DNA of 64,000 nt from Clavelina lepadiformis (taxonomy: Eukaryota; Chordata; Ascidiacea; Aplousobranchia; Clavelinidae). Each line of letters begins with the position of its first letter. Position 1 is the stretch's first letter. The stretch is from contig NC_135244.1 of assembly GCF_947623445.1 (NCBI RefSeq), positions 9,548,001-9,612,000 of the forward strand. The letters are read 5' to 3'. Below are positions 1-64,000 of this stretch, one piece after another. The notes under the pieces are model-generated. The model was not told where the DNA came from, made no database searches, and saw only the letters and a list, made by a program, of their open reading frames with translations. The position numbers and the translations under genes were made by a program.

Positions 1-3000
1 TTGGAAATCCCATACTTTAACTGTATTGTCCAAGCCACCTATAAAATGAACTTTATTTTGAATTATTGCCAAAACTGGTTACAAATGATGGAAACTGGAA
101 ACTGAGGTGATGCTACAGAACAGAGGCTATTTTATGTCGCTCACATACTGACCTGATGCTAAAACTTCTCCATCTCTGCTGAAAGCTAGGGTTTCAACTG
201 CTGCGGTGTGGCCTTTAAACATTCCAACCATTACTTTTGTTGCAATATCCCAAATGAGGATATCTGTGTCAACCCCCGCCGAGGCAAGATATTTTCCATC
301 AGGTGACCAAGCCAAGCACAGTACTGGTTTCTGGATAACCAAAATGCTTGCGTTTGAGGGGCAAATTGTTGTCAGATATTCAATAGTAAGCTACAACACT
401 CAGCCCTAGAAAGCACTTTTTGACCTCACGAAAAACTAAATATAGTTTAATGGTGACATGACGGGACTCATACATATGTATCATCATAATACAAACCTTA
501 TGACCAGTGAAAACTCTCACACAATTTCCATTCAAAACATCCCATACTCGTACTGAGCGATCACTAGAACCTGTGGCTATATAATTTGAATTATGGTGAA
601 AGGCAACACAGTCCACATCTGATAAGTGCCCTGCAAACACATTTTTAATGTCACATCTATTCTGAAATGTTATCAAATTAACCAAGACAAAATCTAGTTC
701 AAAAGTTACCGGCAAACATTCTCACAGGCTGATGATGATCAGTAACCCACAATCTTGCTACTTTGTCTTGGCCACATGACACAAAGTAATGACCATGAGG
801 GCCAAACTGTGTACCCCACACTGGCCATACATGGCCTTTGTAAACCACTAAATTTGTCCAAGTCAATAAGCTCCATAATCTGCAAATCAAAATCATCAGC
901 CAACAATTTATTGGTACAGCAGGCAGCAAAAATGTTTATGTCGACATAGTTCACCTTACTGTACCGTCCTCAGAAGATGAAACAAGTAGTGTCCTGCAGG
1001 GACTTATGCTCAATGCATATACGGTCCCACTATGTCCAAACAATGTTCTGCAAAATTTGAATTTCCAGGCTCAGCAAAAACATCATATATTACAAAATAC
1101 CATATTAAGAGTACATTGCATCACTACTTTGATTCAACTCCAGTGCAATCATCCATCATCCTTTCAAATATATCATCTCCCTCTTTATCCAAGAGACTCA
1201 GTTCTGCAGCTGATTTTACAGTTCTGAGTGTGCGAGGTGTTAAACTCCAAACTCGAATGTGGGAATCTTGAAAGCCTGGCAGAATACAAGTTCAGAAATA
1301 TTGACTTACTAAAATTAATTTAACCTTTTACCAACCTGCTGCTAGCAATGAAGAGTCATCAGAAATATCGACAGCAGTTACTGTTCCAAATGCATTTGTA
1401 AAAGTGTAACAACACACTGATGGGGCCACTCTCTCCATTCCACCTAGTCTTACTCTTTTTAAACTCTCCTTTGCAATATTGATCTTTTCCAGTTTATCAG
1501 CATCCTGGTTTGGTGAAAAAAAATTATTGTAAGCCATAACTTTTGCAGGTCATACTGTTTAAGGAAAGCAACAGATCACACCTTGACTGCACTTTAGACT
1601 CTGTGACTAAGTACTAGCATGTTTTTGCAAGACTGTCTGTCAAGTCTGAAGTACATGGTACCTTAATTTCCGGGAGGGGAATTCTTGTTAATGCTGGAGC
1701 ATTTGGGTCAGCTTTGTTCTTTTTAGATAAAAATTCCTTTTTTTTCCGTTTCTTGGACTTACTGCTTCCATCTTGGGAGTCATCTAGATCATCATCATCT
1801 TCCAAAGGAATGTCAATGTCTGGTTCTTTAAGAAGTCCATAAAAAACCTATCATAAAAGGAAATACAGTAGAATCGCTTAATATGACCATTTTGATGTTG
1901 TCCAGAATTTTGCCATATAAAACTTTCCATTTACTGTGACCAGTCTTCCGATATTATGACCATTTTGTAGTCTTCGTCAGATTTTTCAATCAATTTTTTG
2001 TGTCAATTATGCTACTTGACAGTGACAATTGAGCCACTTGTATTCCCAATTCACCTAATGCCATTCATTTTAATGTAACTGCTTAACATTAATTAAACGT
2101 ATGAATTTGACATTTTTTGTCATTTTTGGCATAAGTGTATTGACCCCGGTGTGGTTAAACAATATGTACTACTGTAGCAGTTTCGGTTAACGTGACCATT
2201 CGGATGTTATTACCAAAATAATCTGGTCCCAAGGTGGTCACAATAAGCGAAGTCTACTGTACCTGTATATGGTATACAACCTTGTACAATGAGCAAGTTT
2301 ATTTCTACTACTCTACCTTGACTTTGTTTTCATCTTGGCGAGCCTCCCCACACAGGCCACCAGCACTGGCCTTAATTTGTGTTCGAGTTCTAGGTAAGCC
2401 CTCGAATACATCAAGAGTAATATGAGATTGGATTATGTCCTGCACTAATGGTTTGTTCTTCTCCTGCAAAAAAGCTACAGTAGGTTGACTTGAATTCTTT
2501 TAGGAAATTCATAAGTAGCTGCAATTTTGTGTACATGTTTAAATAATCTGCCAATTCACACAGCATATTACCTCAAGGTAACGCTTAAGCATATCATTGG
2601 AGTCTTGTGATATTCTGACAACATATTTGTTGCTTCTTAAGCTAAATATGAAGTTGTTCCCTTCCATTTGACTTTTCATAGTAACAGCAGAAAGTTGACT
2701 TAAATCATCCTGATGGAAATCCTCTAGTACACCACTAAATTCAAGAATCACTTCAACAACATAAATTCTATCTTTCCTCATAAGCAAGGTTGATTAGGCT
2801 GTGTATGATAATGAAGTAAATATATGACTAATTAAAAGGGTGGCATAATTTGTTATTCAAAATTGTTACCTAAATCTGTGAAAAAATGACTTTGCTTTTG
2901 TTTCATGATGGTTGTAAATCAACACCAGGTACATGTGAATAAAAACAGGATATGACAGCTGGGCCAGCTCGCACTTATGTGCATCTAAACTTGTTTCAAT

Positions 3001-6000
3001 GCACTGCTGCAAAAGTCTACACAGATATTATTTATTTATTGATGTAACTGTAAGATGTCATTTGGTTAAAGTTAAAGCAATAGCATATCATGAGGTAATT
3101 TTTTAGTTTGATTAAGACTAAGCCAGAAAAAACTACTTAACACATATATTTTTTTTTAATTGTTACTGGTGACTTACTGTCAAAAAAGGAAAGTACTTCT
3201 TTTACATAAAATTATAAATAAAATTAGCAGAATATATGAGCATCTGTGTATTAATATACTCAGTATTCACCTGTAATTGTCCTCATAACTAGAAGGATCA
3301 GCCTCATTTGAATATGCAGATAAAAGTGAAGACACCTCATCAGTACTTAGCTGAGAACCTGATGCTGGATCTCCTTTTAACTTTACTGCATTTAAAATGA
3401 GACATATTAAAACACATTACTACATCGTAGGCCAAAGTTTAAGCAACAATTATCACTAACCATAAATTAAATAGTATTCAAACAGGGCATCGCCACAACC
3501 TAAATCGCTGTTTGCAATGAGCAGAGGTGTTGTTATGTGCTGCATTATGACATCATTTGATACATAGAGTTTCCAATTACAAATATTTTGCTTTTCTGAC
3601 ATAGCTTTGTGCAATCCTAGGTCAGTAGATTCTTTAATTGAATGCACCAGCTTACGAGCCCACATTGCATGATAGTTGTCTGTAGGTGATTTATGGCCTA
3701 GCTAAAGGTAATTTTTATTGTGCCAAAAACATAATGGTATTGGTGATAATTTGTGTACACAACTAATACCATTTTCTAAGAAAAGCTTTGGTGTGTAGTT
3801 TTAGCAAACTAATTACCAATTGCATAATGAGTTTGCTGATACCAAGTTAGCTATAGGTAATTTATTAGAAAGACCACAAATGAACAAAATATTGCCGTCT
3901 GTTTACCTACAACTATCATTGTTTTGCAACACTCAGTATAAATCAGGTTGTTGTTAGTAGTATAGTGAACTATTACCAAACCTTTGGTTTCCAAACTTGT
4001 ATAGGCCTATAATTAGTCTTATAAAAATATTACATGCATGTTGTCGGCCTACACACAAAATACAGTACAGCACAAAATTGTGTCCTACATCTCCAAACTA
4101 GCTTAAGAATAGCCAAAAATGAAACTGACAGTTGATCAATCCATAACATGGGATCAAAAGTTGGCAATTATAAAAAAATTGAGGTATACTTGTGAACATC
4201 TCATAACACACAACTTAGAAAATACTGAACTAGAAAATTTAGGCAATAACACTGTTTGCCCTACATATTAACTGATTTTGACTTTGATGATGAAACTGTA
4301 CCAACAATGCAAGTCTTAAAAAGTCTTCTAAATGTAATCTTTTGTTGGCTACTCCATCTAAACACCAACTCTACCGCGGTTTGAAAGCTGAACGTATTTA
4401 ACGTTTGTGAAACGAACGCAAGGATTGTGGCAGACCCAAGCACAATTTTTGGGTGTGCCATACATACTTGATGACTATGGTAATGTAAGTATGTGGATAG
4501 CTTGATAAAAAGGGAATGATACGGGCATATGTCACTTGAGCAGTTGCAGTCTTTTGATGGAGGTAGGGCAAAAAGCAGTTTATATTTTTGAAGAAAATGT
4601 CTACTACACTGAATAGTAGGTCCAGCTCTCATAGCTACTGACAGTTGACAGAGAGGCAGTTTGGTTAGCAGACTCTTAACGAAAACTAAAAAAATGAACA
4701 TGTGTAGTGCATAACCAATACATGAGGGCATGAGCTGCAAGCAAGCAATGCCACAACTAGGGATGTACTGGGTTGAATCTGAGGCCGAACACTCGCCCGG
4801 GGATTGAAATAATTTCTAATATTCGCATGTACCGCAGATATCTCATTATTCACACTGAGAGTCTCTTAGTAACGTTTTCAGTCTATTTATTTGCACACCT
4901 ATCCAGTAAACTCTGGATTACTTGAGTTTTAACCAAATTTACTCATGTGCATGGTTGTATCGTAAACTCCTGTACAAATTATAATTGAAGAGAACAAGAG
5001 ACCCTTGACGCGTGTTTGCTCATACAAAAAATGAATAAGTAGGCTAAGGCCATATATTTCCGCGTGTTTGTTCATACCCAAACCTGATTGTTTATATATT
5101 AGATGTAATGACGAGAAACAACCTATTATTGTCAAATGCCTGCGCAATGGAGAAGGTTAATTTTTTCAGTTAGTACCATCAGCAATTGCGTTAAAAATTC
5201 CGGAAAAGTGGTTGCTAAGGCATAAAATTCTCACAAAAAATTAAAGAACTTGCATTTGGAACAGACAAATTGCAGGCAAGTACTGCTTAGTGTTGCTGTT
5301 CAATAACTGCGTTCAATGTATGTATGACACGTTGTATCTAGGGTTATTTCGGATATCAATAATTTTTACTATCCGGATAACGGATATATCCGTATATTTG
5401 GAATTTATCTAACCGGTTAACCGGATAATAACTGCTAAGTGAGACAATCGATTTCACGAGGTTTGCATGAAAAATGGATTGTAAAATCATTACACAGTTT
5501 TATTGTAGATCTACGTACACGCGCAGTACGAGCGAATACGAGAAAAATTACGCAAATTTAATGTTCACTGCTTCTGCAACGCCCTCCTCCGCGCCACGCC
5601 AACGCAACGCCATCGTAGAAAGTAGCCCCAAACTGGATTATCACTTTTGAAACGTTTAAATTCCATCTCTTAAATTTAGTCACTTCAAACTAGGTTGTAG
5701 TCAAAGCTTTTCAACTGACACTTCACAGACTTTACCTTGCCATGAGAATGCAGTCTTCTATTAAAAGAATCATTCATTATGCTTTCTTTGTGACGTGATA
5801 GTAAATTTCACTCGTGCATTTTACGAGTACCGTAGTTGAAAGTATAAGACAATGGAAGTGTGAACAAAGGTTTAATTGCGCTCAGCGGGAGTCAGCCTCT
5901 ACGTAACAAAGAATGTTCAAACTTACTAAAAAGTGTAAAACGCATTAGCAACGATACTCTTTTAGCCGGTTAACCGGCAGAATTATATCCGGATATCAGA

Positions 6001-6610
6001 TAGAAAAAAAAACTGCGGTTAATCGGTTAACCGGTTAACCGTTATCCGGATAATCCAACCCTAGTTGTATCAGGCATAATTAGTGTTTAACCTCCGTGCG
6101 TATGCATGCAAGAGCATCATGTGACGTCATGACGAGTACTCAAATTCTTGCAAGCCTTATTAGTATTACCTGGTCTCGGTGAGCCCGGGTAATTACGTAT
6201 TGGTCTCATCCCTAGCCACAACTATATAAGGTTGAAAAGAAAACCACTGCACTATTGAACTATAATGCAGAAACATATTACGGCAACAAGGGCAGCTTAT
6301 GTAAAAACTCACCACCAGCCTTTTCAGCTTCCTGCTCCAATGCATTCACTGTTTCTCCAAGATTGTTTTTACGCAAAAACTGAAGGACTGCAAATAAAGT
6401 CTTCTGATCTTTCTCTGCCACTAGTTTAATTGGACCAGAAGTTTCTTCAGTGATATCACTGCTGTCGTGCACTTCAACTTCTGCACTTGCTGCCTCTGGA
6501 ACTTGAGAACTGTCTTGGGATGACAGATCTTGTTCAGTAGAAGAAAGTGTTGAGGAGTAGTTAACAGTTTCTACACTTCCAGCACCAGAAAAATGCTGCA
6601 ATTCAGCCAT
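1..6610 (-). CDS. TAF5: TAF5, TFIID/SAGA WD40 scaffold subunit (3' end outside window)
   Basis: TAF5 is a nuclear scaffold of TFIID, with the NTD2 domain and WD40 propeller holding histone-fold TAFs. Thirteen exons keep phase across every junction: 6313-6610, 3271-3385, 2870-3016, 2572-2734, 2317-2463, 1662-1847, 1336-1504, 1128-1275, 955-1047, 710-879, 497-630, 153-330 and 1-38 (continues). This gives 662 codons here against about 800 in human TAF5. A LisH-like helix ([20 protein letters not shown]) lies near residue 70. NTD2 follows ([27 protein letters not shown]). An acidic/lysine linker ends in [18 protein letters not shown]40 blades come next ([76 protein letters not shown]). The N-terminus lacks the long Gly/Ala-rich tract of vertebrate TAF5. 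Start chosen as the first ATG of the LisH exon. Identification rests on near-colinear match to the family from memory. Confidence 0.95.
1866..2259. mobile_element. Tigger/pogo-type MITE in TAF5 intron
   Basis: The ends form terminal inverted repeats: CAGTAGAATCGCTTAATATG on the left, and the reverse complement of the right end reads CAGTAGACTTCGCTTATTGT. Both are flanked by TA (1864-1865 and 2260-2261), as expected for Tc1/mariner/pogo insertion. No coding capacity is visible in 394 bp. It fills most of the intron between the TAF5 exons at 2317-2463 and 1662-1847, ending 18 bp from the 3' splice site. Confidence 0.85.
4758..6214. mobile_element. Outer hAT-type MITE
   Basis: Starts TAGGGATG and ends CATCCCTA, flanked by a perfect 8-bp target duplication GCCACAAC (4750-4757 and 6215-6222). 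The 8-bp duplication is the hallmark of hAT transposition. Only the outermost bases are clearly inverted. No transposase is visible. It is interrupted by a second hAT MITE at 5339-6063, so its own length without that guest and the guest's target duplication is about 724 bp. Confidence 0.9.
5339..6063. mobile_element. Inner hAT-type MITE nested in the outer MITE
   Basis: Ends are TAGGGTTATTTCGGATA and, at the right, GGATAATCCAACCCTA, flanked by a perfect 8-bp duplication GTTGTATC (5331-5338 and 6064-6071). The subterminal regions repeat motifs such as CCGGTTAACCGG and TATCCGGATA, typical of transposase-binding subterminal repeats. No ORF of note. It is the younger of the two insertions. Confidence 0.92.
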
Positions 6611-7001
6611 TATTTGCTTACAGTCAGGACTGCAGAATATCTGTACAAATAAGATTGTTAAACAATGTCATGTATAATAATAAATGGTTGTAATTGCAAT
6701 CCAGAACATCACTTTAGAAATAACCTTCACTTATTATAGATGTTATACGATTTCAATAAAAATTTATTGCTGAATGAGCACTGAGGTGCTCTGCAATACA
6801 TGTACCAAAACTTACATAACATGTATGGAAGATAATACATAATTTTAACAAATGTAATGTAAGATACGACATTACTTTGATTATTACGAAATGGCTTTAA
6901 ATTCATGATAAAAACATGTGCACATAGACAGATTGGTGACCAGGTCGCAGATGGTTGATCAGTTTACAATCTTACCAATGTACGACCACATTCAAGAAGA
7001 T

Positions 7002-8381
7002 TTACTTTTCTGGTTCTGGATCATCTGTTTCCATATTGTCAACTTCTTCCTTCCAATCAACATCGATGCACAATTCCTCACAAGTAAGATTCTTCAGATT
7101 GAGCAAAACAGCACAAGATGTTTTGCTAAATTCTGGAATGCTTAGCAATAAAGTTTTTTGCCCATCTTCACCAAGCTTTACCTCAGACGCAAAGTGAGGC
7201 TGGTTGCCACAAAAGTAGACATGTGGACACTCATCAATGATGAAAGGATCAATGTCATAAAATGGAAAACTGCCTAGGGTATCTGGAGCAGTTGGAGCTA
7301 AATGCTGTAACTGCAATGTATCAGAGAGTAAGCGCAAGCCATCGTTTATTGTGCTGTATGCATAAAGATTGTTAATATTCTGTCCAGATGTCCCCAAAAA
7401 ATGGACTCCTTCAATTCTGCATTCATACGGATTACTAACAGAATGAAATGTGCTACCGTGAAAACTACGTGCCGAAGGAAACATGCATGGATGCATAGGT
7501 TTTTGTGGTAGCACATGATTAGTTGGGTCGAATTCTCCACTCATTATATCTACACTTACAAATGGCACAAGTTGTGACAAGAAAAAGTCCAAGTCACACA
7601 TGGCCTTTACAGAGGATGCTTCAGATTTGTAAGTTAGGTATTTTGCCTTGCTTTGAAACTCTTTGTCTAGTGTGTCTTTCGACAGTGAATTTCCTGCAAC
7701 AATCACATGAATTATTTTTGCACACAATTCATGATCCTCTTTTCCGCCCAACATCCCTAAAATGTAATCAATCAGCAACTGAATTTGCATGGTCTTTTCT
7801 TTCTTAGCTCCTATTCCTAAACCCGATACAAAGAGCACATACTCATCATCTTTGGGTACATTAACTATTTCAGTTTGTGGGGGAAGTCCAGGATATGTAT
7901 AATCTTCTACTTCAAACTGCCCATGTTCACTTTCATGGCCAAGCACTGCAATAATGCTTCCAGTAAAACATTCATGTGAGATAATATTGCCAACAAGAGA
8001 AATGCGCTGCATGGAATCTTCAAGTACAAGTTTATCATCTTCACCAGTAAATCGCATACGTTCTGACTGAAGAGGTACACTGAATTCTTCACTTATTTCT
8101 TTTAAAATGCTTGGTTGCAGTGGCATAATTTTGAATAAAGTTCCTAAAAGACAACATTTCTCCCCTTTGACTACATCAGACAGCTTTTTGATATTTATTT
8201 CTGCTCCCCATTTCTTCTTTGCCGCTGATTCTATCCTATTCTTCATCAGTTCACTTCTCATGAAATAAATGTGAGCATACTGCCGACTATATTTATCTTC
8301 CAGTTTACAAAACTTCTGCGACAAATTTTTGCGACTGCAGGTAGGTCTTGCATAGGTTAAACCATCATTATTTGATTCCAT
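7002..8381 (-). CDS. POLD2: POLD2, DNA polymerase delta accessory (B) subunit
   Basis: 459 codons in one exon, close to the human length of 469. POLD2 bridges the catalytic subunit to the other small subunits of replicative polymerase delta in the nucleus. The N-terminal OB region carries SRQYAHIYFMRSELM and KCCLLGTLFKIMPLQPSILK. The phosphoesterase-like fold, inactive as an enzyme in this family, carries LFVSGLGIG, GEFDPTNHVLPQ, HPCMFPSARSF and FLGTSGQNI. The C-terminal part carries APDTLGSFPFYDIDPFIIDE and CPHVYFCGNQP. The acidic tail ends METDDPEPEK. Start chosen as the first in-frame ATG, with an AG plus pyrimidine-rich stretch just upstream that could accept a cis or trans splice. An AATAAA on this strand lies near 6763-6768, between POLD2 and TAF5. 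Confidence 0.97.
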   Translation of the reverse strand: MESNNDGLTYARPTCSRKNLSQKFCKLEDKYSRQYAHIYFMRSELMKNRIESAAKKKWGAEINIKKLSDVVKGEKCCLLGTLFKIMPLQPSILKEISEEFSVPLQSERMRFTGEDDKLVLEDSMQRISLVGNIISHECFTGSIIAVLGHESEHGQFEVEDYTYPGLPPQTEIVNVPKDDEYVLFVSGLGIGAKKEKTMQIQLLIDYILGMLGGKEDHELCAKIIHVIVAGNSLSKDTLDKEFQSKAKYLTYKSEASSVKAMCDLDFFLSQLVPFVSVDIMSGEFDPTNHVLPQKPMHPCMFPSARSFHGSTFHSVSNPYECRIEGVHFLGTSGQNINNLYAYSTINDGLRLLSDTLQLQHLAPTAPDTLGSFPFYDIDPFIIDECPHVYFCGNQPHFASEVKLGEDGQKTLLLSIPEFSKTSCAVLLNLKNLTCEELCIDVDWKEEVDNMETDDPEPEK

Positions 8382-8424
8382 GGTAATCAGAATTGGAAAA
8401 CCTTCAAAAACATTTGATTTACTA

Positions 8425-8682
8425 TCAACATATTTTCTGCTTGTCTATTGAAAGGTCTAGTGCAAATATTTTGCTTGTATTAACACATTTTTTGTCAATT
8501 AGCCATGTTATAGTGTGTTTTGAATCCACCGGAGCCATGAGACTAAAACCAGGTGTTGACTGTTCAAAGCCATTAACAACTAAACTGAAAACTACAGCTG
8601 GCCGATTAGGCGAACTATATTTAATTGAACCATTCAGCTTATCGGACAGTTTTCCATCAATAGTGAATCTCCATTTTTCCAT
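8425..8682 (-). CDS. Unrecognised 85-aa protein upstream of POLD2
   Basis: An 85-codon ORF starting MEKWRFTIDGKLSDK and ending LSIDKQKIC. I do not recognise the family. Composition is ordinary globular (alternating hydrophobic and polar, two Cys), with no signal peptide or membrane span. It lies on the same strand as POLD2, its stop 43 bp before the POLD2 ATG, too close for a normal polyadenylation-plus-promoter arrangement. It is either the first cistron of a two-gene transcript or a 5' UTR ORF. Regulatory sequence for the pair would lie in 8683-8800. Confidence 0.45.
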   Translation of the reverse strand: MEKWRFTIDGKLSDKLNGSIKYSSPNRPAVVFSLVVNGFEQSTPGFSLMAPVDSKHTITWLIDKKCVNTSKIFALDLSIDKQKIC

Positions 8683-11600
8683 TCAATTTTCCATGCCTAG
8701 TCAGATCACAACCCCACTTAAATTCACCGATCGATTGTAGGCCAAGTTACTATTTCACTAGCAGATTGTGCGGTTTAAAATAGGCTTAGGCCAGCGGTGG
8801 ATTTAGGCGGAGGTGTTTGTGTATTGCAACATGCCCCTATTGTCATGCTATATCTCTCTCTTATCGCCATTGATGATTTCATTATAATTATAAAATGAAA
8901 AAGGGCAAGCCGCACTTGCCTAAATTACGAGAAAAACGCCTTTGTTGTTTTGTCATTTCAACCTGAAAATACTGAATCCGACAATAATAACAGACAATCC
9001 CGATTAGTACGATATCAACCGAACAATAACACAACTATGACCAACGAACAAAGGAATGTCCTTTGATACAATTATTTACAAGTTTGCAATGTCTACGATT
9101 GATTTTTCACCTATTTTGATTAATCTCCTGTTTCTAACAGTGCAACAACAGGAATGTGCTCGTTCTTTCCCATCCAATCTGCACAATTTCTAACTTATTT
9201 GGAACAACGATACGACTTCATCATGTAACAAAAGTTTAATATAGCTTTTGCATAACATAGAAATGAAAACAGACTTGTCATATGTCAGAATTAGATACGA
9301 CTGAAATAAAGAGTTGACAAAAATAACGCATAAAGTTTTTCACACCAAGTAGGGCTATAATGGAGTGTTAGAATGCTAAAACCATCAACTTAAGAACGTC
9401 ACTTAAAACCAAAGTTCTAGCAACCGCAGGTTATTCGAAGAATAAATATTGTGACTTAAAAGGCAGCAATAAACTATTTTTGCATAAACTTCGAGTTTTG
9501 CTTAACTCTTATCAATGCAACAAGGAATGTCACTGTTTTACCGAAAAAATTTTCTGTTTTACTTTTTTCGGTTCCTTGAAAGTTAAAACATAAATTTCAT
9601 TTAATTTTGATTTATTATTTCAAACAACTAAAATCAACTTTTAACACGACCTTCTGATCTTTCTTCTAAATCCTTACCGCTATTTTAAACAAAGGATTGT
9701 GTGACCTTACTGACCTACTTACAGTAACTTTATTCATTTAAACTGGGAGGTTAGTGTTAATACAAGTGCGCAAAAAATGACACAAGAATATAAAATGAAC
9801 ATACTTAACAGCAAAAATTTTAAAACCATTTAGAAGTGGAAGCAACCATTTATGGCTTCAAAGTTATTGCAAACTTTCCACGTTTTGCCGTGCAGTGATT
9901 GAGATTTATTGTGATGTCACACTAAAATTGCTGAGTGTTACGGCCAGCTTTAGATTCAAAAACGGGTGAAGCTATAAAAGCGGCTTATATTAAAGCAAAG
10001 TGTATAGATAATAAGCAAATGATAGTATTTAGCACACTCACGCATAGTAGTATTTTATGGTTTCAGCAAATAAATACACGAAGTTACTGGGTTTGCACGT
10101 TGAAAACCTGGTTATTTTAAGGCTAAGCTAGAGCTTAGCTCTAAAGATAGCAGCAACCTTGACCAACATAACTTAGACATAGCGTAATTTTTCATTTAGG
10201 CTAAATATATGATACTCTTATGCTAGATTGGGTTAAACGCAATGTGTTGTTTGTCACATATGCATGTCGGCATATTGGATCAAAAACCACTATGGTATGA
10301 GTGTGACATTGTAATTACCAGTACTTTCATAACGTCACAAATTGAGGCTAAAGCTTTTACTTCACATAAAATTTGCCAATAAATATGAAAAACGGCTCTG
10401 TCAGTATGCACTAACCTGTTACTCATTTTTTTCGTATTAAGTGCACCTATATTAGCTCTAGCAACGTACTTCAAGTTACAATTATGTCACTAATCACACA
10501 TGGTGCAAAAGGTTGCACGACGTAATAGCTGTTCTTAGTTCAGGAAACCCGCAACTTTTAATCGGCCCGGGAACACTCCCGTCAAGAATTTTCTACATCT
10601 GCCACTGGCCTAAGCAGAAAGTTTATTTAACAGTTTAATTAAGGTCAAACTGGAAAGCTTGTAATTCTGATAGGATTAGGTCAACAGTGTGCAAAAAATC
10701 ACTCTATCTTGCTGATTTAAACCCAAATAATACAAGTTATACTAGACGTATAACAACGAAATTGATACCGTCACATGCAGAATTTCATCTTGAATAACAT
10801 ACTTTTTAATTGTGTGATTTAGCCAAAAGTAAATTGTTTCTATCATGCAGTAGTTGAGGATTTGGTTTACGATGCATAGGCCTAGCAAACGCGATCAGTA
10901 TGGTGTGATGTTGTGGGATACTTTAAATAAGCCAAAAAAAATAATCATGGTCATCACAATAACTGCCTTTCATGAGCTTCAGTTCCGCAATTTAGCTGCG
11001 TTATTTTGCACTTAATGTCTCAGACAGAAATTCTGCGCACACAATTTTCAATTGATTTAGAGATTGAATAAGCCAAACTTTGTACATTACTGCTTAATTG
11101 CACACTTCACCTTCATTGCGTCTGAGCATTTTTGGTTGTTTGGCATATTCAAGACCTTGCTAAAAATGGCCATACTCTGCAGTACACAGCCGTGCTAGCG
11201 CAACTCTGGTCTTGTCGGTCAGATTGGCGCGGTCTCTTTTTATGCATGAAAAAGATTTCATAGAAATCTAAGAATCAAAGTTTTGGAAGCTTGGAACGCT
11301 GCAAAATAAAAGTTCTGAATCCGGCTTGCATAATTGAACAATAGCAGTTTCAACTGAGCACATACTGAATATTTCTCGTGACGCCACCAATTGTAAATAG
11401 CTGTTTTTGACCAGTACTCTGCAATATTTTACGTCATGTGCTTGCTTAATACTTTGGTATTAACCCCAAGATATAAGGTGGCATTCTGAGGTTAACTTTA
11501 TTTTTTATTCTTCTACACGAGCTTTCGAGCATAAGCTTGCTTCTTCAGGTGTACTAAGAGATGACTTTGGTTAGTGTGATTTAGAGCATTGGGGTCGTAA

Positions 11601-13604
11601 ACAGAAGAATGGATGTACAGAGGATGTAACAAAACATTGTTTAAGAAAAGAGTTACACGATTGACAAAAAATAAGGTTAACTTGATTGTCAAGTCATGGC
11701 CGGATTTAAGGTGAGGGGCACCACTTTGGTGCCATCATTTTTTGGCCAGCTACATTGTGTCACAAATGAGAAAAATTAAAGTGATGTATAATTCAAAAAT
11801 ATTCACCATATTCAAAGTTTGCCTAAATTTACTCTTTAATTTTTCCAATATTTAAATTGCATTTTTTTAAACTAAAACTAATTTAAAGCCGGCTGCACAC
11901 GTCGATGGCTCAAATAGGACTTGAAAAAACTAACGTAGGTTACATAGGGGACCATAATCGGGACAAAAGCCGGATTAAAGCCGTTATGGGCCTGGGTCTA
12001 AAAGGTACCAAGGAGCAGGATTAAGGAATTATACGTGGAATTTTATCTCTTACATTTAATATAGATAGGCATACCATATTTTAACGGTTGAAAACCGGGA
12101 CGCTTCGGAACAACGAGCCTTATCAGATAAAGGCTTTTGCAGAAGGAAATGCAAACAAGTACCAGTACGCAATAAGCTTGTAATGAAAAGTGGTATATGG
12201 TACCTTAACCTATAAGGTTTACCCACTTCACTACAAAGGTCACACAACAATGACAACTGTATATTCTGATTATATTTGAAGCTTCATTGAACGAATACAT
12301 CAAGATAAAGCATTGGGACAGCTACATAATAAAGTCGACCATTTTCTAGGGTTAACTTAGTAGACTGTAACGCATTGAACAACTATGAACAACAACACAC
12401 GCAATGCAGGCATCCACGACATTTTTGTCACGACTTAATACGATAAGCAGAGAGTAATTGATTACGTAACGTAATGCTTTGCTTTGCCGATTTCCGTAAA
12501 CAAAACAGTATTCTATGCGGCATTCTATTTGCAGGTAATCTTATCATATCATCACAAGCTCTTTCAATAACCTAACTGCAAAAAAGACACCTCCTCCTAC
12601 TTCCCTACTATTACTGAACTATCGAACGCGCTAACAATCAACCCACTACTGGACCAATTACATGCTAAAATGACGTAACGATTACTTTCACATTTAACAA
12701 ACGAAACAAGAACAGTAGAAAACTAATCAGGCATATATTACTCTTCAACAAGTTGACTAAACAGACCAATCACAGCATGCTAACTTTCGTGAAGTGTAGG
12801 ACAATGTTGGCTGACTAAGTTCCAAAGCGGTACTTTTTGGTTAACTTACCAGGACGCCGGGACAAAGCCTTAAAAACCGGGACTGTCCCGGCTAAAACGG
12901 GACGTAGGGTAAGCCTAAATAGTAAATATAACTTAGACAAAAATGCATACAGAATATTTTCAAACAGTATTCCCCCAAGCATGTAACAAAAATTCCTTAT
13001 CTTTCAAATATTTAATTAACACATTACTTATAAATCAGATTAAAAACTTTGATTGTTTAAGCAGACAGATATAAGAAGCTACCTCTATTATTATTTTTGA
13101 AATTTGAACTGCGACTGCACATTAGGGGAATTACCTCCTAACACAATTTTTTTTCATTGTTCTTTCTATAATTGGAATCAATCAATTATATTATTTGACA
13201 ACCTAACCAAGGTGTTTATTTGCAAAATTCCTGATATATGTTGCCCAGCACTCCACTTTTCGAGTGAGCGCCTGTGCAGGAATTCTTTTTACAGTGTAAT
13301 TCTTGTATTAGCTGTTCTTTTAATTCAATATGGTGCAGCTTAGTCTAACTCTATTGCGCAGCGCGCGCAACAAATCACAACCACGAACCAAGTTTGATTT
13401 AACAGAAAACAAGTGTAGCCTATAAAAAAATAAGATCCAAACAATGTTAATTTTGAAAAACAAACATGCCGCTAGTAAACACATGTCAAACGAGGCCTAA
13501 TAATGATATTTTTATGCTGAGTTTATTAAGTACATCGCAATTCATAAAGTTAAACGTAGCATAAGAATAAGTCTGCGATACATAGGGTGGTGTTTGTGTC
13601 TATC
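8683..13604. other. Intergenic, no gene recognised
   Basis: All ORFs here are under 80 codons and none resembles a known family. A GC-rich stretch at 12840-12916 with repeated CCGGGAC/GTCCCGG motifs and a matching AGGC-start segment at 12067 may be a decayed hAT-like element, but no target duplication is clear. 11460-11700 looks like a repeat fragment. The rest shows no structure I can name. Confidence 0.6.
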
Positions 13605-15225
13605 TATGGAACGCCAACGCCGCAAAAATAGCAAAGTGTTAAATTGAATCGCAAGTATGCAGTTTATGTATTGTTTTCATAATTTGATTGGAAGGTTTTC
13701 AAACGTAACTTTATAGATTCAAATCACGAAACAACAAGCCAAACGTCAAAACCGGCATTCAAACGGGCTTTTCTGTGATTGCTGTTGCACGATTCATATG
13801 CCAATTATCAAAATGGTTTCGCAACATTTACAATTACACCACAGTTTTATAAACTTGATTTTTTTAAATCAAACCACGACATTTTAAGTCAGATATAAGA
13901 ACTGCAAAGCAAACTGGCTGTTGGCAAGTCACAATGCCTAATGGCAAATGGTATTTTCTTTAATCGGATTGCAGTTTTGTTAATCACATGTCGGTTTTTT
14001 GAATCATGTAACTTATACCATGAATTATAAAATGGCCAAATGATTGGAAATTAGTCTTCGTGAATTAAAAATGGGCGAACCAATTTGCAAAATACATGCG
14101 TGATTAAACAAACATGCATTCCTAAAAGCACTAAATGATTCTATAAAAGTACGTATGAATCGCATAACGTCTTCATGAATTGCCAAGTATAGATGGATCG
14201 GCAAATGTATAGATGATTTGCCAAAAGTACATGATTCGCTAAATGTACATGATTCGGTAAATGTATGCATGAATCCCCAAATGTACGTGATTCGACAAAT
14301 GCATGAATGAATCGCCAAATGTACGTGATTCGACAAATGCATGAATGAATCGCTAAATATACGTGATTCGATAAATGTATGCGTGAATCGCCAAATGTAC
14401 GTGATTCGATAAATGTATGCGTGAATCGCCAAATGTACATGATTCGATAAATGTATGCGTGAATCGCCAAATGTACATGATTCGATAAATGTATGCGTGA
14501 ATCGCCAAATGTACGTGATTCGATAAATGTATGCGTGAATCGCCAAATGTACATGATTCGATAAATGTATGCGTGAATCGCCAAATGTACATGATTCGAT
14601 AAATGTATGCGTGAATCGCCAAATGTACATGATTCGATAAATGTATGCGTGAATCGCCAAATGTACATGATTCGATAAATGTATGCGTGAATCGCCAAAT
14701 GTACATGATTCGATAAATGTATGCGTGAATCGCCAAATGTACATGATTCGATAAATGTATGCGTGAATCGCCAAATGTACATGATTCGATAAATGTATGC
14801 GTGAATCGCCAAATGTACATGATTCGATAAATGTATGGATGGTTCGTTGTTAGAGTGCGCCGCGCCAAGTGTGCAAAAATGTCTCTCTTGGGGAAAAAAT
14901 GTCTCTCTTGGGAATACCAAGAAGAAAAATCCTATTCTGGCTAGTCTTTCAAGAGCGCCTTTTAGCGTTTTATTAAGCAGCACATGAGGTTGGTTGGGTT
15001 TCTTTCATTTTGCAGTCAAAATTGCAGACCTGAATGGAAAGGAATTAACAATTGCAAGAGTGCAGGGTTGTAGTATTGGCTACTTAAGTATAACACGTTA
15101 TCAGTAACTTGCTTTTTGTAGACAAGTTGATTAAAGTTAAAGTCTGTTTGTCCATACAACGTTTTAAACAACCCCATTACAATTTCAAGAAATGGAAGGA
15201 TTTGGGAGGTAAGCCTACGTAAATT
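13605..15225 (+). repeat. Left terminal inverted repeat, outer copy
   Basis: 1,621 bp from the outer tip to the point where similarity to the right end stops. In order it holds the 19-bp tip, a region of scattered AATCACG/GATTCA half-units, the 38-bp array, a unique stretch, and a short exon with ATG (15192-15208) followed by a GTAAGC donor. Compared with the right repeat it lacks about 257 bp next to 14925. Confidence 0.88.
14230..14840. repeat. 38-bp subterminal tandem array (left, outer)
   Basis: About 16 units of 38 bp. Each unit is a diverged dimer: one half reads CGAATCATGTACATTTGG, the other CGATTCACGCATACATTTAT in the opposite-strand orientation. About 12 consecutive units are almost identical, and the proximal four are variants. 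Likely transposase-binding sites. The period is 3n+2 and the unit has no stop, so long meaningless ORFs appear in all three reverse frames. Confidence 0.93.
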
Positions 15226-16622
15226 CGGGGCAAATATCAAATGCATAACCACATGCAGAATGAATCTTCTTATGATGGAGATATTCAGTTTGCAAGTGAT
15301 CTTTGTTGTAGGTGTCATTTTTGCTGTACTTTACATCTGTTTTTGCGTTTTTACAGTGACTTGATGAACTTGTTGTCTACCGAAAATACACAACAGGAAG
15401 CCCCCTCAACCTCAGGAACAGTGCGAAGCACATTAAATAGATTATTTGGAAGGGTAAGGTTCAAGATAAAGGTTACAAGGTGTACTCTATTGATATGTAG
15501 GCCTAGGTTATATTCCAGTATACAATGAGACCTCGTTAATCCGAACCCCGAACAACCAAAATCCCCGCTATCCGACACAAAACTGCCGGGAACGGATTTG
15601 ATTCTATGCATTTACCCCTTTAATCCGGAAACCCCGCTTTCCGACTCCGACACAAAAGTTTTGGAACAAATATGCTAACAGCGTGGTCCAGCTTCCTTTC
15701 ATCGCTGGCCAAAATCAGAAGTTTTTTTTATCTTGCGGGCCAATGTTTTTAAATTAGAACTGAAGAACAATGTATTAAGAACAATGAAGAACGTATTACG
15801 TTTGTCGTGTTAAATGTAATTTGTTAGACTTGTGCTAAACGATGAATGTTAAGTTGTGAACGTATTATAATCGGAATCTGTACAGTTCCTACAATAAAGG
15901 ATTGTTTTCTAATAAACGGCATCTGTTAATCGTGATAGCTTTCGGCCAGTGCCAGTAGTAACACGTTAAGGTTAGAGATTTCTAACCGCACGCAACCACG
16001 GAGTCAGATCATTAATTCGGCAGGTAAATTAAGACCGAATAGCAAGTTAAACCAACCAGCGACCTCCGCAAATCAATAGCCGATTATCTACGCATAATAA
16101 CGTTGCGGTCTTTATTGATTCAAAAGTACATTACTGTACAGCATTGCGCTTTGTTTGTTCATCAACAGTAACCGACAACGCTTCCGCGGTCGCAAAAAAA
16201 ATATGTACAGTACATCGGTTGAGTGCGGCAATCTATTGAAGACATACTGTTGCAACTCAATCGTGCTATCAGCTTTTGATATCGCATTGCGCAAAGATTA
16301 GAAATATAAACCATCTCTTTAACCATTTCACCTCTTTATACTGTTTGTCATAGATTGCAAATGAAAATTGATAAATAATGCCATTAAGTTCTATTTCACG
16401 TTTTAAATTTTTATTTTAAGAGTTCAAATGCAAGAAGTCATCAAACACAACCTTATTGTAGACCGTCATGCACTAGAACGCAGAAGCATCCAAAAGGTGA
16501 TACTGTGGTTTTTTTAATACCACAATAATGCTAGAGTAGTAGTGAACATCATTGCATGGTTGTCGTTACATCAACTTACTGTGTTCAGTTTTTTCAGAAA
16601 AAACTTTTACTAAGGTAATGTG
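15192..16622 (+). pseudogene. HECT ligase gene, outer copy: 5' part, cut by the inner transposon
   Basis: Exons 1-3 (15192-15208, 15357-15453, 16421-16496) and the first 25 bases of exon 4 (16598-16622). They match the inner gene at +3018. The reading frame is broken off at the AATGTG insertion site, and the rest of the gene lies 10.3 kb away at 26923-29701. In this state the outer gene can hardly give a normal transcript. Confidence 0.85.
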
Positions 16623-18243
16623 TATGGAACGCCAACGCCGCAAAAATAGCAAAGTGTTAAATTGAATCGCAAGTATGCAGTTTATGTATTGTTTTCATAA
16701 TTTGATTGGAAGGTTTTCAAACGTAACTTTATAGATTCAAATCACGAAACAACAAGCCAAACGTCAAAACCGGCATTCAAACGGGCTTTTCTGTGATTGC
16801 TGTTGCACGATTCATATGCCAATTATCAAAATGGTTTCGCAACATTTACAATTACACCACAGTTTTATAAACTTGATTTTTTTAAATCAAACCACGACAT
16901 TTTAAGTCAGATATAAGAACTGCAAAGCAAACTGGCTGTTGGCAAGTCACAATGCCTAATGGCAAATGGTATTTTCTTTAATCGGATTGCAGTTTTGTTA
17001 ATCACATGTCGGTTTTTTGAATCATGTAACTTATACCATGAATTATAAAATGGCCAAATGATTGGAAATTAGTCTTCGTGAATTAAAAATGGGCGAACCA
17101 ATTTGCAAAATACATGCGTGATTAAACAAACATGCATTCCTAAAAGCACTAAATGATTCTATAAAAGTACGTATGAATCGCATAACGTCTTCATGAATTG
17201 CCAAGTATAGATGGATCGGCAAATGTATAGATGATTTGCCAAAAGTACATGATTCGCTAAATGTACATGATTCGGTAAATGTATGCATGAATCCCCAAAT
17301 GTACGTGATTCGACAAATGCATGAATGAATCGCCAAATGTACGTGATTCGACAAATGCATGAATGAATCGCTAAATATACGTGATTCGATAAATGTATGC
17401 GTGAATCGCCAAATGTACGTGATTCGATAAATGTATGCGTGAATCGCCAAATGTACATGATTCGATAAATGTATGCGTGAATCGCCAAATGTACATGATT
17501 CGATAAATGTATGCGTGAATCGCCAAATGTACGTGATTCGATAAATGTATGCGTGAATCGCCAAATGTACATGATTCGATAAATGTATGCGTGAATCGCC
17601 AAATGTACATGATTCGATAAATGTATGCGTGAATCGCCAAATGTACATGATTCGATAAATGTATGCGTGAATCGCCAAATGTACATGATTCGATAAATGT
17701 ATGCGTGAATCGCCAAATGTACATGATTCGATAAATGTATGCGTGAATCGCCAAATGTACATGATTCGATAAATGTATGCGTGAATCGCCAAATGTACAT
17801 GATTCGATAAATGTATGCGTGAATCGCCAAATGTACATGATTCGATAAATGTATGGATGGTTCGTTGTTAGAGTGCGCCGCGCCAAGTGTGCAAAAATGT
17901 CTCTCTTGGGGAAAAAATGTCTCTCTTGGGAATACCAAGAAGAAAAATCCTATTCTGGCTAGTCTTTCAAGAGCGCCTTTTAGCGTTTTATTAAGCAGCA
18001 CATGAGGTTGGTTGGGTTTCTTTCATTTTGCAGTCAAAATTGCAGACCTGAATGGAAAGGAATTAACAATTGCAAGAGTGCAGGGTTGTAGTATTGGCTA
18101 CTTAAGTATAACACGTTATCAGTAACTTGCTTTTTGTAGACAAGTTGATTAAAGTTAAAGTCTGTTTGTCCATACAACGTTTTAAACAACCCCATTACAA
18201 TTTCAAGAAATGGAAGGATTTGGGAGGTAAGCCTACGTAAATT
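16623..18243 (+). repeat. Left terminal inverted repeat, inner copy
   Basis: Same sequence as the outer left repeat, offset by 3018 bp, with the same array length and the same gap relative to the right repeat. The shared start exon is at 18210-18226. Confidence 0.88.
17248..17858. repeat. 38-bp subterminal tandem array (left, inner)
   Basis: Same unit number and the same variant order as the outer left array, 3018 bp further on. Tandem arrays normally drift in copy number quickly, so equal length points to a very recent common origin of the two copies. Confidence 0.93.
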
Positions 18244-21200
18244 CGGGGCAAATATCAAATGCATAACCACATGCAGAATGAATCTTCTTATGATGGAGAT
18301 ATTCAGTTTGCAAGTGATCTTTGTTGTAGGTGTCATTTTTGCTGTACTTTACATCTGTTTTTGCGTTTTTACAGTGACTTGATGAACTTGTTGTCTACCG
18401 AAAATACACAACAGGAAGCCCCCTCAACCTCAGGAACAGTGCGAAGCACATTAAATAGATTATTTGGAAGGGTAAGGTTCAAGATAAAGGTTACAAGGTG
18501 TACTCTATTGATATGTAGGCCTAGGTTATATTCCAGTATACAATGAGACCTCGTTAATCCGAACCCCGAACAACCAAAATCCCCGCTATCCGACACAAAA
18601 CTGCCGGGAACGGATTTGATTCTATGCATTTACCCCTTTAATCCGGAAACCCCGCTTTCCGACTCCGACACAAAAGTTTTGGAACAAATATGCTAACAGC
18701 GTGGTCCAGCTTCCTTTCATCGCTGGCCAAAATCAGAAGTTTTTTTTATCTTGCGGGCCAATGTTTTTAAATTAGAACTGAAGAACAATGTATTAAGAAC
18801 AATGAAGAACGTATTACGTTTGTCGTGTTAAATGTAATTTGTTAGACTTGTGCTAAACGATGAATGTTAAGTTGTGAACGTATTATAATCGGAATCTGTA
18901 CAGTTCCTACAATAAAGGATTGTTTTCTAATAAACGGCATCTGTTAATCGTGATAGCTTTCGGCCAGTGCCAGTAGTAACACGTTAAGGTTAGAGATTTC
19001 TAACCGCACGCAACCACGGAGTCAGATCATTAATTCGGCAGGTAAATTAAGACCGAATAGCAAGTTAAACCAACCAGCGACCTCCGCAAATCAATAGCCG
19101 ATTATCTACGCATAATAACGTTGCGGTCTTTATTGATTCAAAAGTACATTACTGTACAGCATTGCGCTTTGTTTGTTCATCAACAGTAACCGACAACGCT
19201 TCCGCGGTCGCAAAAAAAATATGTACAGTACATCGGTTGAGTGCGGCAATCTATTGAAGACATACTGTTGCAACTCAATCGTGCTATCAGCTTTTGATAT
19301 CGCATTGCGCAAAGATTAGAAATATAAACCATCTCTTTAACCATTTCACCTCTTTATACTGTTTGTCATAGATTGCAAATGAAAATTGATAAATAATGCC
19401 ATTAAGTTCTATTTCACGTTTTAAATTTTTATTTTAAGAGTTCAAATGCAAGAAGTCATCAAACACAACCTTATTGTAGACCGTCATGCACTAGAACGCA
19501 GAAGCATCCAAAAGGTGATACTGTGGTTTTTTTAATACCACAATAATGCTAGAGTAGTAGTGAACATCATTGCATGGTTGTCGTTACATCAACTTACTGT
19601 GTTCAGTTTTTTCAGAAAAAACTTTTACTAAGGTAATGTGTATTGTACCTGAATTGAACCAAGACAAGCCGCCGTCAGCTCAACAAAAGTTAGATTTGTT
19701 CAAATGTGGACTCGGCGAAAAAGCGGTTACATTTGCTGCTCTTGACACAAAAGAGGAATTGGACCAAAAGCTGAAAAGGTTCAGTGTTTTGTACTTCACA
19801 GTTTTGCTTATATGGCTTTAAAAGTAGTTTACTGCTTTAGTACTCTCATTAAAACTGTTTTCTACAGCGCTTTTCCGCCATTGTCTGAGTGTGGAGGGTA
19901 TTGTATATTGGTTAATTCTGGCAAGGGGCTGATAAATATATCTTTCGGACCTTGTGAAGCCATGATGCTTAAGAAGGCATTGGGTACAGGAAAGGTTTAT
20001 TTGAGGCCTATCCAAAAAAACATATCTCTTTCATCCTTTGAAAACAAATCGCAAAATGTAGAAAAATGCTTGACTTGTGGGGAAGTTATTTCACTTCCAG
20101 AAATGCAACAACATATCTTAGAAAAACACAAGGTATAAATGAAATTTGTTACTACGTCAGTACACTTCTACCATATGATATATTTAACTGCATCCAAGCA
20201 CTCTATGGTAGAACACGTCAGTCGAGCAATCAAGTAATTCAGTAATGTCTGAAGATGATGACAGTTTGCCCAGTTTCTCTCAAAGTTCCAACGCACAATC
20301 ATCCTCAGTGTCAGGTCCAGAGCAGTTCAATGCACCAGTAGATGTACCATCTATACTAATTAATGACAGTGACAATGAAGACATAATCGTTGGAGCAATT
20401 AATGACAAAATATCCGGAGATCCTTCTCACTCAGATGGTGCAGTCATCAGTTCTTTGATGGAAAAGCTGAGGAGCATAATGCAAGAATTTTAATATGTTA
20501 TACATTACATCAAAATATTATAATACTTTCAGAACAGAAGAGTTTTAGAAACATTGTTTTAAAAAAAATTTTTTGATTTCATAGTAGCTCAGCGAATTAG
20601 TAATACGTCAAGCAGATGTATTGTATTAGGCTATGTACTAGCACTAAAAGATAATACATGTTGATTATTTCATTAATGTTTAGGAAACATGATGAAGAAG
20701 AGCCTTGTCAAATTTTAAGATTGTATCAGAGTCTATTTCTTCAGGGTAGACAGTTAGATGCAGACGAAACTATGGCAGTACAAGATGGCGAGGTTTCCCA
20801 CATTTTTGTTTCCAGAGCAAATCCTCTGGAAACAGCTGCAGAAGAAATGTTGGGCTTGGAAAATATTAGGTTTCCTTTATGTGTTCAGTTTTATGGCGAA
20901 ACAGCATTGGATACTGGTGGTCCACGTAGAGACTTTTTCAGGTACAAATAAAGTGTAACTTGATGGCTTTTACCTGGTAGCTGGACCACATGAGATAATT
21001 TTTTTCTATTCGTAGATTAATGAAAGGATTTCTTGCAAGTGTTGTTTTAATTATTCAATTTGTTAAAAACTTTACTTGCAGAATAATGATCCAAGCTATG
21101 ATGGAGAAAAATATTTTCGAAGAGAAAGAAAACAACGTAACTCTGTGCAAAAATGAAAGTCTTGTGCATAAACAATGGTATTATGTATGTGGACTTGTTG

Positions 21201-22419
21201 TAGGTAAATTTGAGTTCCCATGTGTAACTATTGTATGTTTATGTGTTTCTCAGAAACAGTTGTAATTTTTTTAGGTCTTAGTTGCTTGGAAGGCGGAGAT
21301 AATATCCATTTAAAGGAAGAGTTATTGACGGAAATTGGTACCGATATATATACAAAACAATTTCAGCAAGGATTGTGCAAATGTGGAATAATGAAAGTAC
21401 TTACATCTGATTAGAAATTTTATAACATATATTATACAAGTCTGATAGAATATGAAGCTTCAGCTAATATGTTTCACAATACACAGATGCGTCCATTGTA
21501 ATGCGTGTTCTCATGTTGTTATAACTAGCCCCAATCCATACATGCCTTCTTGAAATGCGACACGTTTTGTACATCGTAACAATACAGCCTAATTTCTGAT
21601 AAAGTTGCTAATGACTTGAAACTATTCTGCTATGCGTGTTAATATAGACAAGTTTGTTATGGTGTTTCTTGCTTTTTAAGCTTCTTACAGCATTTCCGGT
21701 ATTGAAATATATCTGGACTAATCCAGCAAACCGAATTGTTACGGTTGGGAAGTTGTTGAATAATTTTAAAGTGAACTTCTCTCCGGAAGGGAGCAATAGT
21801 AGAAAGGATGAGGAGAGGGCATACAGCATCTTCGTAAGCTATGTCCGTGAAGTTGCAGGTGAACATGATATTTAAGCAGTCGTAAGTTTGAGGCAAAATG
21901 TCAAGCAGAAGTAATTGATAAAAAGTGATTCATTATTAATTTATTATTGATGGCACTTTCTATGTTTAGCTATTCTGCGCTCTTTGAAGTTAAATATTTG
22001 TAAGCATAGCATACCGACAACTAGTTTTAACTTCATCAATCTGTTAAAGTTAATTGATGTGCGGCCGTTGTAAAGATGATGTCGTTTTTGGCGTATTAAG
22101 GCTGTTGTATTGTAAATAGATATCCAAAACAGTAAACATAAACGTTCATTTAGGTGCTGGAAGAAAAGACTTTATTTCCATCAATTTGCAGTCAATCTTG
22201 GCTTACATTACTGGCAATTCGTCAATACCTGTGCTTGGATTTAACCCCCCTGCAACAATCTCATTTCAAGCAGACCATGGTGCGTTTCTACCGCAAGCTC
22301 ACACATGCATCAACCAGTTTGTGCTGAGTAGAGTACAACATGGTGCAAATCCGGAGACAGTAAAACGAGGCCTTGACTGGGCATTTTCGTCGATGGACTT
22401 TGGAGCAGAAAATGTGTGA
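18210..22419 (+). CDS. Transposon-borne HECT E3 ubiquitin ligase (G2E3-like), inner copy
   Basis: Predicted exons: 18210-18226, 18375-18471, 19439-19514, 19616-19778, 19868-20132, about 20212-20490, 20684-20941, 21082-21203, 21275-21396, 21681-21858, 22154-22419. Phases agree at all junctions except exon 6/7, whose exact joint I could not settle. The start exon (MEGFG) lies in the left inverted repeat. In order the roughly 610-aa product has a Ser/Thr/Gln-rich leader, a basic stretch, a region like fish G2E3-like proteins (LGEKAVTF; GKVYLRPIQKNISL), a CCHH zinc finger (CLTCGEVISLPEMQQHILEK, then H), and an acidic linker with SILINDSDNED. The HECT N-lobe carries VQFYGETALDTGGPRRDFF, and the C-lobe ends with LPQAHTCINQFVL. 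The Cys in HTC is the expected ubiquitin-accepting residue. The region after GLSCLEGG is shorter than I remember for the family. Its role in transposition is unknown. Confidence 0.8.
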
Positions 22420-22473
22420 CATAATTGGGACTCGGTTTATTTGTCAGTGTAAAGTAATTGAACGCATTACATT

Positions 22474-25115
22474 TCAATTTTCAAGTAAAGCATTGCAAAC
22501 AAGTTTCGCTACCAGGTATACTGCAGGATCATACCAATCTTTTGCTTTAATATGCAATGTCGCAGAGTGCAGTAAGCTTAACTGTTCTTCATTGAGAGGG
22601 CATATGACCCTTGCAACATTAATTGTGGCGTTTTCTGTACTTGCGTTATCGTCCATCTACAAGGATAAAGTTTTATGCTAAATTAGTCTACCTATTTACA
22701 GCAAGACGTATTGTCTGAAGTGTAAAAAATTCACCTGATAATCTGTCATATAGTTACTTAAGTCTTCCTCTTTCATTAACTGGAGCAACCCTGCAACATA
22801 TAGTTTTTTAGGACTTCGATTGTTTTCTGTTCGCAGGGGATGATGATTCCACATGGAAGTAAATTTGGCAAGGGCTTCATTTATGACGTCTTTGTAGCAA
22901 TAATGTAAACAAAAAATATCAACTTCATTTTCCACATCCAACGTCTCATTATTTTCCAATTTGTAGAACAGCCGGTGGAAGTTAATAGCCTGAAAAGACA
23001 AGTTGTGTCAATATCAGAGTTGAAAGACAAACTTACGTTACAATGAGTATTGCCATCTATCACTATAAATTCATTGTTGTGAAAATAGCAGTAATATTCT
23101 GGAATAGCCTAGAGTTTTATAACACTGCAATAATACTAAACATGTAAACCTACTGCTAAGAAACAAAAAAACTTTACCACAGATTCAAAGACATCTCTCC
23201 ATAAGCGCTCAATGCGGGAGTTATGCACACTTTTTCCAGTTATAAAGCTACCCCTTGACAGACCACGTAACGGATGTTCCAGCATATATCGTGCCACTTC
23301 ATAATTTTCCATTCCTTTATCGGATCTGACCTATATAAAATAAAAAAACAAACATATCCCCTGATTATTATGATTTTCCAAAAATGTAATAACATTTCAA
23401 TCTTACTCGTGATGGAAGGCCATACGTGTGTACACCATTTTTGAAATGCCTGACAACTGTTGCTGCCCTGTTGTTGTCCTGGCAGCTAAGATAAACCACC
23501 AACCTTGAAAAGCCGTCAATGCAGCCATGTATAACAAAACGCCATCAACAAAAAAAATAGTTGCAAAGGCAGCTTCGCAAACAGAAACCAGATTAACAAC
23601 ATTACAGAATAATGTCGTTCCAAATGTTCTATATGCCTGTACCTTATCAGCTTGTGGTGTGAGTCAATATGCCACAATGCTAGCGGTGATCTCACACTAT
23701 ACACACGTCGTTGTATACATTTCACTTTTCGCCGTTCCACTCCAGTTGGATCAACCTTTTTCACAGATTTTCTCAAACGACCACGTTGCACACAAACACC
23801 TTGACTCTTTAAGGCCGCTTGTATGGCCTTATAACCTTTACGGACAGAAAGGTATAGTGCTCCGATGAGAATAGAAATCAAGTACACACATGTAAGAACA
23901 CAATTTACAGCATGCAGCAGGGGTGGGCAAACTTGTTCAATGAAAGAGTCACTTGCGGAAAAATATGAACAGCAGCGAGCCGCAAAATCAGTAATGATTG
24001 TCAATTTGGTTGATATACTATTAGTAGTCATTTTGGGATAATACTTTTTAGCTAGAAGACCCATAAAAAACATGGTGGATAAATACACAATTAATGTATC
24101 GATTCAGGAATCTGGCCGGCCAAGTACTTTATTTTCTCATATCAGGCCCGCCGACCGAAAAAGTTGCCCGCCCCCGACAGAGAGTATAGAATCTATATCT
24201 GAAAACAATGTCGGATTCTATGTCTAATGTTACGTCATAAACGAAATGTTGGCCTAAATAAACAAAACAATAGACAGAAACGTTCATAAACGGTAGCTAC
24301 CTACTCTTGGTAGCCTTTACAATTTTTTTGAAATTTTACGGTTCGACCAGAAGAGCCACAAAAAATATGCCGGAGAGCCGCATGCGGCTCGTGAGCCCCA
24401 GTTTGCCCACGTCGGCATGTAGCATAGCTGCAGTGAAAACTTACCAACTCAAGTTTTACAACAACTGAAAAGCAACTTCACGGCTTGCCGCAAAATAACC
24501 CTCCGAAAGAGCATGTGAATAACCAAGGATAACTTCATAACGCGAAGCAATGTAATCGGTTCTTACCTGAATTTGGAAAATGTTTAGTTAGGTTGAAAAC
24601 TTTTTCATCCAACTCTTCATCATCCAATATGGTATATTTGTGTGAGACTGCCAAGTCAAATTCATTCATCCTATATTCAACAGTGCGTTTGCTGACATTT
24701 AATGTTGATGCAATTTCATGGATATTAAAGTCTTGAGCTAGCAAACACAAACAAGCAAATTCAAATATAATTCAAGAAGCTGCTTAACCCCATCAATCGT
24801 TGATTTGGACCAAAAGTATAACGTTGACTTGTCTGGCACTTTATTTAATGGCGTATTTATAAAGCGCACTGAAAACATACTTTCCGATAGGGGTGCCATA
24901 CCAATCCTAATCACAGAGTTCAAATACCTAATAGAAATTCAATTTGTTCTTGGGTAATAGGTATCCTTTTGCGTCCAGGTGTCGTTCTTGCTACGTCTAC
25001 CTCTTGCACGCTGCCACTGGAAACGTAACCGCAGTGACTACAAAAATGTACCAACGTCTACTGTTGCTTATAACACACGATAATTTACGTAGGCTTACCT
25101 CCCAAATCCTTCCAT
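22474..25115 (-). CDS. Integrase-fold DDE transposase, inner copy
   Basis: Predicted exons: 25099-25115, 24928-25037, 24567-24737, 23643-23835, 23407-23545, 23178-23330, optional 23037-23108, 22735-22989, 22474-22656. The product is about 406 aa (430 with the optional exon). The first exon (MEGFG) lies in the right inverted repeat. Next come [18 protein letters not shown] and a helix-turn-helix ([19 protein letters not shown]). The catalytic core has D1 in [15 protein letters not shown]2 in VRSDKGMEN and E in [12 protein letters not shown]2 and E are separated by 36 residues, as in integrases. The C-terminal part carries [19 protein letters not shown] and [13 protein letters not shown]. It resembles the integrase-core proteins common in fish and cnidarian genomes. 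The start of exon 5 lacks a visible AG acceptor. AATAAA on this strand at 22437-22442 follows the stop by 31 bp. Confidence 0.82.
23919..24414. mobile_element. hAT-type MITE in the transposase intron (inner copy)
   Basis: Left end CAGGGGTGGGCAAACTT, right end CAGTTTGCCCACGTCG (partly decayed). It is flanked by GCATGCAG (23911-23918) and GCATGTAG (24415-24422), an 8-bp duplication with one difference. It contains GAGCCGCATGCGGCTC. It lies wholly inside intron 3 of the integrase gene, so it should be spliced out. Confidence 0.85.
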
Positions 25116-26916
25116 TTCTTGAAATTGTAATGGGTTTGTTTAAAACGTTGTATGGACAAACAGACTTTAACTTTAATCAACTTGTCTACAAAAAGCAAGT
25201 TACTGATAACGTGTTATACTTAAGTAGCCAATACTACAACCCTGCACTCTTGCAATTGTTAATTCCTTTCCATTCAGGTCTGCAATTTTGACTGCAAAAT
25301 GAAAGAAACCCAACCAACCTCATGTGCTGCTTAATAAAACGCTAAAAGGCGCTCTTGAAAGACTAGCCAGAATAGGATATACCAGCCTACCACGGCACTG
25401 CGGTACTGGCCCAACTTAATGATCACATTTCAAATAGAACATAACCTAACGCGTGTAGTGTTGAAATAACTTCTAAAGAAACATCCCATTTTTCAAAGCG
25501 AACAAAACCAAGCTTACGCTTATTCCTGATTGCAAAGTATTTTGCACTGACTGTACACGACTATACGGCAACTTTCGGCCTGGCCGAAACATAAGCTATT
25601 AAGAAAACTTTCTGTTCTGTCAAAATCCCTTTTTCTTCTTGGTATTCCCAAGAGAGACATTTTTTCCCCAAGAGAGACATTTTTGCACACTTGGCGCGGC
25701 GCACTCTAACAACGAACCATCCATACATTTATCGAATCATGTACATTTGGCGATTCACGCATACATTTATCGAATCATGTACATTTGGCGATTCACGCAT
25801 ACATTTATCGAATCACGTACATTTGGCGATTCACGCATACATTTGTCGAATCACGTACATTTGGCGATTCACGCATACATTTATCGAATCACGTACATTT
25901 GGCGAATCATGCATACATTTGTCGAATCATGTACATTTGGCGATTCATGCATACATTTATCGAATCATGTACATTTGGCGATTCATTCATGCATTTGTCG
26001 AATCACGTACATTTGGCGATTCACGCATACATTTATCGAATCACGTATATTTAGCGATTCATTCATGCATTTGTCGAATCATGTACATTTGGCGATTCAT
26101 TCATGCATTTGTCGAATCACGTACATTTGGCGATTCATGCATACATTTACCGAATCATGTACATTTGGCGATTCATGCATACATTTACCGAATCATGTAC
26201 ATTTGGCGATTCATGCATGCATTTACCGAATCATGTACATTTGGCGATTCATACATGCATTTACCGAATCATGTACATTTAGCGATTCATGCACTTTTGG
26301 CAAATCATGTATACATTTGCCGATCCATCTATACTTGGCAATTCATGAACACATTATGCGATTCATACGTAATTTTATAGAATCATTTAGTGCTTTTAGG
26401 AATGCATGTTTGTTTAATCACGTATGTATTTTGCAAATTGGTTCGCCCATTTTTAATTCACGAAGACTAATTTCCAATCATTTCGCCATTTTATAATTCA
26501 TGGTATAAGTTACATGATTCAAAAAACCGACATGTGATTAACAAAACTGCAATCCGATTAAAGAAAATACCATTTGCCATTAGGCATTGTAACTTGCCAA
26601 CAGCCAGTTTGCTTTGCAGTTCTTATATCTGACTTAAAATGTCGTGGTTTGATTTAAAAAAATCAAGTTTATAAAACTGTGGTGTAATTGTAAATGTTGC
26701 GAAACCATTTTGATAATTGGCATATGAATCGTGCAACAGCAATCACAGAAAAGCCCGTTTGAATGCCGGTTTTGACGTTTGGTTTGTTGTTTCGTGATTT
26801 GAATCTATAAAGTTACGTTTGAAAACCTTCCAATCAAATTATGAAAACAATACATAAATTGCATACTTGCGATTCAATTTAACACTTTGCTATTTTTGCG
26901 GCGTTGGCGTTCCATA
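25082..26916 (-). repeat. Right terminal inverted repeat, inner copy
   Basis: 1,835 bp. In reverse complement it follows the left repeat through the start exon (25099-25115) to the tip. It carries about 257 bp at 25379-25635 that the left repeat lacks. Most of that stretch is also present in the older right end at 34604-35772, so the left repeat has lost it. The 38-bp array here is more varied than on the left. Confidence 0.88.
25728..26293. repeat. 38-bp subterminal tandem array (right, inner)
   Basis: About 15 units of the same 38-bp dimer in inverted orientation. Units are heterogeneous (ATGCATACATTTACC, TTCATGCATTTGTCG and other forms), unlike the near-uniform left array. Left and right arrays have therefore been homogenised separately. 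Confidence 0.92.
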
Positions 26917-26922
26917 AATGTG

Positions 26923-29701
26923 TATTGTACCTGAATTGAACCAAGACAAGCCGCCGTCAGCTCAACAAAAGTTAGATTTGTTCAAATGTGGACTCGGCGA
27001 AAAAGCGGTTACATTTGCTGCTCTTGACACAAAAGAGGAATTGGACCAAAAGCTGAAAAGGTTCAGTGTTTTGTACTTCACAGTTTTGCTTATATGGCTT
27101 TAAAAGTAGTTTACTGCTTTAGTACTCTCATTAAAACTGTTTTCTACAGCGCTTTTCCGCCATTGTCTGAGTGTGGAGGGTATTGTATATTGGTTAATTC
27201 TGGCAAGGGGCTGATAAATATATCTTTCGGACCTTGTGAAGCCATGATGCTTAAGAAGGCATTGGGTACAGGAAAGGTTTATTTGAGGCCTATCCAAAAA
27301 AACATATCTCTTTCATCCTTTGAAAACAAATCGCAAAATGTAGAAAAATGCTTGACTTGTGGGGAAGTTATTTCACTTCCAGAAATGCAACAACATATCT
27401 TAGAAAAACACAAGGTATAAATGAAATTTGTTACTACGTCAGTACACTTCTACCATATGATATATTTAACTGCATCCAAGCACTCTATGGTAGAACACGT
27501 CAGTCGAGCAATCAAGTAATTCAGTAATGTCTGAAGATGATGACAGTTTGCCCAGTTTCTCTCAAAGTTCCAACGCACAATCATCCTCAGTGTCAGGTCC
27601 AGAGCAGTTCAATGCACCAGTAGATGTACCATCTATACTAATTAATGACAGTGACAATGAAGACATAATCGTTGGAGCAATTAATGACAAAATATCCGGA
27701 GATCCTTCTCACTCAGATGGTGCAGTCATCAGTTCTTTGATGGAAAAGCTGAGGAGCATAATGCAAGAATTTTAATATGTTATACATTACATCAAAATAT
27801 TATAATACTTTCAGAACAGAAGAGTTTTAGAAACATTGTTTTAAAAAAAATTTTTTGATTTCATAGTAGCTCAGCGAATTAGTAATACGTCAAGCAGATG
27901 TATTGTATTAGGCTATGTACTAGCACTAAAAGATAATACATGTTGATTATTTCATTAATGTTTAGGAAACATGATGAAGAAGAGCCTTGTCAAATTTTAA
28001 GATTGTATCAGAGTCTATTTCTTCAGGGTAGACAGTTAGATGCAGACGAAACTATGGCAGTACAAGATGGCGAGGTTTCCCACATTTTTGTTTCCAGAGC
28101 AAATCCTCTGGAAACAGCTGCAGAAGAAATGTTGGGCTTGGAAAATATTAGGTTTCCTTTATGTGTTCAGTTTTATGGCGAAACAGCATTGGATACTGGT
28201 GGTCCACGTAGAGACTTTTTCAGGTACAAATAAAGTGTAACTTGATGGCTTTTACCTGGTAGCTGGACCACATGAGATAATTTTTTTCTATTCGTAGATT
28301 AATGAAAGGATTTCTTGCAAGTGTTGTTTTAATTATTCAATTTGTTAAAAACTTTACTTGCAGAATAATGATCCAAGCTATGATGGAGAAAAATATTTTC
28401 GAAGAGAAAGAAAACAACGTAACTCTGTGCAAAAATGAAAGTCTTGTGCATAAACAATGGTATTATGTATGTGGACTTGTTGTAGGTAAATTTGAGTTCC
28501 CATGTGTAACTATTGTATGTTTATGTGTTTCTCAGAAACAGTTGTAATTTTTTTAGGTCTTAGTTGCTTGGAAGGCGGAGATAATATCCATTTAAAGGAA
28601 GAGTTATTGACGGAAATTGGTACCGATATATATACAAAACAATTTCAGCAAGGATTGTGCAAATGTGGAATAATGAAAGTACTTACATCTGATTAGAAAT
28701 TTTATAACATATATTATACAAGTCTGATAGAATATGAAGCTTCAGCTAATATGTTTCACAATACACAGATGCGTCCATTGTAATGCGTGTTCTCATGTTG
28801 TTATAACTAGCCCCAATCCATACATGCCTTCTTGAAATGCGACACGTTTTGTACATCGTAACAATACAGCCTAATTTCTGATAAAGTTGCTAATGACTTG
28901 AAACTATTCTGCTATGCGTGTTAATATAGACAAGTTTGTTATGGTGTTTCTTGCTTTTTAAGCTTCTTACAGCATTTCCGGTATTGAAATATATCTGGAC
29001 TAATCCAGCAAACCGAATTGTTACGGTTGGGAAGTTGTTGAATAATTTTAAAGTGAACTTCTCTCCGGAAGGGAGCAATAGTAGAAAGGATGAGGAGAGG
29101 GCATACAGCATCTTCGTAAGCTATGTCCGTGAAGTTGCAGGTGAACATGATATTTAAGCAGTCGTAAGTTTGAGGCAAAATGTCAAGCAGAAGTAATTGA
29201 TAAAAAGTGATTCATTATTAATTTATTATTGATGGCACTTTCTATGTTTAGCTATTCTGCGCTCTTTGAAGTTAAATATTTGTAAGCATAGCATACCGAC
29301 AACTAGTTTTAACTTCATCAATCTGTTAAAGTTAATTGATGTGCGGCCGTTGTAAAGATGATGTCGTTTTTGGCGTATTAAGGCTGTTGTATTGTAAATA
29401 GATATCCAAAACAGTAAACATAAACGTTCATTTAGGTGCTGGAAGAAAAGACTTTATTTCCATCAATTTGCAGTCAATCTTGGCTTACATTACTGGCAAT
29501 TCGTCAATACCTGTGCTTGGATTTAACCCCCCTGCAACAATCTCATTTCAAGCAGACCATGGTGCGTTTCTACCGCAAGCTCACACATGCATCAACCAGT
29601 TTGTGCTGAGTAGAGTACAACATGGTGCAAATCCGGAGACAGTAAAACGAGGCCTTGACTGGGCATTTTCGTCGATGGACTTTGGAGCAGAAAATGTGTG
29701 A
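26923..29701 (+). pseudogene. HECT ligase gene, outer copy: 3' part
   Basis: Remainder of exon 4 (to 27060) and exons 5-11 (27150-27414 through 29436-29701), identical in translation to the inner gene at -7282. It includes the zinc finger, both HECT lobes and the catalytic-Cys motif HTCINQF. It has lost its start exon and promoter to the insertion. An internal ATG (MCIVPELNQ) begins at 26918, directly after the duplicated target, so a short N-truncated product is conceivable but unsupported. Confidence 0.85.
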
Positions 29702-29755
29702 CATAATTGGGACTCGGTTTATTTGTCAGTGTAAAGTAATTGAACGCATTACATT

Positions 29756-32397
29756 TCAATTTTCAAGTAAAGCATTGCAAACAAGTTTCGCTACCAGGTA
29801 TACTGCAGGATCATACCAATCTTTTGCTTTAATATGCAATGTCGCAGAGTGCAGTAAGCTTAACTGTTCTTCATTGAGAGGGCATATGACCCTTGCAACA
29901 TTAATTGTGGCGTTTTCTGTACTTGCGTTATCGTCCATCTACAAGGATAAAGTTTTATGCTAAATTAGTCTACCTATTTACAGCAAGACGTATTGTCTGA
30001 AGTGTAAAAAATTCACCTGATAATCTGTCATATAGTTACTTAAGTCTTCCTCTTTCATTAACTGGAGCAACCCTGCAACATATAGTTTTTTAGGACTTCG
30101 ATTGTTTTCTGTTCGCAGGGGATGATGATTCCACATGGAAGTAAATTTGGCAAGGGCTTCATTTATGACGTCTTTGTAGCAATAATGTAAACAAAAAATA
30201 TCAACTTCATTTTCCACATCCAACGTCTCATTATTTTCCAATTTGTAGAACAGCCGGTGGAAGTTAATAGCCTGAAAAGACAAGTTGTGTCAATATCAGA
30301 GTTGAAAGACAAACTTACGTTACAATGAGTATTGCCATCTATCACTATAAATTCATTGTTGTGAAAATAGCAGTAATATTCTGGAATAGCCTAGAGTTTT
30401 ATAACACTGCAATAATACTAAACATGTAAACCTACTGCTAAGAAACAAAAAAACTTTACCACAGATTCAAAGACATCTCTCCATAAGCGCTCAATGCGGG
30501 AGTTATGCACACTTTTTCCAGTTATAAAGCTACCCCTTGACAGACCACGTAACGGATGTTCCAGCATATATCGTGCCACTTCATAATTTTCCATTCCTTT
30601 ATCGGATCTGACCTATATAAAATAAAAAAACAAACATATCCCCTGATTATTATGATTTTCCAAAAATGTAATAACATTTCAATCTTACTCGTGATGGAAG
30701 GCCATACGTGTGTACACCATTTTTGAAATGCCTGACAACTGTTGCTGCCCTGTTGTTGTCCTGGCAGCTAAGATAAACCACCAACCTTGAAAAGCCGTCA
30801 ATGCAGCCATGTATAACAAAACGCCATCAACAAAAAAAATAGTTGCAAAGGCAGCTTCGCAAACAGAAACCAGATTAACAACATTACAGAATAATGTCGT
30901 TCCAAATGTTCTATATGCCTGTACCTTATCAGCTTGTGGTGTGAGTCAATATGCCACAATGCTAGCGGTGATCTCACACTATACACACGTCGTTGTATAC
31001 ATTTCACTTTTCGCCGTTCCACTCCAGTTGGATCAACCTTTTTCACAGATTTTCTCAAACGACCACGTTGCACACAAACACCTTGACTCTTTAAGGCCGC
31101 TTGTATGGCCTTATAACCTTTACGGACAGAAAGGTATAGTGCTCCGATGAGAATAGAAATCAAGTACACACATGTAAGAACACAATTTACAGCATGCAGC
31201 AGGGGTGGGCAAACTTGTTCAATGAAAGAGTCACTTGCGGAAAAATATGAACAGCAGCGAGCCGCAAAATCAGTAATGATTGTCAATTTGGTTGATATAC
31301 TATTAGTAGTCATTTTGGGATAATACTTTTTAGCTAGAAGACCCATAAAAAACATGGTGGATAAATACACAATTAATGTATCGATTCAGGAATCTGGCCG
31401 GCCAAGTACTTTATTTTCTCATATCAGGCCCGCCGACCGAAAAAGTTGCCCGCCCCCGACAGAGAGTATAGAATCTATATCTGAAAACAATGTCGGATTC
31501 TATGTCTAATGTTACGTCATAAACGAAATGTTGGCCTAAATAAACAAAACAATAGACAGAAACGTTCATAAACGGTAGCTACCTACTCTTGGTAGCCTTT
31601 ACAATTTTTTTGAAATTTTACGGTTCGACCAGAAGAGCCACAAAAAATATGCCGGAGAGCCGCATGCGGCTCGTGAGCCCCAGTTTGCCCACGTCGGCAT
31701 GTAGCATAGCTGCAGTGAAAACTTACCAACTCAAGTTTTACAACAACTGAAAAGCAACTTCACGGCTTGCCGCAAAATAACCCTCCGAAAGAGCATGTGA
31801 ATAACCAAGGATAACTTCATAACGCGAAGCAATGTAATCGGTTCTTACCTGAATTTGGAAAATGTTTAGTTAGGTTGAAAACTTTTTCATCCAACTCTTC
31901 ATCATCCAATATGGTATATTTGTGTGAGACTGCCAAGTCAAATTCATTCATCCTATATTCAACAGTGCGTTTGCTGACATTTAATGTTGATGCAATTTCA
32001 TGGATATTAAAGTCTTGAGCTAGCAAACACAAACAAGCAAATTCAAATATAATTCAAGAAGCTGCTTAACCCCATCAATCGTTGATTTGGACCAAAAGTA
32101 TAACGTTGACTTGTCTGGCACTTTATTTAATGGCGTATTTATAAAGCGCACTGAAAACATACTTTCCGATAGGGGTGCCATACCAATCCTAATCACAGAG
32201 TTCAAATACCTAATAGAAATTCAATTTGTTCTTGGGTAATAGGTATCCTTTTGCGTCCAGGTGTCGTTCTTGCTACGTCTACCTCTTGCACGCTGCCACT
32301 GGAAACGTAACCGCAGTGACTACAAAAATGTACCAACGTCTACTGTTGCTTATAACACACGATAATTTACGTAGGCTTACCTCCCAAATCCTTCCAT
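29756..32397 (-). CDS. Integrase-fold DDE transposase, outer copy
   Basis: Same exons as the inner gene at +7282 (32381-32397, 32210-32319, 31849-32019, 30925-31117, 30689-30827, 30460-30612, optional 30319-30390, 30017-30271, 29756-29938), with identical translations. The nested insertion does not touch it, since its start exon is in the outer right repeat. Catalytic D, D and E motifs are present. If the gene is active, the outer copy could still supply transposase although its HECT gene is split. Confidence 0.82.
31201..31696. mobile_element. hAT-type MITE in the transposase intron (outer copy)
   Basis: The same insertion at +7282 with the same imperfect target duplication (GCATGCAG/GCATGTAG). 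The MITE entered the ancestor of both transposon copies. Confidence 0.85.
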
Positions 32398-34198
32398 TTC
32401 TTGAAATTGTAATGGGTTTGTTTAAAACGTTGTATGGACAAACAGACTTTAACTTTAATCAACTTGTCTACAAAAAGCAAGTTACTGATAACGTGTTATA
32501 CTTAAGTAGCCAATACTACAACCCTGCACTCTTGCAATTGTTAATTCCTTTCCATTCAGGTCTGCAATTTTGACTGCAAAATGAAAGAAACCCAACCAAC
32601 CTCATGTGCTGCTTAATAAAACGCTAAAAGGCGCTCTTGAAAGACTAGCCAGAATAGGATATACCAGCCTACCACGGCACTGCGGTACTGGCCCAACTTA
32701 ATGATCACATTTCAAATAGAACATAACCTAACGCGTGTAGTGTTGAAATAACTTCTAAAGAAACATCCCATTTTTCAAAGCGAACAAAACCAAGCTTACG
32801 CTTATTCCTGATTGCAAAGTATTTTGCACTGACTGTACACGACTATACGGCAACTTTCGGCCTGGCCGAAACATAAGCTATTAAGAAAACTTTCTGTTCT
32901 GTCAAAATCCCTTTTTCTTCTTGGTATTCCCAAGAGAGACATTTTTTCCCCAAGAGAGACATTTTTGCACACTTGGCGCGGCGCACTCTAACAACGAACC
33001 ATCCATACATTTATCGAATCATGTACATTTGGCGATTCACGCATACATTTATCGAATCATGTACATTTGGCGATTCACGCATACATTTATCGAATCACGT
33101 ACATTTGGCGATTCACGCATACATTTGTCGAATCACGTACATTTGGCGATTCACGCATACATTTATCGAATCACGTACATTTGGCGAATCATGCATACAT
33201 TTGTCGAATCATGTACATTTGGCGATTCATGCATACATTTATCGAATCATGTACATTTGGCGATTCATTCATGCATTTGTCGAATCACGTACATTTGGCG
33301 ATTCACGCATACATTTATCGAATCACGTATATTTAGCGATTCATTCATGCATTTGTCGAATCATGTACATTTGGCGATTCATTCATGCATTTGTCGAATC
33401 ACGTACATTTGGCGATTCATGCATACATTTACCGAATCATGTACATTTGGCGATTCATGCATACATTTACCGAATCATGTACATTTGGCGATTCATGCAT
33501 GCATTTACCGAATCATGTACATTTGGCGATTCATACATGCATTTACCGAATCATGTACATTTAGCGATTCATGCACTTTTGGCAAATCATGTATACATTT
33601 GCCGATCCATCTATACTTGGCAATTCATGAACACATTATGCGATTCATACGTAATTTTATAGAATCATTTAGTGCTTTTAGGAATGCATGTTTGTTTAAT
33701 CACGTATGTATTTTGCAAATTGGTTCGCCCATTTTTAATTCACGAAGACTAATTTCCAATCATTTCGCCATTTTATAATTCATGGTATAAGTTACATGAT
33801 TCAAAAAACCGACATGTGATTAACAAAACTGCAATCCGATTAAAGAAAATACCATTTGCCATTAGGCATTGTAACTTGCCAACAGCCAGTTTGCTTTGCA
33901 GTTCTTATATCTGACTTAAAATGTCGTGGTTTGATTTAAAAAAATCAAGTTTATAAAACTGTGGTGTAATTGTAAATGTTGCGAAACCATTTTGATAATT
34001 GGCATATGAATCGTGCAACAGCAATCACAGAAAAGCCCGTTTGAATGCCGGTTTTGACGTTTGGTTTGTTGTTTCGTGATTTGAATCTATAAAGTTACGT
34101 TTGAAAACCTTCCAATCAAATTATGAAAACAATACATAAATTGCATACTTGCGATTCAATTTAACACTTTGCTATTTTTGCGGCGTTGGCGTTCCATA
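32364..34198 (-). repeat. Right terminal inverted repeat, outer copy
   Basis: Identical in content to the inner right repeat, offset by 7282 bp. Start exon at 32381-32397, 38-bp array at about 33010-33575, tip at 34198. Confidence 0.88.
33010..33575. repeat. 38-bp subterminal tandem array (right, outer)
   Basis: Same unit count and order as the inner right array, offset by 7282 bp. Confidence 0.92.
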
Positions 34199-34603
34199 CA
34201 CTAAAGTAAACGAAGAAAAAAATGACGACGCTTCCTTGACAGTTCGTCATTTAGCTGCGTTGGTATCAAAACGTACTTTGCAAGATTGGCAGAAAAATGA
34301 TGCAAATCTGCGTGAACAACGTGAAGAGACTATGCTTCGTGGACGAGGTTTAAAGACAGAGAGGAAGCGGCTCGGAATGTGCGTTTTATGCGTACTCATT
34401 TACTCGTACTCTTGTGCGTTTTATGCGATCAGTGCCAATTACTGCAGTATAGCACAGGTGCAATTCATTTATTACGCAACACTGCAGTATTTTAAATGCG
34501 TTGTTTGTCTTTACGCATGACCATGAAACGAACAATCGATTTTCCGCTTAATTCGGCCAAAAGTGAGCGGAACCAAAGTGTCCGAATTAAGCGGAGTCGA
34601 CTG
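34199..34603. mobile_element. Pogo/Tigger transposon fragment
   Basis: The right end reads ATTAAGCGGAGTCGACTG followed by TA (34604-34605). In reverse complement this is CAGTCGACTCCGCTTAATTC, a typical pogo/Tigger tip. A reading frame from 34200 encodes LAALVSKRTLQDWQKND followed by GRGLKTERKRLG, resembling the CENP-B/pogo DNA-binding helix region. The left half is missing, because the outer transposon's right end abuts it directly. Confidence 0.7.
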
Positions 34604-35772
34604 TAGAACATAACCTAACGCGTGTTTTGTTGAAATAACTTCTAAAGAAACATCCCATTCTTCATTGCGAACAAAACTAAGCTTACGCTTATTGCTGATC
34701 GCAAAGTATTTTGCACTGACGGTACACGGTAACTTTCGGCCTGCCCGAAACATAGGCTATTCAGAAAACTTTGTCTTCTCTCAAAATCCCTTTTTCTTCT
34801 TGGTATCCCCGAGAGAGACATTTTTTCCCCAATAGAGACATTTTTGCACACTTGGCGCGGCGCACTCTAACAACGAACCATCCATACATTTGTCGATTCA
34901 CGTACATTTTGCGATTCACGCATACATTCATCGAATCACGTACATTTGGCGATTCACGCATACATTTGTCGAATCACGTACATTTGGCGATTCACGCATA
35001 CATTTACCGAATCACGTACATTTGGCGATTCATGCATGCATTTACCGAATCATGTACATTTGGCGATTCATGCATGCATTTACCGAATCATGTACATTTG
35101 GCGATTCATGCATGCATTTACCGAATCATGTACATTTGGCGATTCATGCACTTTTGGCAAATCATCTATACATTTGCCGATCCATCTATACTTGGCAATT
35201 CATGAAGACGTTATGTGATTCATACGTACTTTTATAGAATCATTTAGTGCTTTTAGGAATGCATGTTTGTTTAATCACGTATGTATTTTGCAAATTGGTT
35301 CGCCCATTTTTAATTCACGAAGACTAATTTCCAATCATTTGGCCATTTTATAATTCATGGTATAAGTTACATGATTCAAAAAACCGACATGTGATTAACA
35401 AAACTGCAATCCGATTAAAGAAAATACCATTTGCCATTAGGCATTGTAACTTGCCAACAGCCAGTTTGCTTTGCAGTTGTTATATCTGACTTGAAATGTC
35501 GTGGTTTGATTTAAAAAATCAAGTTTATAAAACTGTGGTGTAATTGTAAATGTTGCGAAACCATTTTGATAATTGCCATATGAATCGTGCAACAGCAATC
35601 ACAGAAAAGACCGTTTGATTGCCGGCTTTGGCGTTTGGCTTGTTGTTTCGTGATTTGAATCTATAAAATTACGTTTCAAAACCTTCCAATCAAATTATGA
35701 AAACAAAACATAATTTGCAAAGTTCCCATTCCAATTAACATTTTGCTATTTTTGCGGCGTTGGCGTTCCATA
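34604..35772 (-). mobile_element. Older right end of the same HECT/integrase transposon family
   Basis: From GAACATAACCTAACGCGTG to the tip GGCGTTGGCGTTCCATA it follows the inner right repeat from about 25435 onward, with scattered substitutions. The 38-bp array is shorter (about 34890-35150). It lacks any gene. The pogo fragment at its left inserted at a TA that in the intact copies reads AAATAGAACATAAC. The right flank is CTAATA, with no partner found on the left. Confidence 0.85.
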
Positions 35773-36757
35773 CTAATAATGTCAATGTTTGTGAAAAAAA
35801 CAATCAACGTCCAACACAAAACTGATTAAAGGATGCGAAAATATCACATAGCTTCATATTTCATATAATAACACCTGGAGAAGCAAGATTAAGCTTGCAA
35901 AAGTTGATAGAAATAAATTAAAGTTAACCTTTGAAGTGCTACGTTATTCTACTATGGCTGTTACACTGTAATACTGCATACTGTAAATTTATGTTTTATC
36001 TGCGTATTTGTAACTCGCCATACAAGACTTGCCAGACAGTATGTCAATCAAGGAACCTAAAAGTTTGACAAACAAACCACGTACATACAGATTGTTGTGA
36101 AGAGTATGCTTATTCTTTTGTAATAGCGTACGTATTCCGGTGGGCTTTTTTGCCAATAGACCTTGGGCTTCAGTCCCATCAGCCTGCGCCTTAACCCATT
36201 ACTGATTGTGAAATAGGGGAACGTGTTTTACTTACGGTTTTTTTCCTTTACTACTCCTCATTGGCTATATTATATTACTATAATAACCACTGCAATATTG
36301 TATATTAAGTACGATGCTATGACGTGAAAGCTTCAGACAGCATTGTTATAAAACAATGACTAAAGTCAGGAACATAATAATTGGCTGATCTTGAAACATG
36401 ACGGATTGTTGTCATTCTGGTTATTTAGCATTGAGAGGAAGTTTATAAAGGTCCTGCAGCCTACACTAATCGTGGTGTAGCTTATTATTGAATAGCATAG
36501 GTTTGTATAACTTTTTTCGGACAAGTCTATTTCAGCAGTTTGCAGTGAAAATGACGTTTAGAAAAATGCAAAATCTAAAAACATTTTCAGAGATTCTGTC
36601 ATTATATCCTCCCAAATACTATTTTATGCTGACACTAGCGTATTTAGGAGGCATTGGGCCACACCCCTCATGAATCTTACGTTTTTAAATCATAGGCCTC
36701 CTTAAATTTTCAGTTAATTTCGTTTATTGCATTTCTTTGTTTGCGACCACTTATCAG

Positions 36758-37361
36758 TAGGGCAACCAGTTTTTTGACCTAAAAAGTTTAAATTTTGACC
36801 TTAAAATATGCAAATTTTGACCTCATTTTGACCTAAAAAGTTTAAATTTTGACCTCATTTTGAAAAACGCTATACTGATAGTCTCTACACTGTCTACAGC
36901 AACTTTCTAATCTAAAGCTGCATTTAAAAATGACAAAATGCTTTTCTAGTGTTGACTTTTTTTCGTTTCTGCGTATTAAGATTGACAACTTGCAGTTTCA
37001 AATGCAATGCCGTCACATCGTGACGTCACCAAACGCGCTGAAAAGCCTTCCCTCTCTTTGTGGCTTTGGTTCTAAGTAAGATTTGCGGCACTGGAATTGT
37101 TTGCGGTACAAGAAAAGAGAAAAACGGAAGAATAACATTACAAAATGGTTACAAAATTACAAGTTTAATAGATTTTGACCTAAAAAAAAGACCTAAAGAA
37201 ACAATTTGACCGTATTTTGACCTAACGTAACATTTTGACTTTATTTGACCTAATAACTTCTATACTACACGTCGTACAAAGCTGAAATTTGTTTTGTGCT
37301 TGTTTGATAGCATTCTGAGCAGGTTAAAAAAAATTGACCATATTGACTTTTGGTTGCCCTA
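36758..37361. mobile_element. hAT-type MITE with TTGACCT motifs
   Basis: Inverted tips TAGGGCAACCA and TGGTTGCCCTA, flanked by a perfect 8-bp duplication CTTATCAG (36750-36757 and 37362-37369). The subterminal zones carry many TTTGACCT repeats on both sides. No transposase ORF in 604 bp. Confidence 0.92.
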
Positions 37362-40300
37362 CTTATCAGCTACAACCTACACGGTCGCAAGTTTACGGCG
37401 TTTCAAAATTGATGTTTACGGACTTTGTATACGGCGACTCAAAAGTAGAAATTATAATTTGAATGTATATAATAATATAAATTTCTGTATTGTCCATATA
37501 TAGATATAAAAATACATTTCGTTTACGGCGCATTTTTTTCATTCATTTTATTTTTTAATTTCAATGTGGGGAACGAAAAATTGTGCTGACGCAGGTGGTC
37601 AAATATATATCATCCGTTATGATCATAATTTCCACGAATTAGACGGGCAAATGTGGCATGACTTCAGGAGCAAAAACGTGCATTACAGAATAATATGAGA
37701 ATGTCAAACGTTACTAGCGTCAACCAGCCGCCAAACCCAAACTACAAAAAACATAATTTAAGCCCGCTAATATAACTTAAAACAAAAGTTAAGCTGATAG
37801 TTTGACAGGACATTAGCGTTGTGTCACCGTCAAGATGGAACCGACCTGTATGTCTGAGTGGAAGAAGAAAACCTGACTAAAATGGACTCCATTCCAGGGA
37901 CCGGAGTCTCGTTTAGGTAACCTGTGGATAGTACACGGTAAAAAGCTTTTACACAGGTCGGTTGTGAGAGGGAGTAAAGAATGGTCAACTACTTCACTCA
38001 TGTCCAGCCTGATGGTTTAATCAGTTTGTTTGAATATGCATACATCGACAGTTATGTAGCCTAAGTGCCAGGAAGAGCTGACCATGTCTGATTCCCGATT
38101 GGATCTTGGAGCAAGTGATCTTGAAATCCATTTTTCTACGATTGGGCTTTCTTTGCCAGGGCGTGAATGAGACAATTTTTTCAATGCAAGGTCCTTCTGC
38201 TTGTGTTCTGAAAAACAATATTTACAACGCAAAATAGTATACATGACTTTCATTTTACAACAGCGGTTATGTAACAATCGGCAAAAGCAAAAAAATAGAT
38301 GTAGAATGGCATACGACGCAAGAGAGAAAGGACTGATACAAATTTTATAAGAAACTATATTGTGATTATTACATATGGCGTAATCACAAAAGACGCGTTT
38401 GCTTGAAAAATCTTCAGAGTACATTTTTACTTATCTACAAAAGTTTATTTAAATCCGCGAATTTGCAAAGTAGTAGTAAGTCATTCAGTACGTATTAACA
38501 CTAAGCTATTAACTACAGTAGGACCCCTAATGGTTTAACTTATCTGCCACTAAATTAGCAGCAAAACTTAAACTCATTATGTTAAAAAAAGCTGCAGATT
38601 AAATCAAGATGACAGGCTGGATCATGAAACAAATTGGAACATGCTTCAATTTGCCCCAATCTAGTTCATAAAAGACATAGGTTAGTTCATTTCATGTTAT
38701 TCTCTCCCGCCTGTGACCCAGTTACTAAGCTTGTCCTTGTGTAAGTTCTAAGTGACACACGTGTTTTTGTTTTTCATATTTATTATTTTGTTGTAGGCAT
38801 GAGGATAAGCTATTGCCCGAACTGGGAACTGTTCCTGGCAATCACTGGACAGGAGCAAGTATCGTTCATGCCTTACTTTAGGTAACGGTAGCGCAACAGG
38901 AAAGCTTTCTAAGCCAGGCACTTAGTCGACAGTCCGTTGTTAGACTGGACATTACATCAGGTCAAATACGAATCACGCTCACGCTACACCTTTTTATGAG
39001 CCAAACACCATAGCCTATTTGCTAATGGTTTCTATCACGAAATAAATCTGTCTTAATGAGTATTATTGATTTTTCGTGCGAAACAAATAGCCTACATTTT
39101 GGAAGATACTATGTACATATGACATGACCGCTAAGTGGCGATAGCATACAATATCTACGGCTAAGCTATGAAATGCTAAAATTGAAAGGGTTGAATGCGC
39201 AAGTGAATTTGTGTGAGTTACAGATATACATAAAAAGAGACATTGGAAAAAATACGATGCTGTATTTGCAAATAATCACAGCAGGTTTGCTGTCTAAATA
39301 TAACCGCAAATTGTTTTGTCTACAAGGACACATTTGACTTTGAATTTTCCACCAATTTATTAAAAATTTTAATTTGCCATCACAATTTCTATTCAAATTC
39401 AATCTTAAACAACCAAACAATCCTTCAATCAGTGAAATGTAACTTGGAAACAACTATGACAAAACTAACGTCTACATAGATAACCAGTCACTACTGCGTA
39501 AGTTAAATGATTATATTGGCTATAGCGCACATTAATTTGTATACGTAAAGGAAATTGGAAAAAAGTCACGTGATAAGTAACTAATTTTATTTACTCGTAC
39601 AATTTCAGCACCGAAACTACCAGAAGTTAAATGTGTAATCTGTAATAAAATTACTACATGACAATACGACGATGATTGCGTGGTTTGTAGATTAACAAGT
39701 CGGAGAACAGAAGTTCAGGTGCATGTCTTATGATAGATAAAAACACCTTGTTTGTTGTTTATCAAGCTTAGCTAAAATAATGAACATGGCGATTTTGAAC
39801 AGATACCATCACTGTAAGATTTTTATCTCACTCTATGCGCCTCATTGCTATCAGTTGTAGTAGGGCAAGAACAACCGGCATTTTAGTGGTCGTATTTTGG
39901 GAGAAAGGAAACGTTTTTATATCGTAAGCCGTAGCACGTGCGTTTACGAAAGAGAAAATCCCTCCTGAAAATGCTTTATATAACTTAGCCGTCAACTTTC
40001 TTTTAAGTTAATTTTGTTGTAACCTATGTTCTGTCTACTTAACATATATATATGTCACTGCATTGAGTTATAAAACAATCACATGTTGTTTACTTGCTCT
40101 TAATTACGTAAAAGTGTTTTCCGCAGGTGTCACTGCTGAAAAGTATTTTCTGATCAGCGCTCTGCCAGGAATTCTTCACTCTGGGTAAGCAACCGTAATA
40201 ACTGGACAGCAACTGCGCTTTAGTCTTAACTACAACCTGCGGTGTTTGTTTGCAATTTACAAGAAGCTAAATTTAAAACTCTTTACTTTTAAATTCATGA

Positions 40301-43300
40301 CAGTTTAATATAACATATACCATTGAGACAAATGCTTTTAAAAAAATATTATTTATGCGTTCAAATTAAACCTGAGAAGCCACAGGAAGTGGCATTTACG
40401 GGAACAGAAATCTACGTTTCATTATACACGCTCAGTTGACTGGTTGACGTTTTCAATCTGGCAGTTGTCCACTATAGCAGCGTGAGCTTTAAAAGTATGG
40501 GAAATGCTAATGCACAAATGTTTACTTACTAAACGCTCCAAATACGTAAGAATGAAACAATTCGGCCATATTCTGAAAAAGGTTCTTTTATGGTTGATGT
40601 GATAGCGATCTTTACAAAACAGAGTAAGCGGTACCCGTGCAGCTCAGATATAACAAAGACTATTGTGATTGGCTTTCGGAGGAATTTTACATTAGTTTCC
40701 GCACAGCGTGGTACTCTTTTCTCCTATACTCCTTAGCCGTTAGATGCAAAGTTTCCGTTTTGTTCAAATAATTAACGATAGTTTGTAAATGGCCGCAATC
40801 TTTCTGTTTGTTCTTTGTTTTAGTCACAGATCCAGCTGTGATCGTAACTGCTCCGGACAAACCTTAAATAACCTCAATTTAAAACGCTAAGAAATTATGC
40901 AGGTATACATTTCAGTAGTTACAACGATTGATAACACACATCGATGAAGTTGAAATTTAAACAAATGGCCACAAAATAGTCACAGCTCATTTTAAATGGA
41001 TTATGTTATAGTGGCAAAATTGCATCCTTACAACCTTGTAAGGTATAACAACCTTTCGAAAAAGTGCCAATATAATTGCCAGGATATATAGTAAGCATTA
41101 TTCTTGTTGATTTTATACGCCCACGCAATTTATCATTTATGTTCTTAACAGATAAGTAAAAGCCTATAAGCTAAATACAACAAAAATTTGGTTTAATGGT
41201 TTGTAAACACTAAAATATACCACCAAGGAAACAGTTATACTTTGATTGGTGAGTTTGAGGTGACCAGGCTTCATATTATAATTGTAAAAAGTAAAAGACG
41301 CTATTTTAAGAACAAGTAATTACGTTACATCCATGAGATTTCTTAAGGCTTAAACAAAATGCTGGGAATGGCTTGTGCTAAATCTAAACTATAAAACAAC
41401 ACGCCACATATATACCGCAGAGAATACAGGGCTTCTGGGCTACAATTTGATAAAGTAGATGTAGGAAACCGTGGAAACCATTATACGATCTGATAGCAAC
41501 GATTTTCTAATGATAGACGCTAACCATGTATGTGATCGCTGTGATTACTCCAAACCGCTAAACGCCCATGGGCACATGGAGAACTTACTGTGCAAGGTAC
41601 TGTCTCATATTATTTTCCAGAAGAAACATAGTTTTGAGTTGTAGAAGTTCTTATGAAGAGTCATTAAAACAATCTTAAGATTTTTTTATTGATATCTGCT
41701 TTTTTACATTTCACTTAATAAACAATTTTATATTCGCATACAATTTTGCATACGAGCATACAGGTAAACATCCAAACATTTACATGTAGGCTACAATTTT
41801 GTTTATTGACATTTCTCAAAGCATGCTGCAACCAAAGGATGACTGTAATAATAAGATTTACTTTGTTTGCGAAACATTGTTTTTGTGATTTATAGCCTAT
41901 ATTAGATAAAACATTCAACATAACAAATATAACAAGGTATTCGAAATTCTAATTGCAAATTGTTTTTCAGATATATATTAATTATTTTCATTCTAGTACG
42001 CTGACCTTTACGTCATTTAGTAGTTACTATACATACGAGAAGTTGAAGGGTAAGTGTAATATTGGTGACAATACTTTACGTATTTTACGTTCTTACTTAC
42101 CTGTTTTTCCTTTCATCCTTACGTCAAACAATTACGATATGACGCAAAATATACTGTAACGTTTATATTATCACGGTTATCGATAAAGTTCACGGTTATA
42201 GAGGTAAAAATTTAAAGAAAATATTTTTACTTGACTGACCGGTATTGACGTGAGTCTTTCGTGGGTTATAACGTAAATTGAGTAACTTGCACAAAAATGT
42301 GCGTCACCAGGTACCAAGTTAAAGTATTAAACAAATCCATCAGTTTCCCTTTTTACTTCAAAAATATGTTGATGACTCTTGATATTTTCTTATTCCCTTA
42401 CCAAGATAACCAAAACCTATATATGCGCTTGCGAATTAAATTGGTAGAAACGACCTTATTACGATGTCTTCACGTTGCAATTCTCCTTACGGCAAGCGCA
42501 CTACGTTTATCACCTCAACGTCATACGAACCGGCATTACGTCAGGTAGAAAATTTCGCGAATGTTTGCGGAAAGGGTAAAGTAGCGAGCAGGTTTTTGCA
42601 AGGCATTCACGCGATAAGAATTAGAATTGTGAAAGTGCACTGAAGAAAAAGAAAAGAAAATACCACCCAACATATTCGTAATTCTTGCACATTTTTGATT
42701 GCAATAATATTAATTTTTTTCAGGAATATTTTCATAAGCTATTATATGTTTGCACTTAGCAAGGTGCACACGTACACTTCATTTAATATGCTCTTTCGAT
42801 CATAGCAAACAGACTTGGGCATAAACTAAATGCGTGCTGTTATATACTGAAATTTTGTCAGCACATTTAAATTTCTCTTTTTCTATTGGTGGCACTTGGG
42901 AAGCGGGAATGATACTTGTCGCTAAAAGCTATATTTTTAATGAAAACATAACGTAAGCTAATGTTTTGTAATTGATTTCATGATGCAAAGTCATGTGTGT
43001 TATAAAAAAGTTCCACATATGGATTATGTTCCATCATAATGCGGTAAAACTTGTTTCTCCTAATTTTCTTTTTGCTATCAACAACTTGAGACTCCACACA
43101 ACTAATGGTATAGAAAATATTTCCCAGCACCTATAAATGTAGTGGAAATTACCGAACCTTCGAAAATTCGTGCGTAATATAGTGGGCACAACATACAATT
43201 TAATATCGTTAATTTTACCAATGCTGCTCACCAACACAGTCACGCCCGCGTACAAATTAGTTTAGGAAAAGTCAAACCAGTGGAAACGCGACTTAATTCA

Positions 43301-44926
43301 TAATATAACTTTAATCAGCAATTAATAAACCTCTTAATACCCAACGGTAAACTCAATGTCGAAAGGCTTTTGCGTAAAACACCAGCAGGCAATTATGAAG
43401 TACTGCCCCTAGCGGAAAAATTGCGTAAAGGTTGTGTTGGCTCTATTGGAATTAAAGTTTACAGTTTTGTTAAACTTGCATCAACTTCATTCTGAAACAT
43501 TTTTGCAAACTCACACAACAATCATCACAGACAAAGAAAAATGTATGACGCGGCCTTCTGACATAATGTATTCAACCGGTTGTATGAACAGAAATGAAAC
43601 ATTTTATAAAGATAATGATTTATATCATGACATCAGTATAGCCCACCTTAAACTTTCACGAAACATCAGCACTTGCTATACGAATAATATCTGGCAACGA
43701 TAAGATAAGCAGGTCAAGCAGCGTTAGTAAATATCAAACAATTAACAACCCTTGAATTGGTTTGCAACTAAAACGCTAACAACCTCTCCCAAACGCTGTC
43801 TTGCCCGCTATGCGGGAAAATTCTTGCCCACGCATGTGACTTAACGTGACGTAACGTCGATAAATCGCATGTAAAGCAATTTATGGCGCGAATATCTCCC
43901 ATTGCCTAAAGGTTTTTCACGAATATTTATTGAACGCATGCATCTGCTGTGAGATAATCACGCAAAATAAACCGGCACTGCCTCCGCATGCCCCCAAGGC
44001 GTACCCTTACTTCGTAAAATTGCCAAATATAGAAATTACGTTAGCAAGGCTAAAATTTTGATGACGGAGATAGGTTTGCAAACAGGACTTTTAGCTTTCA
44101 AAGGGAGTTTTCTGCAAACGTCCAGATAAATAACTCTTACACCCACTCAAACTCGAATTTCAGTCTTGAACAAAATCGTCCAAAACATTGCAAACAGGAA
44201 AAAACATGGTGCGATAAGCACGCAACACTGCGACCAGACTTCGGCGAAGAAAAAGTTACAGTGCATTATTACATCATTTTATTTCATCTGACATTTAATT
44301 TCTAAACGACCGCAGGCACTGTCTTGTTTTGTTACGAGGTTGGGTTCCTTGCAGTTTTAAACAGTCTTACCATATTATTTCCAGTAATTTTAGAAAGAAC
44401 AGCAAAGAAGCAATTTTCAAGTAATTCCAAGTCAATGGTCACGTTTTTGTACATGATCTAAATAAGTGTTGTTCTTAAATTGCTGTTTACTACAATTATC
44501 TCAGATTTATGTATACGACAGCTTATGATAAGCACTTATAAGCATATGAATTTTCAAGTAGTTTGGAACTAAATTCAAATTAAAGTACAGCAAATTTAAC
44601 GGAAGATGGTCGCGTGGCAATCTTGCATCAAATTAAGGTCATTAAGACGACAGATATTTGTTTGCCCGGAAAAATTATTCAATTTTGTTAAAAATGACTT
44701 GTTTTCTATAACGATAAATATTTACATGGCACAAATAGTTTACATTTGTGAACGTGATCTCTTTAAATTTGTAGAGCCATATGTTATAGGTATTTTAGAA
44801 CACGCATGTCGACAAAACGTGAAAGATCTATTCTTTTCTATTATATGCTCATGATTTGCTTAATGCCTTTAAACAAGTGCACGTGATTACCGTGCGCAGT
44901 TCGCTTTTAAGGTACTAATTTTTATT

Positions 44927-44948
44927 GTCTAGAGTCTAGACTCTAGAC
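44927..44948. repeat. 22-bp perfect palindrome
   Basis: Built from interleaved GTCTAGA and TCTAGAC units, so it reads the same on both strands and contains three TCTAGA/TCTAGA-like steps. No gene or target duplication around it. May be a dimer binding site or chance. Confidence 0.6.
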
Positions 44949-47680
44949 TAGATATGAATCATCAACATTTATTTGGCTCCTACTGATATAAAATGCAGAA
45001 AAACGTCTAATTTTACAAGAAAAACTTAATTCATCTTTTTAGCGAAAACGGCCCGTTGATAAATAAGAGATTTGTCAAATACAATTTGCAAAACTTTACA
45101 AAAAAATGGAAACAACTCTCTGCGAATCTAATTGAATATCTTGGGTTGTTTTCTGCATGTTATTTGTTCAAAAATTTCTGTAAACTTCAAAATGCCTTTC
45201 AGTGAAGTTTTACTCAGCTTCGTGTTTTCACGCGCAATTTCGTAGACCGAAACAGCTGACAGCCAAAGCAAACTTATCGCAATTTAAAGAATCCCGAAGG
45301 AATTTCAAGCTAGAAATTTTAAACACGCAGTTGAATGTCGAATACTTTACGTCGAAAACTGCAACAGGTTTCACTGCCTTGTTGGGAATTAACCCGTTCG
45401 TTAAAGTCACGACCGCATGCATTTACCAGTGTCACGAAAAAACATTTCACATAATAATTAAAATCAGTGTAATATAGGTCATTGTGCATTTTGAAGAATG
45501 AGAGAGAGAGAGTTTATTCTGCAATATGACTCTCTCCACTGTCGAAGGTTTTGTCAATAGCTACCAGATTTTTGAACACTCTAGCTTGTTGTTGATAGTT
45601 CGTTGATTAACCGGCTATACTAAAAAGATGTATCATCGGAAATTTTCTGAAGATACTTCAGTACTATTTGGAATTACTTTACTCGAGGCTAAACTAATAC
45701 AAACCATAACAAGTTGTTTGGTTACTTTTTTTAATCCATGACCTTGGAAAAGCAACGTCATGAAGTTTGCAGAACTTGAGTTAGTCACAATTACAACCTG
45801 ACGTATACGTATATACTGCGCTAATAAAGACGAAATGTTATAATTAAGTCCTCGATAATGCGACTAATAACTATGTAGTAATATATAGTAATTCTAATAA
45901 AACTATCTATTTATAGGCGTGCGCGTCTAAATTTATCTACATATACTTTCTCGCTTTCATTTAAACACCGCCTCGTTGGGTTTGCACTTTTCGTATTTAC
46001 AGCTTTTTCAATCAAGTGGACTTAAAATAACTCTTGGTGGGCTGCTAAAAGTTTATTTTTGATTAAAATTTCCACTACAGTTTTATAAAACCATAGTATA
46101 TGAACAAATGTATTGTTAAATATATACTGTACAATATAGGCTATGAGTCACGATAAACGAATTAATTCCATCATAACGAGTATTAAACCGGCGTCTTAAT
46201 TTATAGGTTTCGGAATCAAAATGATCAAAAACATTCCTAAAATAGCTAAACCAAATGGAAAACAGTGCATTTGTAAAAGTTATGGCTCTATTAATATCTG
46301 CAATTACTTTAATGTGATGCAAAGCTGTCAAAATGTGGTGAAAGAAATGGTTGTTTTTTCTTGAACAATATCTTGAATCTAAATAAAACTCATAGAAGTT
46401 TTCAATTTTTATGTTTCAGGAAAACAACATTTTATTAAAAATAACGTCTTGGCCAGCCACATTGGTTCTAGTAATTCTTCAACTTTTGCAAAGTAATGGC
46501 ACCGACTACCAACATTCTACACTTTCAAGCCAGATACAAAAATTGTGATACACTGTTATGGCACTGTTGCCTGGCTGAAAACAAAACACACTGAAAGTTT
46601 CTTATACAGTAGACTGTGTATATTCACATCCGTTCAGAACGTTATAAGTGCGTCGTAATTATAACGGCGTTTCATTCACATGATTCATCATATTCCTATA
46701 CCGTGTATTTTGCGGCAATTAACCATTATGGTTTTTAGCCGGTGCGATGTTCGATCGGCACCCGTATAGAATGTTACTCTGTTGAGGGTCACCACATGAA
46801 GGTGTTTGGTCCATGTCAGTGCATTTGAAAACTACAAATTTCCAAAAGACGAACAACGTTTCTATACAGGAAATGTTGTAGAAATTTTTTTCGATTTTGT
46901 CCTAACTACGTAGCTGAGAGATTAAAACCACATGCGCTTTCCGATCTCCATCTCCATTCTTCATACGCACATTTACAAACAAGAACAAACACGTTGTGGC
47001 GTTTTGCTTTATAACATGCTTCGAATTACATGCTCTGATTTGTGTAAGCAATAAATAACAAATTCTTTTTCGAAGTATTATAGAAAAAGGACGTGAAGCA
47101 CGAAAGTTTCATATCAAACATACACTGTAACTGTATAGTATCGTATACTGTAAAAGTATATTAAGGATATTTTCGCTGTGTGTCACGTATATTATATGTT
47201 GCAAGTAAGGTTTTTATTCAATTTAAAAACGTCTTGCGTGGATTCTTGAATGCGAGTGCGTTCTGCATGACAGTAGGAAACAGCTTCAGACAACAAATAA
47301 GGAATAACCAACACTAAAGACAAACCAGCATTACGTGGACATTACACATTTTCGGACATTATGCTATTGCAAGAAAACGCTCGCGCTCTCGTTTGGTATA
47401 GTGATTAACTAAATATAATAACCGAACAATTGCTTAATGTCGTTATATATCAAACCGCGAGCAAGACCAACCCCTTTTGGAAGGTAAATATGGACAAAGG
47501 GCGACGCATATAGCACATGGTGCAAAAAGGTTGCCTGTACTATTTTCATATATGTTGCCACATGCCACTATTTTACAAAGAAAACTCGTTCGTTTAAAGC
47601 TGTTTTTCATGGTTTCTTGTTAACTTAACAGAAATATTACAACATAGTAACCTAAACCTAGCCTAAGTCTTCCTTCTAAT

Positions 47681-48015
47681 CAGTATTGTAATGACTCAAG
47701 TCACTTTTTTAAATTACTTGACTTGACTCAAATCAATGCTTGAAATGACTTGACTTGACTCGAGTCTCGGAAACTTGACGCAAGTCATTACGCTAAATTT
47801 TAGTTGTGAATTTATTGACCAACTGAATTACAGACGTTTGATTTCGTTGCGAACCTTCGGTTAAACGTATAGCCAATGACATGACTTGATTTAACTTGCA
47901 TTATATTTTAACTTAGCTTGACTTTACTTGATCCAATTAGTGACTCGACTTGACTTAAGTCAACTTCCCAAATGACTAGCCTCGAGTCTTAAAAAATGAC
48001 TTGATTGCAGCACTG
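47681..48015. mobile_element. hAT-type MITE with TGACTTGACT motifs
   Basis: Left tip CAGTATTGTAATGACTCAAG. The right tip in reverse complement reads CAGTGCTGCAATCAAGTCA. Perfect 8-bp duplication CTTCTAAT (47673-47680 and 48016-48023). The interior is rich in TGACTTGACTTGACTC-like repeats on both strands. No coding capacity in 335 bp. Confidence 0.92.
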
Positions 48016-48390
48016 CTTCTAATGTAAATTTTTAACTTCAATTAAACCTTTATTAGCGTAAATCGACTTTTTTCGTACCAATTTTCCTCACCTATAACCA
48101 TGCACCTATATCTTTAACAACAAGCTGCCTGACCTTTACTTACGCTGAAATAGTCACTTTGTATCCTACACACTATACAGTAACAGACCGAATAGTGTAT
48201 CTCATTAAATTTTCTATACGTTAGCAATGCTGATTTAACACGTTTGCCAAATACTCTCAAAGATCCTGAAAAGATGTAATAAAAATAAATATGCTTTCAA
48301 AATTAAACACCAAGACAAAATAATTTTCATTTTGTAGCAACTTTTTCGTACTGCACACGTTGTTATCAATCAGTGGTAATGTGTATAATA

Positions 48391-48461
48391 CCAACCAACC
48401 AACCAACCAACCAACCAACCAACCAACCAACCAACCAACCAACCAACCAACCAACCAACCA
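48391..48461. repeat. (CCAA)n microsatellite
   Basis: About 18 uninterrupted copies of the tetranucleotide CCAA. It produces artificial NQPT/GWLV repeat ORFs on the two strands. Confidence 0.98.
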
Positions 48462-50561
48462 GCTGGATTTTTTTATTACTGCTTCATTCCAACACATCAG
48501 CTTGTATCCTGCGCGGGAACCAATCATGCAGTTGGTATTGAGTTGTCCAATAGGTTTAATTTCATGTTTGGAATGACAATCTTATTAGTGATTTTTACTT
48601 AAGTAAAATATTTATTTGTTTTTCTTCCTTTATTATTTGCTGCAGGAATAATACAAGTTGTAGAATTCTTTGCTGACAAAAACGTTTCACTTTTGTCATT
48701 AATGTACAGTATACAAGTGTATATATAATGCTTAAAAAGCTCTATATTTCATTTCACTATTGCGCTGTTGTGTAGGAATCAAAGAAATATTTCAAACTGT
48801 AATAATAATAATGTGTAGTTCAAAAAATAGTATGAATTTTACAACTTTCTAGACAGTTTGTGATCATACGTTTCAAATGGTTTTTCCCGAAGTTATTTTC
48901 CATTGTGTTTTAGACTGAATTAAGTCTTGGAAAAGGTCACTTTGGATTTGAGAAGTCATCTTTAACAGACATGTTTTGCACTGAATATAGTTAACCGCAG
49001 GCTGCGATAGCTAAAGTTAATGAGTGGGTAGTTGATATATAGTTAAGTGCACACGGTTTTCTTTGATGAATCATACTTTTGGATCATGAATGCAAACAGG
49101 TATGACTACCAGATTAATCTGGTTCGAATAGCCAGTGTATGATACAGTACTTCAAAAACTTTTAATTCAGTTTAATAAGAAAAGTTCTTATGAGTCTATA
49201 CATGTTTTGATTACTGGACGCTATATATTGTAGGTCTATACATTTCCACTTTTCCTAACGTGAAGTGTATAACTTATTGAAATTAAGATCAGCCATTACA
49301 TATAGCTCTACTCAAATTAAGGATACGCTTCAAAAGCGACTGTGAAAAAATAATAAAAGTTATATGTACAGCAATGTAATCAGGACCATAACGGAAAAAC
49401 AAAAATTACTTTTACCTATAGAATTGCAATCATTATAGGCTTTCATGGAAAAAATGGTTACGTATACGTATAAACTGTGCTTTTAATTTCCTAAAAATGG
49501 CCTAGTTTTGTTTACATTTTTTGCATGTTGCGAATTTTGCTGCAATGTTTATTTTAATATATTTTTATAAATTCTCGAAAGCGCTTGAACTAGCTGGACA
49601 TTTTTAAGAATTAACTTGTGCTTTTATTTTCCAAACTATGTGTCAAAGAAGTGGCGTCACGGCACGCAAAATGGCGGCTATTTTGGTAGGTTTGGTTGTA
49701 CATCTTGAAAAATGCTGGTTATCGTCTATGACTCTATATGTTTCCTGGACTTTTATTAAAAGTTTTCACTGTTTACGTTGTTTTTTCAGTTGAGTATATT
49801 TCGACGCTGTAAATTACTTTTGTAGCGGATTTCTTTAAGGTTAAAGTTTATTCAAGTTATCCAGCTATAAAGAAAGATACGGTAGTCTATAAATGTTGTA
49901 CAAGATTTTCATCCATACCAAAGCAATTTGCTGCAGTTTTTCACTTTTATTTGTTGGTACAAGTATAAGCCAATAGCAAGAAATATAGCATATGACACAC
50001 TGATCAACAGTGCTGGATAAATACGATATTTCGTCATAGATACCACACTGTGGCCTTAAAACAGAAAAAAAACAAAAATGAAATAATTTCTCATCCATAA
50101 TTTCGGGGCATTAATCAAAGAGCAGCAACTTTAAATTTACCACAGTTCTTTATAACGCAACGAGCAGCAGGTCACCACACATCAATATTACATATTTAAT
50201 GTGCAGTCATTATAATGGAACGCTTAAAAATGAGCACAAAGAAAAGACGATAGTAGACTATACTGTATATAATAAAATGGAACTCATTACATTAACAAAC
50301 CAAAAAATCTCAGCGAAAACAGTGGCACATATTATCATTAGCCTGAGATACATAACATCTATAACCATATTGCGATATCAACACAAGAACATTATTATAG
50401 TAGAACTCCTCTGTTTATTTGGTAAAACAATGGATATAGCAGGTTGAATCATTAACATATATAGAAATAGATAATTTAAAAAGTAGAATAAATCAACAAC
50501 TTTTCGAATGCTCAAATTCACCTTGTGTATACTATTTTCAGTATTTTGTATTTTACATCTT

Positions 50562-54343
<3,782 letters not shown>

Positions 54344-54352
54344 CTTTTGTGA

Positions 54353-54359
54353 TGAGTCA
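54353..54359. promoter_or_regulatory. AP-1 (TRE) consensus, TGAGTCA
   Basis: TGAGTCA sits inside the 13-bp palindrome TGATGAGTCATCA (54350-54362), 10 bp upstream of the first possible EGR start codon. It would be in the 5' leader if transcription starts further upstream. Sequence match only. Confidence 0.45.
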
Positions 54360-54562
54360 TCAAAATATCAACACTGATTCACTGTAACTCAAGTAGAATG
54401 ATAACTACCTCAATGCTAACAAGTTTGCATCAGAATGGTTTAATCGTATTCAGAAACTATACCAATAGTAGTTGCTTTGGCGAAAGCGTATTGAGAATGA
54501 GTACCGAGATTACGCGAGATCGTCCTTATGAACAAGCGTCTGACGATTTTAGTCGCGGTTTG

Positions 54563-54570
54563 TGACGTCA
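54563..54570. promoter_or_regulatory. CRE consensus, TGACGTCA
   Basis: Perfect palindromic CREB/ATF site, 220 bp upstream of the first EGR ATG. CRE sites are common in immediate-early promoters. Sequence match only. Confidence 0.5.
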
Positions 54571-54860
54571 CGCTTACGCAAATCAACCAGTTTTCTTCAA
54601 AATTTAGTCATTTATGCAAAAGTAAATGTTAGAAATTTGATATGTATTGAAAGCTTAAGTAAAGATGCATTTGCTGGTATATACAATAATCTTCGAAAAT
54701 CAGTAATTAAAGTATAATTTTTGAAAAATGCGATTTTGATAAAATTCTCCCAACCGGTACGTTAAATATAGATACCCATATTTGGCAAACTATAGTTACG
54801 TTTCGTCAATTCTCCTTCACTTACGTCGCTACGGCAAAGACTGTTTCAGGTCTCGGTTTA

Positions 54861-54870
54861 CCTTATATGG
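54861..54870. promoter_or_regulatory. CArG box, CCTTATATGG
   Basis: Perfect CC(A/T)6GG match, the SRF-binding core of serum response elements, 518 bp upstream of the first EGR ATG. Vertebrate EGR1 promoters use several such boxes. Only one perfect copy is seen here. Confidence 0.5.
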
Positions 54871-55899
54871 ATAGGCCTTATCTCCATAACGTTTTTACAG
54901 TGGTACAGATGTGTGCTTGATATTTCAGTTATGCTTTGTTGTTGAGAAGGGGTCCAAGCCGATGCCGAACAAAAGGCGGGACTTCCCAGCAACATTGGCC
55001 TACTTTTGATAAGAGGTGCTCGTTACGGTTGGTTGATCAAAGGAGCATTGCATTGCAAGTTTGAAGCATTTCCAATGAGTATTTTGAATATTAAATTTGA
55101 TCATGGTGTGCATTCTCAGTTAAAGATTTTGATCGATCTTGTCAGAGTTTATATTATATATGACCTGGAATACAGGTGAAGTTATGTTAAACGGGATATT
55201 ATAGTATTTTATTATATTACAGTATTATCAAAAATTCGCTTAGAATGTAAAACCGAGAAGTGAGTTAAGAAAGGAATAGCGAATACAAGGTGACCTCAAG
55301 CAAACAGCCTGTAGCTTATAGCAATGACAATGACTGGGTGACTACGATGTCCACACTCTTGCGCAATCCACGTGATAGTATGCTATACACGTGCTTCGTA
55401 GCTTAACTTAGTGCTCAGTGTTATTTTGTTGCTTTGGCAATGTTGATACAGTGGATATTTTTGCTTGTTTTATTGATACTGTTTTACTTAAAGACGATTT
55501 ATCTGTATGTCAAGGGTAACATGGTCTACTGACCATTAATTTTTGTGTGTGTATGTATATAGCCTAGCATACATGCATGTGTGTAGGACGTAGGCAGTAG
55601 GAAAAAAGTGCATTATGTTGAATTCTATTTTTCTTACCATTACTCTGTATTTTGTTGTTCAACTTCAGCTGTAAATATTTTAATACGTTTTTTATTGTAT
55701 TTAACATAATTTGTAGGCTAAGTTCTAATACATTTTACCTAAGTCTGAAAACTGTTTTTGTACACTATGGGTTGTCACTAGTCAACAAAAAAATAATACA
55801 AATCATCGTAAGAATGATTGAAGCAAAATCAACCTTTTGGCTATCCATTCGGGTCTAGTACAAAAGTGCTTAATCAAATGACGCCACAATTTGTGAAGC

Positions 55900-56030
55900 A
55901 GGGGTCTAGCATACAAATGCATCATGACAAATTGGAAAGTTTGCTGTTTTTGGAGGTGAAATCCTCCGCACATTTAGCAAACTTTCCAATCTGGGTATCA
56001 CATGGTTTTGCGCTTCGTAACTAGACCCCT
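55900..56030. repeat. 131-bp foldback element upstream of FAM136A
   Basis: Starts AGGGGTCTAG and ends CTAGACCCCT. Internally ATTGGAAAGTTTGCT (left arm) pairs perfectly with AGCAAACTTTCCAAT (right arm) around a loop of about 28 bases that itself has GGAGG/CCTCC. Either a small foldback transposon or a structured RNA. No clear target duplication. Confidence 0.6.
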
Positions 56031-56228
56031 TTTACCAAATTTAGCTGCCTATATTTAACTATGGGCTACATGACCTACTTCTGGTGAAATAGTCATTTTC
56101 TATATTATTATTATTACCTTTTCAACACTACCTGGCTCGATTATGTTGCTGTTTCAAATAAGTATGCCAATAACTGAAATAATTAATAAATTAAATTAAG
56201 ATAAATTTGAAGTGCTGACCTGAAAACC

Positions 56229-58238
56229 ATGGAACAGAGGGTGCAGGAATCCCTGCAAAGGATTGATAATGAAGCAAGCAATATGCAAAGGGACATTGAA
56301 AAAAGCTATATAAGGAAGCTACAGGTAGCATAAATAATACTGCTTACCCTAATTTCGTTATAAAATTACTATAATATAATATACTATAATACATACGCTG
56401 TATAGTGGCAGCAGTCATATGTTTTCTAACAAACTCTAAGTTTAATTTTAGCATGTACACAGTACACCTATCGTTGTAATGTAAACGTTGTGTTGACTTA
56501 GGTTTTGAAACCACTTAGGATTAAAAATAAAAAACTACTTTCTATTAAGGGACAATCGATGCGCAAGGGAGCAGAATGTTGTGACAACATGGTAGCATCT
56601 GCAGAAGAAGTGCAGAACTGCATCAAACAAAGTCAGCAGCCTTCAGTGAAAGTCCAAGCACTTATGAAGCACGGTAAGTAGTACCATCATCTCAGAGCTG
56701 TCTATGTGGGTAATTGCTGGGGTTAATACATTTAAAAAAATGCAAACTGTTACCATCCCTTTGTTGAAAGAGTAGTATCTGCAATTCTTGTTTGTTCTCA
56801 CTTCTAGATAAATGTCAGTATCAGAATAACATGACCAGTAGATTTATGTGGGATTGATCAATTATTCTATTCTTCGTCAAAAGTGCAATTGGGTCGAAAA
56901 ATCAAGCTAGTTGTTATTAGCATGTGTTAGTGAACAGGAAAAAGTGAATAAAAACCAAAAAGGCTTAAAATGTGATTGTAAATAACTAAGATGCTAACTG
57001 CTAGTAACAACTAGCACAGCAAATAAACCCACAATTGGACAGAATCTGGCGTATTTGGCAATTTTATAAATAACTTCTTAGTACGATGATGCCCCAGCAT
57101 TAGTACAGTTTATAACCATGTCTCTTCTAAGGTTAACCTCAAATTTGCAATTATTGTTTTAGAGACTTGACTTATGTTTGAGCAAAATTCCTAGCATTAT
57201 GGACTACATACCACAATTTTGAACAAATTTAGATACAGTGTAGCTAAGACCATTGGAATATGAAAAAAATTTTATTGTCGGGTTTTTGTGAGAATACATA
57301 ATGCAGTAGTTACAGTATTTTTTACATGTAAACTGCCAACGAAAAGTTTTAACAACCAAACCCATCCCTGTGTATGACAACGGTTTTGCTACTGAAATTT
57401 GATAGTTTACGTTTGTCCCATGTTGAAAGATGTTTTGTATGATATTGAATTCCCCATTAGAGCATCTTTTTCAAGTCCTAGCTATTAAATCACTGAGTTT
57501 ACTCAGTATGTTTTGTTTGTCTTAAATGTAACTTCTGATCATATGTTTCGGCTATCAGTGTCTTCCTTTCACGCTCCGTTAGGCACAAAATGAATCATTC
57601 CACAAATCTACTTACTACTATCGGCACTTTGTAATGTGAACATGATACTGATTGCGTGAGAACACATTTAAGACTAGTACCAGCTTTGAGCCTACATTTT
57701 AATAGTAGGCTAAGAATTGTAAAAACTCTTCCTAAAAATAGTAACTGACATCATCATTTAAGTTAACCCACTACATTAGTTGTTTGTAAACGGGATGATG
57801 ATTAATACAAGGTACTTGTCTGCAAGGGCGAAACTTGGGTTTCCCAAATCATCTCAAGTTTTAGGTCTGCTTATAGTGTACATCACTAAAGTGCTATTGT
57901 TTTCAAATAGTGTATCTCACTAAACCTTGATCTTTTACATACCCCTTTTTTTCCAACGCTAAGAATTAAATACAGGTATATTATTTCGAACCACTTGATT
58001 ATTTGCACTTATATTTGGATGACTTTCAGAGTTGGAAGATTTTCAACAGAGGCTACATCGCTGCATGTTGTCATGCCAAGACAAAGCGAAAGATTCCATG
58101 ACAACGTCGGGTTCAATGCAAATGGAGCCAAAAATTGAAAAGATGTTTGGAGACTGCATGTGCGCATGCGCCGATGAACACTTAAAACTGTTACCATTAA
58201 TGAAGCAACGTTTGATTACATCTATGCCAAAAATTTGA
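56229..58238 (+). CDS. FAM136A: FAM136A homologue
   Basis: Three exons, 56229-56324, 56550-56673 and 58030-58238, with phases 0 and 1 fitting exactly, giving 142 aa (human 138). FAM136A is a mitochondrial intermembrane-space protein with helix-pairing CX3C motifs. Family features seen are SYIRKLQG, ALMKHELEDFQQRL, RCMLSCQDKAKDSM and DCMCACADEHLKLLP. The C-terminal CX3C pair is intact (RCMLSC, DCMCAC). In the N-terminal pair the usual CSAACC reads KGAECC and the usual CIERC reads CIKQS, so the first and fourth cysteines are replaced. The start ATG is in exon 1 with MEQRVQESLQRIDNEA, matching the family N-terminus. AATAAA is at 58304-58309. Intron 2 (56674-58029) holds nothing recognisable. Confidence 0.93.
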
Positions 58239-58381
58239 CCAATCTATGCATTACTTGGTTGAAATCCGTTTTGTTTTGATGTGACTACGCTTGAAAAAGG
58301 CATAATAAATTTCCACTGCAATGTATGCCTGCAAGATATGTTTTATTTCGTTAAAGCAATAATGAATGTGCTATGACTGCT

Positions 58382-61300
58382 TCAATTCATATTGCGCGAA
58401 GTTTCAATTTCTATGTAATCCAGTGCCTTTTGTTTGGCATCAGCGATGGTGGATTCGCTTCCATATTTCGATTCGAACTCCACGAAACGTTTAAAAAAAG
58501 ACCTCATTTTCTTGCTGGAAAAATTGATGTTGATGATACGACCGAACACTTCCCTGAAATATACACAAAATAATAAATACAAAAGTAGAGATAAAATTAG
58601 ATGATGCAGTTATTTCTGGCAGTTGCATAAAGCATTCGGTGGTGGTACAAGGGACCTATGACACTGCGACTGAGTTTCTATAACGGGATACTTGCCTTGT
58701 GTCTTCGAGACGTTTCGCTTTAATAAGAGTGTCAATATAAATTGACCAAACATCGGTGCGCTTTGGGTAACTACTCAGCGCATTCTCGAATATAGTTCGT
58801 CCGCGTTCTATCTCTCCCAAAGAAAACTCCATTTGTGCAAACTTGCATATGACCTCTAAATCTGAAAAATAAAAATAATATAGCAAGTTGAAACCAACCG
58901 TGAATTCGGCCATTGCCTCCTGAATTCTGACGTTGATGGAATTGGCATACTGAAAAAACTAAGTACAGTTAACTCTACCCACAGGTTAACGACCTTGATT
59001 TAACCGAGCAGGGAAGGCGTACTAGCACCAAATTCTAAATGTCATTTAAAGTATAATACGATTTTTACGCCCGGTCAAAGCCTATTTACAAGCCGCAAGA
59101 TTCTAAAAGTAAAACATTTGATGCGGAAATTATGTATCGGCACCTATCTATATACATACAAGCTTAACGTGTTTTACGGACAGTGAAACACCTACGCTGT
59201 TTCTGTTCCAACATTTTTAGACTTCTCTTCATAACCTCATGCGCTTCTTGTGGTTTATTTTCCACCATCAAGTGCCGCATGTACGCCAGCCAAACCTCTT
59301 TCTTCCATCTATACTTTTTTATCAGGTTTTGGTGAATTTCTTGTGCTTTCTGTGTTAAAAATATATGTGAGTAACGTTAAACGATAAACAAAGTATCAAA
59401 GCCTTTGGGTCACGAATACAGTGACGTCCCATAACCACTACATGATTGTTTGAGCAGAAGTCACCGAATTATTTCATTCCACAATACTGCGTATATAAAA
59501 ACTAAGTCCTTTTTAGAAAACGATCTAACGTAAAAAGCAATAAATACAGTACAATAAACCTCCACAACTTATCGGTAACGTCAATCGAAGTGTATTTTTA
59601 GTACAAAAAACAACGTTAGTTAATAAAGATTCTACAGCTAACAAAATGACGTTCAGTCACACATACATATACGATAAACGTGTTCCTGAAAATTGAAACA
59701 ACGTATTACAGTTGCAAGGTACGTCAGATTACGGCATCTTTTCTCCCACATACCTCACGCTTGCCCGACGTAATGTAGATATTTATCAGGTGATTAAGCA
59801 CTTTCAGTTGATCGTTTTGCTCAAGGGCACGCTCTAGTGTGCGTTCCAACGAAATGTCGGACCCGTACAAATTTTCAAGATTGAGAAGGGAAACCCAGAT
59901 GTTCAGTTTTTCCTTTTCCTCCCTGTATAAAACAGAAATAAAAGACGAATAAGAAAAATACGCTGGATCGGACAAAGCTATGAGGAAGAACTTGCTTGAA
60001 TAACGTTATTATACGGACTTACACACGTGCACAAAACCTGCTGATATTTACTACTTTAAAATTTTAATTTATAATGATCTAACTGTTTAAAGATCACTTG
60101 AGTGGACCGGCGGGATAACCGTGTAATTAATTTACTTTCTACAGGGTATTTGAGATTAGAAATTTCTATAAAGGAAACCCATTTGAAATGCGGTTATATC
60201 TTTGCGATTGTCGCAAGACCGCAAACTTTGTTTGACGTCATAAGTGACATAAATTCTATAGGGCTAACAGTTGCGGTTTACCTCAACCAACCTTGCAGAA
60301 AAGAAGTCTAATGAATGCGTTAATGTCTCACGGTAAGCGTTGCAATAATCCGTTATTCTATTTCGATTTAGCAAACGCCAATTTTACAGCTCGAAAGCAC
60401 AGTACTTTGTTGTCAACAATACCTTCCTAAACACAGCAATAATGATAAACTTTGTTGGCACGTTTCAATATAGATAACGCACAAATGCAAATATGCAAAG
60501 ATGTTTCCCTGGCATTTATTCATTATTTTCCAGAGGAGAGGTTACTGGTATACCTGTTGATACTTTGAAACTGGTCCACTTAAAATTCCAAGCAGTACAT
60601 TTGAGGAAAAAATGGGCGATTACCCCATTATTTCGACTGTACTACATTAATTAAACTTGCGGAGTGCGTTCGCATACACTATAACTAAGTATAACGGTAC
60701 AAACTAAAACGTCAATAGCAAATTGCAAAATACTGGTTAAAAGCAAACTGACACTTACCATAACCATCTATATCAAAAAAAATAATATGAAAAAGGCTTA
60801 CCTAAAGTTAATTGTTTTTAAGGCTTTCTCGGCAACCGCCCTTGCTTTCTCAATTTCGGCAGCGTGGAGATGAAACGCCATGTATCTAACCCACATCTAA
60901 AACCATAAACTAAGACGTTACACTTTGCTACGAACACATTACAACTTATGAGGCTTACTTACATGCAACTGTACCAATACTTATTTTGTATTTTATTTCT
61001 ATACAAAATAGGCGTAAACAAATATTAAAACAAGGATTACAACCACAGAAGTAAAATATTACTTTCACTTTCGTCACAGTGCTTTCACACCATGAAAATT
61101 AACTTGCTTCCAAGAGTCCAAGCCACACAAACATTTCGGCGGGATCGGGGTTTAGCATTGAACCACACAAATACCACCCGGAAAACAACGTAATGCAGTT
61201 CATGTATTGCGCGATCAACTACAACCGGACTAACCATTGAATTGTCAGAATTGGATGCCATCAGCCTCTCCCATTCATCGACACTATGAGGAAGTCTGGT

Positions 61301-63349
61301 TTCATCCATGAGCTCCAACTCCCTTTTTCTCAGGTCTTCTTCTTCCAGGACCAACATTTCTTCCTTCTGTTTTTTCGTCAGTTTTACAGAAATCTGGAAG
61401 CGGATTCAGATTGTCAGGTTGGTCAAAACGAAAATAAGCAAGTGATTAATTAAACAATTGCTGACAATCTTTTCCAGAAAGCACAACCATCATATTACCT
61501 GTTTGTCTTCGATCCCGCTATCTTCATCATCATCACCCTGGTTAGTGACATCATCATCAACTTTCATGTCATTCTCCCACACAAACCCAGGTTCTTCTGT
61601 GGCGTCATTTGTGATCTCAGCGTTGCTGACAGAAATGGAATTTACCTGGGAATTTAACAAAATTTTTAACTATTTTAAAATTATTTTTTGTACTATATTT
61701 AATTTATGCTGTTTTTTCATTATCTTTCCTCGGAAAAACTTGGAGAATACTCATAAAAAGTATTCATACACGGTAACATTTATAACGTGGGTGAAACTAC
61801 AAAGCCGGTTTTAAATTAAAAAACATTGAATCAAAGTACGTTAATTTACACACTAATCAGGTTTTTCAGAAACCGCAAATATCCTTGTTGGAAATTGGCA
61901 CTGAAGTATGTAAAATCCTACTGACTTTTATTTCAGTATCTATCTTTTTCACAGTGAAATAAAAAGATGATATTTTATCCTTCAAAATTTCATATATATT
62001 TTGCTAGCTTATTACATGTCAAAGTCAAACTGTCTTCGTTTTCCGCCAATTCACACTTATTAAAGTATTTTTAGAAAATAATAAAGGCAGGAAATTATTG
62101 AGCATCAATCCGCGTGAAGTAAGAATTCGAGAAACGACCCAATTGTCTGTTAGTAGGCTAACTTCTAAGGCTGGGGTTTGTTTATATGGAGCTATTTTTA
62201 TTTTTTTGACGATTGTTTTCGTCGTTTGTCTCCCACGCGATGCTGCCGTTTGGCCAACAATGGATTATTTCAAATCGATTAAATATTCGCACAATCCCTG
62301 CATCGGCAAGCAGGATATGATCAGGTTAAAACAGAAATGACATTTGAGATATCTTAAAATCAAATTTCCTTCGTTTCTGATCGGAAAAAACTTTCTAAAC
62401 GATTTTTTACAGATCTGCAGATGTATCAAATATCTATCCCAATACAATAGCGCAAGGCGTTGCAAAAACTAAAACTATGTGATTAATTGAGCATGCGCAG
62501 AGTTTTCAGGGATGATAGGGTTACAGAGTAGCGCTGATTCGCACGAAAACCTCATTAAGAAACGATACGACCAAATACGACAACAGATTGAGGATAAACA
62601 ACAGTCAGCCGAACAACAACAAAGCTCTTTCGAACGCACCGTAAATTACACTGATTTCCGTGTAATTGAAAGTCTGCGGGGAATGATGGATCGATTTCGA
62701 TTCTGTATTTAAATTAGGTGTTATACTTAACGACCGAACGAGTCGTTTGAAAACATAAGCGACTCGGATGAACTCAATTATTTGTTACGTATAGAATGGT
62801 GTTTATATCAGTAACACAGCCGTGAATCTCGGATGTTTACAAATAACTTAGCAGTGAAATATTTGTGGCCATACAATATTTTGTGATGTGAAAGTTTACC
62901 ACGTGTTGCGTAACTGCATAAGAGCACGATGTGCTTGCAACTATACCTCGATTGTATTTTTGATTATGCTTTCTTTGATTAGTTTCTTGACAGCCGCTTT
63001 GCTTTCGCGTTTTGCTTTTCGCATTTTCTTCTTCCTGGAAAAATAGAAAAAGTTTAGGTACAATTTGTTTTCCAACTGCTATTAACTCGTCGTTAAAGGC
63101 AGATTATAACTGATGCATAGGACAGCAGTGCGTGAACCCGATTAAGCCGATTAACGATCTCAGAACAACTAGTAGTAAAACATGTTGTTACAATCAAAGC
63201 AGGCAACATACTGAACAGGCGATGATTCGTCTTTTTCGCTTATCTTTCGCTTGCGTAGTGGCAAGCCGAGTGATTGTGGAATTAAATCTTTTTCGCCAAC
63301 ATCGTCTTCTAATAAAGACAATTCGATCTTGCCATCTAGCGATGATAAG
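58382..63349 (-). CDS. PDCD11: RRP5/PDCD11, C-terminal HAT-repeat region (5' part outside window)
   Basis: RRP5 is a nucleolar U3-processome protein needed for 18S and 5.8S/25S-28S pre-rRNA cleavage. It has S1 RNA-binding repeats and C-terminal HAT/TPR-like repeats. Exons seen: about 63200-63349, 62947-63034, 61499-61645, 61235-61393, 60802-60896, 59754-59922, 59196-59349, 58696-58861 and 58382-58553. The first ends the last S1 segment ([20 protein letters not shown]), followed by a Lys/Arg-rich and an acidic linker ([14 protein letters not shown]). The HAT repeats carry [108 protein letters not shown] and [18 protein letters not shown]. The 58696 exon ends at a GC donor. AATAAA on this strand is at 58342-58347. 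The upstream S1 exons must lie beyond base 64000. Confidence 0.94.
62098..62482 (+). CDS. Candidate small single-span membrane protein inside a PDCD11 intron
   Basis: Two exons, 62098-62324 and 62413-62482, join in phase 2 through a donor AG-GTTAAA and a good acceptor (TTTTTTACAG), giving 98 aa. The N-terminal 28 residues are basic ([19 protein letters not shown]). One hydrophobic span follows ([17 protein letters not shown]), then a polar tail with [17 protein letters not shown]. Type II or single-pass topology is likely. I do not recognise the family. It is antisense to PDCD11, between the exons at 61499-61645 and 62947-63034. The weak donor and lack of homology keep confidence low. Confidence 0.3.
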
Positions 63350-64000
63350 CTGAAAAACAAAGAATCAAGACACAAATCACAATTTTCATTTTTAAAACTT
63401 GATAGCTCATATGCAGTGGTGGCAAATCTGTATTTCCTTAACTTATAAAAATATAAGTTGAAACTGAAAATAAACACTAACATGGATGCCGAGACCCTTC
63501 AGTTGCCGCTTTTTAAGACATATACACCGTATAGAATAGTTAATCTCCGGTGTTACAGAAGTATTTTCTAGAATCTAGATCAACCCATAATTTTGTTATA
63601 TATTTAGTTCACACACTATATTGTGCATTTCAACGCTCTAATCACTTCGTTTCTGCACTAAATGCTATACAGTCGAAACGTTTGCAACCAAAAAGTCTCA
63701 TTGGGACTGTGGTATAGGCTAAAGTCGCGCTACCATGCGTAGCTCACTTTTATATGTATTTTCCGTAAGCAAAAATGGATATGCGAATCTTTGTAAATCA
63801 AACTAAGCGATGGTGCTCAATAATCGAAAAATAAACGTTTAAAATTAACATTTTTAAGTGAGTGACAGACACGTACTTAATAAAAGTACGGTAGTATAAT
63901 GCTTTGGTACCAGAAATATTGTCAGATCGCGTTCATAACTTATAAGTAGAAAGCTGCTACAGCTAAAGTATAACTAAGTATATTTCTGTAATCATATTTC
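63350..64000. other. Intron of PDCD11, nothing recognised
   Basis: The exon starting at 63349 has a strong acceptor (TTGTTTTTCAG) just upstream, so this stretch is intron. No exon, repeat or element with clear ends is visible before the window ends. Confidence 0.6.

Follow-up and report, generated by a model that had tools for sequence, protein, structure and literature searches.

Among transposons, the closest described precedent is maize MuDR, whose transposase belongs to a different superfamily from that of the element reported here. The likeness, as far as the MuDR passages at hand go, lies in convergent genes with starts in or near the repeats. In those passages the two MuDR genes converge, and their promoters and sites of transcription initiation are placed in the terminal inverted repeats (TIRs) or just interior to them; a difference from the present case is that no shared start codon or splice donor is described (PMC3440606). 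The second system to be compared is the IS3EU superfamily, for which the passages at hand give TA..TA ends (TAYGG..CCRTA, stated for fungal members), a 6-bp target site duplication (TSD) and an integrase-like DDE transposase; in fungal members with a TET/JBP gene, the transposase and alpha-kinase genes are oppositely oriented (PMC10045372, PMC12730594). HECT does not occur in the main text of either of these two papers, and a start exon in the repeats is unmentioned in their passages at hand. An exact-word search of the open-licence literature found nothing on IS3EU together with HECT, nor on repeats that extend into a start codon and splice donor. In herpes simplex, which is a virus and not a transposon, the genes US1 and US12 (ICP22/ICP47) share a promoter and a spliced leader that are located in inverted repeats, and the shared exon is noncoding. 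This leader precedent was not confirmed in the literature passages searched.

The stretch of Clavelina lepadiformis DNA that was analysed, called the window below, is 64,000 nt long and corresponds to C5:9548001-9612000 of the 209.06-Mb assembly used for genome searches; of one set of locus alignments only the plus-strand rows (L010, L028) were used. The window contains a DNA transposon of IS3EU type, which carries two genes in convergent orientation, one HECT-like (+) and one encoding an rva_4 DDE transposase (−). The complete, inner element occupies 16623-26916 with exact ends, its TIRs ending at TATGGAACGCC (16623) and GGCGTTCCATA (26916). These termini read TATGG...CCATA and fit TAYGG..CCRTA, and a 6-bp duplication, AATGTG, lies on both sides of the element at 16617-16622 and 26917-26922. 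The element thus has the same ends, TSD length and integrase-like DDE transposase as IS3EU/GingerRoot, in so far as the available passages describe that group, and judged by its termini, duplication and rva_4 match it fits the superfamily. The inner copy was inserted into an identical outer copy, of which 13605-16622 (+) is the interrupted left part and 26917-34198 (−) the right part. There were 0 mismatches in 3,018 nt on the left and 7,282 nt on the right, so that the nested copies are identical across 10,300 bp, and the uninterrupted target site can be read from 19635 onwards, inside the element's own sequence. Nesting of identical copies with a 6-bp duplication indicates recent mobility. 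The flanks of the outer element show no duplication (TCTATC and CACTAA). A further right end at 35772 closes the stretch 34199-35772, which has a short 38-bp array of its own (34879-35185) and is perhaps a partial third copy.

The left TIR (16623-18243, +) consists of the end, a 38-bp array, a 5′-UTR block, the start exon and 17 nt of intron 1. The right TIR (25082-26916, −) has in addition a block of ∼250 bp (about 25379-25632) without a left counterpart, which sits upstream of the transposase start exon. The innermost block common to both arms measures 297 nt and is 100% identical after rounding, with one mismatch in the 5′-UTR by alignment; identity of the arms stops 17 nt beyond the start exon, within intron 1. 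In all three sequences checked, a conserved TRTAACACG block precedes the leader ATG by 89-103 nt, and the interval contains no other ATG. The window element may follow a MuDR-like plan with the promoters of both genes inside the repeats; the features seen that bear on this are the position of exon 1 and this block. Subterminal arrays of 38-bp units are found at 17250-17855 and 25718-26293 and in the outer copies, at about 15-16 units per TIR; among the pairings listed, identity between left and right arrays is 86-96%, which is lower than in the 5′-UTR/exon block. Sixteen places in the genome (L012-L027) share with the 297-nt block no more than its outer 107-117 nt, with 94-98% identity, and are probably short non-autonomous elements that lack the start exon.

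We believe it somewhat probable that both convergent genes use one TIR-borne start exon, with the same leader and the same phase. The preliminary description had placed a 17-nt exon in each TIR and proposed it as a shared coding start. The exon, ATGGAAGGATTTGGGAG followed by GTAAGC, is indeed exact in both TIRs, as the start exon of HECT at 18210-18226 (+) and of the transposase at 25115-25099 (−). It is exact again in the arms of the outer element, where it forms that element's own start exons at 15192-15208 (+) and 32397-32381 (−). A scan of the window allowing ≤3 mismatches returned these four matches, all exact, and none of 100 shuffles reached four. The leader encodes MEGFG, contributes two bases to a serine codon and enters exon 2 of both genes in identical phase, giving a complete frame of 613 aa with the HECT exons and of 399 aa with the transposase exons, so both proposals hold in the gene models. 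The context of the leader ATG, AAGAAATGG, is a strong one. By reasoning, the phase would fit both genes by chance about 1 time in 9, and the evidential weight consequently rests on relatives of the element.

The transposase model (399 aa, 22474-25115, −) has eight exons, at 25115-25099, 25016-24928, 24737-24567, 23835-23643, 23545-23407, 23330-23178, 22989-22735 and 22656-22474, and with the leader its frame is open to the stop at 22474. Joining the leader to the acceptor at 25016 yields MEGFGSGSVQEV..., and joining it to that at 25037 yields an alternative start of exon 2, whose 13 noted residues are not written out here; both are in frame because they are 21 nt apart. The preliminary description had chosen 25037, probably wrongly. 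In both diverged copies described below, a 25037-type acceptor meets a TAA within exon 2 (by eye) and a 25016-type acceptor stays in frame, for which reason 25016 is the more likely acceptor and exon 2 is given as 24928-25016. Exons 1-6, joined with acceptor 25037, matched Pfam rva_4 at 1.2e-54, an integrase-like DDE transposase by profile match. This was the best of the 11 Pfam families listed at E ≤ 0.1, among which there was no Mutator (MULE) transposase. Helix-turn-helix families matched as well, below their cut-offs. No ATG lies upstream of exon 2 in frame before a stop in the window transposase, which leaves the leader ATG as the sole in-frame upstream start. The exon-5 acceptor in the window is TG (23546-23547) instead of AG, and AG is present in both diverged copies; the two window copies may thus make no full-length transposase. 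Intron 3 contains an insert (about 23918-24413) whose ends, CAGGGGTGGGCAAACT, presumably recall a hAT element.

Relatives of the exon were searched for in the genome with a pattern allowing ≤2 mismatches. Since the reversed control gave 15 matches against 11, only the seven matches with 0-1 mismatch (four in the window, three outside) were counted. One copy on C8 with two mismatches was accepted because its flanks align; the other three two-mismatch candidates were dropped, control matches outnumbering real ones. The exon with its flanks was thus found outside the window at C5:15693184, C5:15707126, C2:9145537 and C8:3551034, in all four places on the transposase side; it is kept, with changes, in loci L005, L006 and L008. 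Transposase exon 2 is retained in two of the four places, L005 (C5:15.69 Mb) and L006 (C5:15.71 Mb). There the exon reads ATGGAACCAATTGGGAG (three changes) or ...TTGAGAG (four changes) with the donor unchanged, and both copies retain the ATG, the 17-nt length, GAG|GTAAGC and the frame. Through the second acceptor, TTTCCAG|TGG, they continue into MEPIGSGSVQEV... and MEPIESGSVQEV..., respectively. The preliminary description held that a leader out of frame in related elements would count against it; on the transposase side, both relatives that keep exon 2 have the leader in frame via this second acceptor. Exons 1-6 are in frame and total 762 nt in all three sequences. Between the window and L005, coding exons 1-7 had no gaps in 1,017 nt, exon 8 being left out of the count because it is not alignable in L005, while all eight noncoding segments (the 5′ repeat stretch and seven introns) had gaps, 25 in 1,224 aligned nt, or 19 in 931 nt without the poorly aligning intron 3. 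The dN/dS ratio over exons 1-6 was 0.29 for the same pair. Exon 1 itself differs from that of L005 at three of 17 bases, in two codons, with both amino acids changed; the leader codons show no amino acid constraint, and the absence of gaps over 17 nt says little by itself. Both L005 and L006 have a further ATG, in frame, inside the presumed transposase intron 1 (by eye). From these comparisons, the leader exon is well supported by sequence on the transposase side.

The HECT model (613 aa, 18210-22419, +) has 11 exons, at 18210-18226, 18375-18471, 19439-19514, 19607-19778, 19868-20132, 20212-20480, 20684-20941, 21082-21203, 21275-21396, 21681-21858 and 22154-22419. Joined to exon 2 (18375-18471) at the acceptor 18375, the leader reads MEGFGSDLMNLLS... 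and the frame is open to the stop at 22419. The hand-joined C-terminal stretch matched the HECT domain (PF00632) at 4.1e-10 over profile positions 193-282 of 306 only. Intron 6 has a GC donor (20481-20482), where two relatives on C3 have GT (by eye). A search with the HECT N-terminal region found no HECT 5′ end outside the window: the best candidates were 13 matches, eight in the window and five at C3:23.6-23.7 Mb, the latter confined to internal residues 121-209. Locus L072, which holds two of these five, contains broken internal pieces that show neither an exon pattern nor a HECT 5′ end. Further matches to the HECT C-terminus lie at C8:2628179 and, weakly, at C7:15174200, and there was no HECT match in the 10 kb beside the transposase at C5:15.69 Mb.

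For HECT, then, the leader has a competitor that we consider rather unlikely but the best of those at hand, namely that the leader is real for the transposase only, that HECT starts at an ATG of its own (18259, 18271 or 18382) and that the left exon is a passive product of homogenisation. Upstream of HECT exon 2 the frame continues without a stop past the acceptor as far as 18241 and includes ATGs at 18259 and 18271, with another at 18382 inside exon 2, so HECT could start without the leader; and since the TIRs are homogenised, the left copy of the exon need not be selected. However, the stretch before exon 2 scored −0.09 per codon, between the 75% and 95% quantiles of intron segments (−0.21 and −0.01, with a median of −0.40) and below three true exons (0.25, 0.34 and 0.39, all of which belonged to the training set), and so does no more than lean towards noncoding. 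Also against this competitor, an acceptor with a long T-rich run is present at 18374. Moreover, a transcript that begins in the repeat would meet the leader ATG before any other, in a frame that closes after six codons if unspliced. In the reading that we favour, HECT would use the leader too.

Two other readings bear on both genes. The exon could be a noncoding 5′-UTR exon with a short upstream frame (MEGFGR and a stop unless spliced), whose phase matches by chance. The chance agreement estimated above and the closing of the six-codon frame by the donor's TAA would both suit such an exon. However, in the window transposase model the leader ATG is the only one before the helix-turn-helix-like stretch, and the frame is retained in L005 and L006 despite an altered exon and intron, so that we hold a noncoding exon to be improbable. 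Finally, that there is no functional arrangement at all, the elements being decayed and the repeats overlapping the gene starts by accident, is in our view very improbable, for although the TG and GC splice sites of the window genes and the large deletions in the C2, C5:15.69, C1:2.15 and C1:1.51 Mb copies are signs of decay, the recent mobility of the identical nested copies, two gene models open to their stops and a dN/dS of 0.29 stand against it.

Both C1 copies just mentioned are without the stretch of exons 1-3, and in the C2 copy the left repeat is kept only to the 5′-UTR, after which the last HECT exon adjoins. Because the left exon of the C2 copy is deleted, homogenisation was compared over the 5′-UTR block and not over the exon. 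Across 119 alignment columns from the 5′ portion of the TIR, the left and right repeats of the window copy were 100% alike, as were those of the C2 copy, and identity between the two copies was 83%; the sample, two copies, is small. Concerted evolution of the left and right TIR within a copy is therefore supported for the 5′-UTR block only. It had been suggested that this process keeps expression of the two proteins matched. Matched protein levels would go beyond this likeness of the repeats; downstream of the leader, splicing, RNA stability and translation could differ between HECT and the transposase.

The genome also contains a second IS3EU-like family, which was read across at locus L073 and has parts in L049-L056, L058-L060, L075 and L076. 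Its transposase matched rva_4 at 1.2e-30 and its TIRs are about 515-550 bp long. The partner gene in L073 is convergent and HECT-like by eye only, Pfam assigning no family to its last exon. Candidate start exons at L073 847-913 and 4636-4570 are zinc-ribbon-like (Zn_Ribbon_1 at 5.6e-4 and 3.2e-5, both below the Pfam cut-off), and both lie outside the TIRs. This family thus has the same convergent plan as the window element, but its candidate gene starts are outside the repeats, so the shared leader is likely to be a derived trait of one lineage. We also considered the stretches before both exon-2 acceptors of the window element as relics of second-family start exons; this was rejected, since 298, 81, 314 and 470 of 500 shuffles gave DNA alignment scores as good. 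The second family is present in many near-identical copies, and those at L075 and L076 are short, only about 4 kb end to end.

Returning to the shared leader, the way in which it would act can be laid out from the arrangement of the repeats. Since the TIR ends just inside the 17-nt coding exon and its donor, each repeat would be a cassette of 5′-UTR, start codon and splice donor, with a putative promoter. Transcription from the predicted promoter in each repeat would give an RNA in which the leader ATG precedes any other start codon, and splicing as modelled would join one leader to exon 2 of either HECT or the transposase in the same phase. Because the donor supplies a stop (AGG TAA), unspliced RNA from either end would make only a six-residue peptide, MEGFGR, terminated in the donor. 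It is possible, and we put it forward tentatively, that the repeat is a portable promoter/start-codon/donor cassette that provides a shared N-terminal leader and gates both proteins by splicing. If this is true, homogenisation of the repeats keeps leader, phase and gate alike for both genes, and a lone stranded repeat could initiate host exons, in the manner of a natural gene trap. The TIRs of DNA transposons are mostly viewed as transposase binding sites and at best as promoters, whereas here they seem to enter the coding sequence. The DNA that has to remain matched for transposition would also determine where two unrelated proteins start, in which phase they are read and how their first splice is made. 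Such an arrangement would couple the transposase to a ubiquitin-ligase-like partner and would limit the evolution of the repeats.

Follow-up and report, generated by a model that had tools for sequence, protein, structure and literature searches.

A start exon carried in both inverted arms of a Clavelina lepadiformis DNA transposon begins the transposase and likely also a predicted HECT-type ligase

Can one short exon, carried in both inverted arms of a transposon, provide the beginning of two different proteins? The question is raised by a DNA transposon on chromosome 5 of Clavelina lepadiformis, which occupies 16623-26916 (10,294 bp) of the window, the window being the whole stretch of 64,000 nucleotides that was analysed. 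A first-pass annotation had described a 17-nt exon in each terminal repeat, and had suggested that it starts both convergent genes of the element, a transposase and a HECT-type ligase, from identical promoters, with concerted evolution of the repeats keeping expression of the two proteins matched. The exon (ATGGAAGGATTTGGGAG), its donor GTAAGC and both of its positions, 18210-18226 (+) on the HECT side and 25099-25115 (-) on the transposase side, proved exact to the base. Joined to the exons that start at 18375 and 25037, the leader was also in frame with both genes as proposed, reading MEGFGSDLMNLLS... on the HECT side; the chance of being in phase with the second gene, taken alone, is about 1-in-3.

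The nested element and its transposase

The element begins with TATGGAACGC and ends with GCGTTCCATA, the reverse complement of TATGGAACGC. Reading of its ends and junctions placed the target-site duplication AATGTG at 16617-16622 on the left and at 26917-26922 on the right. On either side lies an interrupted outer element, with a left piece at 13605-16622, in which the HECT gene is cut in exon 4, and a right piece at 26917-34198, whose transposase part is identical to the inner one. When outer and inner copies were compared, 13605-16625 matched 16623-19643 at 100% over 3,021 bp and 19635-26916 matched 26917-34198 at 100% over 7,282 bp. The element has inserted itself into HECT exon 4 of an identical copy (13605-34198), leaving two complete, identical transposase genes, and its place within such a copy marks the move as recent. 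This nesting is also the reason why all four exact occurrences of the 17-mer in the 209-Mb assembly (against none for the reversed control) lie inside the window, the additional two being in the left arm (15192-15208, +) and the right arm (32381-32397, -) of the outer copy. A matching target duplication was looked for at the ends of the outer copy and none was seen. An arm fragment that is 86-95% alike was observed at 34604-35773, directly right of the outer element, and a search of 13600-35800 for Rfam families found none.

The termini TATGGAACGC...GCGTTCCATA (TA..TA) are present in the inner copy, the outer copy and the relatives L038 and L040, and the target duplications of these relatives are TGATCG (L038, C2) and CGCACT (L040, C3). 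Elements of the IS3EU group have TA..TA termini and target duplications of usually 6 bp, according to the excerpted text of PMC10045372. The window element resembles them in its TA..TA ends and 6-bp target duplications, and in having a DDE integrase-like transposase with no recognisable HHCC zinc finger; in the region before the transposase core, Pfam returned weak helix-turn-helix matches only, and neither an integrase zinc domain nor an HHCC motif was found. By Pfam the transposase is not of the Mutator (MULE) type: the match was to rva_4, with no Mutator family returned. By its ends, its duplications and its lack of HHCC, the element fits an IS3EU-like DNA transposon.

Exons 2-8 of the transposase gene span 22474-25037 (-), at 24928-25037, 24567-24737, 23643-23835, 23407-23545, 23178-23330, 22735-22989 and 22474-22656 (Pfam rva_4, 279 bits; deposited model P0001). 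As for the HECT gene below, the junctions were picked by hand from open frame, splice motif and family resemblance. With the leader, the model gave a protein of 406 aa from 8 exons, with no internal stop and a natural stop. Comparison with two relatives over 341 codons, from which exon 8 was left out together with 13 nt of exon 2, gave dN/dS values of 0.29 (L035) and 0.31 (L037); the transposase gene has thus been under purifying selection.

Deposited models bear directly on the start of this gene. The best 120 of 2,471 matches included three transposase models of C. lepadiformis, each of which began with the leader, as MEGFGS or MEPIGS. Model P0003 begins MEGFGSHCGY, as in the version of the first-pass annotation (the middle of the protein is missing in this model), P0001 begins MEGFGSGSVQ, with an acceptor 21 nt further on, and P0002 begins MEPIGSGSVQ, as in L035. 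There are two in-frame transposase acceptors 21 nt apart at 25016-25037 (-), of which P0003 and P0001 use one each. The intron at 23546-23642, whose acceptor lies before the exon 23407-23545 (-), has a TG acceptor where the relatives L035 and L037 have AG; the same TG-acceptor junction is contained in P0001.

In three relatives (L035, L037 and L038) the exon keeps its 17 nt, its ATG and the GTAAGC donor, with three base differences in L035 and L038 and four in L037, and with a loss or gain of 7-8 nt in the leader region that precedes it. A fourth, L039, has 6 extra bases at the end of the start exon. An out-of-frame leader in related elements had been named as a check on the proposal; on the transposase side the leader was in frame in both of the relatives that keep exon 2. 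Taken from the deposited models and these in-frame relatives, the conclusion that the start exon begins the transposase is well supported.

The arrangement is not a general one. In a second rva_4 family of the same genome (L052, L054-L056), with arms of about 540 bp, the apparent first transposase exon (MNCVECHNEIPD..., then GTGAGT), which was picked by eye, starts about 180 bp inside the end of arm similarity. This family therefore appears to start its transposase outside the repeats and would not share its start exon, suggesting that a shared start exon is not general. The beginnings of six chosen animal relatives of the transposase from outside Clavelina also differed from the leader, so the leader itself is not general. 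This multi-copy family (L052:3250-3774, +, and 4195-5523, -) also has a convergent ORF that looks, by eye, like the C-terminal end of a HECT protein; this ORF gave no Pfam match and no BLASTP match to the deposited HECT model P0121.

Likeness of the two arms

The left inverted arm (16623-18243, +) holds a 38-bp minisatellite, an upstream region, the start exon and the very beginning of the intron. The right arm (25082-26916, -) has the same content and a further 251 bp (25379-25629) that are missing from the left arm. The inner arm parts, 17947-18243 and 25082-25378, were identical at 296 of 297 bases (99.7%), with the single mismatch at 18190, 20 nt before the ATG. Outward from the start exon the correspondence runs for 263 bp and then meets the gap in the left arm. 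Apart from a single base, the claim of identical promoters consequently held over the 263 bp upstream of the ATG but failed further out, where the left arm lacks the 251 bp.

Outer arm parts were alike at 511 of 516 compared bases in the window element and at 515 of 515 in L038. In the parts compared, the arms of L038 had 387 identical and 4 mismatched bases with respect to each other, and each was 92.6% alike to the right arm of the window element. Five full-length relatives (L009, L010, L012, L013 and L014) were 80-85% like the start-exon part of the window over most of that part. Likeness of arms was thus 99-100% within an element against about 93% or less between elements, so that the arms of one element change together, and homogenised arms, which concerted evolution of the repeats would produce, are supported. 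The version of the exon also varies by element (GGATTT versus CCAATT), and the window element has the same version in both arms.

That the two proteins have matched expression is put forward here as a hypothesis. The exon may be shared and matched expression not be favoured, with the arms staying alike through the transposase's need for alike ends and through mutual conversion between them. Such a reading agrees with the homogenisation of the arms far from the exon too, as the counts for the outer parts in both elements show, and with the related copies that lack the HECT side and keep the transposase side; the 251-bp difference between the arms gives it mild support. We rate it at slightly under an even chance. 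It is nonetheless compatible with the sharing of the exon by both genes, our preferred explanation, and denies the matched-expression step only.

The arms have further features of their own. The minisatellite, of about 15 units, lies at 17231-17855 and at 25718-26386, is also present in the arms of relatives, and is open over long stretches in several reading frames. Copies of a 117-bp piece of the inner arm (17947-18063), 94-98% alike, are scattered over at least 16 loci (L016-L031). Close to most of them lies a TATGGAACGC end, as though the piece were common to small non-autonomous relatives.

The start of the predicted HECT gene

Exons 2-11 of the predicted HECT-type ligase gene span 18375-22419 (+), at 18375-18471, 19439-19514, 19616-19778, 19868-20132, 20212-20480, 20684-20941, 21082-21203, 21275-21396, 21681-21858 and 22154-22419, and deposited models cover parts of it. 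With the leader, the predicted protein has 610 aa from 11 exons, no internal stop and a natural stop; one of the donors is GC. Pfam HECT matched at 37.4 bits (cut-off 23.9), and in the deposited model P0121 (393 aa) the AHTC motif was in register with the HECT domain of AREL1 (6jx5; E 2e-06 for the whole match). With a HECT domain and its catalytic cysteine motif present, the product is predicted to be a HECT-type E3 ligase.

To rank the splice sites, a rough weight matrix was applied to all GTs and AGs of the window. The leader donor came 13th of 7,539 GTs, a rank in which 4 of the top 13 should be its own copies. By the same rough matrix the HECT acceptor (18375) was in the top 0.4% of AGs of the window and the best within 400 nt; both transposase acceptors were weaker, in the top 8-10%. 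Where the proposal that the exon serves both genes stood for the transposase, its HECT half draws on these splice signals, the identical arm and the open frame, and the deposited HECT models run against it: neither of the two has the leader, both beginning downstream of it, P0122 in exon 4 and P0121 in exon 6. A search with the N-terminal part of the HECT protein gave P0122 as its sole match. The exon-4 start of P0122 is the first ATG that remains in the outer copy after the cut by the inner element, and P0122 may therefore describe this remnant; the same explanation does not apply to the exon-6 start of P0121. Also counted against a shared exon were the predicted status of exons 2-3 in the HECT model, the differences between elements at leader residues 3-4, and the failure to find a HECT-side exon in other copies of this genome.

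Those copies were searched in two ways. None of the ten related stretches read at length had a HECT-side leader. Genome-wide, the exon with its donor, allowing up to 3 mismatches, was found at seven places (reversed control, one), four of them in the nested pair and three on the transposase side of relatives. Each candidate for a second HECT-side leader was rejected. L038, in which the gene order is as in the window element, in fragments, has lost its left exon by internal deletion. The left inner arm is missing from L035 and L037, in L040 the match of the left arm ends 21 nt short of the ATG, and a left arm was not seen in the stretch read around L039. L051 (C3), a HECT-like stretch, is a broken remnant and has no arms. 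The start exon is absent from the transposase remnants L057 and L058 and from the arm pieces in L041 and L042.

The exon could then be used by the transposase only, its left copy a passenger of the long arms, with the HECT gene starting from a promoter of its own and a downstream ATG. Exon 2 of the HECT gene does have an in-frame ATG, the long arms by themselves would put an exon copy at that end, and the missing leader in both deposited HECT models is as this reading has it. We consider it unlikely, if still worth weighing: the context of the exon-2 ATG is weaker, as judged by eye, the HECT-side arm shares 296 of 297 bases with the arm that serves the transposase, and the strongest acceptor within 400 nt keeps the HECT reading frame. 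That the nested copy and the identical arms are one element duplicated in assembly is very improbable. Such an error would agree with the 100% identity of the outer copy to the inner one (over 3,021 and 7,282 bp) and with the lack of a matching target duplication at the outer copy. Against it, each junction falls precisely at an element end, with a 6-bp duplication, and the assembly was built from 117-fold HiFi reads, as given in the excerpt of PMC10884593; the finding is in any case already present in the arms of the inner element by itself.

We therefore return to the shared exon. The HECT half is a good prediction with the deposited models against it, and on the predicted splicing the start exon likely begins the HECT protein as well. 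Overall we favour, with reasonable though not high confidence, an IS3EU-like transposon with the same 17-nt start exon at both ends, joined to the transposase and likely also to the predicted HECT-ligase gene. Directly seen are the anatomy, the insertion of the element into its own copy together with the target duplication, the open frames, the deposited transposase models and the greater likeness of arms within an element than between elements. Each arm would hold an inward-facing promoter, a 5' leader, a start codon and five amino acids, and a strong splice donor, and the unique middle would supply only acceptors and gene bodies. As to its history, the arms may have grown inward past the first transposase exon, leaving a copy at the other end; the HECT gene would have come to start from the copy at its own end, and homogenisation of the arms would afterwards have held both starts the same.

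Precedents and meaning of a shared start

A comparable arrangement is found in an unrelated virus. In herpes simplex, the genes US1 and US12 (encoding ICP22 and ICP47) lie at either end of a unique region and have in common a promoter and a spliced leader, both located in inverted repeats; the exon shared there is untranslated, whereas that of the window element contains the start codon and first residues. Among transposons, MuDR of maize carries a pair of convergent genes whose promoters and transcription starts are found within or beside the inverted repeats (PMC3440606, excerpt). The window element is like MuDR in having two convergent genes, one of them for the transposase; its own promoters in the arms are predicted. 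It differs in that its transposase belongs to another superfamily and in that the excerpted text of PMC3440606 does not describe the MuDR repeats, about 215 bp long, as carrying a shared coding exon. In the open-licence literature we found no account of a HECT gene or a repeat-borne start exon in IS3EU, nor of a repeat in which two different proteins have their start codon and first coding exon. To share a coding start exon would go a step beyond the repeat promoters of MuDR, and no printed example of it was found within that literature.

A broader reading, which we offer tentatively and hold to be possible rather than probable, is that the arms are a portable two-way expression cassette, the repeat itself containing the promoter and the splice donor as well as the start codon and leader peptide. 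An exon caught between the arms in either orientation, given a phase-matching acceptor, would then become a gene, and every protein of the element would take its beginning from the repeats rather than from the cargo. Homogenisation of the arms would make two unrelated proteins change their common N-terminus jointly, as is suggested by the switch between MEPIG and MEGFG, of which both arms now have the same version.

Since the element has moved recently, the question can be addressed in living animals. If confirmed by RNA, a shared start would mean that a transposon need not evolve another promoter and start in order to gain a second gene, and that the beginnings of two unrelated proteins are tied to the concerted evolution of its arms.
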